A stretch of DNA of 64,000 nucleotides. It comes from Thermanaerothrix daxensis. GTDB lineage: Bacteria; Chloroflexota; Anaerolineae; Anaerolineales; Anaerolineaceae. The stretch is taken from the NCBI RefSeq assembly GCF_001306145.1, contig NZ_LGKO01000002.1:682001-746000 (forward strand). Direction: 5' to 3'. The position numbers and the translations under genes were made by a program. Each line of letters starts with the position of its first letter. The stretch's first letter is position 1. The notes below the pieces were generated by a model, which was not told the DNA's origin, made no database searches, and was given only the letters and a program-made list of their open reading frames with translations. Positions 1 through 64,000 of the stretch are shown piece after piece.

Positions 1-907
1 CCAGGCCAACGATTGCAATCCGGGTGACCACATCTGTTGTGACAGGGGGTGGGTTAAAGAACGGTGCGACGAGAACCTGTTCCCAGGGACCGCCGAAGAA
101 GCGCTGAGTAGGATGATAGACCGAATGGATGCCTTGCCCTTCGTTCAAGCGGAGCAAGCGGTATTCTCCTTCTTGAAGAACCTGGATGTAGTTGTAAGCC
201 GATTCTGTCTCGTAGATTAACCCGCGGGTTGCTTTATCACTCCCTTGTAGCCCCAGCAAAAATACCAGCAGAGGGACTATCGGGGTCCAGGCGTAGGCCA
301 GAACTCGTCGCCAACCGCTGCTAATCCCTAACCCGACCAGCCCAGTAACAAGGAGGATAACACTGCAAACCAGGAAGGTGCGATAAGTGCCCAGGGTGGG
401 AATCCACCACAGAGGAGGGAGAAATGTGCCCAGAAACGACCCCAGGGTTGAAATGGCGTAGATACGTCCGGAAATGCTCCCGGCCTGGCGAGAATCGTGC
501 AGGGCCAGTCGAATGGCAAATGGGGAGGCTGTTCCCAGCAAGGTGATCGGAATGCTGAAAAGGACCATGACCCCCGCGAACGAACCGAAGAGCACCCCCA
601 ATTGCAGGGCATCGAAGGCATCCGCGGCCAGCCGAAGAACCGGGCGAGCAATCATGGGAATTACAGCAATCGCCAGGGCGCTCCATATCAAAATCTGGTA
701 GAACGTGATGAATTTTGGAGATCGGTCTGCCCAGACACCACCCAAGAAGTAGCCAGCTGTGAGGTAAATGAGAATCAGGCCAATGATGCTGGCCCAGACA
801 AGGTTGCTGGTACCGAAATAATTGCCCAGAAGTCGTGAGGCGCTCATCTCCAGGGCCAGCGTGGTCAGTCCGGCAAAGAAGACCGTCACATACAAAAGTC
901 TGCGCAT
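1..907 (-). CDS. fused MFS/spermidine synthase-like protein (5' part, runs off window)
   Basis: The reading frame begins with an ATG at 907 on the minus strand and is still open at base 1, so only about 302 N-terminal residues are visible. They contain roughly seven hydrophobic segments, starting with RRLLYVTVFFAGLTTLALEM, with the E and R of the ALEMSASRLL stretch typical of membrane-fused spermidine synthases. A soluble part follows (YETESAYNYIQVLQEGEYR, LNEGQGIHS). At the window edge a Rossmann strand begins (VTRIAIVGLG). In this family the C-terminal domain is a SpeE-like aminopropyltransferase fold, but many members have no proven polyamine activity. It is divergent from nnrD/E, with about 110 bases between them. 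The family call is good; the substrate is unknown. Confidence 0.75.
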   Translation of the reverse strand, partial: MRRLLYVTVFFAGLTTLALEMSASRLLGNYFGTSNLVWASIIGLILIYLTAGYFLGGVWADRSPKFITFYQILIWSALAIAVIPMIARPVLRLAADAFDALQLGVLFGSFAGVMVLFSIPITLLGTASPFAIRLALHDSRQAGSISGRIYAISTLGSFLGTFLPPLWWIPTLGTYRTFLVCSVILLVTGLVGLGISSGWRRVLAYAWTPIVPLLVFLLGLQGSDKATRGLIYETESAYNYIQVLQEGEYRLLRLNEGQGIHSVYHPTQRFFGGPWEQVLVAPFFNPPPVTTDVVTRIAIVGL

Positions 908-1016
908 GGTAGAGATTATACCCGTTTGAGGTTTCAAAGAGGCAGATTGAAATGTTTGAGGATAAAATTGAAAAAGGAGTGAGCATTAAGCACAAGGGTT
1001 AACTGACGAGGTGGGC

Positions 1017-2639
1017 ATGGAAGCAATACGTGTGGTCAGTGTGAGTGAAATGCGGGCTATTGAGCAAGAAGCCGATGCACGAGGAGTAACCTATGCGCTG
1101 ATGATGCAGCGTGCGGGCGAGGGGGTGGCCAGGGTGGTACAGCGCCGTTACCAAGGCGAGGGGCAGAGGGTGGCCTTGGGGCTGGTGGGCTCGGGGAACA
1201 ACGGTGGGGATACCCTGGTTGCCCTGACCCATCTGGCTCGATGGGGGTGGCGCGCGGGGGCCTACCTGGTTCGTCCACGAGCCGTTAACGATCCCCTGGT
1301 GAGCGAATTGGAATCAGCAGGGGGCGTTATCTTGAGATTAGCCGAGGATCCCCATCGGGAGCATTTGCATCACTGGGTCAACCAAGCCCATGTTTTGCTT
1401 GATGGGATCTTTGGCACGGGGGTCAAACTGCCGCTCCGTGGCGAGGTGGCCGAATTGCTAGGTGAGTTGAGGGGGTGTCATCCGTTACCGGCTGTGGTGG
1501 CCGTAGATTGTCCTTCTGGGGTTGATTGTGATACCGGCGAGGTTGATGAGGTTACCCTTCCGGCCGAGGTTACCATTTGCATGGAAGCCGTCAAGACGGG
1601 CTTGTTGCGTTTTCCGGCTTTTGAATATGTAGGAGAATTGGAAATTGTTCCCCTGGGCTTGCCGCAGGACCTTCAGGCTTTGCAAGGTTTGAACCTCTTC
1701 ATGGCCGAGGCAAATTACTGCCGCTCACGTCTTCCGACGCGGCCGCGCCAAGCGCACAAGGGCACTTTTGGCACGGCAATGGTCATTGCTGGGTCGGTGA
1801 ACTACACTGGCGCAGTGTGGTTATCCGCAAAGGCCGCTTACCGCATTGGGGCAGGGCTGGTGCGGGTGGCGCTCCCGGGTAGCCTGCATCCAGCTCTTGC
1901 CGGGCACCTGCCTGAGGCCACCTGGGTGCTCTTGCCCAGCGAATTGGGGGTTATTGACCGCGATGCTGCTGAGGTGGTACTGGAGTCTTTGGAGCGCGTC
2001 ACAGCGTTGCTGCTCGGCCCCGGGCTGGGAACAGAGGCCACAACCGCAGAATTTGTAGCCCGAGTGCTGGGGCGGAGTGAGGAACATCTCAAACGTCATC
2101 CACTAGGGTTTGTGGGAGCGGAAAAGGAAAAAAGCACCGAAAAGCGGTCCTTGCCCCCTTGTGTGGTGGATGCCGATGGCTTGCGACTGCTGGCCCGACT
2201 TCCCGAATGGTGGTCAGCCCTACCGCCATTGAGCATTCTGACCCCTCATCCGGGTGAGATGAGCGTGCTCACCGGTTTGCCAGTGGCAGATATTCAGGCC
2301 GATCGGCTGGGGGTTGCCCGACGCTTTGCAGCCCAATGGGGGCATGTGGTGGTGCTGAAAGGCGCACTTACCGTGGTTGCCTCGCCCGAGGGGCAGGCTT
2401 TTATCATTCCGGTAGCCAGCGCAGCGCTGGCACGCGCTGGTAGCGGAGATGTTCTGGCGGGATTAATTGTGGGCCTGCTGGCCCAGCGAGTTTCACCCCT
2501 GGATGCGGCTGTGCTGGGGGCCTGGATTCATGGGCAAGCCGGTTTGCGAGCAGCCCAGCAACTAGGGCATGAGGCCAGCGTCCTGGCGGGGGATATCCTG
2601 GAACAAGTGTCAGAGGTGCTCAGAATTCACCTGAAGTGA
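1017..2639 (+). CDS. nnrDE: bifunctional NAD(P)H-hydrate epimerase / ADP-dependent dehydratase
   Basis: This enzyme repairs hydrated NADH and NADPH. The N-terminal half (about residues 1-215) is the YjeF_N epimerase domain, with GSGNNGGDTLVA and the acidic/PSG motif DCPSGVDCDTGEV. The C-terminal half is the ribokinase-like dehydratase, with GSVNYTGAVWLSAKAAYRIG, HPGEMSVLTG and the nucleotide/catalytic AGSGDVLAGLIVGLL. I prefer ATG 1017, which has GAGG about 5 nt upstream; GTG 1011 is also in frame. The protein is about 540 residues, slightly long for the family. The excess is a polar segment (near HLKRHPLGFVGAEKEKSTEK) inserted between the GPGLG motif and VDADGL. The gene converges on ytxH. 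Confidence 0.93.
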   Translation: MEAIRVVSVSEMRAIEQEADARGVTYALMMQRAGEGVARVVQRRYQGEGQRVALGLVGSGNNGGDTLVALTHLARWGWRAGAYLVRPRAVNDPLVSELESAGGVILRLAEDPHREHLHHWVNQAHVLLDGIFGTGVKLPLRGEVAELLGELRGCHPLPAVVAVDCPSGVDCDTGEVDEVTLPAEVTICMEAVKTGLLRFPAFEYVGELEIVPLGLPQDLQALQGLNLFMAEANYCRSRLPTRPRQAHKGTFGTAMVIAGSVNYTGAVWLSAKAAYRIGAGLVRVALPGSLHPALAGHLPEATWVLLPSELGVIDRDAAEVVLESLERVTALLLGPGLGTEATTAEFVARVLGRSEEHLKRHPLGFVGAEKEKSTEKRSLPPCVVDADGLRLLARLPEWWSALPPLSILTPHPGEMSVLTGLPVADIQADRLGVARRFAAQWGHVVVLKGALTVVASPEGQAFIIPVASAALARAGSGDVLAGLIVGLLAQRVSPLDAAVLGAWIHGQAGLRAAQQLGHEASVLAGDILEQVSEVLRIHLK

Positions 2640-2653
2640 CCTGAGCACCTCTG
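2611..2653. terminator. 13-bp inverted repeat across the nnrDE stop codon
   Basis: CAGAGGTGCTCAG (2611-2623) pairs perfectly with CTGAGCACCTCTG (2641-2653). The 17-nt loop contains the TGA stop of nnrDE. It sits between convergent genes and could end transcription or protect 3' ends on both strands. There is no clear T tract, so intrinsic termination is uncertain. Confidence 0.55.
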
Positions 2654-2665
2654 AAAGTATCAAAA

Positions 2666-3028
2666 CTAGGCGCTTTCAGCCTCCGGGCCGGGGGTTGTTT
2701 CTTTTCCGGTTGAAGCCCCGGCCAGGTGGGCTTTTTGCTCCTCCAGCACCTTTTGACCACGTTGCTGGAGTTCCTGAGCGGTTTCCTTCGCCTTGGCTAA
2801 TAGGGCTTCTGCCCGGCGGATGGCTTCCTGAGCAGCGGCTTCAGCCTGGCTGTAGGCCTCGCCCATTGATTCGGCGGTCTTATCACGCAGTTCAATGGCT
2901 TTCTCTTTGATCTGGGTGCGGGTTTCTTCACCGGATTGAGGCGCCAGAAGCAACGCTGCAATGGCACCGCTCAATCCACCAATGACAAAACCGATCAGGA
3001 AAGCCCCAAATTCACTTCGTTCAGACAT
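2666..3028 (-). CDS. YtxH-like small membrane-anchored protein
   Basis: This 120-residue protein has one N-terminal glycine-rich membrane segment (GAFLIGFVIGGLSGAIAALLL) followed by the APQSGEETR motif that marks the YtxH family. A long charged, Ala/Glu/Lys/Gln-rich helix with coiled-coil character follows. The last 20 residues are Thr/Glu/Pro-rich and probably flexible. YtxH proteins are often stress-linked, but their molecular role is not settled. The start has a strong AAGGAGG site. A separate small membrane protein lies upstream on the same strand, so the two may be co-transcribed. Confidence 0.8.
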   Translation of the reverse strand: MSERSEFGAFLIGFVIGGLSGAIAALLLAPQSGEETRTQIKEKAIELRDKTAESMGEAYSQAEAAAQEAIRRAEALLAKAKETAQELQQRGQKVLEEQKAHLAGASTGKETTPGPEAESA

Positions 3029-3067
3029 CGTTACCTCCTTCTTTGGTAAAAGAACTGAATGTTAATC

Positions 3068-3499
3068 TTAGCGCCCGAGCCGTAAAAGGTCAAGAATTTT
3101 CTTTAAGCCCGCAAGGTACTCGTTGAGTTTAATAACCGGCTCTACCAGGTTGTTCGAAAGGAACACCGTGGTTCCGCGCAGATTGTTGATGGTCTCCTGG
3201 GTAGCCTCCAGGATGGGTTTGACTTCATTTTGAATCAGATTAATCAACACAGCCAGCTGGACGATCAAGATGATAAGCGCAACCCCCAGGAGTAATGACT
3301 CGAGTGCTAATACGATAATGAAGATATCACGTACGCGCGCTGTTGTCTCGGCGGGGGCGACTGCCAGGAGGATAATCCCGCCGATGATAAGGAGAAGTAA
3401 GACGATAATCCCGACGACCAGCCCCGTCAGGCGTTTACGGTCGCCTGCTGAAGATCCCGGCGTTTCGGAGGAGGGGGGGAGAGGTATCTGCTGGGTCAT
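3068..3499 (-). CDS. two-TM membrane protein of unknown function
   Basis: I do not recognise a named family. The preferred start gives 143 residues. A short polar Pro/Ser-rich N-terminus precedes two strongly hydrophobic segments (about residues 25-50, GLVVGIIVLLLLIIGGIILL, and 60-90, IFIIVLALESLLLGVALIIL). An amphipathic helix with regularly spaced Asn/Glu/Lys follows, resembling the apolipoprotein-like tails of DUF948/YtxH-associated proteins. An in-frame ATG exists 30 nt upstream, but the -10 sequence lies between the two and points to ATG 3499. It lies 39 nt upstream of ytxH on the same strand, so the pair could be a small envelope operon. Confidence 0.7.
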   Translation of the reverse strand: MTQQIPLPPSSETPGSSAGDRKRLTGLVVGIIVLLLLIIGGIILLAVAPAETTARVRDIFIIVLALESLLLGVALIILIVQLAVLINLIQNEVKPILEATQETINNLRGTTVFLSNNLVEPVIKLNEYLAGLKKILDLLRLGR

Positions 3500-3505
3500 A
3501 AATTT

Positions 3506-3514
3506 ATTATAGCA
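3506..3514 (-). promoter_or_regulatory. extended -10 promoter placing the RNA start at ATG 3499
   Basis: On the minus strand TGCTATAAT covers 3514-3506. With the usual 6-nt gap, transcription would start at 3499, which is the A of the chosen ATG. There is no convincing -35 and no ribosome binding site near that ATG, so the mRNA may be leaderless. Confidence 0.55.
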
Positions 3515-3603
3515 TATCCTACTGCTCATTTCGGAATCGGATACCTTTCAAATTAGGTCTATACACGGTGAGTTGCGTGCTGATTTATCGGTGCGCAAAA
3601 CGC

Positions 3604-3632
3604 TTGTCAAACTTGGGAGGTTTTGCTATAAT
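3604..3632 (+). promoter_or_regulatory. sigma-70-type promoter for tRNA-Val
   Basis: TTGTCA (3604-3609), a 17-nt spacer and TATAAT (3627-3632) with an upstream TG. The predicted RNA start is about 5 nt before the mature tRNA. Confidence 0.85.
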
Positions 3633-3643
3633 CACGCTCAGAA

Positions 3644-3718
<75 letters not shown>

Positions 3719-3724
3719 CTGCAG

Positions 3725-3765
3725 ACCTCATGGCCGAACGCATGATGAAGCAGCCATGAGGTTTT
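3725..3765 (+). terminator. terminator after tRNA-Val
   Basis: A perfect 10-bp stem, ACCTCATGGC (3725-3734) with GCCATGAGGT (3753-3762), is followed by TTTTG. It begins 7 nt after the tRNA. Confidence 0.75.
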
Positions 3766-3855
3766 GTGTTATTATTTATGCAAGTGTTATTATCCGCCTT
3801 TATTGTGTAATGCTGTGCGGGCAGATTGTACGCTGAATTTTCATTAAGGCTCGCT

Positions 3856-6800
3856 ATGGATGCTCCGGTTCCCATCCTGCCAACCAAAATTTTTGTCCCG
3901 CGCCGCCGTAATGATCTGCTGACCCGGCCCCGCCTGATTGACGCCCTTCACGAACTGCTGGATTACAAGTTAATCATTATTGCTGCACCCGCAGGGTATG
4001 GCAAGACCTCACTGGTAGTAGATTTTGCTCACCATACGGAGTGGCCGTTTTGCTGGTATGCACTGGATACGCTAGATCGTGAACCGGTTCGCTTTCTCAG
4101 CCATCTAATTGCCTCGATAACCATGCAGTTCCCCTTGTTTGGGAAGCGCTCGCGGGCCGTCTTGCAGAACATGGCCCAGGGGGAGTTGAGCCTGGATACA
4201 ATGGTGAGCGCAGTTATCCAGGATATGTTTGAAACGATCAATGAACATTTTGTCATTGTTTTGGATGATTACCATCTGGTTGAAGAAAGTGAACCTATCG
4301 CTTATTTTATCAACCGTCTGGTTCAAGATAGTGATGAAAACTGCCATGTAATTCTCACCTCACGTACCCTAATTGCGCTGCCAGATTTACCCCTGATGGT
4401 GGCACGTTCTCAAGTTGGAGGGCTGGGTGCTGAGGACCTGGCTTTCACCCCGCAAGAGGTGCAAGCCCTTTTCCAGCAAACCCTGCACCAGCCCATCCCA
4501 GAAAGTCTGGCTTACGAACTGACTCGTCTTTCGGAGGGCTGGATTACCGGGCTCCTTCTCTCCTCTCAAATTGCAGATGTCGGAATTTTGGATCGTCTGC
4601 GCCGAGGACGGATTGCCTCGGTGGGGCTGTATGATTTCCTGGCAACCCAGGTGCTGGAGCGTCAACCGGCGGAACTGCGCGATTTTCTGCTCCGCTCTTC
4701 CCTGTTAGAAGAATTTGATGCAGTGGAATGCAGGGAGGTGATCGGGGAGGCTCTGGGAGTTCAGGCAGATTGGAATGCTCTGGTCGGAACGGTTTTACGG
4801 GCGAACCTTTTCTTGACCCCTGTGGGAGAGGGGCGAGTATGGTATCGCTACCACCACCTTTTTGCAGATTTCCTGCGCCAGCGGCTCCTGGCTGAGCGTC
4901 CGGAAGAAGCAGAGAAACTAATTGCTCGGCTGAACGAGCGCTATCGTCAGCAACGTGCTTGGGAACGCATTTACCTGCTGTACCGTCGTTTGGGTCGGGT
5001 GGTTGATACCAGGTCCTTGCTTGAAGAGATTGGGACCGAGTTGTTGGTTGATGGAAAGGTTGTTATTCTTAAAGAATGGTTGGAAGCACTCCCCGAAACA
5101 TCTCTTCATGAAAGCCCCTCTCTTTTATCGCTGAAAGGTAGTGTGTTAGTAATGAGGGGAGATATTCAAGAGGGCTTGACCTGGCTTGAAAGAGCCTTGT
5201 GCGCATTGCATCCTGAGCATGCGCGCACCAAGCGAATTGATGCTTTGATCCGATGTTCAACAGCCCGTCGTGCTATAGGCGATTACAGCGGTGCTTTGAA
5301 AGATATTGATGAGGCTCTGACGCTTACAGAGGGGGAGCCGGGTCTACGAAAGTTGATGGGGGTTGCCTTATATAACAAAGGGATGATCTTCTACCATCAG
5401 GGTTTGATAAAAGATGCGCGCCTTCTAGTTATCCAATCTCTAAGTTCCTTTGATCCGATCGCTGATGCAAGTTACATCGCGTTCGCTTCGATGCAGTTGG
5501 GCACCATAAGTGTAGCGCTTGGGGACTATGTGGAAGCAGAACAGTCCTTTACTCGTGCGGTCAATTACTGGCTTTCGGTAGGGGATACAACTCGTCTTGC
5601 CAATGTTCTGAATAACTTAGGAGACCTAAAGCGTCAGGTTGGGGATTTTGAGGGCGCGCTAAACGCGCTTGAAAAAGCGGTCGAGTACGCACGTCAGAGC
5701 GGTTACCTGCGCATGGAAGCCTATGCGTTGGCTTCCATTGGGGATCTATATCGGGATCTGGGGGTTTGGCGCTCCGCTCAGGAGGCCTATCAGCGCTCGA
5801 ACACCCTGGTCGGACGCTTGGGAGATCGCTTTTTAAGCACTTACTTGCAATTAAATCTGGCCACGGTTTTTGATTTACAGGGCATGACCACGCAGGCCCG
5901 TCCATTGCTGGAGCAGGCCTGGAAGATGGCACGAGAGAGCGGTTCTGCTTATGAACAAAACCTGTGCCGTCTGGAGCAGGGGCGCTTTGAGTTGTTCAAT
6001 GGAAGGTCTGCTGAGGCGGTTCAATTGCTTCAACAGGCGCTGGATTTCTTTGAGGCCGAAGGGCATGTCCTGGAAGCCATGCGGGCTCGCTATTATCAAT
6101 TATTGGCTCGTTGGCGCCTCTTACCCGATGACCCTACCCTTCATTCGGAAATTCTCAACCTGCTCTCGCGTTTGATGGGGCAGGATGCCCCTCCGGTGGT
6201 ACTGAGCTTGATTCGAGAAACACGTCCTCTCCTGGAACTTCTGGCAGAAGACGAAAGGCTGGCTACTTCAATCAATGAGTTGATCTTGCGCTTGGAGCGG
6301 TTTGATCTCCAGTTGAATACTCTGCGCCGACGATTACGGCGACAGGCCACAGCAGTGCCTTTTGCAGGTCCTCAGTTGGTCATTCAAACGCTGGGCAAAA
6401 TTCAGATTAAGCTCAATGATCGCCTTCTTACCATCGGGGATTGGCAAACTCAGAGTGCACGCGATTTATTCCTTTATCTGTTGACACGACCGGAGGGGGT
6501 TACCCGAGAGTCGGTCGGAGCGGTATTCTGGCAGGATTGTTCCCCCCATGAGCTACACCTGCGTTTCAAGAACACCCTGTACCGCCTGCGTCGGGCAGTA
6601 GGCAGGGAGGTGGTGCTTTTCCGCGATGGTATTTATCAGTTCAATACTGAACTGGATTATGAGTACGATGTAGAGCAGTTTTTCCGCGAAATTTATCATG
6701 CTGAACGCAGTGAAGATGCTCGGCAGAGAATTCTCCACTATCAGAACGCCTTGCGGTACTACCAGGGACCCTATCTTCCCGATCTGAACGAGACCTGGGT

Positions 6801-7095
6801 GCTGATCGAACGCCAGCGTCTCTTCAATGCTTATGCGGGAGTTTTGCTCAAACTTGGCAGCCTCTACCTCGAACAGGGGGATACCCAGGGGGCGCTGAGC
6901 TGTGCCCAGCAACTTTTACAAGAAGATCCCTGCTTTGAAGAAGCCCATCGTCTGGCTATGCAGGCGTATGCTGCCATGGGCAATCGCGCGGCGGTGGTGC
7001 GCCAATACGATTATTGTCGTCGGGTATTATCGGAAGAATTAAATACAGCGCCCTCACTCCAGACCCAGTCGTTGTTTGAAGCGCTGACCCGTTAA
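3856..7095 (+). CDS. MalT-like STAND ATPase transcriptional regulator with C-terminal BTAD/SARP-type domain
   Basis: A large regulator of about 1079 residues. The N-terminal NTPase part starts with PTKIFVPRRR, followed by Walker A APAGYGKTS (about residue 45) and Walker B VIVLDDYHL (about residue 136), as in MalT/LuxR-type STAND proteins. The middle (about 380-800) is helical TPR-like repeats, for example LANVLNNLGDLKRQVGDFEGALNALEKA. The C-terminus is not a LuxR helix-turn-helix but a winged-helix plus BTAD module (LGKIQIKLNDRLLTIGDWQT, FKNTLYRLRRAVG, then a TPR region). Such proteins usually act as signal- or ATP-dependent activators. ATG 3856 is preferred over an in-frame TTG at 3826; its SD (AAGG) is weak. 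The small peptide genes directly downstream are plausible targets, by inference. Confidence 0.9.
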   Translation: MDAPVPILPTKIFVPRRRNDLLTRPRLIDALHELLDYKLIIIAAPAGYGKTSLVVDFAHHTEWPFCWYALDTLDREPVRFLSHLIASITMQFPLFGKRSRAVLQNMAQGELSLDTMVSAVIQDMFETINEHFVIVLDDYHLVEESEPIAYFINRLVQDSDENCHVILTSRTLIALPDLPLMVARSQVGGLGAEDLAFTPQEVQALFQQTLHQPIPESLAYELTRLSEGWITGLLLSSQIADVGILDRLRRGRIASVGLYDFLATQVLERQPAELRDFLLRSSLLEEFDAVECREVIGEALGVQADWNALVGTVLRANLFLTPVGEGRVWYRYHHLFADFLRQRLLAERPEEAEKLIARLNERYRQQRAWERIYLLYRRLGRVVDTRSLLEEIGTELLVDGKVVILKEWLEALPETSLHESPSLLSLKGSVLVMRGDIQEGLTWLERALCALHPEHARTKRIDALIRCSTARRAIGDYSGALKDIDEALTLTEGEPGLRKLMGVALYNKGMIFYHQGLIKDARLLVIQSLSSFDPIADASYIAFASMQLGTISVALGDYVEAEQSFTRAVNYWLSVGDTTRLANVLNNLGDLKRQVGDFEGALNALEKAVEYARQSGYLRMEAYALASIGDLYRDLGVWRSAQEAYQRSNTLVGRLGDRFLSTYLQLNLATVFDLQGMTTQARPLLEQAWKMARESGSAYEQNLCRLEQGRFELFNGRSAEAVQLLQQALDFFEAEGHVLEAMRARYYQLLARWRLLPDDPTLHSEILNLLSRLMGQDAPPVVLSLIRETRPLLELLAEDERLATSINELILRLERFDLQLNTLRRRLRRQATAVPFAGPQLVIQTLGKIQIKLNDRLLTIGDWQTQSARDLFLYLLTRPEGVTRESVGAVFWQDCSPHELHLRFKNTLYRLRRAVGREVVLFRDGIYQFNTELDYEYDVEQFFREIYHAERSEDARQRILHYQNALRYYQGPYLPDLNETWVLIERQRLFNAYAGVLLKLGSLYLEQGDTQGALSCAQQLLQEDPCFEEAHRLAMQAYAAMGNRAAVVRQYDYCRRVLSEELNTAPSLQTQSLFEALTR

Positions 7096-7140
7096 TGACC
7101 CACTTGGGTGAGCGGGTTGCATGATAGGGAGGTGGTAATT

Positions 7141-7167
7141 CCCGGTGTTTTACCGGGGTATTTGTAT
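7141..7167 (+). terminator. short hairpin after the BTAD regulator
   Basis: CCCGGT (7141-7146) and ACCGGG (7152-7157) form a 6-bp stem with a 5-nt loop, followed by a T-rich but interrupted tract. Probably a weak terminator separating the regulator from the peptide gene. Confidence 0.45.
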
Positions 7168-7208
7168 TGGGTTGGTTTCTTTACCCAGCGTTAACAAATT
7201 CGCTGGAT

Positions 7209-7267
7209 TTTGAGCCTCTTTTGTAGCCTGGTTTGCAGCCTGGGGGGTGGCATACTTGTCCTAGATT
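7209..7267 (+). promoter_or_regulatory. phased direct repeats plus -10: candidate activator-dependent promoter of the repeat peptide gene
   Basis: TTTGAGCCT (7209), TTGTAGCCT (7221) and TTGCAGCCT (7233) share TTnnAGCCT at an exact 12-nt period. A possible -10 TAGATT lies at 7262-7267, and the last repeat overlaps the place where a -35 would be; no good -35 is present. SARP/BTAD activators are known to bind direct repeats that overlap poor -35 elements, so this is a candidate operator for the upstream regulator. The spacing is seen; the binding is inference. Confidence 0.45.
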
Positions 7268-7300
7268 TTGGAGATGGCCTAAGTGAAAGGAGATTGGAGC

Positions 7301-7471
7301 ATGAAAACGTCCCTGTTCTCGGTGCGCGTAGCAATGGAAATGCCTCAGGCGAGTGGTGATATTAGTCGGCGAGCCCCCCAGGCCAGTGGTGATATTAGCC
7401 GTCGTTCTCCGCAGGCAAGTGGTGATATCAGCCGCCGCTCTCCTCAAGCCAGTGGCGATATCAGCCGATAG
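7301..7471 (+). CDS. small tandem-repeat peptide (four PQASGDISR units)
   Basis: A 56-residue peptide starting at ATG 7301, with AAAGGAG 8 nt upstream. A 14-residue N-terminus (MKTSLFSVRVAMEM) is followed by four copies of PQASGDISR. Copies 1-3 are joined to the next by R-A or R-S, giving an 11-residue period, and the protein ends with the fourth copy. Neighbouring repeat copies differ at about five positions per 27-30 nt, and all changes inside the PQASGDISR(R) unit are synonymous. This shows that the amino acid sequence is selected. There is no Cys, Lys is present only at residue 2, and there is no clear signal peptide. The dibasic RR junctions resemble processing sites of multi-copy propeptides. 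I know of no matching family. Function is unknown; a ribosomal natural product or signalling peptide precursor is one inference. Confidence 0.7.
   Translation: MKTSLFSVRVAMEMPQASGDISRRAPQASGDISRRSPQASGDISRRSPQASGDISR
7343..7468 (+). repeat. four 33-nt tandem coding repeats (last one 27 nt)
   Basis: Units lie at 7343-7375, 7376-7408, 7409-7441 and 7442-7468. The AGT (Ser) and GAT (Asp) codons are invariant. Pro, Ala, Gln, Gly, Ile, Arg and the second Ser vary in synonymous bases. The 33-nt period equals about three helical turns. There are no spacers, so it is not a CRISPR array. Confidence 0.95.
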
Positions 7472-7545
7472 TCTATCTTACTATTGAGTTCGTGGCGAAG
7501 TAACGTAAGCGGTTTTGCTACACAGCGCCTCAACAGGGCGAGAAT

Positions 7546-7598
7546 AACTGCGGGGTCGAGAATTGGTCTAAAAGGACCAAACCCGCAGTTTTTGTTTT
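7546..7598 (+). terminator. strong terminator after the repeat peptide gene
   Basis: The outer stem AACTGCGGG (7546-7554) pairs with CCCGCAGTT (7582-7590), and an inner stem TTGGTC (7563-7568) pairs with GACCAA (7575-7580). TTTTTGTTTT follows. It closes the peptide transcript before the next gene. Confidence 0.88.
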
Positions 7599-7614
7599 GG
7601 CTTGAAAGGTTGTT

Positions 7615-7652
7615 TTGCAATTTGTTGTGAACAAATACTAACGTGAGTTCAC
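7615..7652 (+). promoter_or_regulatory. promoter with palindromic operator candidate before the NHLP-like gene
   Basis: TTGCAA (7615-7620) and TACTAA (7637-7642) are 16 nt apart. The spacer is filled by a 17-nt palindrome, ATTTGTT-GTG-AACAAAT (7620-7636). A second half-site pair, GTGAAC (7627-7632) and GTTCAC (7647-7652), flanks the -10. The geometry suggests a repressor site; the protein is unknown. Confidence 0.45.
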
Positions 7653-7698
7653 TAAACCAACAGAGGTGAGAAATCGAGTAAGCCAAACGGAGGTAAAG

Positions 7699-8001
7699 AT
7701 GCGCTACGCAATGGATTTAGAAGGTCGAACTGTAACTTACAATAGGACGGCAACTGAAACTGAGGTGAGCCGGCTCTTTTGTGCGGCAGTGGTCAGCAAA
7801 CGCTTCCGTGAGCAATTGCTGGCTGACCCGATTCTAGCCGTTGCCCAGGGGTATAACGGCGAATCCTTCAACCTGCCACAAGAGGCCTTGGAACGCTTGA
7901 GCCACATCCGGGCAGACTCACTCAGTGATTTTGCGGCCCAATTCATTGCTTGCGAGACACCTGTGCGGGTTGAGTTCCCGGTATCTGCGAGTGTGCACTG
8001 A
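7699..8001 (+). CDS. small NHLP/Nif11-like protein, possible RiPP precursor or relative
   Basis: A 100-residue protein. ATG 7699 has a textbook GGAGGT 5 nt upstream; an in-frame GTG at 7666 is less likely. The core (about residues 24-80: SRLFCAAVVSKRFREQLLAD, PILAVAQGYNGESFNL, RLSHIRADSLSDFAAQF) resembles the short helical leader regions of the nitrile-hydratase-like leader peptide / Nif11 clan, small forms of which occur in Chloroflexota. The C-terminal tail (CETPVRVEFPVSASVH) would be the core if it were a RiPP precursor; it lacks Cys/Ser-rich runs. No maturation enzyme is visible in the window, so the role is open. It lies 24 nt upstream of the HD-GYP gene, so co-transcription is likely. 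Confidence 0.6.
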   Translation: MRYAMDLEGRTVTYNRTATETEVSRLFCAAVVSKRFREQLLADPILAVAQGYNGESFNLPQEALERLSHIRADSLSDFAAQFIACETPVRVEFPVSASVH

Positions 8002-8025
8002 TCCGGGACAATGAGGTGACGGCGG

Positions 8026-9213
8026 TTGCGAGACGATGATAACCCTGAGTTGAGGTTCTTCCCCATGGATGCTCGCCTTCCGGATACGGGTGAATTGCGG
8101 CGCTTGGTGGCCGAGTCGGTGACTAAAACCGGCTTTGAGCCGACTACGTCCTCATTTGCCCCTTCAATGCCCACTTATGAGGACCCTCTCAGTGCGGCAT
8201 TGAGCGGATTGGCGACATGTGGGGTGAACGTAACCCGGGCGGCTTTTTGCAAGGTTGTGATTCTTGGAGAGGAGTGGGGGTTCGAAAGTCGTGCAGTGGC
8301 GTTTGCGGATGGGGGTGGACACATCCGACGGACTGCAGAGCCCTTCTACGCTCAGCGCTTATACCATCAGGTTGTTACTTCGGGTTCTCCTTTGCTCATC
8401 TCGCGCGGGCAGGATTCCTTAAGCCTGGATGAGGGGCGTACCCTTCGCTACCATGATGCTAGAGCATTATTCCTTGCGTCAATTGGAGAGGACTCTTCGC
8501 AGGTAAGAGGCGTTCTGATCATAGGTGTCAAGCAGTCGGCACATTTTCACGATGGGCAACTGAGGTTAGCCGGGCTATTGGCGCGATATGCCCCTTCGCT
8601 GATAGATTATGTGACCCGGCCGGAGGCACGTCCACCGCTATATAACGATGTGGTCATGCTCTCGAAAAGCATCGAGGCGTATGATTTATCCATCACCCAG
8701 CATAGTATGACCATGGTTCAGATGGCCGAGCGGCTGGCCGAGCGCCTGGGGTGCCTGCCGACCGAGATAAAAACGATAGGTCTGGCGGCTCTGCTCCACG
8801 ATTTGGGAAAGGTGGGTGTCCCGACGGTCATTTTGCAAAAACCAGGTTCTCTTTCTCCGGAAGAATGGGTGTTGATGCGTCGTCACCCCGAGATTGGGGC
8901 TCAGATTGTCCAAACGGTTACCGGTTTAAGCGGTGTGGCAACTATCATCCAGTGTCACCACGAAAACTTTGATGGGAGTGGCTATCCTCACGGTTTAAGG
9001 GGCTGTCAGATCCCGTTGGGGGCCCGCATTTTGGCAGTTGTGGATGCATTTGAAGCCATTACCAGCGGGCGGGTGTACCGACCGCCTCGCTCGCCGGAAG
9101 CGGCTCTACAGGAAATTCAGCGCTGTGCAGGTACTCAATTCGATCCACAGATTGTTGAGGCGTTCGTAGCGCTGATCCATGAAGAAGGGTTTAACGCTAA
9201 TCAGGGGGAGTAA
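8026..9213 (+). CDS. GAF-like/HD-GYP domain protein, likely cyclic-di-GMP phosphodiesterase
   Basis: A 395-residue protein. The start is TTG 8026 with GAGGTGA 6 nt upstream; the next ATG (8065) has no such site. Residues about 45-190 look like a GAF-type sensory domain. Residues about 205-390 are an HD-GYP domain with the metal-binding HDLGK, HHENFDGSGYP (the GYP signature) and DAFEAITSGRVYR. The catalytic residues look intact, so cyclic dinucleotide hydrolysis is expected. No membrane segment is apparent, so it is probably cytoplasmic. It probably shares a transcript with the small NHLP-like protein; whether the two work together is inference. Confidence 0.88.
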   Translation: MRDDDNPELRFFPMDARLPDTGELRRLVAESVTKTGFEPTTSSFAPSMPTYEDPLSAALSGLATCGVNVTRAAFCKVVILGEEWGFESRAVAFADGGGHIRRTAEPFYAQRLYHQVVTSGSPLLISRGQDSLSLDEGRTLRYHDARALFLASIGEDSSQVRGVLIIGVKQSAHFHDGQLRLAGLLARYAPSLIDYVTRPEARPPLYNDVVMLSKSIEAYDLSITQHSMTMVQMAERLAERLGCLPTEIKTIGLAALLHDLGKVGVPTVILQKPGSLSPEEWVLMRRHPEIGAQIVQTVTGLSGVATIIQCHHENFDGSGYPHGLRGCQIPLGARILAVVDAFEAITSGRVYRPPRSPEAALQEIQRCAGTQFDPQIVEAFVALIHEEGFNANQGE

Positions 9214-9238
9214 AGCGTTGCACCAGAACCGGGGTACT

Positions 9239-9268
9239 GTCGGGCGCAGGATTTCTCCTGCGCCCGAC
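9239..9268 (+). terminator. 13-bp hairpin after the HD-GYP gene
   Basis: GTCGGGCGCAGGA (9239-9251) pairs perfectly with TCCTGCGCCCGAC (9256-9268) around a TTTC loop. GGGTTTAAT follows. A very stable stem with a short T stretch. Confidence 0.75.
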
Positions 9269-9307
9269 GGGTTTAATCACCTTGTACCGGGTTGGTTCTT
9301 TCATCAG

Positions 9308-9343
9308 TGGACCCGGTAAAGCACTTTCCTGTTACCGGGTCCA
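9308..9343 (-). terminator. 12-bp hairpin downstream of the serine protease gene
   Basis: TGGACCCGGTAA (9308-9319) pairs with TTACCGGGTCCA (9332-9343). It lies 3' of the minus-strand protease gene in a convergent gap. No T run follows on the minus strand, so termination efficiency is uncertain. Confidence 0.5.
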
Positions 9344-9361
9344 TCACAGAGTTTCCAGGTA

Positions 9362-10951
9362 TTAGGGCAGAGCCCCCACTACATCAAACGTATCTAGCGC
9401 CTGATCCAGAGCATCCAGGTCGCTATCGCTCATAGCGTTGAATAAAATGGTTACAAGGTAGGCGGTTTTGTTCTGTTTAGGGCGGGCGGTTAGTACAACC
9501 AGGGCGTTACCGGCACCTCCACAGTTGATGTACAAGTCATAAGCACCTTCATAAGCACTGTCCTCGTATTTATAGCGCCCTTGTAGTTTGCAGGAAACCT
9601 GATAAGAGTCTCGGTAGGCATCTAGCAATTGGATGTAACCAGCCAATTGGGCCACTTGATCTGAAACTGCGAAAAAGATTCCCGGTTCATCCCAATAGTT
9701 GGCGAAATTATTCAGACTGGCAGCCGCGGTAATACTGGCACCAATGACGGTGTTATCAAGTACCCAGGGTGAACCATCTACTTCGGTCCACGAGGAAGGA
9801 ATGGCGACCTGGATGGCCCCAAAGTTATCTTGAACTAGTACATAGTCTGTGGGGGCTGCCGTACCTGAGCCTGAAACCTCACTTGCCAATTCTTCCGCAA
9901 AGGAGAACTTCGTGGTGAGGGGTTGACCATTTAATTCACCAGAAAGGTATTCCTGGGTATCGAAACGCAGGACTTCGATGGCGATTGTGCTGTCGGAACC
10001 GCGGGTGCGCAGGATGTCGCAGTAGTCCCCCATGGTACCGTCTGTAGCCAGAACCAGCCCTTCCATGCGGGTGATGATATCCCCTCCCTGAATGCCCGCC
10101 TTGCCCGCAGGAGAACCTGACTGAACAGAGGCTACCCAGATCCCGCTCAGACTACCGTCTTCCGACATGACTGCCTGGCCGTTTACACCGATGGACTCGA
10201 AGTCTTTACCACTTCGTAGCACCTCTATGACTTTCATGGCATCCTGGGCACGGATGGCGAAGTTCATGTCGTACACATTGTTTCCAGCGTAATTGATTCC
10301 CACCACGCGTGCCTGACTATCCACCAGCGGGCCACCCGAATTCCCTCCCCGGATACGTGCATCGTGCTCAATGACGGCAGGGATGGAAGCCCAACTGGTT
10401 TTTCCATCAGCCTTGGCTTTGGAGACAATCCCCTTGGTCAGGGTGTATTCTGGATCGCCCAATGGGAAACCTGCGGCATATACTTCCAGGCCGGGGTTGA
10501 TCTCTCCCTGATGCAAGTCAAGGTAAGGAAAGCCATCGCCCTCAATATCAATTACCGCCAAGTCCCAACATTCCGATACCCCCAAGATGCGCGCGTTGCG
10601 AGGCTGGCTTTCGCCCCCAACCCATACTTTGATCAGGGCAGCGCCGGTAACCACGTGGTTGTTGGTAACGGCAATCCCCGAAGGATCAATGATGAAGCCC
10701 GAACCCCTCCCGGCCACATTCAACATCAATCCAACCTCGGGGTCTATAAAGGTGCCCTGTGCTTCAATCTGCACTGTGGCCCTTTTGAGATCCTCTATAC
10801 TGGTGATAGGCTGGGGCCCTTGAGGAGTGGGGGTGTTAACAATGGCAGGAGGTTGTGTGGGCTCGGGGATGGAGGTGGCGGGGCCTGTTCCCGAGCAGGC
10901 AACGAGGATTAAAGTCACGATAAGAAACAAAGAGACGTTCTTGAAGGACAT
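9362..10951 (-). CDS. HtrA-like trypsin-family serine protease, lipoprotein with PDZ domain
   Basis: The preferred start at 10951 (AAAGGAAC upstream) gives 529 residues and places a lipoprotein signal at the N-terminus (FLIVTLILVAC, lipobox LVAC), so the mature protein should be anchored on the outside of the membrane. A Pro/Thr-rich linker precedes the protease domain. The triad is His in TNNHVV, Asp in DLAVIDI and Ser in GNSGGPL. A PDZ domain follows (GSPAGKAGIQGGDIITRMEG). About 170 C-terminal residues form an extra domain I do not recognise. In-frame codons further upstream would extend the protein but would bury the signal peptide. A role in envelope protein quality control is expected. 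Confidence 0.9.
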   Translation of the reverse strand: MSFKNVSLFLIVTLILVACSGTGPATSIPEPTQPPAIVNTPTPQGPQPITSIEDLKRATVQIEAQGTFIDPEVGLMLNVAGRGSGFIIDPSGIAVTNNHVVTGAALIKVWVGGESQPRNARILGVSECWDLAVIDIEGDGFPYLDLHQGEINPGLEVYAAGFPLGDPEYTLTKGIVSKAKADGKTSWASIPAVIEHDARIRGGNSGGPLVDSQARVVGINYAGNNVYDMNFAIRAQDAMKVIEVLRSGKDFESIGVNGQAVMSEDGSLSGIWVASVQSGSPAGKAGIQGGDIITRMEGLVLATDGTMGDYCDILRTRGSDSTIAIEVLRFDTQEYLSGELNGQPLTTKFSFAEELASEVSGSGTAAPTDYVLVQDNFGAIQVAIPSSWTEVDGSPWVLDNTVIGASITAAASLNNFANYWDEPGIFFAVSDQVAQLAGYIQLLDAYRDSYQVSCKLQGRYKYEDSAYEGAYDLYINCGGAGNALVVLTARPKQNKTAYLVTILFNAMSDSDLDALDQALDTFDVVGALP

Positions 10952-11176
10952 TAGATAGGTTCCTTTCTGTAATTGGAGAAGTTGTGAGCCTGCCCTGGAA
11001 ACAATCTTCTCTTCCCCCTGACCAGCCCCATAGACATGCTTATTGAGTTTCACTTTATTTTACTATATTCCGTATTCCCAACAGAATATATCAGAAAAAA
11101 GATCAAGCGTTTCAAGAAGGATTGACCTATCATTGGTCTAAGACCCCAAAAGGGGCGAAAAAGAAAAGGGAGGCAC

Positions 11177-11205
11177 TTGACGATTTGAGAGCCTCGCGGT
11201 ATATT
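11177..11205 (+). promoter_or_regulatory. promoter for tRNA-Arg
   Basis: TTGACG (11177-11182), a 17-nt spacer and TATATT (11200-11205). The predicted start is about 7 nt before the tRNA. Confidence 0.85.
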
Positions 11206-11218
11206 ATGGACGCACAAC

Positions 11219-11292
11219 GCCCTCGTAGCTCAAATGGATAGAGCGTTTGCTTGCGGAGCAAAAGGCTGCGTGTTCGAGTCACGCCGAGGGCA
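11219..11292 (+). tRNA. tRNA-Arg (anticodon GCG)
   Basis: Acceptor GCCCTCG/CGAGGGC, D arm GCTC/GAGC, anticodon stem TTTGC/GCAAA with loop TTGCGGA (anticodon GCG), T arm GCGTG/CACGC with TTCGAGT. Discriminator A, no encoded CCA. Most bacteria read CGN with an ACG anticodon edited to inosine, so a GCG isoacceptor is less usual. Confidence 0.95.
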
Positions 11293-11300
11293 CAGATGGC

Positions 11301-11327
11301 AGAGCGGTTGGGAAAGCCGCTCTTTTT
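11301..11327 (+). terminator. terminator after tRNA-Arg
   Basis: AGAGCGG (11301-11307) pairs with CCGCTCT (11317-11323), followed by TTTTT. It separates the tRNA from surE. Confidence 0.8.
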
Positions 11328-11357
11328 CATTCCATAAGTTCAATGATGGGGATCACT

Positions 11358-12164
11358 ATGCAAAAACCTTTGATACTGCTCACCAATGATGACGGCGTAG
11401 ATTCACCCGGCCTTTGGGCAGCTGCTCGTATCCTGACCAGGTTGGGGGAGGTTGTAGTGGTAGCTCCTCGCGAGCAATCTACAGGGGCGGGGCGAAGCAT
11501 GCCCCACTTATCCAATGGGCGGATCGAACGGCGAGAACGGCAAGAGGGTGACCGTACCTGGGTGGCTTTTGGTGTGCATGGTACCCCGGCTCAGGCTGTG
11601 GATCATGCCCTCTTGGAATTGTTGCCCCGTTATCCCGATTTGGTGATCTCAGGAATCAACTACGGTGAAAATGTGGGCACTGGCATCACCATTTCGGGAA
11701 CTATCGGCGCGGCTATGGAAGCCGCTTCGTTCGGCATTCCCGCACTGGCGGTCTCACTTCAGACGGGCATTCAAAACCACCTGACCCACTCGGAAGAGGT
11801 TGATTTTTCAACTGCTGCTTATTTTACGGGCTACTTTGCCCAGCGCATTTTGGAGCACGGTTTGCCCGGTGATGTGCAGATTCTTAAAGTTGAGGTGCCA
11901 GCACTGGCTACCCCTGAGACGCCATGGCGGGTCACCCGATTGGCCATGCACCGCTATTACGTTCCTTACTCTACCCGCAAGGGCGGGTTGGGCGAAGAAG
12001 CCCCTCTGGGCTACCGTGTGGAGGTTTCCCCAGAGGAGGTATCTGCGGATTCGGATATCTACGCCCTGCTTTATGATCGCGTGGTCTCGGTGACCCCGCT
12101 GACCCTAGACATGACAGCGCGCTATCCTCTCCAAGCCCTGGAAGCGCATCTTCGCCAGGGGTAG
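11358..12164 (+). CDS. surE: 5'/3'-nucleotidase SurE
   Basis: A nucleoside monophosphate phosphatase of about 268 residues, with the N-terminal metal-binding signature LLTNDDGVDSPGL, the conserved GTPAQAVDHAL, and SGINYGENVGTGITISGT. Length fits the family. ATG 11358 has GGGGA 5 nt upstream; the in-frame ATGs at 11343 and 11346 are less well placed. The gene stands alone after tRNA-Arg and converges on an Rrf2-type regulator 10 nt away. SurE proteins are linked to stress survival and nucleotide recycling. Confidence 0.95.
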   Translation: MQKPLILLTNDDGVDSPGLWAAARILTRLGEVVVVAPREQSTGAGRSMPHLSNGRIERRERQEGDRTWVAFGVHGTPAQAVDHALLELLPRYPDLVISGINYGENVGTGITISGTIGAAMEAASFGIPALAVSLQTGIQNHLTHSEEVDFSTAAYFTGYFAQRILEHGLPGDVQILKVEVPALATPETPWRVTRLAMHRYYVPYSTRKGGLGEEAPLGYRVEVSPEEVSADSDIYALLYDRVVSVTPLTLDMTARYPLQALEAHLRQG

Positions 12165-12174
12165 ATGAGCCCCC

Positions 12175-12588
12175 CTATCTAGCGATGGAGGCAGTTGCCA
12201 CATTGGCAAAAGTGGCCCGACGGAGGCGTTCAACCAGTTCTTCTTTGGCTTCGCACCAGATAGGGCGTAGCGCGCAGCTTTCTCCGAAGGGGCAGGCATC
12301 AGGCGATTGGGTGCATTCATTCAGCATAATTGGGCCGTCAATGGCTTCAACTACCTCGAGAACCGTAATTTCCTGGGGCGGCTTGGCCAGAGAAACCCCT
12401 CCGCGTGCGCCGCGGGAGGTGTGGATTAACCCGGCGATGGAAAGTTGCGAGATGATTTTGGCCAGAAAAGAAGGTGGAATGTGTTGTTGTTCGGCAATCT
12501 CGCTGGTTGCTGCGCGCTGGTTGGGCCCCAATTGTGCCAGGTAGTAGATGGCACGCAAGGCGTAATCGGCTTGACGAGTGATTTGCAT
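12175..12588 (-). CDS. Rrf2-family transcriptional regulator with Fe-S-type cysteine cluster
   Basis: A 137-residue protein with the Rrf2 winged-helix N-terminus (MQITRQADYALRAIYYLAQL, IPPSFLAKIISQL, GARGGVSLAKPP). Near residues 91-105 it carries three cysteines spaced C-x6-C-x5-C (ECTQSPDAC, PFGESC), as in the iron-sulfur members IscR and NsrR; a fourth Cys follows (PIWC). A [2Fe-2S] or [4Fe-4S] sensor is therefore likely. No isc/suf or nitric-oxide genes lie next to it, so the regulon is unknown. It is divergent from the thioesterase, with about 145 AT-rich bases between. Confidence 0.9.
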   Translation of the reverse strand: MQITRQADYALRAIYYLAQLGPNQRAATSEIAEQQHIPPSFLAKIISQLSIAGLIHTSRGARGGVSLAKPPQEITVLEVVEAIDGPIMLNECTQSPDACPFGESCALRPIWCEAKEELVERLRRATFANVATASIAR

Positions 12589-12697
12589 TGTCCCTATCCC
12601 TCTTTTCAGAAATATAGGTAGAAATTATCTGTTTATTTAGTTTATGCGTTTGTTAAATCTGTAACAAGTGACTAAGATCATTGCTGCAGGATGACCT

Positions 12698-12727
12698 TTG
12701 ACGTAGTTCCAGTCCATCCGGTATAAT
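12698..12727 (+). promoter_or_regulatory. promoter giving a nearly leaderless thioesterase mRNA
   Basis: TTGACG (12698-12703), an 18-nt spacer and TATAAT (12722-12727). The predicted RNA start at about 12734 is one base before ATG 12735. No ribosome binding site is present. Confidence 0.75.
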
Positions 12728-12734
12728 CCTTGGC

Positions 12735-13172
12735 ATGAGTGAGACGTTCCGTTTTTACTATCCAATCCAAGTTCGCTATGGGGACCTGGATCCCCAGTGG
12801 CATGTGAATAACGCGCGTTTTCTCACGTATTTGGAGCAAGCGCGCCTGGCGTATTTGATCCATCTGGGTCTGTTTGACGGTCATTCCTTCCTCGATCTGG
12901 GGCTGATTGTGGCGGACATCCACATCGCTTACCGCGCGCCGATCGCCTTGATGGAGGAGTTGCGCGTTGGGGTGAAGACCGTACGTTTGGGCCAGAAGAG
13001 CCTGAAAATGGCCTATGTGATTGAGAATCCTTCCAGTGGGCAGGTGAAAGCCCAGGCAGAGGTTGTCATGGTGGCATACGATTATCATCGTCAAGTCAGC
13101 GTTCCTTTAAGTCCGCATTGGCGTGAGGTTATCGCTGCGTTTGAAGGCATTCCAGAATACGCTGAAGGATGA
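12735..13172 (+). CDS. acyl-CoA thioesterase, 4-hydroxybenzoyl-CoA thioesterase/YbgC type
   Basis: A 145-residue single hot-dog-fold protein. The family pattern is clear in RYGDLDPQWHVNNARFLTYL, where the Asp after Gly-Asp-Leu and the HVNNARF stretch mark the catalytic loop and helix. The second conserved region is ADIHIAYRAP. Members hydrolyse acyl-CoA thioesters in the cytoplasm; substrate cannot be told. The gene is transcribed from a promoter right at its start codon and overlaps the M42 peptidase gene by ATGA, so translation of the two is probably coupled. Confidence 0.9.
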   Translation: MSETFRFYYPIQVRYGDLDPQWHVNNARFLTYLEQARLAYLIHLGLFDGHSFLDLGLIVADIHIAYRAPIALMEELRVGVKTVRLGQKSLKMAYVIENPSSGQVKAQAEVVMVAYDYHRQVSVPLSPHWREVIAAFEGIPEYAEG

Positions 13173-14230
13173 GAAACATGGTGAATTTGCCTGATATCCA
13201 TACGGAGGACCTACTGGATTTCCTGACCGGTTTGCTTAATACACCGAGCCCGACCGGCTTTACGGATCTGGCCATGGATTATGTGGAGCACGCTCTGCGC
13301 CAGTTGGGAGGTGTAAGTATGGAACGTACTCCCAAGGGGGCTCTCTTGGCTTGTATGGAGGGCGAAACCGAGGTGGCTCCCTGGGGTGTGGCCACCCATG
13401 TGGATACACTGGGTGCGATGGTCAAAGAGATAAAACCCAATGGGCGTTTGAGAATGACACCTATCGGTGGTTTTGCTTGGAACACGGTAGAAACCGAAGG
13501 ATGTACGATTTTTACCCATGAGGGTCGGCGTTATCGCGGAAGTATTCTGATTGCAACGGCTTCTTCCCATGTGCACGGTAAGCGTACCGCTGAGACGCCG
13601 CGAGATGCGGAGAATATGGAAGTTCGCCTGGATGCACGCACTAGAAACGCGGAGGAAACACGCGCTCTGGGCATCGAGGTGGGCGATTTCATTGCTTTTG
13701 ATCCGCGAGTTGAGGTTAATGAAGGGTTTGTGCGCTCCCGACACCTGGATGATAAAGCAGGGGTAACGTGTGTTGTAGCAGCCATGCAGGCACTGGTTCG
13801 GGCCCACCTCAAGCCCCGACGTTCGCTTTATGCCCTTTTTAGCAATTACGAGGAAGTCGGGCACGGTGCCTCTGCTGGGCTGCCAGCAGATTTGAGGGAG
13901 TTGATTGTAGTGGACATGGCGGCGATTGGCGAGGGGCAGACTTCAGACGAGTTCCATGCCACGCTGTGTGTGAAGGACTCGCATGGGCCTTATGATCGGG
14001 GGCTGAGCCTGCGGTTACGCAATCTGGCTGAGCAGTATCAGATCCCGTACAAAGTGGATATTTACCCGAATTACGGGTCAGATGGGGGTGCTTTCTGGCG
14101 GGCAGGTGGAAACGCACCAGTGGCTTTGATTGGTCCAGGGGTAGATGCCTCTCACAATTACGAGCGTACCCATGTAGAAGCCCTTTTAGCAACCACCCGT
14201 TGGTTACTGGCTTACGCGCTGAACGCGTGA
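13169..14230 (+). CDS. M42-family metallopeptidase (glutamyl aminopeptidase/cellulase-like)
   Basis: A cytoplasmic dinuclear metal aminopeptidase of 353 residues. Putative metal ligands appear in ATHVDTLG (His, Asp), RHLDDKAG (bridging Asp), NYEEVGHG (catalytic and ligand Glu), VVDMAAIGEG (Asp) and the C-terminal ASHNYERTH (His). ATG 13169 overlaps the thioesterase stop (ATGA); an in-frame ATG nine bases on (13178) is also possible. Family members form large oligomers that trim peptides. The partner upstream, a thioesterase, does not suggest a particular substrate. Confidence 0.9.
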   Translation: MRNMVNLPDIHTEDLLDFLTGLLNTPSPTGFTDLAMDYVEHALRQLGGVSMERTPKGALLACMEGETEVAPWGVATHVDTLGAMVKEIKPNGRLRMTPIGGFAWNTVETEGCTIFTHEGRRYRGSILIATASSHVHGKRTAETPRDAENMEVRLDARTRNAEETRALGIEVGDFIAFDPRVEVNEGFVRSRHLDDKAGVTCVVAAMQALVRAHLKPRRSLYALFSNYEEVGHGASAGLPADLRELIVVDMAAIGEGQTSDEFHATLCVKDSHGPYDRGLSLRLRNLAEQYQIPYKVDIYPNYGSDGGAFWRAGGNAPVALIGPGVDASHNYERTHVEALLATTRWLLAYALNA

Positions 14231-14284
14231 GCAGGGTCTGCAGAGCCTGAGTTAGGGCAACCTTTTACGGTTTTGAGGAGGCTC

Positions 14285-14312
14285 TCGACAAGCCTTTAAA
14301 CTCTGGTAGAAT
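14285..14312 (+). promoter_or_regulatory. candidate clpC promoter
   Basis: TCGACA (14285-14290), a 16-nt spacer and TAGAAT (14307-14312), leaving a leader of about 130 nt before clpC. I see no CIRCE or CtsR-type repeat in the 220-nt gap. Confidence 0.5.
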
Positions 14313-14451
14313 TACACATAAAATGGGGATATGGTAGATCCCCTCGACAAATTGAAGGATGTTGTTTCGGGTCGCGCTGTTTTGCGCTACCGTGATCGGA
14401 CGTGAATCGAGTTTATTGGAAAGTTGGTTTTTACGTTGAAGGAGGATTACC

Positions 14452-16953
14452 TTGTCTGGGATGGAACGTTTTACACAGCGGGCACGCAGAGTGTTGAGCC
14501 TGGCGCATCAGGAAGCCGAGCGGATGCGTCAGAATACTATCAACACTGAACACCTGCTGTTGGGATTGATACGGGAAGAAGGTGGTATTGCCAGTCGAGT
14601 ACTGCGCGATCTGGGCTTAGAACCGGACCGCGTCCAGGAAATTGTGGATCGTATCAGTGGGTACGGATCATACCGGGGAGGACGCATTGATCTCTCGCCG
14701 GGGGTGCAGCAGGTGCTTGAGTTCGCCTTTGAGGAAGCCCGCAATATGGGCCACCACTATATCGGCACCGAACATCTGTTGCTGGGGCTTATTCGCTCAA
14801 CTGAGGGTAAAGCCCTGGATGTGCTGCGCAAATTAGGAGTCACCCCTGAGCAGATCCGGCGTCAGACCCGGCGCGTGCTGCAAGAGAGCAGCAGTGCGTT
14901 GCAGGGTGCAACCGGACGCACCCCCTCACAGCGCCAGGAGCAAAAGGGGCAGCAGAAAACCACGCTCATTGATCAACTGGCGACCGACCTGACTGCATTG
15001 GCCGAGGAAAACAAACTTGACCCGGTAATCGGGCGCCAAATGGAAATTGAGCGCGTCATCCAGATTCTAGCCCGGCGCACAAAGAATAACCCCGCTCTGA
15101 TCGGTGAACCGGGTGTGGGGAAGACTGCCATTGTTGAGGGACTGGCACAGCGGATAGTTGAGGGAGACGTACCGGCGCCACTATTGGGCAAGCGGGTCTT
15201 GCAACTGGACGTTGGCTCACTGGTGGCCGGCACGATGTACCGTGGGCAATTCGAGGAGCGTTTGAAACGAGTCATTGAAGAATTGAAGGCCTCGGGTGCC
15301 ATTCTCTTCATTGACGAAGTGCATATGCTGGTGGGAGCGGGTTCGGCGGGTTCGTCGGTAGATGCAGCGAATATCCTCAAGCCGGCGCTCTCGCGTGGAG
15401 AATTGCAGGTCATCGGTGCCACTACACTCGATGAATACCGCAAATACATTGAAAGCGATGCAGCACTGGAACGGCGCTTCCAGCCGATCATGGTGAATGA
15501 GCCCACGGTTGAGGAAACCATCGAGATTCTGCGTGGCATTCGCGGGGCGTACGAGGAGCACCATCGCCTTACCATTTCGGATGAGGCACTTGAGGCTGCG
15601 GCCCGACTCTCGGCGCGTTATGTGACCGAACGCTATCTGCCCGATAAGGCCATAGACCTGATTGACGAAGCGGCCTCACGGGTGCGCATGTACAAGAGCC
15701 AGTCGGCAAAGACGGTGAAAGAACTGATGACCCGACTGCGCGAAATTCGCCAGAATCACTATCTGGCGTTGGAAGATGGGCGTTACGAAGAGGCTCAGGA
15801 ACTTTTGGAAAAAGCGGCGCAGTTGGAGAACGAAATTGAGCGCCTGCGCAGTGGCTGGGATCGGGAAAACAGCCCCGTGGTTACAGCAGAGGATATTGCC
15901 GAGGTGGTCTCGATGTGGACCGGCATCCCGGTCAAGCAGATGGCGCAAACGGAGTCGGAGCGCCTGCTCCACATGGAAGAAGAATTGCGCAAGCACATCA
16001 TTGGCCAGGATGAGGCCATTGAGACCATTGCTAAGGCCATTCGCCGGGCTCGCTCGGGGTTGAAAGATCCACGCCGCCCAATTGGGTCTTTCATGTTCCT
16101 GGGGCCCACTGGCGTGGGCAAGACGGAGTTGACCAAGGCATTGGCGCGCTTCCTCTTCGGGAGTGAAGATGCCCTGCTACAATTGGACATGTCGGAGTTT
16201 ATGGAACGGCACACGGTCAGCCGTTTGGTAGGGGCGCCCCCTGGTTATGTTGGCTACGAGGAAGCGGGGCAGTTGACCGAAGCCATCCGTCGCCGTCCAT
16301 ACTCCATCGTGGTTTTCGATGAGATCGAAAAGGCGCATCCGGAAGCCCACAACATGCTCTTGCAGATCATGGAAGAGGGCCACCTGACCGATGCGCGAGG
16401 TCATCGAGTGGATTTCCGCAACACCATCATTATCATGACCTCAAACATTGGGGCCGATATGATTAAGCGCCAAAATGTCATGGGCTTCCAGATTAAGCGC
16501 GATGAGACGCTCGAAGAGCAACTCGCTTACGAGGAGATGCGGAAGAAATTGCTTGAGTCGCTACGCCGGGTCTTCCGACCGGAGTTTATCAACCGATTGG
16601 ATGGTGTGGTAGTCTTCCGTGCGCTCAATCGTGAGGACTTGCTCAAGATTGTTGGCCTGGAGATTCAAAAGGTCTCTGAGCGCTTGCGGGAGAATAACAT
16701 TACCCTCAAAGCCACCGAGGCAGCCATCCGCTTGCTGGCTGATGAGGGCTATGATCCGGAGATGGGGGCTCGTCCCCTGCGGCGAGTTTTACAGAGTCGA
16801 ATCGAGGACCGACTCTCGGATGCTCTCCTGGCGGGTGAGTTTAGTGAGGGTGATGTTATTGTGGTAGATGCGGTGGAAGGTGAGATTGTGCTGCGCAAGG
16901 AGGAGGGCTCACCTGCCGACGAAGCCCAAAAGACGGCTGAAATGAGCCTATAG
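14452..16953 (+). CDS. clpC: ATP-dependent Clp protease ATP-binding subunit ClpC
   Basis: An 833-residue Hsp100 unfoldase. Two N-terminal Clp repeats (each with the [11 protein letters not shown] / [11 protein letters not shown] motif) occupy residues 1-150. The first AAA domain has Walker A GEPGVGKT near residue 220. A middle coiled-coil domain (about 420-480) is of the ClpC type. The second AAA domain has GPTGVGKT near residue 551 and [20 protein letters not shown]. It feeds proteins to ClpP, which is not in the window. The start is TTG 14452 with GGAGG 6 nt upstream; the ATG three codons later is too far from that site. Neither ctsR nor mcsAB lies nearby. Confidence 0.96.
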
Positions 16954-16996
16954 GACATACGGGGTAGCCGTGTGATGGCACGCATACTTTTCTAGG

Positions 16997-17039
16997 AAAG
17001 GGTGGGGTTGGCGGGAGCTAAGCCGCCGGCCCCTTTTCT
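16997..17039 (+). terminator. terminator between clpC and radA
   Basis: GGCGG (17010-17014) pairs with CCGCC (17023-17027) and GGGG (17004-17007) with CCCC (17030-17033), forming an interrupted stem followed by TTTTCTTT. The T tract reaches to just before the radA start. Confidence 0.65.
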
Positions 17040-17047
17040 TTGGGACT

Positions 17048-18514
17048 ATGGCAAAATCGCAAACCCGTTACGTGTGTCAGCAATGTGGCCGCACCTCCCC
17101 ACGCCCACTGGGGCGTTGCCCTCAATGTGGCGCGTGGGATAGCATGGTGGAGGAAGTAGTAGCAGCACCGAGTGTGGCAATGTCTCCTTCCACCTCTTTG
17201 CGCGGGTTAACGGGTCGCTCACGTCCGGTGCGCCTGGAGGAGATCTCGGGGGAGGTGGAGGATCGCTTGGTACTTCCCATGCCCGAATTTGCGCGAGTTT
17301 TGGGTGGTGGAATTGTGCGCGGGTCGGTTGTTCTCCTGGGGGGTGACCCGGGAATTGGAAAATCTACGCTGCTGCTGCAAATGGTGCTGGAAATGGTCCA
17401 GCGGGGCTATCTTAATGCCACTACTGGTCCGGCGCTTTATGTCTCAGGCGAGGAGTCTGAGCGTCAGATTAAGATGCGTGCTCAACGCTTGCTGCGTCAG
17501 ATGGATCGAAAAGGGCACCAAAGGGATGAAGGGGAACATTTCCCAGAGCATCTCTTCCTGGTCACCGAAACTAATCTGGAGGTAGTGCTTGATCACATCG
17601 CAGAGATTAAACCGGGCCTGGTAATTGTTGACTCGATTCAAACCATGTATTTGCCCTCTCTACAATCCAGCGCCGGTTCGGTGACCCAGGTGCGCGAATG
17701 TGCCTCACGTTTGCGTGAACTGGCTAAGGCCTCGGGAATGACCATTTTTATGATCGGCCACGTGACGAAGGAAGGCATGATCGCCGGACCAAGGGTCTTG
17801 GAGCACATTGTGGATACGGTCCTGTATCTGGAGGGAGATCGTTTCCAGGCTGTACGGTTGCTGCGCTCGGTTAAAAATCGCTTTGGGGCCACTTCGGAAG
17901 TCGGCGTGTTTGAGATGCGCGAAACCGGCATGATCGAGGTCCCCAACCCTTCAGAAGTTTTCCTGGCTGAGCGGATGGTCAACGCACCCGGTTCGGCGAT
18001 TGCCGTTACCATGGAAGGCACGCGTCCTTTATTGGTGGAGATTCAGGGATTGACCAGCCCCTCGAATCTGGGTAATCCACGGCGTACACCCAATGGCCTG
18101 GATGTAAATCGGTTGTTGCTGATCGTTGCAGTGCTTACCCGCCGACTCGGGTTGCGTTTGAGCGACCAGGATGTGTTTGTCAATGTTGTAGGGGGCTTGC
18201 GAATTGCGGAGCCGGCTGCTGATCTGGCAATTGCCACAGCCATTGCTTCTTCTTATCGCGATGTGCCCATTCGAGCAGATACTGTGCTGATTGGCGAAAT
18301 TGGGCTTTCTGGCGAATTGCGGTGGGTAGCCCAGATGAATGCCCGCCTTCGCGAGGCAGCCAAGTTGGGTTTTAAGACGGCGATCGTGCCCCGACGATTG
18401 CGCCGTTTTGAAGCCTGGCCTGAGGGCATTGAGGTGCTCGAGGCGCGTTCGGTTCGTGAGGCATTACGTTTGGCGCTCCTGGAATCGACATCCAAATCTT
18501 CCGGTCATGAGTGA
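17048..18514 (+). CDS. radA: DNA repair protein RadA (Sms)
   Basis: A 488-residue branch-migration helicase for recombination. It has the N-terminal C4 zinc finger (VCQQCGRTSPRPLGRCPQCG), a RecA-like core with Walker A GGDPGIGKST near residue 98, the RadA-specific KNRFG motif (about residue 276), and a C-terminal Lon-protease-like domain (GGLRIAEPAADLAIATAIAS). The insert GHQRDEGEH in the core is polar. It heads a run of closely spaced genes (MFS transporter 10 nt downstream, then DUF6391-like, holA, radC), of which three act in DNA replication or repair. Confidence 0.96.
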   Translation: MAKSQTRYVCQQCGRTSPRPLGRCPQCGAWDSMVEEVVAAPSVAMSPSTSLRGLTGRSRPVRLEEISGEVEDRLVLPMPEFARVLGGGIVRGSVVLLGGDPGIGKSTLLLQMVLEMVQRGYLNATTGPALYVSGEESERQIKMRAQRLLRQMDRKGHQRDEGEHFPEHLFLVTETNLEVVLDHIAEIKPGLVIVDSIQTMYLPSLQSSAGSVTQVRECASRLRELAKASGMTIFMIGHVTKEGMIAGPRVLEHIVDTVLYLEGDRFQAVRLLRSVKNRFGATSEVGVFEMRETGMIEVPNPSEVFLAERMVNAPGSAIAVTMEGTRPLLVEIQGLTSPSNLGNPRRTPNGLDVNRLLLIVAVLTRRLGLRLSDQDVFVNVVGGLRIAEPAADLAIATAIASSYRDVPIRADTVLIGEIGLSGELRWVAQMNARLREAAKLGFKTAIVPRRLRRFEAWPEGIEVLEARSVREALRLALLESTSKSSGHE

Positions 18515-18523
18515 GGTGAATTT

Positions 18524-19840
18524 ATGGGTTTGAAACGCTGGCAACTGGCTTTAATCCACGCTGCTGTGGCAATTACCCTGGTACCGATCAACAGTACTCT
18601 GAACCGGGTCATGATTAAAGAACTGGGAATCTCCGCCACTCTGGTAGCGATCATGGCATCGCTTCCCTACTTGTTTTCTCCAGTGCAGGTAGCAATTGGA
18701 GCCTATAGTGATCGTCATCCCATAGGGGGATTACGGCGCACTCCCTACATCCTGGCGGGGTTGCTCCTGTGTGTGAGTGGATTGGCCATTGCGCCAATGG
18801 TGGTTTTTATTCTGCCTGAAAATCTCCTTCTGGGACTTTTATTGACCATGCTTACTTTTGGGGCTTGGGGGATGGGCTACAATCTCGCGGCGGTGTCTTA
18901 TCTTTCGCTGGCAACGGAACTTTCGGGGGAAAAGGGTCGCACCCGAACCGTTGCTGTGATGTGGTTCGTGATGATTATCGGAATCATATTGACAGCAGCG
19001 GGGTTGAGCCGTTTATTGGAATTCTACTCCCCTGAAGCATTGCAGCGCGCTTTTAACCTGGTAGCCGCGGTGGCTTTGGGCTTAGGCCTTTTGGGCATGG
19101 TGGGTCTGGAACCACGCCTGAGTACCTCCCCGGCCAAAATGGGAGAGGGGGCACACGTTTCATGGGGCGATCAGTTACGTTTGATCTGGCGTAATCCGCA
19201 AGCACGTCTTTTCTTTGTCTATCTCAGCGCGCTTTTGATTGCCATTTTGGGGCAAGATATTTTGCTGGAGCCTTATGCGGCCGAGGCGTTTATGCTATCA
19301 GTGGCGGCGACTACTCGCATTACATCTATTTGGGGGGCATGCTTTCTGTTAGCCCTCGTGGCTGCGGCGGTATTGGAGCCCCGTCTGGGGAAAAGGCGGG
19401 TTGCTTGGGCAGGTGCTGTAATCGCACTCTTGGGGTTTGGCTTGATCCTTGGAGCTGGCATGATCTCGGCGGTCAACGTTTTCTACGTCGGTGTCATTTT
19501 ACTGGGATTGGGGAGCGGTTTGGCTACAGTTTCAAACCTCTCTTTGATGCTAGATATGACCACGCAGCAAGTTGGGCTCTATATGGGGGCCTGGGGCATG
19601 GCCAGCGCGCTTGCCCGCATCCTGGGTTCGGTGCTGGGAGGAGCGGTGCGGGATGTGATTACGGTGGTGAGTCAGAACGCTTTGCTGGGCTATGGAGTAG
19701 TGTTTGGCCTCCAAACGGCGCTTTTGGGGGTCTCGCTCATACTCCTGAGGCGCATTGACGTGCAGACTTTCCGGGAGACCTCCCAGCGCCTTTCTCTGGA
19801 TGCCCGGGCGGCCATCCTTCAAGATGTTGATGCTGGATAA
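18524..19840 (+). CDS. PucC/BCD-family MFS membrane protein
   Basis: A 438-residue protein with about 12 transmembrane segments. The N-terminus (TLNRVMIKELGI, LPYLFSPVQVAIGAYSD, GGLRRTPYILAG) matches the bacteriochlorophyll-delivery branch of the major facilitator superfamily (PucC/LhaA). In phototrophs these help assemble light-harvesting complexes. No bch, puf or csm gene is nearby, so a photosynthetic role is unlikely here and the substrate is unknown. It is embedded in a probable operon between radA and the DUF6391-like gene. Confidence 0.8.
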   Translation: MGLKRWQLALIHAAVAITLVPINSTLNRVMIKELGISATLVAIMASLPYLFSPVQVAIGAYSDRHPIGGLRRTPYILAGLLLCVSGLAIAPMVVFILPENLLLGLLLTMLTFGAWGMGYNLAAVSYLSLATELSGEKGRTRTVAVMWFVMIIGIILTAAGLSRLLEFYSPEALQRAFNLVAAVALGLGLLGMVGLEPRLSTSPAKMGEGAHVSWGDQLRLIWRNPQARLFFVYLSALLIAILGQDILLEPYAAEAFMLSVAATTRITSIWGACFLLALVAAAVLEPRLGKRRVAWAGAVIALLGFGLILGAGMISAVNVFYVGVILLGLGSGLATVSNLSLMLDMTTQQVGLYMGAWGMASALARILGSVLGGAVRDVITVVSQNALLGYGVVFGLQTALLGVSLILLRRIDVQTFRETSQRLSLDARAAILQDVDAG

Positions 19841-19857
19841 TATGGAGAGGAATTCTT

Positions 19858-20376
19858 ATGCAAAACTCAATTGCTGAAATAATCGGGCCACAAGGGTGGT
19901 TGCGTACCCGGCGCAATCATGCGCTTGAACATGCCACTATTCAGGTGCTTTCTGAGCGTCACCCTGAGTTGCGAATGGCGGGCAATTCCAACGCACGCGG
20001 GTTTTGGATCATTGGAAATGTTGATATTGAAACATTCCAGGCAGGGCTCTCGGAGGCTTTGCAGCGCCTGCGAGCAGGAGAACATGACCTGGCCATTCAT
20101 CCCAATTGTGGGACCAATTACGCTTCAATGGGATTGTTGGCGGGCCTGGCAGCCTGGATCGCCATGCTGGGCACCCGAGGAAACTGGCGTCAGCGCCTGG
20201 AACGTTTGCCGTTGGTCACCTTTCTGGTAACGCTCGTATTGATCCTGGCGGCTCCTCTGGGGCCTTGGCTACAACGCAATCTCACTACGGACGCCAACAT
20301 AGGTGACCTGCAAATCGAGCAAGTGGATTGCTTTGAGCGAAATGGTTTTATGGTTTATCATGTGAGGACTCGCTAG
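19858..20376 (+). CDS. DUF6391-like membrane protein
   Basis: A 172-residue protein. The soluble N-terminal part carries RRNHALEHATIQVLSE (an H-x3-H pair), then ARGFWIIGNVD and HPNCGTNYAS, three blocks that look conserved and could bind a metal. Two membrane segments follow (LLAGLAAWIAML and LVTFLVTLVLILAA) and a short polar tail. I match it from memory to the uncharacterised DUF6391 group found in Chloroflexota and cyanobacteria; the assignment should be tested. It follows the PucC-like gene by 17 nt. Function is unknown. Confidence 0.6.
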   Translation: MQNSIAEIIGPQGWLRTRRNHALEHATIQVLSERHPELRMAGNSNARGFWIIGNVDIETFQAGLSEALQRLRAGEHDLAIHPNCGTNYASMGLLAGLAAWIAMLGTRGNWRQRLERLPLVTFLVTLVLILAAPLGPWLQRNLTTDANIGDLQIEQVDCFERNGFMVYHVRTR

Positions 20377-20405
20377 ATAAACTTTGACCCGGGAAGGTTT
20401 TCCAG

Positions 20406-21461
20406 ATGTCGGAAGCCGCTGAGCCTTTGGTTTATCTCCTTTATGGTGAGGACGTGCCAGGAATGCAGTCCTTCCTGGATGCGCTGGCTCATCGGCTGCT
20501 GGGAGAACAGGGGGCCAAGGACTTTAATTTTGTCAGGTTGGATGCCCAGAAAGAGGACGAGGAGCGCCTATACGCTGAATGCATGACTCTGCCTTTTTGG
20601 GGAGAGCGGCGCCTGGTTGTTTATGCCAATCCACTGGTGCGTCTGCGTTCGACTCAGGCTCAAAAGCGTTTCATCCAATTGCTGGAAGGTCTGCCAGTGA
20701 CGACTTGTTTGGTGCTTTGGGTTGAAGACCATTGGATCCCTACCGGTCGCGATAAGGGCTGGGCGCTCATGCGAGGCACGGGTAAGTGGTTATTCGATTG
20801 GGTGACCCGGGCAGGGCATCGAGGGGTGGAAAAGGCGTTCCCATTCCCGCCTTTAAACCAGATGCCCGGATGGATTCTGCAGCAAGCACGTGCGTTAGGA
20901 GGCACATTCACGCCTGAGGCTGCCAACACCCTGGCTTCTCTGGTTGGAAATGATACCTATCAGGCCCATCAGGAAATCCTAAAACTGCTCACATATGTGG
21001 ATTATCGCCGACCGGTTTCAGGAGATGATGTGCTGTTGCTAACAGCCCCGGTAGGGCATGCTAATGTCTTTGATATGACCGGAGCGGTAGTACAGGGGGA
21101 TGCAAAGCGAGCGCTGCGCCATTTGGAGGTCTTGTTGGAGGAGCAGGATCCCGTCAATTTACTGGCCTTGATCGTGCGAGAGTTTCGCTTGCTCCTCCTG
21201 GCACGCGAATTGCTTGAGGCGGGAGAGAGCGAGGTCCAGGCGATTGGCGAACATTTGAAAGTACAGGACTTCGTGGCGCGGCGGCTGGTGGACACGGCAC
21301 GTCATTATCCTCTGCCTCAGTTGGAGGCAACCTATCAGCAATTATTTGAAACCGACCTGGCTATTAAAAGTGGCTTGCTGGAACCTCGGCTGGCCCTGGA
21401 GCAACTGGTTGTAAACCTGGTGGGGTTACGGAAGGCGGGGCCCCAACCTATGAGAGGATGA
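20406..21461 (+). CDS. holA: DNA polymerase III subunit delta
   Basis: The 351-residue clamp-loader delta subunit that opens the beta clamp. It shows the HolA N-terminal pattern ([20 protein letters not shown]), an AAA-like core without a classical P-loop, and the C-terminal helical part with [20 protein letters not shown], typical of the family. Length is normal. The start is ATG 20406, with GGGAAGG about 10 nt upstream. radC follows after 4 nt, so the two are co-transcribed. Confidence 0.93.
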
Positions 21462-21465
21462 CGAA

Positions 21466-22167
21466 GTGGAATCTCAACAGCCCGTTTATCGAATTCGCGA
21501 TCTGGAAAGCGGGGACCGCCCACGTGAACGCCTGGCTCATCTGGGGGCTGAAGCGCTAAGTACCGCGGAACTTCTGGCCATTTTACTGAGGGTGGGCATA
21601 CCTGGTGAGAATGCGGTCCAGTTGGGGACGCGTCTCTTGAAAACCTTTGGGGGGTTGAGCGGTTTGCATCGCGCTTCCTTTCATGAGTTGCAGGCACAAC
21701 GGGGGGTGGGAGTGGCGAAAGCCGCTCAAATCAAGGCGGCGATTGAACTCGGTCGGCGGATGGTGGCGGCATCTCCTGAGGAACGTCCAGCCATTCACAG
21801 CCCGGCAGATGCCGCAGCGCTGGTGCTTTATGAGATGTCAGCGCTTTCTCAGGAACATTTGTGGGTCATCCTGACAGATACACGCAACCGTGTTATGCAC
21901 ATCGAGAAGATGTACCGAGGCTCGTTAAATGCCTCCACGGTGCGGGTGGGTGAAGTTTTCCGCGCTGCCATCCAGCGTAATGCGGCGGCGATTCTGGTGG
22001 TCCACAACCATCCCAGCGGCGATCCGACTCCCAGCCCGGAAGATATTACGCTGACGCGAGCCTTGATCCAGGCAGGCCGCCTTTTAGATATTGAGGTGCT
22101 TGATCATCTGGTCATCGGCCAGGGGCGCTTCGTTTCGCTTAAGGAGCGGGGATTAGCCTTTTCCTGA
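21466..22167 (+). CDS. radC: RadC-family JAB/MPN-domain protein
   Basis: A 233-residue protein starting at GTG 21466. The N-terminal helix-hairpin-helix region ([39 protein letters not shown]) precedes a JAMM metalloprotease-like domain with [14 protein letters not shown], whose His, His and Asp are the expected zinc ligands. The gene is often called a DNA repair gene, but its biochemical role is unproven. It ends the radA-to-radC run and converges on the AlaX gene. Confidence 0.92.
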
Positions 22168-22191
22168 TCCTCACCCTCGGGTTTGGCTGGA

Positions 22192-22923
22192 TCATGGGAA
22201 GGGCTCCAATGCGATATAAAGGCGCTTATTAATCTTTCCCTTACTCTTGTAGTCTGTTACCCGAATCCTCCCGACCTCGGCAGTATTGCGCACATGGGTG
22301 CCTCCATCGGCTTGCAGGTCGAGCCCGACAATCTCAACGGTACGGATGTGGGTAATTTCTGGGGGCAACAGGTTGATCTTGGTGCGGATTAGGTCCGGAA
22401 TCTGAAGGGCTTCTTCGCGTGGCAGGATGGCCGTGCGGACGGGGCGGGCTGCTTGAACCTCACGGTTGATGCTTTCCTCGATGACGGCTACAAGATCTTT
22501 GGTGAGGGACTCGAATTCGAAATCCATGCGACCCTGGAGGGGTTCCATGTCACCCCCGGTAACCAGAGCGCCGTAGTCGCGGAAGACCACACCGCATAGA
22601 ATATGAAGAGCAGTGTGAGTGCGCATGAGGGCGTAGCGGCGCTCCCAATCAATTTCTCCACGTACGAGTGTGCCGGGAGCGGGGAGAGGTATCTCGGTTG
22701 GCAAGTGATGCCAAAGCCCTTCCGGGGTTTTGTGCACGCGAAGAACGGGGTAACGGCCGGAATTGAAAGAGAGCCAGCCGGTATCGGCGGGCTGTCCGCC
22801 TCCACCGGGATAGAAAGCGCTACGGTCCAGCAACAGGGTATGGGTTTCAGGGTCAACCGTTTGTACCGTGGTTTCGAATTCGCGCAGGTATGCATCCTCG
22901 AGATAAAGCAGCTCGGTGGTCAT
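22192..22923 (-). CDS. alanyl-tRNA editing protein, AlaX type
   Basis: A 243-residue stand-alone editing domain that deacylates mischarged Ser- or Gly-tRNA-Ala. The start of the domain has the glycine-rich FYPGGGGQPADTG, and the first metal pair is in RTHTALHIL (H-x3-H). The second metal motif reads DLQADGGTHV, so the position that is Cys in the archaeal CGGTHV form is Asp. The C-terminal DYKSKGKINKRLYI fits AlaX-M proteins. The start has GGAGG in the minus-strand leader. The gene is divergent from tRNA-Met. Confidence 0.88.
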   Translation of the reverse strand: MTTELLYLEDAYLREFETTVQTVDPETHTLLLDRSAFYPGGGGQPADTGWLSFNSGRYPVLRVHKTPEGLWHHLPTEIPLPAPGTLVRGEIDWERRYALMRTHTALHILCGVVFRDYGALVTGGDMEPLQGRMDFEFESLTKDLVAVIEESINREVQAARPVRTAILPREEALQIPDLIRTKINLLPPEITHIRTVEIVGLDLQADGGTHVRNTAEVGRIRVTDYKSKGKINKRLYIALEPFP

Positions 22924-22966
22924 GGAACACCTCCTAAAGCGGATGGATTGAGGGTCGCAAGTCTGG

Positions 22967-22995
22967 TTGACAAAATGCCGTGCTCATAGTATTAT
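22967..22995 (+). promoter_or_regulatory. promoter for tRNA-Met
   Basis: TTGACA (22967-22972), a 17-nt spacer and TATTAT (22990-22995). The predicted start is about 6 nt before the tRNA. Confidence 0.85.
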
Positions 22996-23007
22996 TTGGG
23001 GCGCACT

Positions 23008-23079
23008 GGCGAGGTAGCTCAACGGAAGAGCAGCGGACTCATAAGCCGTTGGTTGTGGGTTCGAATCCCACCCTCGCCA
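23008..23079 (+). tRNA. tRNA with CAT anticodon, probably elongator tRNA-Met
   Basis: 72 nt: acceptor GGCGAGG/CCTCGCC, D arm GCTC/GAGC with a short loop, anticodon loop CTCATAA, T arm GTGGG/CCCAC with TTCGAAT, discriminator A, no CCA. The G1-C72 pair and the absence of three G-C pairs below the anticodon argue against the initiator. tRNA-Ile2 (lysidine-modified CAT) cannot be excluded. The anticodon stem GCGGA/GCCGT closes with an A-G opposition. Confidence 0.9.
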
Positions 23080-23268
23080 CTGAGTGTTTAATGGGGGATG
23101 TTGACTAATAAGAGATATGCGCATCTTAGTGTATAAGATCTTGCCTCCATCAGGAAGACATCTAACCCATTTGGGTATCCAGCAAAAAAACACACGATTT
23201 ACAAGGGCCTTGCTCAAGCGGTTGTCCGCATAGCGATTGCCGGGCAACCTGAAATGAACTCTGGCTAA

Positions 23269-25374
23269 CTACATTCCGTTTTCCAGCAGAATCCGGCAGT
23301 CTAGAGCCACGGCCCCTCCACCCTTGGGACGCACCAAAAGGGGGTTGATTTCCGCTTCCTGGATCTCTGGGAAATCTAACGCGAGGTGGCTCAGGCGTAG
23401 GATTGCGTCAAGGATGGCCTCCAGGTCAGCGGTGGGCTGATTGCGAAAACCACTGAGCAGCCGGCCTGCGCGGGTTTCGAAGATCATTTCCAGCGCATCG
23501 TCGTGGGTCAGGGGGGCCACCCGGAATGCAACATCGCGGAATAGTTCAACATAAATACCCCCCAAACCGAACATCATTACTGGTCCAAAGTTGGGGTCAC
23601 GTCGCATTCCGATAATCACCTCGTGTCCTGCGGGGGCCATGGCTTCAATTAGCACCCCTTCCAGATCAGCATGAGGGAGCAGGCTTTGCAGACGGGTCAT
23701 CATCTCGGAAAAAGCCTCACGCACCTCGCCAGGGCTTTTCAGGTTTAGGCGAATTCCTCCCACGTCGGATTTGTGCAGGATTTGAGGTGAAACGACCTTC
23801 ATGACCACTGGAAAACCCAGCCTTTCTGCGGCTTCGACGGCTTCCTCAGCGTTGCGGGCAAGGGCTCCAGGGATCAGGGACACGCCGTAAGCATCCAGCA
23901 CAAGGCGACTTTCGGCTTCACCCAGCACCCGGCGTGAAGCGAATTGGCTCAAAATGGCTGCAACTTTTTCGGGCTGACAGCCCTCTGGACGGGTGGGCTC
24001 AACCCAAGTGCGCTGATGCCATTTTGCATATCTTTGCATGGCTCCCAGCACATAACCCGCGGACTCGGGGAAGGTGTACATAGGAATGCCGGCCCGGCGA
24101 AGGATCTCCCTGGCCTGGCCAACACTGTGTTCGCCCATGAAACAAGTGAGTACGGGTTTGGCGGCTGATTGGGCCACCTGTGCAATTTGCCGGGCAACTT
24201 CTGCCGGATCGACCAGGGCTTGAGGAACGAGAATCGTGAGGGTGGCATCAACATTGGGGTCTTGAAGTGCTTGGTTCAGGGCAAACGCGTAGTCATGGGG
24301 TTCTGCGCCCCCTAACATATCAATTGGGTTGTCAACCTGGGCAGCGGGGTTAAGGTGGGTACGCAATGCCTGACGGGTGTCTTCCACCAGGGTTGCCAGT
24401 TTTAGTCCATGAGATGCCAGGCTGTCAGAAGCAAGCGCGGCAGGGCCCCCGGCGTTGGTGACAATGGCTATACGGGGACCTTGAGGGAGGGGCTGGGTAT
24501 CCAGTGCCGTGGCAATCTCGAACAATTCCGCGACCGTATTCGCCTCAATGACGCCACTCTGAATGAATGCCGCGCGGTAGGCTTCGTTAGCCCCTGCCAG
24601 CGAGCCCGTGTGTGAGGAGACCGCCCGTGCCCCTGCCTCAGTGCGTCCGGCTTTGAGCAGGATAATGGGCTTTTGGCGAGTTACCTCCCGTGCAATGCGC
24701 AAGAATCGCTGTCCATCCCGTATGGATTCGACGTAAGCCGCGATTACGCGGGTGTCAGGGTCTGTGGCCAGGTACTCAATGACGTCGGTTTCTGTGATGT
24801 CGGCTTCGTTTCCCAGGCTGGCGAATGCGGCAAAACCAACCCCTTTGTTACGTAGGTAATCAATGACCCCGCCTCCAACAGCGCCGGATTGAGACACAAA
24901 ACTGATGCCTCCCCTGGCTGGCACTCCCTGGATGAAGGTTGTATTTAGACCAGTATAAAGATTAAGTGTTCCCACGCAGTTGGGGCCGATCAGACGCATG
25001 TGATGCTTGCGGGCAATCTCCAGGCAGATTTTTTCCAAGGCGGCGCCTTCAGGACCCACTTCTTTGAAGCCCCCAGAGATGATAATGGCAGCGTGAACAC
25101 CTCTTTCACCACAGGCTTCCAGGGCTTCGGGTACGGCGGGTGCCGGGATGATGATCACAGCCAGGTCCACTGGATCGGGTACCTGGCGAATATCTGGGTA
25201 GCAGGTTAATCCGAGAATGCTTTTAGCTTTGGGATTCACCGGGTAAACCGCCCCCTGATAGCCGTAGGAAATCATGTTCTTCAAGATCCCGTGGCTCAAT
25301 TTTGAGGGGTTATCAGAAGCACCAATGAGGGCTACGCCTGCGGGAGCAAAAAAAGGGCGCAAATCAGAGCGCAT
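23269..25374 (-). CDS. ADP-forming acyl/acetyl-CoA synthetase, alpha-beta fusion
   Basis: This enzyme converts acyl-CoA, ADP and phosphate to the acid, CoA and ATP, giving substrate-level ATP in fermenting organisms. Order of parts: CoA-binding domain (FFAPAGVALIGASDNPSK), succinyl-CoA ligase-like domains with the phosphorylated His in SSHTGSLAG, then an ATP-grasp half (LGFPVVMKVVSPQILHKSDV, GHEVIIGMRRDPNFGPVMMF). Start 25374 has GGAGGT 6 nt upstream and gives 701 residues; longer frames exist upstream but have no such site. Substrate range is not visible. Energy conservation from acetyl-CoA fits an anaerobic Anaerolineae lifestyle, by inference. Confidence 0.92.
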   Translation of the reverse strand: MRSDLRPFFAPAGVALIGASDNPSKLSHGILKNMISYGYQGAVYPVNPKAKSILGLTCYPDIRQVPDPVDLAVIIIPAPAVPEALEACGERGVHAAIIISGGFKEVGPEGAALEKICLEIARKHHMRLIGPNCVGTLNLYTGLNTTFIQGVPARGGISFVSQSGAVGGGVIDYLRNKGVGFAAFASLGNEADITETDVIEYLATDPDTRVIAAYVESIRDGQRFLRIAREVTRQKPIILLKAGRTEAGARAVSSHTGSLAGANEAYRAAFIQSGVIEANTVAELFEIATALDTQPLPQGPRIAIVTNAGGPAALASDSLASHGLKLATLVEDTRQALRTHLNPAAQVDNPIDMLGGAEPHDYAFALNQALQDPNVDATLTILVPQALVDPAEVARQIAQVAQSAAKPVLTCFMGEHSVGQAREILRRAGIPMYTFPESAGYVLGAMQRYAKWHQRTWVEPTRPEGCQPEKVAAILSQFASRRVLGEAESRLVLDAYGVSLIPGALARNAEEAVEAAERLGFPVVMKVVSPQILHKSDVGGIRLNLKSPGEVREAFSEMMTRLQSLLPHADLEGVLIEAMAPAGHEVIIGMRRDPNFGPVMMFGLGGIYVELFRDVAFRVAPLTHDDALEMIFETRAGRLLSGFRNQPTADLEAILDAILRLSHLALDFPEIQEAEINPLLVRPKGGGAVALDCRILLENGM

Positions 25375-25478
25375 GTATAGACCTCCAGCCGAACGCGGTT
25401 TTGCAGGGCTGGACTTATTGTACATGAGGATGGGAATGGTGTCCAAAGGCTGGTTGGGAAGTGGATTGGGCATGTCTG

Positions 25479-25487
25479 TGTTAGAAT
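25479..25487 (+). promoter_or_regulatory. extended -10 just upstream of the ECF ATPase gene
   Basis: TGTTAGAAT covers 25479-25487, with no good -35. RNA would start about 3 nt before ATG 25497, so the transcript may be nearly leaderless. It lies in the region divergent from the acyl-CoA synthetase gene. Confidence 0.45.
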
Positions 25488-25496
25488 TGCGGGGCG

Positions 25497-27245
25497 ATGG
25501 CAGAGCCGTTGATCCGTATTAGCAATCTGCATTTTCAATATCAAACCCCGGACGGGAAGGCATTACCCGCACTGCGTGGGATTAATCTGGAAATTGAGTC
25601 GGGTGACTACGTGGCACTGGTGGGAGCCAACGGCTCGGGGAAGTCAACCCTGGTGCGGCACCTGAATGCCCTTTTGCTCCCAGATCGCGGAGATGTTTGG
25701 GTGGATGGATTGAATACGCGCGAGGTGACCGCTCACCCGCTTATTCGCCAGCGCGTTGGCATGGTCTTCCAGTTTCCAGAAGATCAGATTGTCGCCAGCG
25801 TGGTTGAAGATGATGTGGCGTTTGGGCTGGAGAACCTGGGGTTGTCGAGTGAGGAAATTCGCCAACGCGTGGCAGAGATGCTTCAAACGTTAGGCTTATG
25901 GGAGCATCGCTTACGCCCACCCCATTTGCTTTCGGCCGGTCAAATCCAGCGCTTGGCCCTGGCAGGGGTTTTGGTCCTGCGCCCGCGTTGTCTGATTCTG
26001 GATGAGGCGACCACCATGCTCGACCCCCAAGGGCGCCTGAGACTGCTGGCGCTGGTGGAAGCCCTCAATCGCGAGGGGATGACGCTTATCCATGTGACCC
26101 ACCACATGGAAGAGGCCGTGCGAGCCAGACGGGTGATTGTGTTGCACCAGGGTGAGGTGGCCCTGGATGGCTCACCCGCAGAGGTGTTTGCAGATGCCGA
26201 TCGAATACGGGCACTGGGATTGGAAGTCCCCCCCGCTCTGCAATTGGCTCAGCAGTTGCATGGGGTCTTTGCGGGATTCCCGGCATTGCCCTTGCACCCA
26301 GAGGAGCTTCTGGCAGGAGTTCCGCGCTATCCGCACACTCACCCAGCACACTCGGAAGTGCTGAATGATCACAGGCAACCCTCTCCTGCGCTGGTCATCG
26401 AAGTGCGGGATCTGGCTCACACCTACCTGCAAGGAACTCCCCTGGCTCACATTGCCTTGCAAGATGTCCATTTACAGGTTGGTGAGGGACAAGCCGTGGC
26501 CCTTGTAGGTGCGACGGGTTCGGGCAAATCCACCTTGCTCCAGCACTTAAATGGTCTCTTGCTGCCTCAACGAGGGCGGGTGCGGGTGGGGCCGTATCAT
26601 CTGGATGCCCTCCAAGATGTGCGTCTGGTGCGAAGGTATGCCGGGTTGTTGATGCAGAACCCCGAGATGCAGTTCTTTGAGACTTATGTGGGAGATGAGG
26701 TGGCTTTTGCACCTCGCTTGATGGGAGTGAAAGATCTGCGTGAACGGGTGCGCTGGGCATTGGAGATGGTGGGGTTGGATTTTGAAGCCTATAAAGACCG
26801 TTTGCTGTTTACCCTGAGCGGGGGAGAGCGTCGCAAAGTTGCTCTGGCCTCCGTGCTGGCAATGCAGCCAAAGGTGCTCTTGTTGGATGAGCCCACGGCT
26901 GGATTAGATCCGGCTTCGCGTCGGGAACTGTTGCTGAACTTGCAGCAATTCAAGGCACGTGGCACGACGCTTGTGATTGCAACCCACCATTTGGATGATT
27001 TGCTTCCTCTCATTGACGGAATTGAGGTGCTTTTCAAGGGTACGGTTCAGGTTGAAGGAACACCAGAGCGCATTTTTGCCGAAGGCCTCTCTCTTGAATC
27101 CTCTGGTTTAGTCACTCCCCTGCTTTATCGGGTCGTACAGAGGCTTCAGCAACGGGGTTGGCCGGTGCCATGGGTTAACGATGAAAGGCAGCTCGTCCAT
27201 GCTGTGGCAGCCGCTTTGAGAATGGGGTATGAGCGAATCGTTTGA
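25497..27245 (+). CDS. ECF transporter energy-coupling ATPase, two fused ABC domains
   Basis: 582 residues with two complete CbiO/EcfA-like ATPases in one chain. Domain 1 has Walker A GANGSGKST, the Q-loop FQFPEDQIVA, signature LSAGQIQRLALAG and Walker B CLILDEATTMLDP. Domain 2 (about residue 300 on) has GATGSGKST, MQNPEMQFF, LSGGERRKVALAS and VLLLDEPTAGLDP. The first signature, LSAGQ, departs from LSGGQ. Energy-coupling-factor transporters normally use an EcfA1-EcfA2 pair; the fusion replaces it. The gene overlaps the EcfT gene by 17 nt. Together with the convergent S component these should import a vitamin or similar micronutrient. Confidence 0.93.
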   Translation: MAEPLIRISNLHFQYQTPDGKALPALRGINLEIESGDYVALVGANGSGKSTLVRHLNALLLPDRGDVWVDGLNTREVTAHPLIRQRVGMVFQFPEDQIVASVVEDDVAFGLENLGLSSEEIRQRVAEMLQTLGLWEHRLRPPHLLSAGQIQRLALAGVLVLRPRCLILDEATTMLDPQGRLRLLALVEALNREGMTLIHVTHHMEEAVRARRVIVLHQGEVALDGSPAEVFADADRIRALGLEVPPALQLAQQLHGVFAGFPALPLHPEELLAGVPRYPHTHPAHSEVLNDHRQPSPALVIEVRDLAHTYLQGTPLAHIALQDVHLQVGEGQAVALVGATGSGKSTLLQHLNGLLLPQRGRVRVGPYHLDALQDVRLVRRYAGLLMQNPEMQFFETYVGDEVAFAPRLMGVKDLRERVRWALEMVGLDFEAYKDRLLFTLSGGERRKVALASVLAMQPKVLLLDEPTAGLDPASRRELLLNLQQFKARGTTLVIATHHLDDLLPLIDGIEVLFKGTVQVEGTPERIFAEGLSLESSGLVTPLLYRVVQRLQQRGWPVPWVNDERQLVHAVAAALRMGYERIV

Positions 27246-28053
27246 GTATCTCCGTCTCATTTCATTAGGTCAATATCTACCGCTAGACTCCATCATCCAT
27301 CGCCGAGAGGCGCGGGTCAAGGTGGTCGCTCTACTGAGTATTCTTATGGCGGCGGTTTTCAGCACACATCTTCCTGGCCTTGTTCTCGCACTCATCGCAG
27401 CGCTTGTTGTTTTACGGCTGGCCCGCATTGGTTGGGGATATGCACTGCGTGGGCTGTTACCGTCACTTCCTTTTATTCTCCTTTTGATGGGAATTCAAAT
27501 GATATGGGTCTCCTACCGAGAGGCGGGGGCTTGGGAAATGCACTGGGGATGGTTGCGTCTGAACCAAAGCGGGGTGATCGCAGGGGGCCTCTTGGGAGTT
27601 CGCTTCGTGGTCTTATTGCTTTGGTTAATGCTGGGCTCCTATTGCATATCAAGCACAGAAATGGTACGAGCCCTGCGCCAGTTGCTAAGACCACTGAGAT
27701 GTGTAGGTATTTCCTCTCGTGATGTGGCAATGGCGGTGCAGGTGGCTTTGCGGTTCATCCCTTACCTTGCACTGATGCTGGAGCGCATTGCCAAGGCTCA
27801 AGCCTCGCGCGGAGCCGTGTGGGGGACCCGCACAGGCGGGCTGGCGGCGCGGGTGCGCCAATTACTGCCCCTCCTGATCCCTCTGTTTTTGCTTACCCTG
27901 CGAAAGGCCGAAACGCTGGCCTTGGCCATAGAGGCCAGGGGCTACAGCAACCCGGCATCTGAGGACAGCCTTAAGTGCCCTCCGTGGACCTCTGCGGATA
28001 GAGGATTTCTGGGGATTGCCCTGGGTCTGGCGGTGGCAATTTTACTTTTATAG
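27229..28053 (+). CDS. ECF transporter transmembrane component EcfT
   Basis: A 274-residue membrane protein with about 6-7 hydrophobic segments and the CbiQ/EcfT pattern. N-terminal HRREARVKVVALLSI precedes the first TM. The two coupling-helix signatures that contact the ATPases are AKAQASRGA and LALAIEARGYSN. Its start lies inside the ATPase gene (17-nt overlap), implying translational coupling. Its stop overlaps the stop of the convergent S-component gene by 6 nt. Confidence 0.92.
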   Translation: MSESFEYLRLISLGQYLPLDSIIHRREARVKVVALLSILMAAVFSTHLPGLVLALIAALVVLRLARIGWGYALRGLLPSLPFILLLMGIQMIWVSYREAGAWEMHWGWLRLNQSGVIAGGLLGVRFVVLLLWLMLGSYCISSTEMVRALRQLLRPLRCVGISSRDVAMAVQVALRFIPYLALMLERIAKAQASRGAVWGTRTGGLAARVRQLLPLLIPLFLLTLRKAETLALAIEARGYSNPASEDSLKCPPWTSADRGFLGIALGLAVAILLL

Positions 28054-28602
28054 CCGTGCCCCTTGAGCGCGAATTGGCAGGCGGCGGTAGGCAGCCACAA
28101 TAGCCAGGGTGAGCAGGGCGGAGGCGATGGCTTCAGGAATTCCGTTGAAAGCGACAATGGGCAACATAGCCGCCCAGGGAAGGAGCCCCAGCAGCCCAAT
28201 AGCGCCCAATACCAGGAAGGTGTTGGTGAGGCTGCCCGCGGCTCCTGCGGTGATCAGGGCCAGCCAAGGCCAGCGTTGCAAAGCGCGCCAGACAGCCCAG
28301 GCTACCGGCCCTATGAATAGGCGTGGGATGACGGAGATCAGAGGATTGGTAAACCAGACATCCGTTTGACCGGTAGGCGGAATGGCCGCCTGGATCATGC
28401 TAAAAGCGCCAAAAATCAAGCCGATTCCCACTCCAACCCCCGGACCTTCAAGCACCGCACCAATGACCGCCGGGACGTGCATGATGGTCAGTGAGACGCC
28501 GGTGAACCAGGGGATGAATCCCAGGCGGGTTAATCCCAGAAACACAGCAATGGCACCCAGTACACCAGTGATCACAACCTTGCGGACACGTTCTTGAGGC
28601 AT
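28048..28602 (-). CDS. ECF transporter substrate-binding S component
   Basis: A 184-residue protein with about six membrane segments. RKVVITGVLGAIAVFLGLT at the N-terminus and the pattern TIMHVPAVIGAVLEGPGVGV, NPLISVIPRLFIGP place it among ECF S components of the general PF12822-like group. Substrate cannot be assigned. It starts with an AAAGGAGAG site. A minus-strand TGGTAAAAT about 35-40 nt upstream may be its -10. It is convergent and overlapping with the A-T genes, so it has its own promoter and may share or compete for the A-T module. Confidence 0.85.
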   Translation of the reverse strand: MPQERVRKVVITGVLGAIAVFLGLTRLGFIPWFTGVSLTIMHVPAVIGAVLEGPGVGVGIGLIFGAFSMIQAAIPPTGQTDVWFTNPLISVIPRLFIGPVAWAVWRALQRWPWLALITAGAAGSLTNTFLVLGAIGLLGLLPWAAMLPIVAFNGIPEAIASALLTLAIVAAYRRLPIRAQGARL

Positions 28603-28760
28603 TTGCTCTTCTCTCCTTTTAGTTGGCTGTCGCTATTTTACCAAACCCATACAGAGGGCAAAGGTTACTTGAATTCCTCGTCTGGAGTGAAAGCCATACA
28701 TTTCACAATTTGCTAAAATGAATCCACTCCGCTTTTTTACATTTCGGGCGAGGTGATTTT

Positions 28761-30194
28761 ATGCCTTCTACCCAACCCCGTTGGTATGATTACATTCGCT
28801 ATAATCTGTACTGGTTTGCACTGACCACCCGTGGGCAGACCATTTCTCCTATCATCGTTCCCCTCCTGGTCCAGCAGTTTGTGGGGGAGGCCGCCAAGGG
28901 TTCCTATTTGGGCACCATTCGCCTTTGGGCTTTAATGGTCGCCTTGTTAGTTCAAGCGCTAATGGGCATGCTCTCGGATCGGTGTACACATCCGTGGGGG
29001 CGCCGGCGCCCATTTATCCTGTTAGGTACTTTGGGGGAAGTTATTGCCTTCACCCTAATTGGCCTGGCAGCGGGGCTGCAGGGGTTGGAGGGCTTTTGGG
29101 TACTTTTAGGGCTTTATATTTTCTCCATGTTCAGTTCTAATGTTGCTCATGCGGCCACGCAAGGGCTGATCCCCGACCTGGTTCCTGAGCCGTTGCGCGG
29201 TCGTTTTTCGGGAGTTAAGGCGTTCTTGGAGTTGCCCTTGCCGCTCATTTTTGTCTCGTTCGTTGTAGCACGCTGGATAGGAGCAGGACATCTTTGGGCG
29301 GGTATTGGGGCAGTGATTGGGGTATTGTTGGTCTGTGCAGCGGTAACCATGACCATCCCGGAGCAGCGGTTAGCGGCGCAACCCTTTCCATTGGATTGGC
29401 AGCCCTTTTTGCGCCTGACCATGATGACAGCCTTGTTCACGGTAATCATTCTCACCGGAGGGGCGGTGATCCGTTGGGGGGTGGCTTCCACTGCATCGTT
29501 GGGGCCAAGTATGCGGGGCTGGCTGGTTGGCACGCTTGCGTTGGCAATTATGGCGGTAGTCGTTGTCGCAGGCGTACTGGGAAGTCTCCGCATCGGTTTG
29601 GGTAAGGATTGGCAACTAGCGCCGGGCTTCCCGTGGTGGGTGGTGAACCGGCTGGCTTATCTGGTCGGTTCCACCAATCTGGCTACCTTTCTCATTTACT
29701 ATTTGCAGGAGCGTTTTGCGGAGTTCCAGGGGGAACGCGCAGCGGCACCAGCGGCCAGTATTGTGATGATGGTGGGCATTTTCGTTTTGTTGACCACCTT
29801 GCCCGGCGGTTGGCTGAGCGATCGGCTGGGTAAACGCCCTATCCTGGTACTGGCGGGTGGCCTGGCGGCTCTGGGAACTCTGCTGGTTGTTCTGGCTCCC
29901 AACCTGGCGCTTTTGCGGGTGGCGGGGGCGGTTCTGGGGGCTGCCACGGGGCTTTTTTACGCCGCGAACTGGGCACTGGGTACAGAGATTGTGCCTTCCG
30001 ATCAGGCGGGACGTTTTTTGGGGCTTTCCAACCTTGCTGGGGCGGGTGCGGGGGCGGTTGGCGCCTATATTGGTGGGCCACTGGCTGATGCGGTGGGCTA
30101 TACCCCTCTGATGGCCATCTTTGGGGTCCTGTTCCTCTTTTCAATCCTGGCTTTGACGGGTATTCGCCGTCCGCAAACCTCATCTGCAAGCTGA
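28761..30194 (+). CDS. MFS transporter (SLC45/GPH-like)
   Basis: 477 residues and about 12 membrane segments. The loop after TM2 carries the MFS motif as LSDRCTHPWGRRRPFILLGT, which resembles sugar-proton symporters and their relatives. A second copy of the loop is WLSDRLGKRPILVLAG. Substrate is unknown. The start has GAGGTGA 5 nt upstream, and TGCTAAAAT (28711-28719) is a likely extended -10. It is divergent from the ECF S gene. No sugar-catabolic gene lies nearby. Confidence 0.85.
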   Translation: MPSTQPRWYDYIRYNLYWFALTTRGQTISPIIVPLLVQQFVGEAAKGSYLGTIRLWALMVALLVQALMGMLSDRCTHPWGRRRPFILLGTLGEVIAFTLIGLAAGLQGLEGFWVLLGLYIFSMFSSNVAHAATQGLIPDLVPEPLRGRFSGVKAFLELPLPLIFVSFVVARWIGAGHLWAGIGAVIGVLLVCAAVTMTIPEQRLAAQPFPLDWQPFLRLTMMTALFTVIILTGGAVIRWGVASTASLGPSMRGWLVGTLALAIMAVVVVAGVLGSLRIGLGKDWQLAPGFPWWVVNRLAYLVGSTNLATFLIYYLQERFAEFQGERAAAPAASIVMMVGIFVLLTTLPGGWLSDRLGKRPILVLAGGLAALGTLLVVLAPNLALLRVAGAVLGAATGLFYAANWALGTEIVPSDQAGRFLGLSNLAGAGAGAVGAYIGGPLADAVGYTPLMAIFGVLFLFSILALTGIRRPQTSSAS

Positions 30195-30266
30195 GAGGTG
30201 CAACCTTTTATGAGCCAGCGCATCCAAATTAACAGAGACAAATTCATGTTAGTTTGGAGGTGAGCC

Positions 30267-30467
30267 ATGCGTGTGAATGAGGCCGGTTGGGATCGTGTTT
30301 TACGGGTCGTTTTAGGCATAGTGCTTCTGGTGCTGGGATGGGGTGGCATTGTTAGTGGTGGTTGGGGTACTGTTTTCAAGATCCTCGGTTTTGTGCCATT
30401 GCTGACTGGTTTGGTGGGGTGGTGTCCTCTCTATGCACTCCTAAAGGTGCGTACCAACAAGGCTTAG
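30267..30467 (+). CDS. DUF2892 (YgaP-type) small membrane protein
   Basis: 66 residues: MRVNEAGWDRVLRVVLGIVL begins the family pattern, two hydrophobic segments follow, and the end has GWCPLYALLKVRT. The CPLY motif recurs in the next gene. In YgaP this membrane domain is attached to a rhodanese; here it stands alone. The start has GGAGGTGAG. It ends at a strong terminator. Role unknown, possibly sulfur- or redox-related. Confidence 0.85.
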   Translation: MRVNEAGWDRVLRVVLGIVLLVLGWGGIVSGGWGTVFKILGFVPLLTGLVGWCPLYALLKVRTNKA

Positions 30468-30482
30468 TCTTTCACGGTCGTG

Positions 30483-30529
30483 TTGGGAGGACTTGCTATG
30501 ATGGGTTTTAGGCAAGTCCTCCCAATTTT
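30483..30529 (+). terminator. terminator after the DUF2892 gene
   Basis: TTGGGAGGACTTGC (30483-30496) pairs perfectly over 14 bp with GCAAGTCCTCCCAA (30512-30525), followed by TTTT. Confidence 0.85.
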
Positions 30530-30562
30530 CGATGGCCTCTTATTGGTTGAGGAAAATGATCC

Positions 30563-31081
30563 ATGAATCTTGAACAATGGCAGGAAATGCTACGTCGGGC
30601 TTCGCGGCCGTTTATAGTGGAGTTTTGGGCGCCTTGGTGTGGGCCTTGCCGGGTCATGGCACCGCTCTTAGAGCGCGTTGCTCACAAATTTGAGGAGCGG
30701 ATTGATCTGGTGCGGATTAATGCTGATGATTCGCCCGAGGTGGTGCAGGCGCTGGGAATTCTTGGCATCCCGACCCTGATTGGTTTTGATGGTACGCGGG
30801 AAGTCTTTCGACGCATGGGAATGCAATCGGAGTCTACATTAGAGCGGTTATTCGAGGCTTTGGCAGATGGAAAATCTTCAGCGGTATCCTCGCCAAGTCT
30901 GATGGAGCGGCTATTACGCCTGGTAAGTGGAACCGTTATATTGGCGCTCGGCTGGAGCAATGGTCCTGCTGTGGTGTTAATGCTGCTGGGGGCTGCCTTG
31001 ATATTTAGCGCCGTTTATGATCGTTGCCCTCTTTACAACGCTCTGGCTTTGCGAGTTAAGTCCTGGCTGCAATCCGGGTAG
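30563..31081 (+). CDS. thioredoxin fused to a DUF2892 membrane domain
   Basis: 172 residues. Residues 1-105 are a thioredoxin fold with the active site FWAPWCGPCR and the cis-Pro region GIPTLIGF. Residues about 115-170 hold two hydrophobic segments and YDRCPLYNALALRVKS, the same CPLY end as in the neighbouring DUF2892 protein. The thioredoxin should therefore be tethered to the membrane, facing the cytoplasm because no signal peptide precedes it. A sulfur-relay or disulfide role at the membrane is inference. It ends at its own terminator. Confidence 0.88.
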   Translation: MNLEQWQEMLRRASRPFIVEFWAPWCGPCRVMAPLLERVAHKFEERIDLVRINADDSPEVVQALGILGIPTLIGFDGTREVFRRMGMQSESTLERLFEALADGKSSAVSSPSLMERLLRLVSGTVILALGWSNGPAVVLMLLGAALIFSAVYDRCPLYNALALRVKSWLQSG

Positions 31082-31107
31082 TTCATAGGGTGCGCCCTTT
31101 TAAAAAG

Positions 31108-31136
31108 GCCCGGTTTTTTTTGTGCCGGGCTTTTTT
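31108..31136 (+). terminator. terminator after the thioredoxin fusion gene
   Basis: GCCCGG (31108-31113) pairs with CCGGGC (31125-31130), followed by TTTTTT. Confidence 0.82.
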
Positions 31137-31151
31137 GATATTAAAGCGAAT

Positions 31152-31184
31152 TTTTATCAAATATATCACATAATATGATAAAAT
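31152..31184 (+). promoter_or_regulatory. AT-rich dyad upstream of the iron permease gene, candidate operator
   Basis: TTTTATCA (31152-31159) and TGATAAAA (31176-31183) form an inverted repeat, with a further TATCA at 31164. TAAAAT (31179-31184) inside it could be the -10. The position fits a metal-responsive repressor such as Fur or DtxR, but it matches no consensus I can confirm. Confidence 0.4.
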
Positions 31185-31266
31185 AAGGGCGCGTGCGTCG
31201 CTCTCTGGATGGGCAAAGCCAACCGAAGCAGCCGCAAAAATCCCAGTTATGTGAGGTGTTTGCATC

Positions 31267-32082
31267 ATGTTTGCTGCTTTTTTGCTGGCATTGCGAGAGG
31301 GCCTGGAAGCGGCCCTGATCATTGGCATCCTTTTAGGAGCCCTTGAAAAGTTCCAGTTACAGTCTCTCAAGCGCTTTGTTTGGTTGGGGGGTGTTGCTGC
31401 TGTGGGTGCCAGTGTTCTGGTGGGGTGGGGGTTGAATGTCTTGGGAATGGAGTTTGAAGGCACGGCTGAAGCCGCCTTCGAGGGGATCATGATGATCCTG
31501 GCCGCCGGGTTACTCACCTGGATGATTTTCTGGCTGCGTCGGCAAGGTGCAACCATTCGTCAGGCATTGGAACATGAGGTGCGAGTTGAAACCCAGCGCC
31601 GGGGTGCATGGGGGCTTTTCCTGGTGGCGTTTACAGCCATTGGGCGTGAGGGGATTGAACTGGCGATTTTCCTCCTGGCTACCCGTTTTGCGGCAGGCGC
31701 CTTACCCACCTGGGGGGGAGCCTTGTTAGGACTGGTGGTTGCAGCCTTTTTGGGATGGATCGTATTTGCCACGACTTATCGTCTTGACATTAAGCGTTTC
31801 TTTCAGGTCAGTAATCTCTTGCTGCTTCTGTTTGCGGCGGGCCTGGTCGCTCATGGGGTGCATGAGTTTAATGAAATCGGCTGGATCCCGGCGTTGGTAG
31901 ATCCCCTCTGGGATATTAATCATTGGCTTCCTGAGAACACTTTTCTAGGTCAGGTGCTGACTGCTTTGTTCGGTTACAATGCCAATCCCTCATTGACGGA
32001 GGTATTGGCTTATCTGGCCTATCTGGTGGGCATTGGTTTTTTGTTGTTACCCAAGCCCTCCTGGCACGTAGCACGTGCCTAG
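31267..32082 (+). CDS. FTR1-family iron permease
   Basis: 271 residues with about seven membrane segments. Two copies of the iron-binding R-E-x-x-E motif are visible: LREGLEAALIIG near the N-terminus and GREGIELAIFLLA near residue 125. These residues move iron across the membrane in FTR1/EfeU proteins. No EfeO, EfeB or ferroxidase gene is adjacent, so the electron or iron donor must be elsewhere. The start ATG 31267 has GAGGTG about 11 nt upstream. The promoter region carries an AT-rich dyad. Confidence 0.9.
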   Translation: MFAAFLLALREGLEAALIIGILLGALEKFQLQSLKRFVWLGGVAAVGASVLVGWGLNVLGMEFEGTAEAAFEGIMMILAAGLLTWMIFWLRRQGATIRQALEHEVRVETQRRGAWGLFLVAFTAIGREGIELAIFLLATRFAAGALPTWGGALLGLVVAAFLGWIVFATTYRLDIKRFFQVSNLLLLLFAAGLVAHGVHEFNEIGWIPALVDPLWDINHWLPENTFLGQVLTALFGYNANPSLTEVLAYLAYLVGIGFLLLPKPSWHVARA

Positions 32083-32115
32083 GTCTGGTTTCCCTCTACG
32101 CTACCGATTTCTTAC

Positions 32116-32138
32116 ACACCCCGTTCTGGGGTGTTTTT
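32116..32138 (+). terminator. terminator after the FTR1 gene
   Basis: ACACCCC (32116-32122), loop GTTCT, GGGGTGT (32128-32134), then a T run to 32138. Confidence 0.88.
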
Positions 32139-32159
32139 GCTGTTTATGACCATGAGGGT

Positions 32160-32168
32160 TGCTATAAT
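32160..32168 (+). promoter_or_regulatory. extended -10 before the reductase gene
   Basis: TGCTATAAT at 32160-32168 with a weak -35. It would give a leader of about 47 nt for the downstream flavoprotein gene. Confidence 0.5.
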
Positions 32169-32221
32169 GGAGGAAGTGATGTTTAAACTGAACATATAAG
32201 GAGTAGTGTGGTAGCCAGATA

Positions 32222-33391
32222 ATGGATGCCGATGTCATCGTTGTTGGGGCTGGCCCGGCTGGCGCGTTGTGTGCTTACCTGCTGGCTCGCGCAGGGGCAA
32301 CGGTGCTGATTCTGGAAAAAGCGCTCCTCCCGCGTTACAAACCCTGCGGGGGTGGTTTGACCCTGCGGGCTCTCAGATTTCTACCCTTCGACCCTTCGCC
32401 GATCGTTGAGGTACGCGCAATAGGAGGTCAACTTGCCTGGGAGGGCCGCCCGTTGCTGCAGTGCCGCCGGGAGCCTTATGTGGCGCTTATGGTGATGCGA
32501 GATCGGTTCGATGCCTGGCTGGTTGAGCAGGCGCAGAAGGTTGGCGCGCGCTTATTTACAGGGGCTTTGGCATTACGGGTTGAAGAATCTAAGAATTTTG
32601 TACAGGTTGAAACTCCCTCCGGGATACTTCGAGCGGCCTATCTGGTGGGTGCCGACGGGGTAAACAGCGTTGTTGCACGCCATTTGGGATGGCGTCGCCG
32701 TCCCACTGGGGTGGCTTTAGAGGCTGAATTAAGGGTCTCGGCACGGGGATTAGAACAGCAAGGAGCATATCTCACCTTTGATTTTGGAGCCCTCCCATAT
32801 GGATACGGGTGGATTTTTCCCAAAACCTCTCATCTTTCGGTGGGAGTTTTCTATGCCCAAGAGGGGCGTGCGTCAGATCTTAAGGCGCTTCTGGGACATT
32901 TCTTGAGCCACTATCCGCACGTCGCAGGAGCAACCATAGAGCGGGTTCAGGGACATCGTATTCCCCTGGGAGGTGAGCCTCAGACACTTCACACACGGCG
33001 TATCCTACTAGTGGGGGATGCCGCCAACCTGGCAGATGCCTTTCTCGGAGAGGGCATTAGTTATGCGTTGTGGAGCGCTCATTTGGCCGCCAGCGTGTTG
33101 TTTGATTGTCTGGCTAATGGGCAGGCAAGCCTGGCAATGTACACCCACGCTGTCCAAAAGACTATCGGACGGGAATTACGTCACGCTGCGCGCCTGGCGC
33201 GGTGGGTGTATGCCCATCCGAAGCACGCGGCTGCGCTGTTGGTAGGTAGTGCCTGGCTACAAACTCTGTGGATAGATACCTTGACCGCACGACGCTCGTT
33301 TACTGCCCTTCTCCGTGTTCTTCCGCTTTACCTGCCTGCCATCCTGGCTCAAAACCTGACTCGCAGGCAACATCGGGGAACAATGGGATGA
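32222..33391 (+). CDS. geranylgeranyl reductase family FAD-dependent oxidoreductase
   Basis: 389 residues. The N-terminal Rossmann motif VIVVGAGPAGALCAYLLARA binds FAD. PRYKPCGGGLT is the family-specific motif with the conserved Cys. LVGDAANLADAFLGEGI is the second FAD motif. Relatives saturate isoprenoid chains of (bacterio)chlorophyll, menaquinone or lipids. Without pigment genes nearby, menaquinone or lipid reduction is more likely; this is inference. The AAGGAG site lies unusually far (about 18 nt) from ATG 32222. The next gene overlaps by ATGA. Confidence 0.85.
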   Translation: MDADVIVVGAGPAGALCAYLLARAGATVLILEKALLPRYKPCGGGLTLRALRFLPFDPSPIVEVRAIGGQLAWEGRPLLQCRREPYVALMVMRDRFDAWLVEQAQKVGARLFTGALALRVEESKNFVQVETPSGILRAAYLVGADGVNSVVARHLGWRRRPTGVALEAELRVSARGLEQQGAYLTFDFGALPYGYGWIFPKTSHLSVGVFYAQEGRASDLKALLGHFLSHYPHVAGATIERVQGHRIPLGGEPQTLHTRRILLVGDAANLADAFLGEGISYALWSAHLAASVLFDCLANGQASLAMYTHAVQKTIGRELRHAARLARWVYAHPKHAAALLVGSAWLQTLWIDTLTARRSFTALLRVLPLYLPAILAQNLTRRQHRGTMG

Positions 33392-34014
33392 GAAAGCGTA
33401 TTTACTTGGGGTTGCAAATTATCCTTGGCTTGTTTGGATTGGGACTGCTGGCACTGGCCGGGTGGCCCTCTACAAACTCCAGCACAATGATACGCCCCGA
33501 CTTGACTTGGTTGCGCAACGAGGAGGATGCCAACGGGTTTTCTCTTAGCATTCTGGAGCAAATTGAGAAAACACACTTTGTCGTCAGTTGGCCTCAGCGT
33601 CTTCGACCCGGGGAGCGCGGAGCCATTCGTCTAAGTTGGAGGTCAGAATCTCCTTTGCCCTCTCCAGGGAATTGGGCGATCACCCCCGCTCGGTCGGTAG
33701 TGGCCGCACGCTTAGAGGTAAGTGGGGGAGGGGTCATACCGGCAGGGGTATGGCATGAGGTGGTGGATGCGCGACGCCCCATGAGCCTGACCTGGGAGGT
33801 TGTGCCGCAGGGAAAAGCTCCTCTCCGGGGGACGTTGTGGGTGTATCTTCAGGCTAGTGCACAGGAGGGTGATCAGGGAACGAACTTCCCGATTCTGGCC
33901 TGGCCCTTCACCATTTCGGTTGTTGCCCCTTTGGGGTTTTCTCGATGGGCGTTAGGGGGATTGGGGATCTTGTTGCTGGCTGTGGCAGTTTGGCTTCAAA
34001 AGCGGCAAACCTAA
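33388..34014 (+). CDS. membrane-anchored protein of unknown function
   Basis: 208 residues from ATG 33388, which overlaps the stop of the reductase gene. One N-terminal membrane segment (YLGLQIILGLFGLGLLALAG) and one at the C-terminus (WALGGLGILLLAVAVWLQ) flank an extracytoplasmic domain with beta-rich character (HFVVSWPQRLRPGERGAIRL, GTLWVYLQASAQEG). The frame is open 120 nt further upstream, but that part is inside the reductase gene in another frame. I recognise no family. The overlap suggests co-expression with the reductase. Confidence 0.7.
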   Translation: MRKRIYLGLQIILGLFGLGLLALAGWPSTNSSTMIRPDLTWLRNEEDANGFSLSILEQIEKTHFVVSWPQRLRPGERGAIRLSWRSESPLPSPGNWAITPARSVVAARLEVSGGGVIPAGVWHEVVDARRPMSLTWEVVPQGKAPLRGTLWVYLQASAQEGDQGTNFPILAWPFTISVVAPLGFSRWALGGLGILLLAVAVWLQKRQT

Positions 34015-34087
34015 ACGTACTATAAGCCATATATCAGTTAATAAATTAAGAAAATTTATACAATTTAGATGGCTACACTCTAGTTAC

Positions 34088-34116
34088 TTTACAAGAATGC
34101 CCCCTGTTGATAGAAT
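34088..34116 (+). promoter_or_regulatory. promoter of the nuo cluster
   Basis: TTTACA (34088-34093), a 17-nt spacer and TAGAAT (34111-34116). The leader before nuoA is about 49 nt. The region 34015-34087 is AT-rich and may include an UP element. Confidence 0.7.
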
Positions 34117-34171
34117 AAAAGCAGTGGCGGGGGTTTTGATTTCCTGCCAGGGCGAAAAATCCTGAACATCC

Positions 34172-34540
34172 ATGGGGCATGAAATGCTGAATGCATGGCT
34201 ATATATCGGGTTGTTTACGTTGGTGGCGGCGGCGTTGCCCGCCATTGCCATTTTCCTGGCCGGGTTATTATCACCGAGGAAACCCAATCCCATTAAGGAT
34301 GCCACCTACGAATGTGGGGTTGAGACTGTTGGGCCAGCGTGGACTCAACTGCGTGTGCAGTATTATTTGTTTGCCCTGGCTTTTCTAATTTTTGATGTCG
34401 AATCCGTGCTGCTTTTCCCGTGGGCGGTAGCGTATCAACAGCTACCGCTTTTTGCGATTGTGGAAGCCATCATCTTTTTGGCCATTCTGGTGGGGGGCCT
34501 TTTTTATGCCTGGCGTAAGGGGGCACTCAACTGGCAGTGA
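34172..34540 (+). CDS. nuoA: NADH-quinone oxidoreductase subunit A
   Basis: 122 residues, three membrane segments, with the conserved loop DATYECGVETVG and the TM2 motif FLIFDVESVLLFPW (D and E conserved). ATG 34172 has no good ribosome binding site; ATG 34184 is an alternative. NuoA is part of the membrane heel of complex I. Unlike the usual order it is followed by nuoH, not by nuoB-C-D. Confidence 0.95.
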   Translation: MGHEMLNAWLYIGLFTLVAAALPAIAIFLAGLLSPRKPNPIKDATYECGVETVGPAWTQLRVQYYLFALAFLIFDVESVLLFPWAVAYQQLPLFAIVEAIIFLAILVGGLFYAWRKGALNWQ

Positions 34541-34573
34541 GACGTTTCTAAGTCCTCATTGAAGGGAGGCTCG

Positions 34574-35803
34574 ATGACCGCTTTTTGGCAGGACCCTATC
34601 ACATTTTTGCGCCTGTGGTTGGAAGGTCTGTTACTTTCCTGGGGGGTGCCGGCGAGTTGGGTGCTGGTAATTCGGTTTGCGGTGGGAGCCTTGCTCCTGG
34701 CCACGGCGGCGCTTCTGCTCGTCATTTTGCAACTCTGGCTGGAGCGCAAATTGATCGGTCGCATTCAGGATCGCTTGGGCCCGAATCGTGTGGGACCGTG
34801 GGGACTGCTTCAGCCCATTGCTGATGTGCTCAAAATTTTCACCAAAGAACATATCACCCCGGCAGGCGCAGACCGGGTACCTTTCAATCTGGCTCCGGTG
34901 CTCTCGGTGGCTGCTGCTTTGATGGTCTGGGCTGTCATTCCCTTTTCTGCCACAGTAATGGGGGCTGATCTCAATGTGGGCATCCTTTACCTGTTGGCTG
35001 TGGGGGCGTTGGGTGAACTCGCGATCATCCTGGCTGGTTGGGGCTCGAATAATAAATATGCCTTATTGGGGGCCTTGCGCACGGTAGCGCAGTTGATTTC
35101 TTATAGCGTACCCATGACGCTATCGGCGCTGGTGCCGGTTATGTTTAGCGGGAGTTTGCATTTGAATGTAATCACGCAGGCTCAAGAGGTGTGGTTTGTC
35201 GTGCTTGCGCCCGTACCGGCTCTAATCTTTTTGACGGCTTCAGTGGCGGAAGTAGGCCGGGCCCCCTTCGATTTACCCGAGGCTGAGTCGGAATTGGTGG
35301 CCGGTTATAGCGTGGAGTATTCCGGATTGAAATTTGGCTTTTTCTACGTAGCAGAGTTTTTGAAGGCTTTCACCGTTTCACTCATTTTTGCAGTGCTCTT
35401 TCTGGGGGGGTGGCGTGGGCCTGGTGCGGAGGCGTATCCGGTGCTCGGATTTGTGTATCTGATGCTAAAAAGTGGTGCCGTGTACCTGCTAATGATCCTC
35501 TTCCGCGGGACGTTGCCGCGCTTCCGCATTGATCAGGTGATGGACTTGAACTGGAAGGTCTTCACCCCATTGGCGCTAATTCTGCTGATGGTCATTGCTT
35601 TGGCGGATTACTTCTTACGCGGCACCTTTCCCTTTGTGCGTGTCTTGGGCCTGTTGGGGATTAATGGGCTGGCGTATGTTGTATTAGATCGCTTGCTTTC
35701 TTCTCGTGAGCGTTTGCGTCGGCGTCCGGTGGCTCAACCGGTGCGTCCCGTCGCCCGACCAGAAAATCTAATCACCTCATCCGATGCAGGGGGGCAGGCA
35801 TGA
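34574..35803 (+). CDS. nuoH: NADH-quinone oxidoreductase subunit H
   Basis: About 409 residues, eight or more membrane segments. It carries the quinone-chamber motifs ERKLIGRIQDRLGPNRVGPW and EVGRAPFDLPEAESELVAGY. ATG 34574 has GGGAGG 5 nt upstream; a TTG 15 nt before it is less likely. A C-terminal polar tail of about 45 residues (RERLRRRPVAQPVRPVARPE) extends beyond the usual end. It joins the peripheral arm to the pumping modules. The nuoI gene that normally follows is absent. Confidence 0.96.
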   Translation: MTAFWQDPITFLRLWLEGLLLSWGVPASWVLVIRFAVGALLLATAALLLVILQLWLERKLIGRIQDRLGPNRVGPWGLLQPIADVLKIFTKEHITPAGADRVPFNLAPVLSVAAALMVWAVIPFSATVMGADLNVGILYLLAVGALGELAIILAGWGSNNKYALLGALRTVAQLISYSVPMTLSALVPVMFSGSLHLNVITQAQEVWFVVLAPVPALIFLTASVAEVGRAPFDLPEAESELVAGYSVEYSGLKFGFFYVAEFLKAFTVSLIFAVLFLGGWRGPGAEAYPVLGFVYLMLKSGAVYLLMILFRGTLPRFRIDQVMDLNWKVFTPLALILLMVIALADYFLRGTFPFVRVLGLLGINGLAYVVLDRLLSSRERLRRRPVAQPVRPVARPENLITSSDAGGQA

Positions 35804-36318
35804 GTGCATTGCAGTGGGTATTTATCATCGCGTCTCTGATTACGGTGGGAGCGGCGGTGATGATGGTGGCTTCCCACCGTATGATGCATGCTGCTTTGTG
35901 GTTGGCCGTGGCATTGCTGGGGGTAGCGGTAATTTTCGTCACTCTGGAAGCCAGTTTCTTTGCGGTGGTTCAGTTACTGGTTTACATTGGCGCCATATTA
36001 ATTTTGATTGTTTTTGCGATCATGCTGACTCAGCGCTCCACAGAGGCAGGCTCGCGGCTTAATTCCCTGGCCTGGGGCGCAGCGGGGGTAGCAGGGGTAA
36101 TTTGGACGGCTCTAACCTATGTATTCATCCGCTGGGTGGTGAGCGGTACGCCAATGCAGGAACTGGGCGCTTCTTTCGATGATGTCGTGCTGCTGGGTAA
36201 GGCTTTGGTAGATGCGGAGGGGTTTGCTGTGCCTTTTGAGGTAGCCTCGGTGTTGCTCCTGGCCGCGCTCATTGGTGCGGTTTACATTGCCTTTGAACGA
36301 AAAGGAGAAGGATCGTGA
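35800..36318 (+). CDS. nuoJ: NADH-quinone oxidoreductase subunit J
   Basis: 172 residues with five membrane segments. TM3 shows the family pattern FFAVVQLLVYIGAILILIVF, which contains the pi-bulge region important for coupling. It overlaps nuoH by ATGA and nuoK by 4 nt, so the three are translationally coupled. The C-terminus EVASVLLLAALIGAVYIAFE is typical. Confidence 0.94.
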   Translation: MSALQWVFIIASLITVGAAVMMVASHRMMHAALWLAVALLGVAVIFVTLEASFFAVVQLLVYIGAILILIVFAIMLTQRSTEAGSRLNSLAWGAAGVAGVIWTALTYVFIRWVVSGTPMQELGASFDDVVLLGKALVDAEGFAVPFEVASVLLLAALIGAVYIAFERKGEGS

Positions 36319-36635
36319 TTCCACTTTCCTGGTATCTCATACTTTCGGCAGCATTGTTTAGTATTGGGCTATTTGCGGTATTGGCGCGCAGACATGCGAT
36401 CGCCATTCTGATGGGGATTGAGCTCATGCTCAATGCGGTCAACGTTAACCTGCTTGCCTTCTGGCATTACTGGTCGCAGGTCAAAGGCGCCCCCCAGGTC
36501 AACGGAATGGTTTTTGCAGCAATGATTTTTGTGCTGGCAGCCGCTGAGACGGCGGTTGCTTTAGCGTTGATCATATCGGCCTACCGTCGCCATCATACGG
36601 TTGTGGTGGATGAAATGAGCCTTCTCAAGGGTTAG
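36315..36635 (+). CDS. nuoK: NADH-quinone oxidoreductase subunit K
   Basis: 106 residues, three membrane segments, start GTG 36315 with AAAAGGAG upstream. Both conserved membrane glutamates of the E-channel are present: MGIELMLNAVNVNLLAFW and FVLAAAETAVALALI. Confidence 0.95.
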   Translation: MIPLSWYLILSAALFSIGLFAVLARRHAIAILMGIELMLNAVNVNLLAFWHYWSQVKGAPQVNGMVFAAMIFVLAAAETAVALALIISAYRRHHTVVVDEMSLLKG

Positions 36636-36659
36636 TATGGGATGGAGAGGATAGTTGCA

Positions 36660-38843
36660 ATGCCTGTGGATACCCTGATCTGGTTGCTACCCCTACCTCC
36701 CCTGTTGGCTTTTTTTGCGATCATGCTTTTTACTCATCGGCGCAATGGACTGAGCCACGGGCTGGCCATCGGTGCCGTCACTCTCTCATGGCTGGGGAGC
36801 CTGGTGGTCTTCTGGCGCGCGTTGCAAGCACAGGATCTGGCTGAGCACCCCTGGGGTGCTCAGTTGAACTGGATCCCAACGGGGAACACCTGGCTCCAAA
36901 TTGGCACGCAGGTGGACCCATTAACGGTGGTGACCCTGTTCTTTGTTGCCTGGACGATTCTGATGATTTTTATTTACAGCGTGGGCTATCACAACTATGG
37001 TCAGCCACGTGGGGCGCTAGATCGCCCGGGTTTGCCCCCACAGGGTGCCGAGATACAAGATGGCCACGGTCATCGGCACCGAGTGCCCTCGGTTGAACCG
37101 ATGTACGCGCGGTTTTTTGCACTGATCAGCCTGTTTGCTTTTGCCATGTATCTGCTGGTGGTCAGTGATAACTTGCTGACCCTCTACATTGGCTGGGAAG
37201 TGATGGGATTATGTTCCTACCTGCTGATTGGGTTCTGGTATGCCAGGGAATCGGCGCGGAACGCTGCGGTGAAGGCATTCCTCACCACGCGGGTAGGAGA
37301 TGTGTTTATGCTGTTGGGGTTGGCTGCACTTTACACCCTTACCGGGAGTCTCAATTATCGGGCCATTCTGGGCAATCCGCAGATCCTTGAGGTACTGGCA
37401 ACTACTGCCTCGCCGATTGCCGGCGTATCCTGGGCGGCTCTAATTGGGTTACTGCTTTTTGCCGGTACGGTTGGCAAGTCGGCGCAGTTCCCGCTACATA
37501 TATGGTTGCCAGATGCCATGGAAGGTCCCACGCCGGTTTCGGCAATGATCCATGCGGCGACCATGGTTTCGGCGGGTGTTTATTTAATGATTCGCTTCTT
37601 TCCCCTGCTTGCAGCCGGTTGGTTACCGGGGCAGCCGTTGACCTTGCCCATGACCGCCATGGCAGCGATTGGGGCTTTCACAGCGCTTTTTGCGGCGACC
37701 ATTGGCCTGGTCCAACGGGATATCAAACGTGTGTTAGCGTACTCCACGATTTCCCAGTTGGGGTATATGATCGCGGCGCTGGGAATTGGTGCCTATGTGG
37801 CGGCCACGTTTCATTTGGTCACCCATGCGTTCTTCAAGGCTTTGCTCTTTCTGGCTTCCGGTTCGGTGATCCACGGGATGGAGCATGGAGTGTATCATTC
37901 GGGAGAGCACCTGGACGCGCAGGATATGCTTAACATGGGGGGCTTGCGTCATAAAATGCCCTGGACGTTCTGGACGTTCCTGGCCGGTGGGCTTTCTCTG
38001 GCAGGTTTTCCGCTTGTCACTGCAGGGTTCTGGTCAAAAGATGAAATTCTGGCCTCAGCATTTGAAAGCAATTTACTGGTATTTATCGTCTTGGGAGTGG
38101 CTGCGTTACTAACAGCATTCTATACCATGCGTCAAATTACCCTGGTATTCCTGGGAAAGCCGCGAAGTGCTGCGGCTGCTCATGCCCATGAATCACGACC
38201 GGTCATGCTGGTTCCGCTGGTTGTGTTGGCGGTTTTTGCGATGGCGGCTGGATGGGTGGGGGTTCCTCATTATTTCCCGGTACTTGGTGGTCAATTACCG
38301 AACTGGTTTGGTGCTTTTGTGGGTAGCATGCTCGGGCACGAGGGAGAGCTCGGCCATGCAGTTTTTACGCCCACACCACTGATGGTTTCGATTGTGGCTT
38401 CTTTGGGAGGGCTGTTCCTTGGATGGTGGGTATACCGCACCCAGCAAGACCGGCTTCAGGATGTGCTGGCCAGGCCTCTGGGCGGGCTCTACCGGTTGCT
38501 GGAGCACAAGTACTACGTAGATGAGTTTTACCAGGCTGTGTTTATCCGTCCGGCGCTTTGGGTGGCGGAAGTGTTCTTTTACCGTTGGCTGGATTTGGGT
38601 CTGATTGATGGCATCCTGCATGGGCTGGCACGCGTGGGAGTTGCGGTGGGGAATTTGTTCCGCGAAGTCATTGATCGCCCGGTGATCAACGGAGCCGGAG
38701 ATGCGCTGGCTGAAGGGACCCGTGACGTGGGTGTGCGTTTGCGCGTTCTACAGCCGGGGCGTTTACAGGTTTATTTACTCCTGGCGCTGGTGGCGGTGAT
38801 TCTGATTGGTCTGGCCTTCTTCTACTATGTTGGGATGGTTTAG
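36660..38843 (+). CDS. nuoL: NADH-quinone oxidoreductase subunit L, extended form
   Basis: About 727 residues, much longer than the roughly 610-650 usual. The antiporter core is intact: LYIGWEVMGLCSYLLIGFWY (TM5 Glu), TVGKSAQFPLHIWLPDAMEG (TM7 Lys) and SAMIHAATMVSAGVYLMIR. Two insertions explain the length. One, near residues 115-150, is a His-rich loop (DGHGHRHRVPSVEP) between TM4 and TM5. The other is in the C-terminal lateral-helix region, between LIDGILHGLAR and the last TM (LQVYLLLALVAVILIG). That stretch is about 50 residues instead of about 25 and looks like a repeated ID-x-x-I-x-G-A unit. ATG 36660 has GGAGAGG upstream; ATG 36642 is also in frame. Confidence 0.94.
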   Translation: MPVDTLIWLLPLPPLLAFFAIMLFTHRRNGLSHGLAIGAVTLSWLGSLVVFWRALQAQDLAEHPWGAQLNWIPTGNTWLQIGTQVDPLTVVTLFFVAWTILMIFIYSVGYHNYGQPRGALDRPGLPPQGAEIQDGHGHRHRVPSVEPMYARFFALISLFAFAMYLLVVSDNLLTLYIGWEVMGLCSYLLIGFWYARESARNAAVKAFLTTRVGDVFMLLGLAALYTLTGSLNYRAILGNPQILEVLATTASPIAGVSWAALIGLLLFAGTVGKSAQFPLHIWLPDAMEGPTPVSAMIHAATMVSAGVYLMIRFFPLLAAGWLPGQPLTLPMTAMAAIGAFTALFAATIGLVQRDIKRVLAYSTISQLGYMIAALGIGAYVAATFHLVTHAFFKALLFLASGSVIHGMEHGVYHSGEHLDAQDMLNMGGLRHKMPWTFWTFLAGGLSLAGFPLVTAGFWSKDEILASAFESNLLVFIVLGVAALLTAFYTMRQITLVFLGKPRSAAAAHAHESRPVMLVPLVVLAVFAMAAGWVGVPHYFPVLGGQLPNWFGAFVGSMLGHEGELGHAVFTPTPLMVSIVASLGGLFLGWWVYRTQQDRLQDVLARPLGGLYRLLEHKYYVDEFYQAVFIRPALWVAEVFFYRWLDLGLIDGILHGLARVGVAVGNLFREVIDRPVINGAGDALAEGTRDVGVRLRVLQPGRLQVYLLLALVAVILIGLAFFYYVGMV

Positions 38844-38865
38844 ACTGGGCACTTAGGAGCAGAGA

Positions 38866-40404
38866 ATGACCTGGTTGGAATCGCACTGGCTCACCGTGAT
38901 CTTATTTGCACCAACAGCAGGTGCCCTCATTTTGCTGATCTTGCCCGTTCGCAGCGAAAAGAGTATTCGGGCACTGGCAGTAGGATTTTCTTCGATCTCG
39001 TTAGTGTGTACGTTGTTACTATGGGCGCGGTTTGAGGCGGCACCGATAATGGGTGGCTTCCGCTTTGTTGAACGGGCTGAGTGGTTTGGTGCCATTCACG
39101 CCTTCTATCATCTGGGGATAGATGGCCTCTCACTTCCATTGGTCCTGTTAACCACTCTCCTGACCCCACTGGCGCTGCTGGCTTCGGCAAGCATAAAGGC
39201 GAATCTTAAGGCCTATATGGTGCTTTTCCTTTTGCTGGAGACCGGTATGCTGGGGGTCTTCCTGGCACTGGACCTGTTGCTTTTCTTTGTGTTTTGGGAA
39301 GTTGGGCTGGTGCCCATGTATTTTCTGATCAGTCAGTGGGGTGGGGCCAATCGTCATTATGCTGCACTCAAGTTCATCCTTTATACAATGGGTGGATCCT
39401 TAGGGTTGCTGTTGGCCATTCAAGTCATGGGCCTGAGCAGTGGGACGTTCGATCTGGTGGAATTGTTTCAACGCTGGCCGGCCTTGACGCATCTCAGCCT
39501 GCCACTGGGGCTCCCTCTCGGAACGGTCAAAGCCATTGCCTTTTGGGCTTTTGTCATTGCTTTTGCGATTAAGGTCCCCGTTTGGCCCTTTCATACCTGG
39601 TTGCCCGATGCTCACACAGAAGCCCCTACCGCCGGTTCGATGATCCTGGCGGGGGTACTGTTGAAACTGGGGGGCTATGGTTTTATCCGTCTGGTGTTGC
39701 CCTTGTTCCCGAATGAGGCGCAGCGATTTGCTCCGGGGCTGGCGGTGCTGGCAGTGGCCGCCATTATCTTCGGGGCATTGGGAGCATTGGCGCAACGCGA
39801 TTTTAAACGTCTGGTGGCCTACTCTTCTATCAACCACATGGGGTTTGTGGTGTTGGGGGTGGCAGCGGCCGCTCTGGCCTGGCGCGCGGCAGATCCTCAG
39901 GCACGGTTGGATGCCAATCTGGCTCTGAATGGAGCTGTGTTGCAAATGTTCAATCATGGATTAAGTGCGGCGGGAATGTTCTTCCTGGTTGGTGTCATTT
40001 ATGACCGTGCACACACGCGTGATCTTCAGGAGTTTGGGGGTCTTTACGCACTTCTGCCCGTTTATGGGACTGTCCTTATTTTTACGGCCATGGCCTCACT
40101 GGGTTTGCCGGGTTTGGGGGGATTTGTCTCTGAGTTTCTGGTAGTGCGGGGAGCGTGGCCTCAACTTACATTGGCAACAGCCTTAAGCATGATTGGATTG
40201 TTCTTCACGGGCGCCTACATTCTCAAAGCCCTGCGTCTTGTCCTGCATGGTCCCCTTAATCCACGTTGGCAGGGGATCCTCAAAGATATGAATGGTCTGG
40301 AACTTACGGTTATCTTGCCCTTGATTGGCCTGAGTTTGCTAACCGGTCTGTGGCCTGCCTGGCTTATAGGGATGATCAACCAAGCTGTGGCTACACTCTT
40401 CTGA
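38866..40404 (+). CDS. nuoM: NADH-quinone oxidoreductase subunit M, first copy (canonical)
   Basis: 512 residues with about 14 membrane segments. All key charged residues of a proton-pumping NuoM are in place: Glu in FFVFWEVGLVPMYFLI, Lys in AIKVPVWPFHTWLPDAH, Lys in LAGVLLKLGGYG, and Glu in GLPGLGGFVSEFLV. HGLSAAGMFFLVGVIYDRAH matches the NuoM TM11 region. It is followed 11 nt later by a second NuoM-like gene. Confidence 0.95.
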   Translation: MTWLESHWLTVILFAPTAGALILLILPVRSEKSIRALAVGFSSISLVCTLLLWARFEAAPIMGGFRFVERAEWFGAIHAFYHLGIDGLSLPLVLLTTLLTPLALLASASIKANLKAYMVLFLLLETGMLGVFLALDLLLFFVFWEVGLVPMYFLISQWGGANRHYAALKFILYTMGGSLGLLLAIQVMGLSSGTFDLVELFQRWPALTHLSLPLGLPLGTVKAIAFWAFVIAFAIKVPVWPFHTWLPDAHTEAPTAGSMILAGVLLKLGGYGFIRLVLPLFPNEAQRFAPGLAVLAVAAIIFGALGALAQRDFKRLVAYSSINHMGFVVLGVAAAALAWRAADPQARLDANLALNGAVLQMFNHGLSAAGMFFLVGVIYDRAHTRDLQEFGGLYALLPVYGTVLIFTAMASLGLPGLGGFVSEFLVVRGAWPQLTLATALSMIGLFFTGAYILKALRLVLHGPLNPRWQGILKDMNGLELTVILPLIGLSLLTGLWPAWLIGMINQAVATLF

Positions 40405-40415
40405 TGAGGTGAGGA

Positions 40416-41888
40416 ATGTCGTTTCCCATTCTTAGCGCCATCGTGCTGACACCGCTTCTGGCCGGGTTGATCTTGCTCTGCCTGCCGGCCGAGAGACGTG
40501 ATTGGGTGCGCAGGATAGCATTGGCAGCATCTGTGCTGGTTTTGGGGTTGTCTTTCTGGCTTTACTTGGATTACGACACAGGTGTGGGCGGGTATCAGTT
40601 CATTGAGCGCCACCCCTGGTTGCCAGATTTGGGGATATCATATGCTTTGGGCGTGGATGGTTTTAGCCTTCCCATGGTCCTCTTGGGAGCGTTGGTGCTC
40701 TTCTCTGGCGTCCTGGTCTCGTGGAACGTGGAGGAACGCCCGCGCGAATTTTTTGCTTTTATGATGTTTCTGGCAACCAGCATCTTGGGGGTTTTTGTAT
40801 CCCTGGATCTCTTTCTGCTGTTCTTCTTCTTTGAAATCGCTGTCTTTCCAAAATATTTGATGATTGTGTTGTGGGGCTATCCCAAAACCCGCGATTACGG
40901 GGGCATGAAGTTAACTTTGTACTTGTTTATTGGCTCAATGCTGGCATTGGTGGGAGCCCTGGCCTTATACTTCAACTCTGGGTTGCGTACCTTTGATCTC
41001 CTGGCGCTGGAGAAAGCCGGTTTTCCCGTAGCCTTTCAGCGTTTTTGGTTTCCTTTTGTTTTTCTTGGCTTTGCCATCCTGGGGGGTATTTTCCCCTTTC
41101 ACAGTTGGGCGCCTGATGGTCACGTTGCTGCACCAACGGCCATCTCGATGTTGCTGGCAGGGGTAGAAATGAAGGTGGGGGCTTTTGCCGCGCTTCGGGT
41201 AGGCATTATGCTGTTGCCGGAAGGCGCGGCCTTCTGGTCGCCCCTGATCCTGGCGCTGGCCACGATCAATGTGGTCTACGGGGCAGCGATTGCCATGGTT
41301 CAGACTGACTTCAAGTACGTGATCGGTTTCTCCTCTGTTTCGCACATGGGGTTGGTCTTGATTGGCTTTGCCAGCCTAAACCGAGAAGGATTAATGGGAG
41401 CGGGTTTGCAAATGTTTTCGCATGGTGTCATGACAGCCCTCTTCTTTGCCATTGTGGGTATGGTCTATGATCGAGCGCACACCCGTGATATTCCTGCTTT
41501 GGGAGGGTTGGTGCGGGTCATGCCCTGGGCTGCCATTGGCTTTATCATTGCGGGCCTGGTTTCAATGGGAATGCCTGGCTTTTCCGGTTTTATTGCCGAG
41601 TTTCCGGTTTTTCTGGGGGCCTGGCAGCGTGCTCCCTGGGTTGCCGTGATTGCGGTACTGGGGATTATCATTACCTCTGCTTATATTCTGCTGGTCGTGC
41701 GTCGTGTTTTCTTTGGTGATATGCCTGTGGCGCTTGAGGAGAGGGTGGGGGATGTAAGCCGGAAGGATAAAGGGGTCATTTTCCTCCTTTCTGCCATTAT
41801 GATCCTTTTGGGTTGGTTCCCTTCTTTGCTGACCCCGCTGGTGGAATCGGGGGTGCGTCATATTTTAGCCCTGGTGGGAGGTGCGTGA
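40416..41888 (+). CDS. nuoM: NADH-quinone oxidoreductase subunit M, second copy (divergent)
   Basis: 490 residues, about 14 membrane segments, clearly NuoM-like (YDRAHTRDIPALGGL, SVSHMGLVLIG). Compared with the first copy, the TM7 lysine is lost: AIKVPVWPFHTW becomes AILGGIFPFHSW. A lysine appears next to the TM5 glutamate: WEVGLVPMYFLI becomes FEIAVFPKYLMI. The TM8 Lys (AGVEMKVGAF) and TM12 Glu (GMPGFSGFIAEF) remain. A second NuoM next to an extended NuoL fits the 2M type of complex I, which is thought to have an extra pumping module. The next gene starts directly after the stop. Confidence 0.93.
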   Translation: MSFPILSAIVLTPLLAGLILLCLPAERRDWVRRIALAASVLVLGLSFWLYLDYDTGVGGYQFIERHPWLPDLGISYALGVDGFSLPMVLLGALVLFSGVLVSWNVEERPREFFAFMMFLATSILGVFVSLDLFLLFFFFEIAVFPKYLMIVLWGYPKTRDYGGMKLTLYLFIGSMLALVGALALYFNSGLRTFDLLALEKAGFPVAFQRFWFPFVFLGFAILGGIFPFHSWAPDGHVAAPTAISMLLAGVEMKVGAFAALRVGIMLLPEGAAFWSPLILALATINVVYGAAIAMVQTDFKYVIGFSSVSHMGLVLIGFASLNREGLMGAGLQMFSHGVMTALFFAIVGMVYDRAHTRDIPALGGLVRVMPWAAIGFIIAGLVSMGMPGFSGFIAEFPVFLGAWQRAPWVAVIAVLGIIITSAYILLVVRRVFFGDMPVALEERVGDVSRKDKGVIFLLSAIMILLGWFPSLLTPLVESGVRHILALVGGA

Positions 41889-43349
41889 GTGGTGGCTTCA
41901 ACCTTGCCTGTGGAATATATCCGCGCCCTGCTACCCGAGATTGGATTGTTGGTTCTGGCTGGGCTGGTGTTGGGTTTGGACTTGTTCTCCTCAGAGGTCT
42001 CGCGTCAGCGCTGGCTGGGGTGGGTGGTTGCTGCGGGAAGCCTTGGGATAGCCGGTCTGAGCCTTGCGTTTGCCTACCCTGTTGCATCCCCACGTCTACT
42101 GTGGGGCGGGGCGCTCCGTCTGGATGAGGTGGGGTTTGTCTTCCGGATGTTGTTTTTAGCCGGGGTGGGCTTGACTGCTCTCTTTGCCATGCAGGTCAAG
42201 GACCTTGCCGGCAAAGGAGAGTTTTTTGCCCTTCTTCTTTTCAGTGCCTTGGGGTTCAGCCTAATGGCCTCGGCAGCAGATATGGTGATGCTTTTTCTGG
42301 CCATTGAAACTGCTTCTATCCCGCTTTATGTGCTGGCAGGGTTTTATCTTCGAGATATTCGCTCTGCCGAAGCCGGGCTTAAGTATGTCCTTTTTGGGGC
42401 TGTGGCATCTGCAACGCTCCTGTATGGTTTGAGCCTGCTCTACGGCATGGGCGGAACGACCCGCTTGTATGATCTGGAAGCCGCCCTGCGTCAGGCTCAG
42501 GCGCCGCTCGAGATGGTAGCGGTGGCGTTGTTCCTCGTTTTGGTGGGCTTTGGGTTTAAAGTAGCCGCGGTGCCGTTTCACTTCTGGGCGCCAGATGTCT
42601 ATGAAGGGGCGCCGACCCCGGTAACGGGTTATCTCTCCACGGCATCAAAAGCCGCTGGTTTTGCCGTTTTGCTGAGATTTCTGATCGGGGTCTTTGCCGA
42701 GCAAACGGCTTTCTGGACCCTGCTTATTGGGATATTGGCAACGGCCAGCATGCTTGTGGGTAATTACCTGGCTTTGGTTCAGTCCAATGCGAAGCGACTA
42801 TTGGCCTACTCCTCTATCGCCCAGGCGGGATATATTCTGATTGGGGTGGCGGCCGGCACACCCCTGGGAGCTACCGGTGCAGTGTACTATCTGATAGCGT
42901 ACCTGGTTACCAATCTGGCTGCCTTTGGCATCTTGACTGTGGTGGAACAGGTGCTTGGCTCAAGCGACCTGAAAGCCCTGGAGGGGTTGCAGCAGCGCTC
43001 GGCACCTTTGGCGCTGGCCATGCTGGCGGCCCTGCTTTCGCTGGGAGGGATTCCTCCGTTTGCGGGGTTCATCGCTAAACTGCTGGTCTTTGGCTCGGCG
43101 GTTGAAGCGGGGCAAATCTGGCTGGCCTTCGTGGGAGTTTTTAACTCCATCATTGCACTTTACTACTACCTGGTCGTGTTGAGGACCATTTACCGCTTTA
43201 CGCCAGGTGTGGAACCCATCTCAGAGATCAAACCGGCGTGGCGGTTGGCGCTGGGGATCTGTGTGGTGGGTATTGTGTTGATCGGAGTGTGGATCGCCCC
43301 CTGGTATTCCTGGGCTGGAAGTGTTGCCCGGGTGTTGTGGGTTTATTGA
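41889..43349 (+). CDS. nuoN: NADH-quinone oxidoreductase subunit N
   Basis: 486 residues, about 14 membrane segments, start GTG 41889 immediately after the nuoM2 stop, with GGGAGGTG upstream. Conserved features: FLAIETASIPLYVLAGF (TM5 Glu), FGFKVAAVPFHFWAPDVYEG (TM7 Lys), STASKAAGFAVLLRF (TM8 Lys). It ends the complex I gene run. The promoter of the following atp genes begins inside its last codons. Confidence 0.95.
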   Translation: MVASTLPVEYIRALLPEIGLLVLAGLVLGLDLFSSEVSRQRWLGWVVAAGSLGIAGLSLAFAYPVASPRLLWGGALRLDEVGFVFRMLFLAGVGLTALFAMQVKDLAGKGEFFALLLFSALGFSLMASAADMVMLFLAIETASIPLYVLAGFYLRDIRSAEAGLKYVLFGAVASATLLYGLSLLYGMGGTTRLYDLEAALRQAQAPLEMVAVALFLVLVGFGFKVAAVPFHFWAPDVYEGAPTPVTGYLSTASKAAGFAVLLRFLIGVFAEQTAFWTLLIGILATASMLVGNYLALVQSNAKRLLAYSSIAQAGYILIGVAAGTPLGATGAVYYLIAYLVTNLAAFGILTVVEQVLGSSDLKALEGLQQRSAPLALAMLAALLSLGGIPPFAGFIAKLLVFGSAVEAGQIWLAFVGVFNSIIALYYYLVVLRTIYRFTPGVEPISEIKPAWRLALGICVVGIVLIGVWIAPWYSWAGSVARVLWVY

Positions 43350-43375
43350 CGTCACTTTTGTGCCCATGATATAAT
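43346..43375 (+). promoter_or_regulatory. promoter of the ATP synthase Fo genes
   Basis: TTGACG (43346-43351), an 18-nt spacer and TATAAT (43370-43375). Transcription would start at about 43382, 3 nt before ATG 43385, so the first mRNA is nearly leaderless. The -35 overlaps the nuoN stop codon. Confidence 0.8.
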
Positions 43376-43384
43376 CGCACCGTC

Positions 43385-43693
43385 ATGACGCCGCCAGATC
43401 CTGAAAAGGACCGCAAGCAGCAGATCATCAACCTGACCATTGCTGGCATTGCAGGCCAAGTAGGGTGCTTGACATTAATCATTGTGCTGGTAGCGGTTTT
43501 AGGGGGAATCTGGTTGGATGCACGTTTAGGGACACGTCCCTGGTTTACCCTGGGCTTATTGGTACTGAGTATTCCCATCTCGCTTGCTGTAATGTTTTAT
43601 GTGGTAAGGGCGGCGACGGCAAAAATCAAGCCTGTGCCCCCCAAAACAACGAAACCCACGCTGGAGGAGGCAAACCTTGGAGACGACACGTAA
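43385..43693 (+). CDS. atpZ: AtpZ/AtpI-family protein
   Basis: 102 residues: a charged N-terminus, two membrane segments (IIVLVAVLGGIWLDARLG and FTLGLLVLSIPISLAVMFYV) and a Lys/Pro-rich tail. Small two-TM proteins of this type open many atp operons and help c-ring assembly or Mg2+ supply. It overlaps atpB by 17 nt. Confidence 0.8.
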   Translation: MTPPDPEKDRKQQIINLTIAGIAGQVGCLTLIIVLVAVLGGIWLDARLGTRPWFTLGLLVLSIPISLAVMFYVVRAATAKIKPVPPKTTKPTLEEANLGDDT

Positions 43694-44645
43694 GAAGTGG
43701 CGTTGGGGCGTCAATCGTTGGATTGTGTTTTTGTGCATTATTCTTGGTATCTTTGCAGTTAACATTGCTGCGCCCGTACAGCCTCATATACAGGTTGCGC
43801 CCGAAAGACTCGTTGAAGAACCCCTTTTTCACCTTGGCCCCCTGGGGGATTTTTACTTGGTCAACACCCTCCCCGCACTGCTGCTGGTAGATCTGATCAT
43901 TCTGGGAATGGCTTGGTCAGTGCGCCGCTCAGTGCGCAAGGGAGACCTGGTGCCACGTGGGCTGGCAGGGGCTTTGGAAGCCTTGATTGAAGTCCTTTAC
44001 AACCTCACCGAGAGTTCTGCGGGAAAGTGGGCGCGAGCCATTTTCCCCTGGTTCGCTTCCATCTTCCTGGTGGTGTTAATTGCCAACTTGATGAAGTTAA
44101 TTCCCGGTGTGGAGACCATTGGCATCATCCACCATGCCGAAAAAGATGGCCACGCGATCCAGGCGCTGGGAGGTGTTTGGTACACGCTGACTCCTGCGAA
44201 AGGGGAGTACACCCTGACCCCCTTTGTGCGTGGCCTTTCTACTGATCTCAACTTTACAGTGGGGCTGGCCTTAGTCTCGGTGTTTATGACCCAGGTGATT
44301 GGTGTCCAGGCCCAGGGCTGGCGCTACTTTTTCAAGTTCTTTAATGTGACAACCCTTTTCTCACGGCCTTTCTTTGGTGCTATTGACTTTGCTGTAGGGT
44401 TGTTAGAGACAATCTCCGAACTGGCCAAAATCCTCTCGTTCTCCTTCCGATTGTTCGGAAATATGTTTGCTGGCTTTGTATTGATTGCTTTGATCGGTAC
44501 ATTGCTGCCAGTCTTCATGCCTTCATTGGTATTTCTGTTTGAATTCTTCATAGCGTTGATTCAGGCGTTTGTATTTGGTATGTTGACCATGGTGTTTATG
44601 GCTCAAGCCACGCGCGGTCATGGTGGCGAAAGCGAACACCATTGA
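43677..44645 (+). CDS. atpB: ATP synthase Fo subunit a
   Basis: 322 residues, longer than the usual 240-290. The start is TTG 43677 with GGAGGAGG 6 nt upstream. The essential arginine lies in SFRLFGNMFAGF. Other conserved parts are FASIFLVVLIANLMKLIPGV and TDLNFTVGLALVSVF. A hydrophilic segment with HHAEKDGHAIQALGG between these regions may account for part of the extra length. Subunit a forms the proton half-channels next to the c-ring. Confidence 0.95.
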   Translation: METTRKKWRWGVNRWIVFLCIILGIFAVNIAAPVQPHIQVAPERLVEEPLFHLGPLGDFYLVNTLPALLLVDLIILGMAWSVRRSVRKGDLVPRGLAGALEALIEVLYNLTESSAGKWARAIFPWFASIFLVVLIANLMKLIPGVETIGIIHHAEKDGHAIQALGGVWYTLTPAKGEYTLTPFVRGLSTDLNFTVGLALVSVFMTQVIGVQAQGWRYFFKFFNVTTLFSRPFFGAIDFAVGLLETISELAKILSFSFRLFGNMFAGFVLIALIGTLLPVFMPSLVFLFEFFIALIQAFVFGMLTMVFMAQATRGHGGESEHH

Positions 44646-44692
44646 AAATCTTTGCGAAAATCCTACTTTATCCAAGAGGAGGCGATTGAGAC

Positions 44693-44929
44693 ATGACGGG
44701 TGATATCATCCTAGCAGCAAAGTTTATTGGTGCTGGCCTGGCTATGATTGGCGCGCTAGGGGCTGGTGTGGGAATTGGTTTGAGCGTGCAAGGCGCCTTG
44801 CAGGGAATGGCACGCAATCCTGATGCGTATGGTAACCTGCTCACCAACATGATCCTGGGTATCGCATTTTCTGAAGCGATAGCCATTTACTGTCTGGTCA
44901 TTGCATTTTTGATGCTCTTTGTGCTCTAA
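44693..44929 (+). CDS. atpE: ATP synthase Fo subunit c
   Basis: 78 residues, two helices. The ion-binding glutamate is in GIAFSEAIAIYCLVIAF. The loop ARNPDAYGN contacts the rotor stalk. Residues that define sodium-binding c subunits are missing: the TM1 Pro and Gln are Ala and Ile (GAGVGIG), and Ala-Ile follows the Glu instead of Ser-Thr. Proton coupling is therefore expected. Confidence 0.96.
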   Translation: MTGDIILAAKFIGAGLAMIGALGAGVGIGLSVQGALQGMARNPDAYGNLLTNMILGIAFSEAIAIYCLVIAFLMLFVL

Positions 44930-44953
44930 ATGCTGTGCAAAAAGGAGTGAGCC

Positions 44954-45694
44954 TTGGAAAAGTTAGGTATCAACCTGGGGTTGTTGTTTGTTCAAATACT
45001 CAGTTTTGTGATCATGTTTGTGGTGCTACGAGCCTGGGTATTTAAGCCCTTGATGGCTCAGTTGGAGAAGCGGCGCAAAATTGTGGCGCAGGGGTTAGAG
45101 GATGCTCGTGTGGCCGCTGAGGCACGTGCGAATGCAGAAAAGGAAGCCCATCAGATTATTGCAGAAGCCCAGGCGAAAGCGGCTGAGATTGTGCGTGAGG
45201 CCACTGAACGTGCCGAGGCAGTAGCGCGCGAGATCAGAGCAGCCCAGGAAGAGGAATTGCGCAAACAACGCGAGCAGGTATTGGCCGAATTGGAGCAGGA
45301 ACGTCATCGGATGTTAAGTGAAATGCGGGGGCAAATTGCCGCCTTGGCCATCGCTGCCACCCAAAAACTCATCAAGGAGACCCTGGATGAGCAACGCCAG
45401 CGCGCTTTGCTCGAGGAGTTTTTCTCCGGGGTACGGGGAGGTAAAGTCGTGGTGCTCGAGAACGAGACCCTGGCGAGTGGGGGAGCGGCTGAAGTGACCA
45501 GCGCGTTACCCCTGACTCCGGAAGAGCAAGAGGTGGTCAAGCGAGACATCCTGGCTCGTTTGGGAGGAAGCGCTTCAGTTACTTTCCGTGTGGACCCCTC
45601 GATCCTGGGTGGTTTGATCGTTCGGGTGGGGGATCGGGTCATAGATGGCTCAGTGGCCGGGCAGTTGCAGAACTTGCGCCAGCATTTGCAGTAA
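44954..45694 (+). CDS. ATP synthase subunit b fused to the C-terminal part of delta
   Basis: 246 residues from TTG 44954 (AAAGGAGTGA upstream). Residues 1-30 are the b-subunit membrane anchor, and 31-165 a long charged coiled coil. Residues about 178-246 match the C-terminal domain of delta, with GGLIVRVGDRVIDGSVAGQL as the diagnostic end. The N-terminal helical bundle of delta, about 100 residues that normally hold the top of F1, is not present. Known b-delta fusions such as mycobacterial AtpFH keep a full delta. No separate atpH is seen, and the operon ends here, so how the stator binds F1 is open. Confidence 0.9.
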   Translation: MEKLGINLGLLFVQILSFVIMFVVLRAWVFKPLMAQLEKRRKIVAQGLEDARVAAEARANAEKEAHQIIAEAQAKAAEIVREATERAEAVAREIRAAQEEELRKQREQVLAELEQERHRMLSEMRGQIAALAIAATQKLIKETLDEQRQRALLEEFFSGVRGGKVVVLENETLASGGAAEVTSALPLTPEEQEVVKRDILARLGGSASVTFRVDPSILGGLIVRVGDRVIDGSVAGQLQNLRQHLQ

Positions 45695-45742
45695 ATTGGG
45701 CGCTGAGGGTTTTTGTTTGCAGTGTAAATAGTGATTTTTCAG

Positions 45743-45768
45743 CCCCTGTCTCTCGGGACGGGGGTTTT
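45743..45768 (+). terminator. terminator ending the Fo operon
   Basis: CCCCTGTC (45743-45750) pairs with GACGGGGG (45757-45764) with one G-T pair, followed by TTTTATT. It separates the Fo genes from murE and shows that the F1 genes are not in this transcript. Confidence 0.85.
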
Positions 45769-45796
45769 ATTATGAAGGGATTTTGAGGAACTAGGT

Positions 45797-47398
45797 ATGC
45801 CGCATGCTTCAGTAGCCCTTGCTCCTCAGCCTGTAGCCCTGGGGGATCTTCTTGCTCAAACGCCAGTTGAAGTTCTTACCCCTGAGCCCATTCCACAAGT
45901 GTGGATTCGTGGCATTTGTATGGATTCACGTGATGCCTTCCCAGGGTGTCTTTTTGTGGCACTCCCGGGCATCACCACGGATGGTCACCGGTTTATTCCC
46001 CAGGCAATCCAGAATGGGGCTGTGGTCGTTCTTGGCACTCAATCTTATGCCACCCAGTCGTGGCCGGTGCCCTATCTTCAAGTGCGTGATGCACGCTTTG
46101 CGCTGGCATACCTTGCGGCGGCGCTTTATGGTTTCCCCGCCCGCGCGATGACGATAATTGGTGTGACTGGCACGGATGGCAAAACGACTACCACCAATCT
46201 GATCTACCAGATTCTGCTTGCAGCAGGGCTGAAAGCCGGGATGATCTCGACAGTTAATGCTGTCATCGGGGATCAGGTATTGGATACCGGTTTTCACGTG
46301 ACTACCCCGGAAGCCCCAGACGTACAGCGTTATCTGGCACAGATGCGCGAGGCGGGCCTCACCCATGCTGTGTTGGAAGCCACCTCGCACGGCCTGGCAC
46401 AGGATCGGGTGACCGCCTGCGAATTTGATATTGCTGTAGTCACCAACATTACCCATGAACATCTGGACTACCATGGGTCTTATGAGGCCTATCGGGCGGC
46501 CAAAGCACGCCTATTTCAATTCCTGGAAACAACCCTTCCCAAAGCCCAGGGAAACCCACGTCTGGCGGTGCTCAACCGGGAAGATGTCTCTTACACATTT
46601 CTGAATGATCTGGTGAAAGGACCTAAGGTAACCTATGGCCTCCAGCCAGACAACAATGTGTGGGCTGAAGCCATCCGCCAGGATGCCGAAGGATTGACCT
46701 TTGTGGTGCATGCTGGCGAGCAAACATTTCCCATCCACAGCCCATTAGTCGGTGATTACAATGTTTATAATATCCTGGCAGCCGTTTCGGCTACTTTATT
46801 AGGATTGGGCGTGGATTCGGAAGCTGTGCGCGCGGGTGTGGCAGCCCTGAAAGGCATCCCCGGACGCATGGAGCGCATTGATTTGGGGCAGGATTTTCTG
46901 GCGATTGTAGATTTTGCTCACACGCCAAATGCACTGAAACGGGCTTTGCAAACTGTGCGTCAGTTGACAAGAGGGCGTATCATTGCCATCTTTGGGTCAG
47001 CCGGGTTACGAGACCGCGAGAAACGGCGGTTAATGGCTGCCGAATCAGCCCGTTTAGCGGATATAACGATTCTGACGGCTGAGGATCCACGTACAGAGTC
47101 GCTTGAAGAGATTCTGAACGTGATGGTACGGGCGGCGGTGCAGGCGGGGGCCGTGGAGGGCAAGACGGTGTTCCGCGTCCCTGATCGGGGCGAAGCCATT
47201 CGATTGGGAGTGCAAATGGCGCGTCCCGGGGATGTCGTCATTGCTTTAGGCAAAGGGCATGAGCAATCCATGTGCTTTGGCACGGTGGAATACCCATGGG
47301 ATGACCGTTTGGCGATGCGGGCTGCTCTGGCCGAGCGCCTGGGCCTGACGGGCTACACCATGCCTTACCTACCCACACAAGACGGTTCTTTTTCGTGA
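45797..47398 (+). CDS. murE: UDP-MurNAc-tripeptide synthetase (MurE)
   Basis: 533 residues. It adds the diamino acid to UDP-MurNAc-L-Ala-D-Glu. ATP is bound by GVTGTDGKTTTTNL, and the central domain has THEHLDYHGSYEAYR with the carbamylated-Lys region (AAKARLF). The position of the diamino-acid-recognition motif reads AEDPRTES instead of DNPR, so the acceptor may not be meso-diaminopimelate. L-ornithine occurs in known Chloroflexota walls and is a reasonable guess. It stands alone between two terminators. Confidence 0.93.
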   Translation: MPHASVALAPQPVALGDLLAQTPVEVLTPEPIPQVWIRGICMDSRDAFPGCLFVALPGITTDGHRFIPQAIQNGAVVVLGTQSYATQSWPVPYLQVRDARFALAYLAAALYGFPARAMTIIGVTGTDGKTTTTNLIYQILLAAGLKAGMISTVNAVIGDQVLDTGFHVTTPEAPDVQRYLAQMREAGLTHAVLEATSHGLAQDRVTACEFDIAVVTNITHEHLDYHGSYEAYRAAKARLFQFLETTLPKAQGNPRLAVLNREDVSYTFLNDLVKGPKVTYGLQPDNNVWAEAIRQDAEGLTFVVHAGEQTFPIHSPLVGDYNVYNILAAVSATLLGLGVDSEAVRAGVAALKGIPGRMERIDLGQDFLAIVDFAHTPNALKRALQTVRQLTRGRIIAIFGSAGLRDREKRRLMAAESARLADITILTAEDPRTESLEEILNVMVRAAVQAGAVEGKTVFRVPDRGEAIRLGVQMARPGDVVIALGKGHEQSMCFGTVEYPWDDRLAMRAALAERLGLTGYTMPYLPTQDGSFS

Positions 47399-47403
47399 AA
47401 TCA

Positions 47404-47448
47404 ACACCCCCGCCTGAGCATCAAGCGGGGGTGTAAGTTCATTTTTTT
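47404..47448. terminator. terminator between murE and pnp
   Basis: ACACCCCCGC (47404-47413) pairs perfectly over 10 bp with GCGGGGGTGT (47425-47434). A T run lies at 47442-47448 on the plus strand. Placed between convergent genes, so it may act for both. Confidence 0.8.
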
Positions 47449-47453
47449 CGGGG

Positions 47454-49710
47454 TTAGCGGCGCCCACCCGAAGAGGGTTTGCTGGGGCCGCGGGATGGCT
47501 TGCTGGAGGGTCCGGAAGGACGACGTGCGGCGCTGCCACCACGGCTTTCGGTGGATGGCCTTCGCGTTCCACCTGTGCGCCCATTACGATCATGGGCCTG
47601 GGCTTCTTCGGGCGTCCAGCCTTCTAGAACGGCCTGGCGTGAGAGGCGAATACGTCCGTTTTCGTCAATATCAGTGACCATCACTGTAATCTCATCGCCC
47701 ACCCGTACCACATCTTCCACGCTCTTGACGCGTTCGGTATCCAGCTGGGAGATGTGAACCATGCCGTCCACGTTGGGCAGGATCTCGACAAAAGCACCAA
47801 AATCGGTCACCCGCACAACACGCCCAGTGTAAATGCGTCCTACCTGAGGTACTTCGCACAAGCGCTCAATCTTCTCGCGTGCCATGGTGGCGCCATTGCC
47901 ACTGGTGGCAGCGATATAAACGGTTCCATCTTCGCCAATATCAATGCGGGTGTCGGTTTCATCCTGGATCGCACGAATCATCTTGCCACCCGGTCCAATT
48001 ATGGCACCAATCTTATCCACCGGGACTTTGATGATGGTGATGCGGGGTGCATGGGGTTTCAGTTCGGGCCGTGGAGCGGGAAATTACCTTGAGCATCTCG
48101 TCCAGGATGAACAGACGTGCTTGCCGGGCTTGTTCCAGTGCCTCACGCATCAATTCGGGGGTGATCCCCTTGATTTTGATATCCATCTGGAGAGCGGTGA
48201 TGCCTTGCGCTGTTCCCGCCACCTTGAAATCCATATCGCCAAGGTGGTCTTCCAGTCCCTGAATATCGGTCAGGATTTGGTACGTGTCGCCTTCCTTGAT
48301 GAGGCCCATAGCAATCCCCGCTACAGGCGCCTTGATCGGCACACCACTGTCCATTAAGGCCAGGGTGGAACCGCAAACGGAGGCCATCGAGGTGGAGCCA
48401 TTGGAGGAAAGCACCTCGGACACGAGACGCAGGGTATAGGGGAATTCCTCCTCCGGTGGGATAACCGGAAGCAATGCCCGTTCTGCCAGGGCGCCGTGAC
48501 CGATTTCGCGCCGTGATTGCCCTCTAAGGGGCTTTACCTCGCCCGTCGAATAGGGCGGGAAGTTGTAGTGGTGCATGTAGCGCTTCGTTTCAATTGGCTC
48601 AAGGCTGTCCAGTTCTTGAGCCTCGCGTGGGGTTCCAAGTGTAGCGAGCGTGAGCACTTGAGTTTCACCCCGTGTGAACAGGCCGGAGCCATGAGCGCGG
48701 GGCGAGATTCCGACCTCGCACCAGATGGGACGGATTTCATCCGGTTTGCGCCCATCAGGTCGAATGCCTTTCTCAAGGATGCGGCGACGGACGATGGCAC
48801 GGTAAACCTCGGTGAAGGCTTCCTTAACCGCACGGGTTTGCGTGGCATCCTCACCGGCCAATTCGGCCACCAGGCTTTCTTCCAAGGCATCAATGGCGTC
48901 GTTGAGCTCGGCTTTGGTGTGGGGGGCTTCCAGGAGGGCTTCAATTTGCTCAGTGACGCGCTCACGAATGGTTTCCACCAGAGCCGGGTCCACCTCGAAA
49001 ATGGGGACTTCTCGCTTGGGTTTGCCAACCTCAGCCGCCATTTGCAATTGAGCATCAATCAAGGGCTGAAGCGCCTGGTGCCCGAACGCCAGTGCCTCCA
49101 CGATAACTTCTTCGGGTACTTCGTTGGCACCTGCTTCAACCATCAAAATGGCTTCACGGGTACCGGCAATGCGCAGATCTAGGTCGGACTTTTCCTTTTG
49201 CTCAAAGGTGGGGTTGACAACAAACTGGCCATCAATGCGGCCGATTCGCACTGCCCCAATGGGGCCTCCCCAAGGGATATCTGAAACCATCAATGCGGCG
49301 GAGGCTGCATTGACCGCCAAAATGTCCAGTGGGTTTTCCATATCAGCGGAGATAGAAAACATTATGATCTGGACCTCATTTCGCATCCCTTTAGGGAAGA
49401 GCGGGCGGATGGGGCGGTCAGAGAGGCGTGCAATCAGAATGGCTTCCTCGGAAGGCTTACCCTCGCGGCGGAAGAATGAGCCGGGGATGCGGCCGCCCGC
49501 ATAAAGACGCTCCTCATATTCCACGGTGAGCGGGAAGAAATCTACGTCCTCTTTGGGCTTGTCACTCATGGTGGCAGCCGCAAAGATGACGGAGTCGCCC
49601 AGGCGAACGGTTACGGCCCCGCCAGCCTGGCCGGCCAACTTGCCGGTCTCAAAAATTATGGGACGACCACCAACAATGGCCGTGTATTGTTTGGCTTCTG
49701 GTTTGTTCAT
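47454..49710 (-). pseudogene. pnp: polyribonucleotide nucleotidyltransferase, reading frame interrupted
   Basis: The start and the first 550 residues are a good PNPase: two RNase PH domains (for example [39 protein letters not shown]) and the linking helical domain. After ISRSTAR the frame shifts and stops at 48013. The KH domain ([17 protein letters not shown]), the S1 domain (GRVVRVTDFGAFVEILPNVD) and an Arg/Gly/Ser-rich tail continue in another frame down to 47454. The span is 2257 nt, one more than a multiple of three. The change lies at the GGGCC around 48066-48070 and looks like one extra base or two missing. A sequencing error, a real lesion or +1 slippage are all possible. It lies downstream of rpsO as usual. 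Confidence 0.9.
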
Positions 49711-49764
49711 ATTCTCCTTTTACCTCTTTTTATCCCCCCAGCGGGTTAGGAACTGAAAACCATT

Positions 49765-49780
49765 GAGGACGTGCGTCCTC
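49765..49780 (-). promoter_or_regulatory. hairpin in the pnp leader
   Basis: GAGGAC-GTGC-GTCCTC forms a perfect 6-bp stem about 55 nt upstream of the pnp start. Stem-loops in pnp leaders are known RNase III or autoregulation sites in other bacteria; the role here is inference. Confidence 0.4.
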
Positions 49781-49826
49781 ACCAGATTTCAACTCCCAAC
49801 CGCGTGGGGGGAGACTTCACAATCTC

Positions 49827-49867
49827 AAAAAAGTGAGTAGATGACCCACTTGCCGCCATCTACTCAC
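49827..49867 (-). terminator. rpsO terminator
   Basis: On the minus strand GTGAGTAGATG (49867-49857) pairs over 11 bp with CATCTACTCAC (49843-49833), and six T follow. It lies 15 nt after the rpsO stop and should reduce read-through into pnp. Confidence 0.88.
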
Positions 49868-49881
49868 CTGGCTTCCCAACC

Positions 49882-50154
49882 CTAGCGCGCCCGCAAATTA
49901 AGGCGCTCGGTCAGTGCTGCGTAGCGGGTGTAATCCTTGCGGCGCAAGTACATCAGCAGGCGACGCCGTTGGCCAACCAATTTGAGCAGGCCGCGGCGCG
50001 AGGATTCATCGTGCTTGTGCGTACGCAGGTGCTCAGTTAACTGGTTGATGCGGTGCGTCAGCAAAGCAATTTGAACCTCGGGTGAGCCAGTGTCACCTTC
50101 GTGGCGGCCGAACTCACTGATTAGTTTGTTTTTCTCCTCTTTTGTTAAAGTCAT
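49882..50154 (-). CDS. rpsO: 30S ribosomal protein S15
   Basis: 90 residues, the normal length, with the conserved [38 protein letters not shown] and [15 protein letters not shown]. It binds the central domain of 16S rRNA. The start has AAGGAG about 10 nt upstream. The order rpsO-pnp is common in bacteria. Confidence 0.98.
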
Positions 50155-50242
50155 GACGTCTGCTTCTCCTTAAAGGTTGAATTTTGAGCAGGTCTCCAGG
50201 CGTGCAGGCTTTCCCGCGCGCCGGTCTAGTCACTGCGCTTGT

Positions 50243-50251
50243 ATTATACCA
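50243..50251 (-). promoter_or_regulatory. rpsO promoter, extended -10
   Basis: On the minus strand TGGTATAAT covers 50251-50243, giving an 80-nt leader before rpsO. It overlaps the last codons of the upstream gene. Confidence 0.6.
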
Positions 50252-51095
50252 GAGGTTGCTCGGTTGGTGGAGGTTTGACTTGGGCGTTTACCACACGCAA
50301 GGCGCTTTGAAGACGCTGGCGGTAGTCTTCAGGGAGGATGGGAAGTACGGCTCGTATCAGACGACGAGCAGTGGGGGGCGGGAGTAAGCCTAGCAACTGG
50401 CGCAGGAAGTAAGCCGTTTCGGCAGGTGAGCGCTCGGTTAACGCTTGCAGAAGGTCAAGCGTTTCTGCTGTAAGGGATGAGGTGGAGAACTCCTGCAGCC
50501 AGGCGCTTAGCCACTCGAAGATGAGCGGGAGATTATCAAAGGCTGTGTTCTGAATGAGATGCCGAAGGGCAACCAAAGCAACTCGGTGGCTTCCGGGGGA
50601 GCGGGAGAAAAGCCAGGTATGGACGAGATCCAGCCATGCCTCTGGCACGTTCTTTTGCAGTCCTTCGGCGGCCGTAATCATTGTGGGAATAAAGTGAGAG
50701 GCTCCTTCGACGTCATTAATCCACTTTGAAAGTCGTTCCTGGATGGCAAGTTGGGTGGTGCTTGTGATGGGAACCTCGCGCAAGAGCACGGCCGCCAGAT
50801 GCCGGTACAAAGGAGTGGCTTCTTCCCAGAACAGATCGGCCAGGTGCAAGGCTGGTTCAGGATATTGCACTGCCCAGGCACTTAGAAAAGCCTCGATTTC
50901 GTTGACGACAACGGGGGGAACTAACAGGCGTTCTGAGGCTTTATCAAGCGGGATGGTTTCACCGGGGTGATAGGATAGGTCAGCGTATTGTTCCAGCAAG
51001 CGTTGGAGTCCCCGCTTGAAGCGGGGAATGTCCTCAAGCAGGAGCGATAGCTCCTGCATACGCCGACGCAGGATTTGTAAGGAAACTGCTGGCAT
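50244..51095 (-). CDS. helical-repeat (HEAT/ARM-like) protein of unknown function
   Basis: 283 residues from ATG 51095. The whole protein is predicted helical, with repeated Leu-rich helix pairs (ALHLADLFWEEATPLYRHLA, HRVALVALRHLIQNTAFDNL, TAETLDLLQALTERSPAETA). It resembles HEAT or armadillo solenoids such as AlkD-type DNA alkylation repair proteins, but I see no family-specific catalytic residues. The frame is open further upstream inside proS. A minus-strand TAAAAT (51111-51106) lies 10 nt before the chosen ATG, and no ribosome site is visible. It follows proS after 13 nt. Confidence 0.65.
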   Translation of the reverse strand: MPAVSLQILRRRMQELSLLLEDIPRFKRGLQRLLEQYADLSYHPGETIPLDKASERLLVPPVVVNEIEAFLSAWAVQYPEPALHLADLFWEEATPLYRHLAAVLLREVPITSTTQLAIQERLSKWINDVEGASHFIPTMITAAEGLQKNVPEAWLDLVHTWLFSRSPGSHRVALVALRHLIQNTAFDNLPLIFEWLSAWLQEFSTSSLTAETLDLLQALTERSPAETAYFLRQLLGLLPPPTARRLIRAVLPILPEDYRQRLQSALRVVNAQVKPPPTEQPLV

Positions 51096-51108
51096 GGGTG
51101 AATGTATT

Positions 51109-53108
<2,000 letters not shown>

Positions 53109-53164
53109 GCCAGGTCCATGTTTGATAAGGATACTATATTTTAACCCATCTTTTGCTTTGGTCT

Positions 53165-53431
53165 TTATCGGGTTTCGTTTAACCCATTGGGGGCAAATCC
53201 CAGTGCTTCCAGCGCTTTGCGTGCGGAGAGGCGCTGTTCGGGATGCCAGCCGGGCTCGGTGGCCATACGAAAAAGATGCTGCATCACGGCCATTTGTGAT
53301 TCACGATCCAAAGGCGCGAATGTTGCCCGGATTTGCTGCGGATCGCGTGAGAGGATGGCTTCCCAGAAGGTTTCAGGATCGAAAGAAGCATTATCGTTCA
53401 TCGGCGACATGCTCATTTCTTTTTGCAACAT
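53165..53431 (-). CDS. small protein of unknown function
   Basis: At most 88 residues. Acidic and helix-rich: SFDPETFWEAILSRDPQQIR, TFAPLDRESQMAVMQHLFRM, QRLSARKALEALGF. No cysteine and no membrane segment. Several Met codons near the N-terminus (53431, 53416, 53410, 53401) make the start uncertain; none has a strong ribosome site. It lies between the EF-G paralogue and the LOG gene on the same strand. I recognise no family. Confidence 0.55.
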   Translation of the reverse strand: MLQKEMSMSPMNDNASFDPETFWEAILSRDPQQIRATFAPLDRESQMAVMQHLFRMATEPGWHPEQRLSARKALEALGFAPNGLNETR

Positions 53432-53509
53432 TTGAGATAAAAGTCTGGTACGGGCGGGAGATTGCCCGTACCAGTGGATAGACGTTCAGTCGTTATAGAA
53501 GAAACGGGT

Positions 53510-55585
53510 TTAATCCGTCCGTTGGGCTTGAAGTTCTTTCTGCCGCGTGGCTACAATTTCTTGCTGGATGTGAGGAGGTACCATTTCGTAATTGTAGAAT
53601 TCCATGGTGAAGAAGCCGCGGCCACCTGTGAGGGAACGCAACTGGGTGGTGTAGCGCAGCATCTCCGCCAGCGGCACCAGGGCAGTGATCACCGAACGGC
53701 CTCGTTCTGTATTCATGCCTAAAACCCGCGCCCGGCGTGAGTTCAGGTCCCCCAGCACATCTCCCATGTTGGCTTCAGGAACTATGATCTCGACCTTCAT
53801 AATGGGTTCGTACAATACGGGGCCGGCATCCTTGAACGCCAGTTTGAACGCCTCGCGCCCTGCAATTTCAAACGCAATTGGCTTAGAGTCCACGGGGTGC
53901 TCTTTGCCATCATAAACAGCCACCTTGATGCCGCGGATGGGATAGCCTGCTAGCACCCCCTCTTTCATTACGCTTTGGATGCCTTTCTGGATAGAGGGTG
54001 CGAAAGACGATGAGATGGCCCCACCGAAGACCTCCCACACAAACTCCAGTTCCTGATCCGGTGTTAGGGGTTCAATGCGTAAATGAACTTCACCAAATTG
54101 CCCTGCCCCACCGGTTTGCTTCTTGTGGCGGTACATGGCACTGGCTTTCTTGGTGATGGCTTCAAGATAAGGTACCTTGGGTTCGCTAATGACCAGGCCA
54201 ACCTGGAATTTGGTTTCGGCGCGGCGCACAGCCACTTCGATGTGTTGGTCGCCCATTCCCTGAAGAATGGTTTGGTTGGTAGCCGGTTCCATGTGCCAGG
54301 AAAGGGTCATGTCTTCCTCGCACAAGCGCGTCAGAGTCGGGGTGATCTTAGCGGAATCGGCCTGCGTCTTGGGGGAAATGGCAACCTGGTAGAGGGCTTT
54401 GGGATACTCAGGAATGGGCAGGGTCAGTGGGTGGGCTTTGTCGCAAAGGGTGTTGCCGGTGACGGTTTCTGAGAGTTTCGGCACTACCCCAATATCTCCG
54501 CAATGGAGCACCTTAACCGGGAAGAGTTCTTTGCCGCGCGGTACGTTAAGCGTCCCCAGGCGCTCCTCCACTCCTTTGCTTTGATTCCAGACTCGCGTAT
54601 CTGAAGCCAGGAAACCGGAATAGATGCGGAAGAAGGTCTGTCGTCCCACAAAAGGATCGGCCGTGGTTTTCCAGACATAGACCGCCAGTGGACCGCTATC
54701 GGAGGCAGGGAGTTCCTCCTCGCCATCTTTACCCATAGCGCGTGCCGGCGGCATTTCTGCGGGTGAGGGGAGCAAGTCAACAATTGCATCCAGGAGAGGG
54801 GCAAGGCCGATTTCGGCAGTAGCAGCGGTTACGAAGACCGGGTAGGCCGTATGATTGCGGATGGCCCCACGCAGTCCTCGCAGGATTTCTTCATTTGAGA
54901 GCGATCCGCTTTCCAGGTATTTCTCCAGCAGTTCATCGTCGCCCTCTGCGGCCGCCTCTACCAGGGCAACGCGGGCTTCTTCTGCTGCAGCCCGTAATTC
55001 CGCTGGAATTTCTACGGCGGTTTTCCCTTCCCCTTTATAGGCTTTCATGGTGATCAGGTCAATTACACCCTGGAAGTTTTGCTTCTCACCCCAGGGCAGT
55101 TGGACCGGTACCAGGCGAACTTCAGAAAATTCCTGAATGGAGGCCAGCGCCTTTTGGAAATTTGCGTTTTCCCGGTCCATCTTGTTGATGACCACAAACC
55201 GGGGTAATTGGAATTGATTACAATAATTCCAGGCGATCTCGGTTCCCACCTCGACACCTGAAACCGAGTCGAGAAGAACGAGTGCGCTATCGGCCACGCG
55301 TAATGCCGAGATCACTTCGCCAATAAAGTCGGTGTAGCCAGGCGTATCCAGGAAGTTGATTTTCACATCCCGGTACTCGATGGGAATGACAGAGGTGTAA
55401 AGGGAAATCCCGCGCCGTATTTCTTCTTCATCGAAATCCGAGACGGTGCTTCCATCTTCCACCCGCCCGAGTCGAGTGGTGGCACCAGTGAAATGCAGGA
55501 AAGCCTCGGTCAGCATGGTTTTGCCAGCGCTACTATGAGAAACTAAAGCGACATTGCGAATGGACTCAGTGGTATACTCCTTCAT
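53510..55585 (-). CDS. EF-G paralogue (FusA2-like translational GTPase)
   Basis: 691 residues with all five EF-G domains. The GTPase motifs depart from true EF-G: G1 is SHSSAGKTML rather than AHIDAGKTT, switch I RRGISLYTSV, G3 DTPGYTDF with Tyr in place of the catalytic His, and G4 NKMDRENANF. Domain IV (GGAGQFGEVHLRIEPL, IQKGIQSVMKEGVLAGYPI) is conserved. Similar Tyr-containing paralogues include mycobacterial EF-G2, which is not the main translocase. The canonical fusA is expected elsewhere. The gene has a near-consensus promoter of its own. Confidence 0.9.
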   Translation of the reverse strand: MKEYTTESIRNVALVSHSSAGKTMLTEAFLHFTGATTRLGRVEDGSTVSDFDEEEIRRGISLYTSVIPIEYRDVKINFLDTPGYTDFIGEVISALRVADSALVLLDSVSGVEVGTEIAWNYCNQFQLPRFVVINKMDRENANFQKALASIQEFSEVRLVPVQLPWGEKQNFQGVIDLITMKAYKGEGKTAVEIPAELRAAAEEARVALVEAAAEGDDELLEKYLESGSLSNEEILRGLRGAIRNHTAYPVFVTAATAEIGLAPLLDAIVDLLPSPAEMPPARAMGKDGEEELPASDSGPLAVYVWKTTADPFVGRQTFFRIYSGFLASDTRVWNQSKGVEERLGTLNVPRGKELFPVKVLHCGDIGVVPKLSETVTGNTLCDKAHPLTLPIPEYPKALYQVAISPKTQADSAKITPTLTRLCEEDMTLSWHMEPATNQTILQGMGDQHIEVAVRRAETKFQVGLVISEPKVPYLEAITKKASAMYRHKKQTGGAGQFGEVHLRIEPLTPDQELEFVWEVFGGAISSSFAPSIQKGIQSVMKEGVLAGYPIRGIKVAVYDGKEHPVDSKPIAFEIAGREAFKLAFKDAGPVLYEPIMKVEIIVPEANMGDVLGDLNSRRARVLGMNTERGRSVITALVPLAEMLRYTTQLRSLTGGRGFFTMEFYNYEMVPPHIQQEIVATRQKELQAQRTD

Positions 55586-56006
55586 GCGCTCAACCCTTCT
55601 TTTCCTAGAATCACAGCCTTGTAATTTTAAGGCCTCTCAGCATTCTTGTCAAAAAGGAATCGCTGGAAACTGTTGGGATATATGAGGCCATTGAGTCCAT
55701 CCCCACTACATGTGGGGGATAATTGGCCCTTTTTGCTTGTGGAGGTGCGTATACCTTTTCACTACCCCCAATGTTTGGCTTGAGCGCAGGCAGTGAGTCT
55801 CGATCTGCTTGGGCGTGACGCCTCCGGAAGTTACTTCTTTGTGACCGATGCCGCATTGCTAAGGGCTTTCTCTTTTACCCCTATCTATTCAAGCCTGTTT
55901 CCGGGTATATAGTGCGTGAATGTACATTTACGATGCTGCTTGCATAAATTCCCAAACGCGTAGGGAAAGATCGCTATGCGTTGTCTTACAAATATAGCGT
56001 GCGGTT
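55586..56006. other. 421-nt intergenic region without a recognised gene
   Basis: Besides the EF-G promoter it contains a short hairpin (CCCCAC-TACAT-GTGGGG near 55708). Open frames here are short, start without ribosome sites and show no family pattern. I recognise no riboswitch or structural RNA. It is the longest empty stretch in the window. Confidence 0.6.
55624..55652 (-). promoter_or_regulatory. promoter of the EF-G paralogue gene
   Basis: On the minus strand TTGACA (55652-55647), a 17-nt spacer and TAAAAT (55629-55624). The leader is about 32 nt. Confidence 0.85.
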
Positions 56007-56549
56007 TTAGAACAATTGTTTTTGCATGCGCCAGGCTGGCTCTTCCACAAAGCGTCGTTGCCCTTCGTGATCCAGGTAAGACCAGCATCCTGGATCGTAC
56101 CCGACCACGATAAAGCCCAGGCGTTCGTATAGCCGTCGGGCTGCTTTGTTTTCAACGGCAACATTGAGAGTCAGCCACATATATCCTCGTGCCCGAAGAT
56201 CCTGGATGATGGTAGTGAGTATGTGAGTTCCCAAGCCAGCATTGCGATAGGCTGGTTTGACGCGAAACCCATAGAGGTAGGCACGGTGTTCTCCGTCCGC
56301 CAGTTCGGGACGTGGGCTGGCTAATTGGACAAATGCCTGTCCAATGATCCCGACCCCTGGGAGTTCAGCGACCCAAATAAGCACCTGGCCGTTCAGGCTG
56401 GCCTGGAAGGCCTCGCGGTACACGCGGCGGAAGTGGGTATAGGCACCATCCCATTCCAATGCTGGTAAATCTTCTTCGCGCAGGTGGCGCAGACAGACCT
56501 GATCAAGCCAGTTGTGAGTAAGGGTAGGGGGTGTGGCTATGTCAATCAT
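56007..56549 (-). CDS. GNAT-family N-acetyltransferase
   Basis: 180 residues with the acetyl-CoA-binding motif of the GNAT fold, FRVKPAYRNAGLGTHILTTI (R-x-x-G-x-G/A pattern slightly altered to RNAGLG), followed by LNVAVENKAARRLYERLGF. Substrate unknown. ATG 56549 lies 8 nt inside the end of the upstream DHH-nucleotidyltransferase gene, so the two are translationally coupled. Confidence 0.88.
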   Translation of the reverse strand: MIDIATPPTLTHNWLDQVCLRHLREEDLPALEWDGAYTHFRRVYREAFQASLNGQVLIWVAELPGVGIIGQAFVQLASPRPELADGEHRAYLYGFRVKPAYRNAGLGTHILTTIIQDLRARGYMWLTLNVAVENKAARRLYERLGFIVVGYDPGCWSYLDHEGQRRFVEEPAWRMQKQLF

Positions 56550-59202
56550 GGGGTTTTGTGGGGATCAATTGCTCCAGCAGGCGGCGCTCTTCTTCGGGTG
56601 AGTGAATCTCACCATCCAGCCAGGCGGCACGCAGTGCCCACAAAATTCGGCGATAAGCCGGACCGGGGGATACCCCCATTGCACGCAGCGTGTGCCCATC
56701 CGTGACCGGGTGGATGTGGCGCCATCGAGTTGCGTAGGTGCTCAGCACTTCAGCAATTTCAGAAGTTCGATTGAGCAAGAAGAGAGCGTAGATGACAGGC
56801 AGAGGTACACCGTCCAGGCGGGCAACAATCCGACTGGGTGCGCAGTCGAGCAAGCCAGGCAAGTCAGGAATGAGTTCCGCCCCAATTTTCAAGCCTTCAC
56901 GCAGATGATGGGGCAGGCGCAGACGCTGGGCCAGGTTGGCACTTTTCTCGGCCGGTAGAGGTAAAAACCAGACCAGGTAGGCCAACATCCGACGAATAGG
57001 AGCGCCGCCCCAGGTTTCGGGTAGGTTCCATGCTGACTCTAGTGGGGCCTTGAGTGCTGCGTGCATGGGATCATTTAGTTGTGGGTTCCAGTGTAAATCG
57101 GGGTGAATGGATTCCAGCAATTGAAGCTCTTCCAGGCGTTGGAGGGCGGGCAAGGGATCCTCCTCGGCCAGGATGAGTTCTAACTCATGCCGCAGGCGAT
57201 CTCCGGAGACTTGACGGAGCAGATCGCGCGCCTCGTGCATCAACTGCAATGTGCGGTCTTCTATCTGGAAACCAAAACGCTGTTCAAAGCGCACCGCGCG
57301 CAGCATACGAGTAGGATCGTCCACGAAGGAAAGGGAATGGAGCACACGGATCAGACCGCGCTGCAGGTCAGCGTAGCCCCCCCAATAATCGTACAAGTCC
57401 CCATAATGGCGGCCATCCAGACGCAGAGCCAGGGTGTTGATGGTGAAGTCGCGGCGGTGGAGGTCCAGTTTGATGCTACTGCGCTCGACAGTTGGTAGCG
57501 CGGTGGGGTAATCATAGAACTCGGTGCGTGCGCTGATGAAATCCAGGTACTCGGGTAGGTCACTGAGATCGGCGTTATCCAGACGCAGTGTGTTTTTCAG
57601 AAGCGAGGCGCGGATTTCGGCGATGTGCCATTTGGCTGTGCCAAAGCGGCTATGACTGGTGACGCGTCCACCCAATTCGCGCTCTAAAGCCCGAGCCAGA
57701 GCAATGGCGTCACCTTCCACGACAATGTCAAAATCCTGGCTGGGGCGATTAAGAAGCAAATCGCGCACAAAACCCCCCACCACGTAAACCGGTAGGCGAC
57801 GCCGATGGGCGCGGTCGGCGATCAATTTGAGCAGAGCCAGGCGTGCAGGTGGGAGGGCTGCTTCAAGACGATCGGCAAAATTCTGGCGGGCGGGAGCTGC
57901 CAGGTGGTTGCGCCCTAGCGCTTTCAACAAATCTGTGCGCGTAACAATCCCTATGACGGTCTGGCTTTCCGGATCTATCACAGGAATCTGTCCCCAGCCG
58001 GTTTCGGCCATCAGGCGCTGAACAACCTCCAGGGGGTCTTGAGGCCGCACCACCACTTCGCCGGCTTCCATCAGACTGGAAGCCGGGAGGTTGAGGCGAT
58101 GTGCCAGCGCGCGATCCACGGCGCGTCGGGTGAGCAGTCCAATTACTTTGCCATCCTTAACCACCGGGTAGCCTTCGTAACCGTAGCGTTGCATCAATTG
58201 AGCGGCTTCTTGGGCTGAGGTCTCTGGCGAGATCACCATAGGGCGTGGTGACATGATTTGCTCAACTGTTATGGCGGGCTGCACTTTATCCGGCAGGGCT
58301 TCTATCAGGCGCTGGTACACAACGTCCAGGGCGTTGTCCTCTGGCACCCCCAGGTCGGGGATGCGGATAAGGGCTGCGGCGGCGCGTTCATGACCACCCC
58401 CGCCAAAAAGGGCCGCAATTTGAGCCACATTGATGCGGTCTGTGGTGGAGCGGGCTACTAAACGAATACCTTCCGCGGTTTTTACCAAAAGGAACAATCC
58501 ATCTGGATCAAGCAAATCACGTAGTTTATGAGCGATGGAGGAGACTTCCTCAACCAGGCCGGTGGCTTCTCCCTTGGCGATAACGATGGTTTGCCCGTTG
58601 ATCTCTAGAGTCTCGGCGCTGGCTAGCAAACGGTGATAAACCTCGCGTTGATCTTCCGAGAGGGGGGGATTCAGAAATTGGCTAGCTAGGTGAAGATTGG
58701 CTCCCTGTTCTAAAAGGTAAGCCACTGCATGAGCATCTCGAGCGGTGGTGTTGTTATAAGTAAGTGATCCGGTGTCCTCATAAATTCCAAGGAGTAGGAG
58801 AGTTGCCAGGTGGGAATTAAGGGGTTCCAGGCGCTCGCGCAGCGCCTCAACCAGCAGCGTGGTGCAAGCACCAACGCGCTCAATGGTAACCTGCCACTCC
58901 GGCGGCAGGTCAGCGCGAGGTTGATGATGATCAATCACGCGCACGCGCGTGTGCTTGCTCATTCCCTTTAGGGTTACCAGGGATTGGGTGTCTACCAGGG
59001 TTACGGTCTCGATAGGTTCATTAGGGAGATCGCGCACCTCATGGAGCGGCAGTTCACTCCCGTAGAGGTTGAGGTAGGCACGCACGTTGCGGTTAAGGCG
59101 GCGGGGCAGTACAGCCAACGCCTGTTCATCCAGGAGGGAGGCTCCGAGAAGTGCCGCCAGGGCATCGAAATCGGCCTGTTCATGGGTTAGGATTATGCGC
59201 AC
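56542..59202 (-). CDS. DHH/DHHA1-CBS-CBS-tRNA nucleotidyltransferase fusion (A- or CCA-adding)
   Basis: 886 residues. Order: DHH phosphoesterase domain (EQADFDALAALL, VDTQS, IDHHQPR, residues about 1-160), DHHA1 domain (FGGGGHERAAAAL, about 266-278), two CBS domains (about 310-430), and a class II tRNA nucleotidyltransferase (YVVGGFVRDLLLNRPSQDFDIVVEG, about 472-496, with the catalytic DFD; RRDFTINTLALRL; DDPTRMLRAVRFEQRF). In bacteria with split enzymes, long forms of this design add the terminal A. The tRNA genes here lack CCA, so such an activity is needed. The DHH part could be a nanoRNase-like hydrolase; the CBS pair may sense adenylates. Confidence 0.93.
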   Translation of the reverse strand: MRIILTHEQADFDALAALLGASLLDEQALAVLPRRLNRNVRAYLNLYGSELPLHEVRDLPNEPIETVTLVDTQSLVTLKGMSKHTRVRVIDHHQPRADLPPEWQVTIERVGACTTLLVEALRERLEPLNSHLATLLLLGIYEDTGSLTYNNTTARDAHAVAYLLEQGANLHLASQFLNPPLSEDQREVYHRLLASAETLEINGQTIVIAKGEATGLVEEVSSIAHKLRDLLDPDGLFLLVKTAEGIRLVARSTTDRINVAQIAALFGGGGHERAAAALIRIPDLGVPEDNALDVVYQRLIEALPDKVQPAITVEQIMSPRPMVISPETSAQEAAQLMQRYGYEGYPVVKDGKVIGLLTRRAVDRALAHRLNLPASSLMEAGEVVVRPQDPLEVVQRLMAETGWGQIPVIDPESQTVIGIVTRTDLLKALGRNHLAAPARQNFADRLEAALPPARLALLKLIADRAHRRRLPVYVVGGFVRDLLLNRPSQDFDIVVEGDAIALARALERELGGRVTSHSRFGTAKWHIAEIRASLLKNTLRLDNADLSDLPEYLDFISARTEFYDYPTALPTVERSSIKLDLHRRDFTINTLALRLDGRHYGDLYDYWGGYADLQRGLIRVLHSLSFVDDPTRMLRAVRFEQRFGFQIEDRTLQLMHEARDLLRQVSGDRLRHELELILAEEDPLPALQRLEELQLLESIHPDLHWNPQLNDPMHAALKAPLESAWNLPETWGGAPIRRMLAYLVWFLPLPAEKSANLAQRLRLPHHLREGLKIGAELIPDLPGLLDCAPSRIVARLDGVPLPVIYALFLLNRTSEIAEVLSTYATRWRHIHPVTDGHTLRAMGVSPGPAYRRILWALRAAWLDGEIHSPEEERRLLEQLIPTKPHD

Positions 59203-59281
59203 GGCTTAATTGTAACATCTGCGGTACAATTGAAACCCGGATAAATTGGCTCGTGTTTTGGTCTAGTAAGAGGAGGGTAGC

Positions 59282-60436
59282 ATGGGCCCTGAATTAACCC
59301 AAGCGGAAGTATTTCGCTATGCCCGCCACCTGGTCATTCCCGAAGTGGGCATGGAGGGACAGCGGAAGTTAAAAGCCGCTTCGGTGCTCATTGTGGGTAC
59401 GGGTGGGCTGGGATCACCTATTTCGTTATATCTGGCGGCAGCGGGGGTAGGGCGCATTGGGTTGGTAGATTATGACGTGGTGGATGAATCTAACTTGCAG
59501 CGCCAAATTGCCCACGGCACGGATCGTCTGGGGATGCTCAAGGTTGAGTCCGCGCGCAAACGATTATTGGAACTTAACCCCTTTATCCAGGTAGATGTCT
59601 ATAACGAGGTCTTTTCGGCCTCAAACGCTCAGGCGATTGCTTCAGGTTATGACATACTGGTAGACGGGACAGATAATTTCCCGACCCGCTATTTACTAAA
59701 TGATCTGGCGGCACTGACCGGCCGTCCCTATGTCTACGGTTCGGTATTCCGTTTTGAGGGACAGGTGAGCGTTTTTGACGCCCGGCAAGGGCCTTGTTAC
59801 CGGTGTTTATTCCCAGAGCCCCCGCCCCCTGATAGCGTGCCTTCTTGCGCCGATGCGGGGGTGTTTGGCGTGTTGCCCGGTACCATTGGCACCATCCAGG
59901 CCACAGAAGTGCTCAAACTTATTTTGGGCATTGGGCAGCCCCTGATTGGTCGTTTGCTCCTTTATGATGCACTGGATATGTCTTTTGAAATGATCACCTT
60001 GCGGAAAAACCCACAATGCAAATTGTGTGGAGACAACCCGCAGATCACCCAATTAATTGATTACGAAGCCTTCTGTGGCGTCCCGGCGCAACCTCACCCT
60101 CAGGCCGAGGTTGGAGAAGGTCTGGATCTTTCGCCGGAGGAGTTGGCACAGCGCTTGCAGAGCGCTAATCCTCCGGTGCTAGTTGATGTACGTCACCCGG
60201 TTGAGAGCCAGATTTCGGCTTTGCCCGGGGCTTTACAAATCCCCTTGGAGAAGTTGCCGCAGAAACTCCATGAACTGAATCCCCAGGCTGAGTATGTGTT
60301 ATTCTGTCGAACCGGCGTGCGTTCCGCCCGTGCGCTGAAGATGATGCAGGCCGCTGGCTTTCAGCAGGTAAGGCATTTAAAGGGCGGTTTGAACGCATGG
60401 GCTGAACGGGTTGATCCTCACATGTTGCGTTATTAG
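59282..60436 (+). CDS. moeB: MoeB/ThiF-type adenylyltransferase with C-terminal rhodanese domain
   Basis: 384 residues. The E1-like domain has the nucleotide motif IVGTGGLGSPISLYLAAAGV, the conserved R and D of SNLQRQIAHG and DGTDNFPTRYLLND, and two zinc CxxC pairs (CYRC, CKLC). The C-terminal rhodanese domain (about 285-384) has the active-site loop FCRTGVRSARAL. Such fusions adenylate a small sulfur carrier (MoaD, ThiS or similar) and pass on persulfide sulfur. The pathway, molybdopterin, thiamine or another, is not fixed by the neighbours. It has GAGGAGGG before ATG 59282. Confidence 0.92.
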   Translation: MGPELTQAEVFRYARHLVIPEVGMEGQRKLKAASVLIVGTGGLGSPISLYLAAAGVGRIGLVDYDVVDESNLQRQIAHGTDRLGMLKVESARKRLLELNPFIQVDVYNEVFSASNAQAIASGYDILVDGTDNFPTRYLLNDLAALTGRPYVYGSVFRFEGQVSVFDARQGPCYRCLFPEPPPPDSVPSCADAGVFGVLPGTIGTIQATEVLKLILGIGQPLIGRLLLYDALDMSFEMITLRKNPQCKLCGDNPQITQLIDYEAFCGVPAQPHPQAEVGEGLDLSPEELAQRLQSANPPVLVDVRHPVESQISALPGALQIPLEKLPQKLHELNPQAEYVLFCRTGVRSARALKMMQAAGFQQVRHLKGGLNAWAERVDPHMLRY

Positions 60437-60463
60437 TCTTAGAGGTGGCAGGGAAGGCTTTTT

Positions 60464-61354
60464 ATGAGCGAGACGGTGCATAAACCAACCTTACTGGCAG
60501 TACTGGCGCATCCGGATGATGAGACGTTTGGCATTGGCGGTACGTTGGCTTATTATGCCCGTCGAGGCGTGGATGTCTTCTTGATCTGCGCCACGCGAGG
60601 TGAGGCCGGGGACGTATCGCCAGAGTTTCTTGAGGGCTATCATTCAATCGCCGAGCGGCGCGAAGCCGAGTTGCGTTGCGCGGCGGGCAAACTGGGGTTG
60701 AAGGGGGTCTTCTTCCTGGATTACCGCGATTCGGGAATGCCAGGGAGCGCTGATAATCATCATCCCCAGGCTCTAATAAATGCCCCTCTCGAGGAAGTCG
60801 CGCGTAAAATTGCGGCGCATATTCGTCGCTTGCGCCCCCAGGTGGTAATCACCTTTGATCCAATCGGGGGGTATCGCCATCCGGATCACATTGCCATTCA
60901 TCAGGCAACGGTGCGTGCGTTTGACCTGGCCGCTCAATCGGATCCCGAACTCGATGCCCGGGCCGGATCGCCTTACCAGCCACACAAATTGTATTTTCAT
61001 ACCATACCGCGCACATTTTTGCGCTTGACGGTACGTTTGATGCGGCTGACCGGTCGTGATCCTCATCGGTTTGGCCGGAATGGAGATATTGATTTGGCGG
61101 CCATTGCGGCAGTGGAGTTCCCAACCGATGCTGTGGTGGATTATCACGAAGTGGCCGCCATACGCGACGAGGCGGCTGCTTGCCACGCCAGCCAGGGTGG
61201 AAGTGGCTTGACCAGTGGGTGGTTGGGGCGGCTTTTCCGGCGCTGGGTGGCGCGTGAGACGTTCATGCGGGCTTACCCCCCTCGTCTGAATGGGTATGTG
61301 GAGCGCGATTTGTTTGAGGGGATCGCCAATCTGGAATCCCTTCGCAAGCCATAA
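60464..61354 (+). CDS. LmbE/PIG-L family zinc deacetylase
   Basis: 296 residues with the family metal motif AHPDDETFGIGG near residue 15 and the second His in GYRHPDHIAIHQ. ATRGEAGDVSPEF and FFLDYRDSGMPG are typical loops. Members remove N-acetyl groups from GlcNAc-type glycosides, including thiol or lipid precursors. Substrate unknown. It follows the MoeB-like gene by 27 nt, so a shared transcript is likely. Confidence 0.9.
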   Translation: MSETVHKPTLLAVLAHPDDETFGIGGTLAYYARRGVDVFLICATRGEAGDVSPEFLEGYHSIAERREAELRCAAGKLGLKGVFFLDYRDSGMPGSADNHHPQALINAPLEEVARKIAAHIRRLRPQVVITFDPIGGYRHPDHIAIHQATVRAFDLAAQSDPELDARAGSPYQPHKLYFHTIPRTFLRLTVRLMRLTGRDPHRFGRNGDIDLAAIAAVEFPTDAVVDYHEVAAIRDEAAACHASQGGSGLTSGWLGRLFRRWVARETFMRAYPPRLNGYVERDLFEGIANLESLRKP

Positions 61355-61372
61355 AGGGATCGAGTGGGGGTA

Positions 61373-62221
61373 TCACGTTTGGATTGCCAGCAGGCGTGGC
61401 AGGCCAGCCGGATCGGAGTGGAGTGTGATCTGGGCTTGAGGAAAGTAGCGGCGGGCAATTTCGGGCAGGGTGAGGGCTTGCGAGGCATCCAATTCTGCCA
61501 GGAGCAAACCACCTGGAGCCAACCTGTAGGGGGCTTGTTCGAGCAGGCGCTGAATGAGATCGAGCCCCGCCGGGCCACCATCCAGAGCGGTATGTGGCTC
61601 ATGTTGGGCTACTTTTAGTTCGGCCAACCGTGCTGTGGGTATGTAGGGTAAATTGGCGCAGATCACATCGAAGGAGGCATTGATTGGACTAAGGAGATCT
61701 GCCTGGAGCAGGTGAACGCGCTGACTCAGCCGCAGGCGCCGTAGATTCTCCCGGGCTACTTCCAGGGCTGGACGTGAGCGATCCACTGCCAGAACGATCA
61801 GATCGGGGATGTGGTGGGCCAGGCTAATGGCAATACACCCTGAGCCGGTGCCCACGTCGGCTGCCAGGCGCCGTTCGGGATGGTGGTTTAGCCAGACAAT
61901 GGCTTGTTCGACCAGCAATTCAGTTTCAGGGCGGGGAATTAGCACGGCGGGGGTAACTTTGAACGGTAACCCATAGAACTCCTGCTCGCCCAGCACATAG
62001 GGCAAGGGTTCGCCCTGACAAAGCCTCTCGAGCGCCCCATCAAGTTGCTGCAAGGTGGCGTCATCTAACCGATGCTCTGGGTGAGTCAGGATGTAGACGC
62101 GAGTCAGGCCCGTAAAGTGGGCGAGCAGGGCCTGGGCCTCAAGGAGGGGAGTCTCTGAAGTGGGACGGAGCGCCTTGGCAGCCCGGGCCAACCATTCAGC
62201 GATGGTTATCGTCGTCTTCAT
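61373..62221 (-). CDS. prmC: release factor glutamine methyltransferase
   Basis: About 282 residues. It methylates the Gln of the GGQ motif in release factors. N-terminal helical domain ([18 protein letters not shown]), then the SAM domain with [26 protein letters not shown] and the catalytic NLPY ([11 protein letters not shown]) in place of the usual NPPY. Start 62221 overlaps the end of prfA by 26 nt; 62227 is an alternative. Placement directly after its substrate gene prfA is the classical order. Confidence 0.93.
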
Positions 62222-63293
62222 CCTCATCAAGGCCAGTGGCCAGTTGTTGGGCCTGGTCACGCAGAGCGAGTTCCTCAATAAACATGTCCAAGTCGCCATC
62301 CATAACCGCCGGCAGGTTGTAGGAAGAAAGGCCTATGCGATGATCGGTGACCCGATTCTGCGGATAATTGTAGGTGCGGATCTTTTCGGCTCGTTCCCCT
62401 GTGCCGACCTGAGCCCGGCGGGCAGCATCCACTTCTTCCTGGCGCTTCTGCATCTCCATTTCGTAAAGGCGCGCACGCAGGATGCTCATTGCGCGCAAGC
62501 GGTTTTGAAGTTGCGAGCGTTCGTCCTGACAGGCAACAACGATGCCGGTGGGTAGATGGGTGATTCGTACGGCTGTTGCGTTTTTCTGCACGTTTTGCCC
62601 ACCAGCGCCTGCTGAACGATAGACATCAATGCGCAGATCCGATTCGGGGATGTGGATGTCTACATCCTCCACTTCGGCCAGGACGGCAACGGTAACGGTG
62701 GAAGTATGGATGCGTCCCGAGGATTCGGTGACCGGAATGCGTTGTACCCGGTGAACTCCTGATTCATATTTGAGACGTGAATAGGCGCCTTTCCCCTTGA
62801 CCAGGAATATGATTTCCTTGAAGCCACCAATACCGGTCTCGTTTTGGGAAAGAACTTCAACCTCCCAGCCCTGACGCTCGGCATAGCGGGAGTACATGCG
62901 AAAGAGGTCAGCGGCAAAGAGTGCTGCCTCTTCACCACCTGTGCCGGCGCGGATTTCCATGATGACATTACGTTGATCACGTGGATCTTTGGGCAGGAGG
63001 AGGGCTTTGAGCTCGCGTTCTAATTGTTCCAGTCGCGGCTCCAGTTCTTCGATCTCCTGATCGGCCAGTTCGCGGATTTCCGGGTCATCAGAATCGCGTA
63101 GCGTACGGGCTTCTTCCAAGCGTTGAAGGGTTTGACGGTAGGCCTGGGAGCGCGTGACGATTTCCTCTAACTCAGCGCGCTCTTTCGCCAGTTCAGCCGC
63201 TCGTTGGTAATCATCCACAACCTGCTCAAGGAGTTGGTTAATTTCGTTGTATCGTGCTTCGATTAAAGCCAGTTTATCCAGCATATCTGACAT
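62196..63293 (-). CDS. prfA: peptide chain release factor 1
   Basis: 365 residues. GGQ is in [20 protein letters not shown], which triggers peptide release. The PVT tripeptide in [16 protein letters not shown] is of the RF1 kind, reading UAA and UAG. The N-terminal helical domain is present in full and the C-terminus is acidic ([11 protein letters not shown]). It is the first gene of a pair with prmC. Confidence 0.97.
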
Positions 63294-63381
63294 TTAAATA
63301 TCACCTCATGAGGTTAGCGCCTACAAATTATACCAAGAGGCTATTTCATACGCGATCTGAAACGAGCGAAGGCCACCCGAG

Positions 63382-63444
63382 TTAAGCCAGAGTTTACCCG
63401 TTTACAATCATTTCTTAACCTTTCGGGTGTAAGATTGATTAACA
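63382..63444 (+). promoter_or_regulatory. TTAAC-type repeats upstream of pstB, possible phosphate-control region
   Basis: TTAAGC (63382), TTTACC (63393), TTTACA (63401), TTAACC (63415) and TTAACA (63439) lie on the same strand, with some spacings near 11 or 22 nt. A GATAAAAT just downstream (about 63483-63490) could be a -10. PhoB/PhoP sites are direct repeats of similar composition, but the spacing is irregular. Confidence 0.3.
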
Positions 63445-63513
63445 AGGGTTAGCCAGGTCCTTGCAAGGCCCCGCCGCATCTTATGATAAAATTACTGGCG
63501 GAGTTGATGCCCG

Positions 63514-64000
63514 ATGGAATCCAAATCTGACGCTTTCGTTCGAATAGCCACGCAAACGCGCACTACATCTGCTTCGCCCTCTGTGGTTGATTACGCCATC
63601 GAAATGCGAAACGTTAATGTGTATTATGGTGCATTCCGTGCTGTCAAGGATGTGAATCTGCAAATCGAGGCGCGTAAGATCACAGCCATTATTGGGCCCT
63701 CGGGGTGTGGAAAAAGCACGGTGATCCGGTGTTTCAACCGGATGAACGAATTAATTCCAGGAGCACGTCTGACGGGGGAGGTGCTTTTCCATGGGAAGAA
63801 TATTTACGACCCGGATGTGGACCCCGTTCAGGTGCGGCGCCTGATTGGCATGGTTTTTCAAAAGCCCAATCCTTTCCCAAAAAGTATTTATGAGAATATC
63901 GCTTGGGGCGCACGCATTAACGGTTATCGCGGCAATATGGATGAGTTAGTAGAAGAATCCTTGCGCCAGGCGGCCCTATGGGATGAGGTGAAGGATGATT
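63514..64000 (+). CDS. pstB: phosphate ABC transporter ATP-binding protein (5' part, cut by window end)
   Basis: 162 codons are visible from ATG 63514. Walker A is [19 protein letters not shown], with the PstB-specific FNRMN; the Q-loop is [20 protein letters not shown]; both are diagnostic. Signature and Walker B lie beyond the window. An N-terminal stretch of about 30 residues before the domain ([18 protein letters not shown]) is longer than usual. pstS, pstC and pstA are not upstream, so the gene either stands first or is followed by phoU. Confidence 0.93.

Follow-up and report, generated by a model that had tools for sequence, protein, structure and literature searches.

The repeat gene and its surroundings

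The window analysed here, which is the whole 64,000-nucleotide (64-kb) stretch of the Thermanaerothrix daxensis genome, carries on its forward strand a small gene at 7301-7471 encoding a tandem-unit peptide of 56 aa, in which four copies of PQASGDISR are joined by R(A/S). The translation reads MKTSLFSVRVAMEM-(PQASGDISR+RA/RS)x3-PQASGDISR and then stop, the order after MKTSLFSVRVAMEM being PQASGDISRRA, PQASGDISRRS, PQASGDISRRS and PQASGDISR, and this confirms the four back-to-back units described in the initial annotation. All features given below for the window lie on the same strand. The units are found at 7343-7369 (linker RA after it), 7376-7402 and 7409-7435 (linker RS after each) and 7442-7468, where the stop codon follows immediately 3'. 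The N-terminal part MKTSLFSVRVAMEM (7301-7342) is short and without the long hydrophobic helix of the helix-type relatives described below; absence of this helix from the repeat protein and the related arrays, and its presence in the helix-type relatives, were judged by eye and by regular expression only. An AGGAG ribosome-binding site at 7288-7292 stands 8 nt ahead of the ATG at 7301, and a translation start at 7301 therefore fits.

The units are spaced by 33 nt, and Tandem Repeats Finder gives a period of 33, 3.7 copies, 83% matches and a score of 139, the sole other array in the 64 kb having a score of 51 at a threshold of 50. The PQASGDISR unit is unique in the genome: a degenerate pattern for ASGDISR, in which Ser is AGY, matches the 3.0 Mb at exactly four places, all of them in the repeat gene, and the reversed control pattern has 0 matches. 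No model of Pfam or NCBIfam was above cut-off for the repeat protein or the five relatives tested (best E 0.14-0.23, chance level), nor did an NHLP leader in the repeat protein match in either collection, which is in line with the earlier statement that no described bacterial family with this unit is known.

Upstream lies the gene of a regulator (3826-7095; the start is uncertain, ATG 3856 being also possible) with a MalT-like NTPase, a TPR superhelix, a winged helix and a BTAD domain, which is the candidate receptor. It is followed 3' by a terminator-like hairpin (7140-7158), from a simple pattern scan that found 2 sites against 0.6 expected in shuffles. A second, stable hairpin with a T run, 3' of the peptide gene (7548-7600, z -4.7), is a probable terminator missed by the simple terminator rule; it is kept in a same-genus genome (L041, z -4.8) with a changed inner stem-loop. 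Next comes, at 7699-8001, a small NHLP-clan protein of 100 residues (Frankia_peptide/Os1348-like), a conserved partner, whose matches to Frankia_peptide PF14407 (E 2e-7, 31.7 bits) and Os1348 NF038399 (E 6e-6, 26.3 bits) are below the curated cut-offs of 48 and 40, respectively. The following gene (8026-9213) encodes an HD-GYP domain protein that also matches GAF weakly, and an HD-GYP gene was recognised by regular expression 3' of NHLP in 32 of 49 loci. Six further neighbours were compared with Pfam and comprise a YtxH protein, an HtrA-like protease, SurE, Rrf2, a thioesterase and the matchless 3071-3529. Among the neighbours scanned (~2.7-13.2 kb, with 3071-3529 matchless) Pfam names no modifying enzyme or dedicated exporter. 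In the genome PF00496 (oligopeptide-binding) is matched 11 times, in two cases by a short piece next to another match, and re-import of a peptide would thus be conceivable.

Over PQASGDISR the successive pairs of units are 4, 4 and 5 bases apart; with the following R counted, which unit 4 lacks, the first two pairs are 5 and 5 bases apart, in agreement with the figure of about five bases per unit given previously. As was also stated there, every inter-unit difference is synonymous, all being at the third codon position, and the A/S linker is the only residue that changes. The comparison of substitution rates between repeats that had been proposed as a check gave, by the Nei-Gojobori method for the four 9-codon units, pS 0.784 and pN 0.000, with 29 synonymous and 0 nonsynonymous differences over all pairs. 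The minimal changes among the units (at least 11 base changes) are distributed 0/0/11 over codon positions 1, 2 and 3, and the chance that 11 of 11 random changes would be synonymous is ~3e-7 in a simple model with ts/tv 2. The unit cores of the arrays at L046, L049 and L099, from two other genera, are likewise without amino-acid change. Because the drift between units is synonymous only, selection acts on the peptide; the unit is under purifying selection at the peptide level, and the selection proposed in the initial annotation is upheld.

The same data bear on the idea that the repeat operates in DNA or RNA, as binding sites, iterons or a structured RNA, and is an open frame by chance. The 33-nt period and the location between two hairpins would suit such a repeat, but 11 of 11 minimal changes being synonymous third-position changes is the opposite of DNA-level constraint. 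The synonymous-only pattern is moreover seen in the arrays of three other genomes, the ribosome-binding site is correctly placed, and relatives encode one copy as protein. A repeat of this kind is therefore exceedingly improbable, and the DNA-repeat model was rejected since all inter-unit changes are synonymous.

Peptide genes at the same position in relatives

Direct searches found no orthologue with the identical unit in 298 genomes of the class, a contig collection of 84,980 species, IMG/VR or plasmids, where the contig collections were searched with exact peptide patterns and very near genomes may be missing from them. Among the 298 class genomes 69, including the own genome, had a match at E <= 0.1 (best besides own 1.6e-4), and five of these matches were translated and seemed by eye to be unrelated repetitive or chance matches. 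The own genome has a weak second match to the peptide (E 0.61), and 39 of 61 genomes (own and 60 relatives) match at E <= 1, few of which were inspected. The genome contig collection gave 351 pattern matches and the IMG/VR viral contigs 24, with 0 relatives in both, and 7 plasmid records at E 0.05-0.7 included none that was convincing. In the same-genus genome G298 the assembly is broken from mid-regulator to just 3' of the peptide gene (end of contig C9, start of C12; L041:1-160).

As the peptide itself gave no convincing match, the gene was identified in relatives by synteny with NHLP, the slot being the gene position between regulator and NHLP, read upstream of NHLP in the relatives' loci. 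Most loci read have short genes in this slot, and a weak match in G319 (E 0.147) turned out to be within the correct slot once synteny was applied. Absence of any orthologue with the same unit had been named earlier as a refutation; no identical unit was indeed found in the genomes searched, yet the slot commonly holds positional orthologues whose unit is homologous but different.

A typical slot peptide is MINQIITQLASTVEPKHGRLFFLLLVLVLFILGAGAPAAIGGVGG (L056), in which a hydrophobic helix precedes a GAP-type tail; in many cases the stop codon follows this tail immediately. Peptides of this helix type have one tail each, for example GAPAAIGGVGG, with the membrane protein DUF5317 encoded nearby, and some tails contain Cys (GAPFCVGGVGG, GAPGCIGGAGG). 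Four of the NHLP-positive genomes have helix-free versions: T. daxensis (4 units), G319 (L046; an array of 6 units KPGASGGFGGY), G325 (L049; two genes with 4 units each of KPGASGGIGGGY) and G306 (L059; a single copy, MTANFKSIDQNSMSIFASSPTASGGIGGV). From the order-wide set comes G596 (L099), of the same genus as G325, with two genes of five units each in KPGASGGIGGGY-type arrays. The junctions in the L046, L049 and L099 arrays are Y-K (once C-K and once Y-M), as against RR in T. daxensis. The propeptide-like reading of the initial annotation thus holds for a multi-copy peptide gene but not for the RR junction as a family feature, and RR cleavage as a family rule was rejected because the other arrays are joined by Y-K. 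Nor is the short leader supported as an export signal: the start behind AGGAG in L049 and L099 leaves only M, MN or MH ahead of the first unit.

Multiplication also takes the form of whole-gene copies, 2-4 helix-type genes being counted by a regular-expression rule in 8 of 82 loci (L042, L043, L048, L102, L110, L148, L149 and L191). Taken together with the intragenic arrays this means that a raised dose recurs by two routes. At L149 (1057-1686, minus strand) there are five GAGAP matches, of which the regular-expression rule counted four genes.

Other slot peptides depart from the typical form. Those of genus g2 (L053, L107, L108, L109, L121 and L122) are of the helix type with an extended hydrophobic end (GAPEAGGGIINSIINFPGW and similar), so that the tail is not always nine residues ahead of the stop. 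Hydrophobic slot peptides without the GAP motif were seen at L051:1089-1220 (Longilinea arvoryzae, G324), ending TCPGMPGGISG, and at L165 (G425), ending PMPGDVSG. L163:5-219 has, 5' of the NHLP gene, imperfect tandem DNA repeats, mostly ~21 nt apart, that are unrelated to the units.

A tree of 49 regulators (44 orthologues and 5 paralogues), made by a quick method without bootstrap, places the regulator of L181/G321 as sister to that of T. daxensis, with an SH-aLRT of 99. The L181/G321 peptide ends in APGATGDIGH, and PGATGDIGH shares 5 of 9 residues with PQASGDISR, the highest of 41 tails. A profile of helix-type tails, without arrays, was made from 41 hand-copied tails, with tails of less than nine residues left out and an ungapped fit from P. 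Only 3 of 1266 P-initiated 9-mers from the long open frames of the window score at least as high as PQASGDISR against it, and 129 of 100,000 shuffles of residues 2-9 of the unit score as well. The unit itself reaches 6.1 bits when the fixed P is left out, which is less than 38 of the 41 helix-type tails obtain in leave-one-out scoring, and the other helix-free units score above it (13.8-15.1); with such a low score the profile alone would not carry a claim of homology. From the shared slot, the sister tail and the tail profile together, the unit is judged homologous to the tails of the relatives. The common unit would then have roughly nine residues with the consensus P-x-A-S/T-G-G/D-I/V/F-G/S-G/R.

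The NHLP-like neighbour and the multiplied units raise the question of a RiPP precursor, where the units would be modified, released core peptides and the NHLP-clan protein would aid their maturation or be the real precursor. Multi-core precursors occur among RiPPs, Cys is present in some helix-type tails, and the neighbour resembles NHLP/Frankia_peptide as given above. The gene cluster that contains Os1348 is bacteriocin-like, and without Os1348 the antibiotic activity is lower (PMC7726476). The resemblance is, however, below both curated cut-offs, Pfam names no modifying enzyme or exporter around the repeat gene (~2.7-13.2 kb of the window), and neither was recognised by eye in the 1.5-kb surroundings in relatives. 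The leaderless L049 and L099 arrays would offer an enzyme no leader to bind, and the PQASGDISR unit is without Cys. We consider a RiPP precursor unlikely.

Linkage to the regulator, NHLP and DUF5317

The NHLP protein is present in 26 of 61 genomes (own and 60 relatives) and in 141 of 400 genomes of the order. Of the 26 NHLP-positive genomes 25 have a regulator orthologue (at least 460 bits; next best 351), and none of the 35 NHLP-negative genomes does; the exception among the NHLP-positive ones is G322, where NHLP is near a contig start. Judged by coordinates, regulator and peptide gene are neighbours in 21 of these 26 genomes; in 3 they are apart, and in G298 and G322 they are at contig ends. 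In the three split genomes (G312, G271 and G326; L077, L079 and L083) neither a slot peptide nor an NHLP gene was recognised 3' of the regulator, and the peptide is found with NHLP and DUF5317 on another contig. By regular expression 17 of 44 named regulator loci have NHLP, some of the others being cut by contig ends, and full-length regulator loci without NHLP by this rule include Pelolinea submarina L174 and Anaerolinea thermolimosa L187. These loci and the three split genomes indicate that the peptide is tied tighter to NHLP than to the regulator. The NHLP-clan genes at L135, L140 and L142 are second copies without recognised peptide or DUF5317 upstream, with fuller loci (L134, L139 and L141) in the same genomes.

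Location away from the regulator in three genomes is what might be expected for a secreted effector peptide, bacteriocin-like or surface-active, which the regulator would control rather than sense. The exported look of the helix-type relatives agrees with this, as does the higher dose from whole-gene and intragenic multiplication. The adjacency in 21 of 26 genomes and the fact that the tail follows the regulator tree in the T. daxensis lineage speak against it, and furthermore the arrays are without evident export signal and no immunity gene was recognised by eye. An effector is in our opinion quite improbable.

DUF5317 (PF17248) is present in 20 of the 61 genomes, all of which are NHLP-positive with DUF5317 at the slot locus and a peptide of the helix type (in one case GAL for GAP). 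The six NHLP-positive genomes without DUF5317 are the four helix-free ones (T. daxensis, G306, G319 and G325), G324 with its non-GAP helix, and G298 with the assembly gap; for G298 and G306, with assemblies 88% complete, the absence is less sure. Of 14 control genomes two, those of Thermotoga maritima and Thermus composti, have PF17248 as well.

From 89 distinct NHLP loci, 7 with short upstream sequence were dropped, leaving 82 with at least 900 nt upstream, in which DUF5317 was sought up to 1.7 kb upstream of NHLP only. Helix-GAP peptide and DUF5317 occur together in 67 of these, and 4 arrays, 1 helix-free single copy and 1 non-GAP helix are all without DUF5317 at the locus. The remaining 9 have no peptide by regular expression, with DUF5317 present in L116, L133, L144 and L154 and absent in L135, L140, L142, L163 and L165. 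Reading six of the nine (L116, L133, L144, L154, L163 and L165) revealed a GAA-variant helix with DUF5317 in L133, a non-GAP helix peptide with no DUF5317 beside it in L165, and no slot peptide in L116, L144, L154 and L163. The regular expression also miscounted a spurious ORF in another frame of L001 as helix type. The locus tallies thus indicate that helix plus GAP goes with DUF5317, and L051 and L165 suggest that DUF5317 accompanies the GAP motif rather than the helix alone.

A Fisher test of the table [[20,0],[1,4]] gives p 4e-4 with shared ancestry ignored, and since the tree has few changes the association between helix and DUF5317 amounts to ~2-3 independent events. A single clade for the four helix-free lineages was rejected (p-AU 2e-39), and parsimony requires at least 2 changes to arrays and at least 3 to helix-free peptides. 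The arrays have accordingly arisen more than once.

Absence of the membrane protein DUF5317 in the array lineages would also agree with an uncut polypeptide that serves as an intracellular multivalent ligand or scaffold, its partner being the regulator or else the NHLP or HD-GYP protein; multiple copies would then provide avidity and not more product. The lack of an evident export signal, the leaderless L049 and L099 arrays and the variation of junction residues between lineages are in favour of such a scaffold. In the final units and in many single-copy tails, however, the last residue directly precedes the stop codon, a hint that a free C-terminus is important, and uncut internal units would lack one, while the 8 loci with 2-4 whole single-copy genes have dose without avidity. 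A scaffold is hence, like the RiPP precursor, not a likely explanation.

The regulator was modelled from 18 sequences (mean pLDDT 84.0, pTM 0.59), and the predicted structure has regular TPR helices from ~437 to 774 (numbering from window 3856). Foldseek placed a chain of 8bob, an entry on maltose regulation, and a STAND-TPR protein at the top of the matches to the model. With VIA-align the two best matches of the TPR part were a ubiquitin-ligase TPR protein with a degron peptide (8jaq and 8jal, Z 31.8 and 31.7). MalT domain III (1hz4; Z 28.4, rmsd 4.2, 361 aligned), RapF with its peptide (4i9c; Z 27.1, rmsd 5.0, 350 aligned), Rap of phi3T with pheromones (Z 26.8-27.1), NprR-NprX (4gpk; Z 24.3, rmsd 5.0, 343 aligned) and AimR (Z 21.1) were also matched. 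TPR folds match widely, 719 of 942 chains having Z >= 8, and the model is therefore compatible with peptide binding but is no proof of it.

The DUF5317 model (14 sequences, pLDDT 86.6, pTM 0.81) had no Foldseek match at E <= 0.001, and the profile had no match in a PDB sequence search. In VIA-align the second row was 5dir_A, with a middling Z of 5.2 (rmsd 5.7, 100 aligned), near a respirasome chain (Z 5.6) and others. We take 5dir to be signal peptidase II, LspA. The DUF5317 alignment (L186:13629-14213, L181:13121-13708 and others) has an invariant Asp 151 and S-x-G-D169 (L186 numbering), and these invariant residues recall the Asp pair that is presumably catalytic in LspA, for which the motif FNxAD was read from an alignment. 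In hhalign AFSxGD of DUF5317 falls on VFNxAD of LspA homologues, though not significantly (Prob 0.4%, E 0.14, 17 columns). As a lead only, DUF5317 might be a membrane aspartyl peptidase similar to signal peptidase II.

A putative peptide-signalling system and its known counterparts

With a probability of roughly 0.6, we consider the gene at 7301-7471 to be a multi-copy version of an undescribed regulatory peptide that is probably bound by the TPR regulator. The matching peptide in relatives beside a possible sensor regulator points to an undescribed peptide-signalling system. In the literature searched, subscription journals being mostly outside its scope, there was no report on DUF5317 or on peptide signalling in this phylum, and the top-ranked matches of broader searches included none of such a system.

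In most of the relatives read, the peptide would be the C-terminal tail of a membrane-anchored precursor, encoded directly 3' of the MalT-like NTPase-TPR-BTAD transcription regulator. The unit may be the ligand of the TPR superhelix of the regulator, which would thereby report the peptide level. In helix-type species the tail is probably released across the membrane, perhaps with the help of DUF5317. In the T. daxensis lineage, where helix and DUF5317 are both absent, the unit appears to be multiplied instead, which would give more peptide per transcript and may keep the signal intracellular. Arrays could in this way by-pass membrane release, and their peptide might act inside the cell or exit by another route. 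No export signal is evident in the 7301-7471 precursor, and the arrays of L049 and L099 are leaderless, which makes them a misfit with a classical secreted pheromone.

It may be speculated, although we find it rather doubtful, that the Anaerolineae own a peptide-signalling system in which a STAND-TPR-BTAD protein is the receptor, the signal is a GAP-tail peptide, and DUF5317, as a relative of signal peptidase II, is the dedicated membrane aspartyl peptidase. On two or more occasions helix and peptidase would have been discarded together for leader-poor or leaderless concatemers, so that a signal once exported became private to the cell.

TPR-receptor peptide quorum sensing is described for Firmicutes, and if the regulatory-peptide reading is true, the class Anaerolineae, which often are filamentous anaerobes, would gain a readable peptide code. 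STAND regulators of the MalT/SARP type would acquire a peptide ligand, and DUF5317, a domain of unknown function, would acquire a testable role. The switch from an anchored single copy to leaderless multiple copies would be a natural experiment on the need for a signal to leave the cell.

Several known systems share some features with the present one. Cyanobactins, plesiocin-type graspetides and the yeast alpha-factor precursor have several identical product units per precursor; these precursors carry a leader or a signal sequence, and their junctions are recognised by proteases or maturation enzymes. In contrast to these multi-core RiPPs and alpha-factor, the junctions here vary and some arrays are leaderless. 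The resemblance to Os1348 and Frankia_peptide concerns the NHLP-like core of the 7699-8001 neighbour and not the repeat peptide; the neighbour is below the family cut-offs and no modification genes are recognised beside it. The candidate receptor has the domains of the MalT and AfsR-SARP regulators (STAND NTPase, TPR and BTAD). MalT senses maltotriose, and we know of no peptide ligand for the MalT/AfsR-SARP class.

The closest comparison is with the RRNPPA systems (Rap-Phr, NprR-NprX, PlcR-PapR and AimR-AimP), in which a regulator with a TPR superhelix likewise has a short peptide gene directly downstream, as 3826-7095 is followed by 7301-7471 here, and the active part is short and typically C-terminal, corresponding to the unit or tail in our case; the mature RRNPPA pheromone bound by the receptor has 5-10 aa. 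To our knowledge, DUF5317 and the NHLP protein have no RRNPPA counterpart. Peptide dose is similarly increased by multiplication in RRNPPA systems, both in 'chatterers', which repeat the unit within a propeptide or have more than one propeptide of similar sequence (PMC9765709), and in two phage Rap systems with tandem pheromones and duplicated Phr propeptides (PMC11343458). RRNPPA propeptides are described in PMC11343458 as typically Sec-exported, unlike the 7301-7471 precursor with no evident Sec-type signal. The survey of Firmicutes in PMC9765709 found RRNPPA systems in several genera, all but one within the Bacilli. The receptor here has ~1090 aa with a MalT-like NTPase-TPR-winged helix-BTAD arrangement, as opposed to the N-terminal HTH-TPR or Rap forms. 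Since this architecture is not of the Rap/Rgg/NprR/PlcR/PrgX/AimR type, in which the TPR part is accompanied by just an N-terminal HTH or 3-helix bundle, we do not file the system under RRNPPA, although it would work like such a pair.
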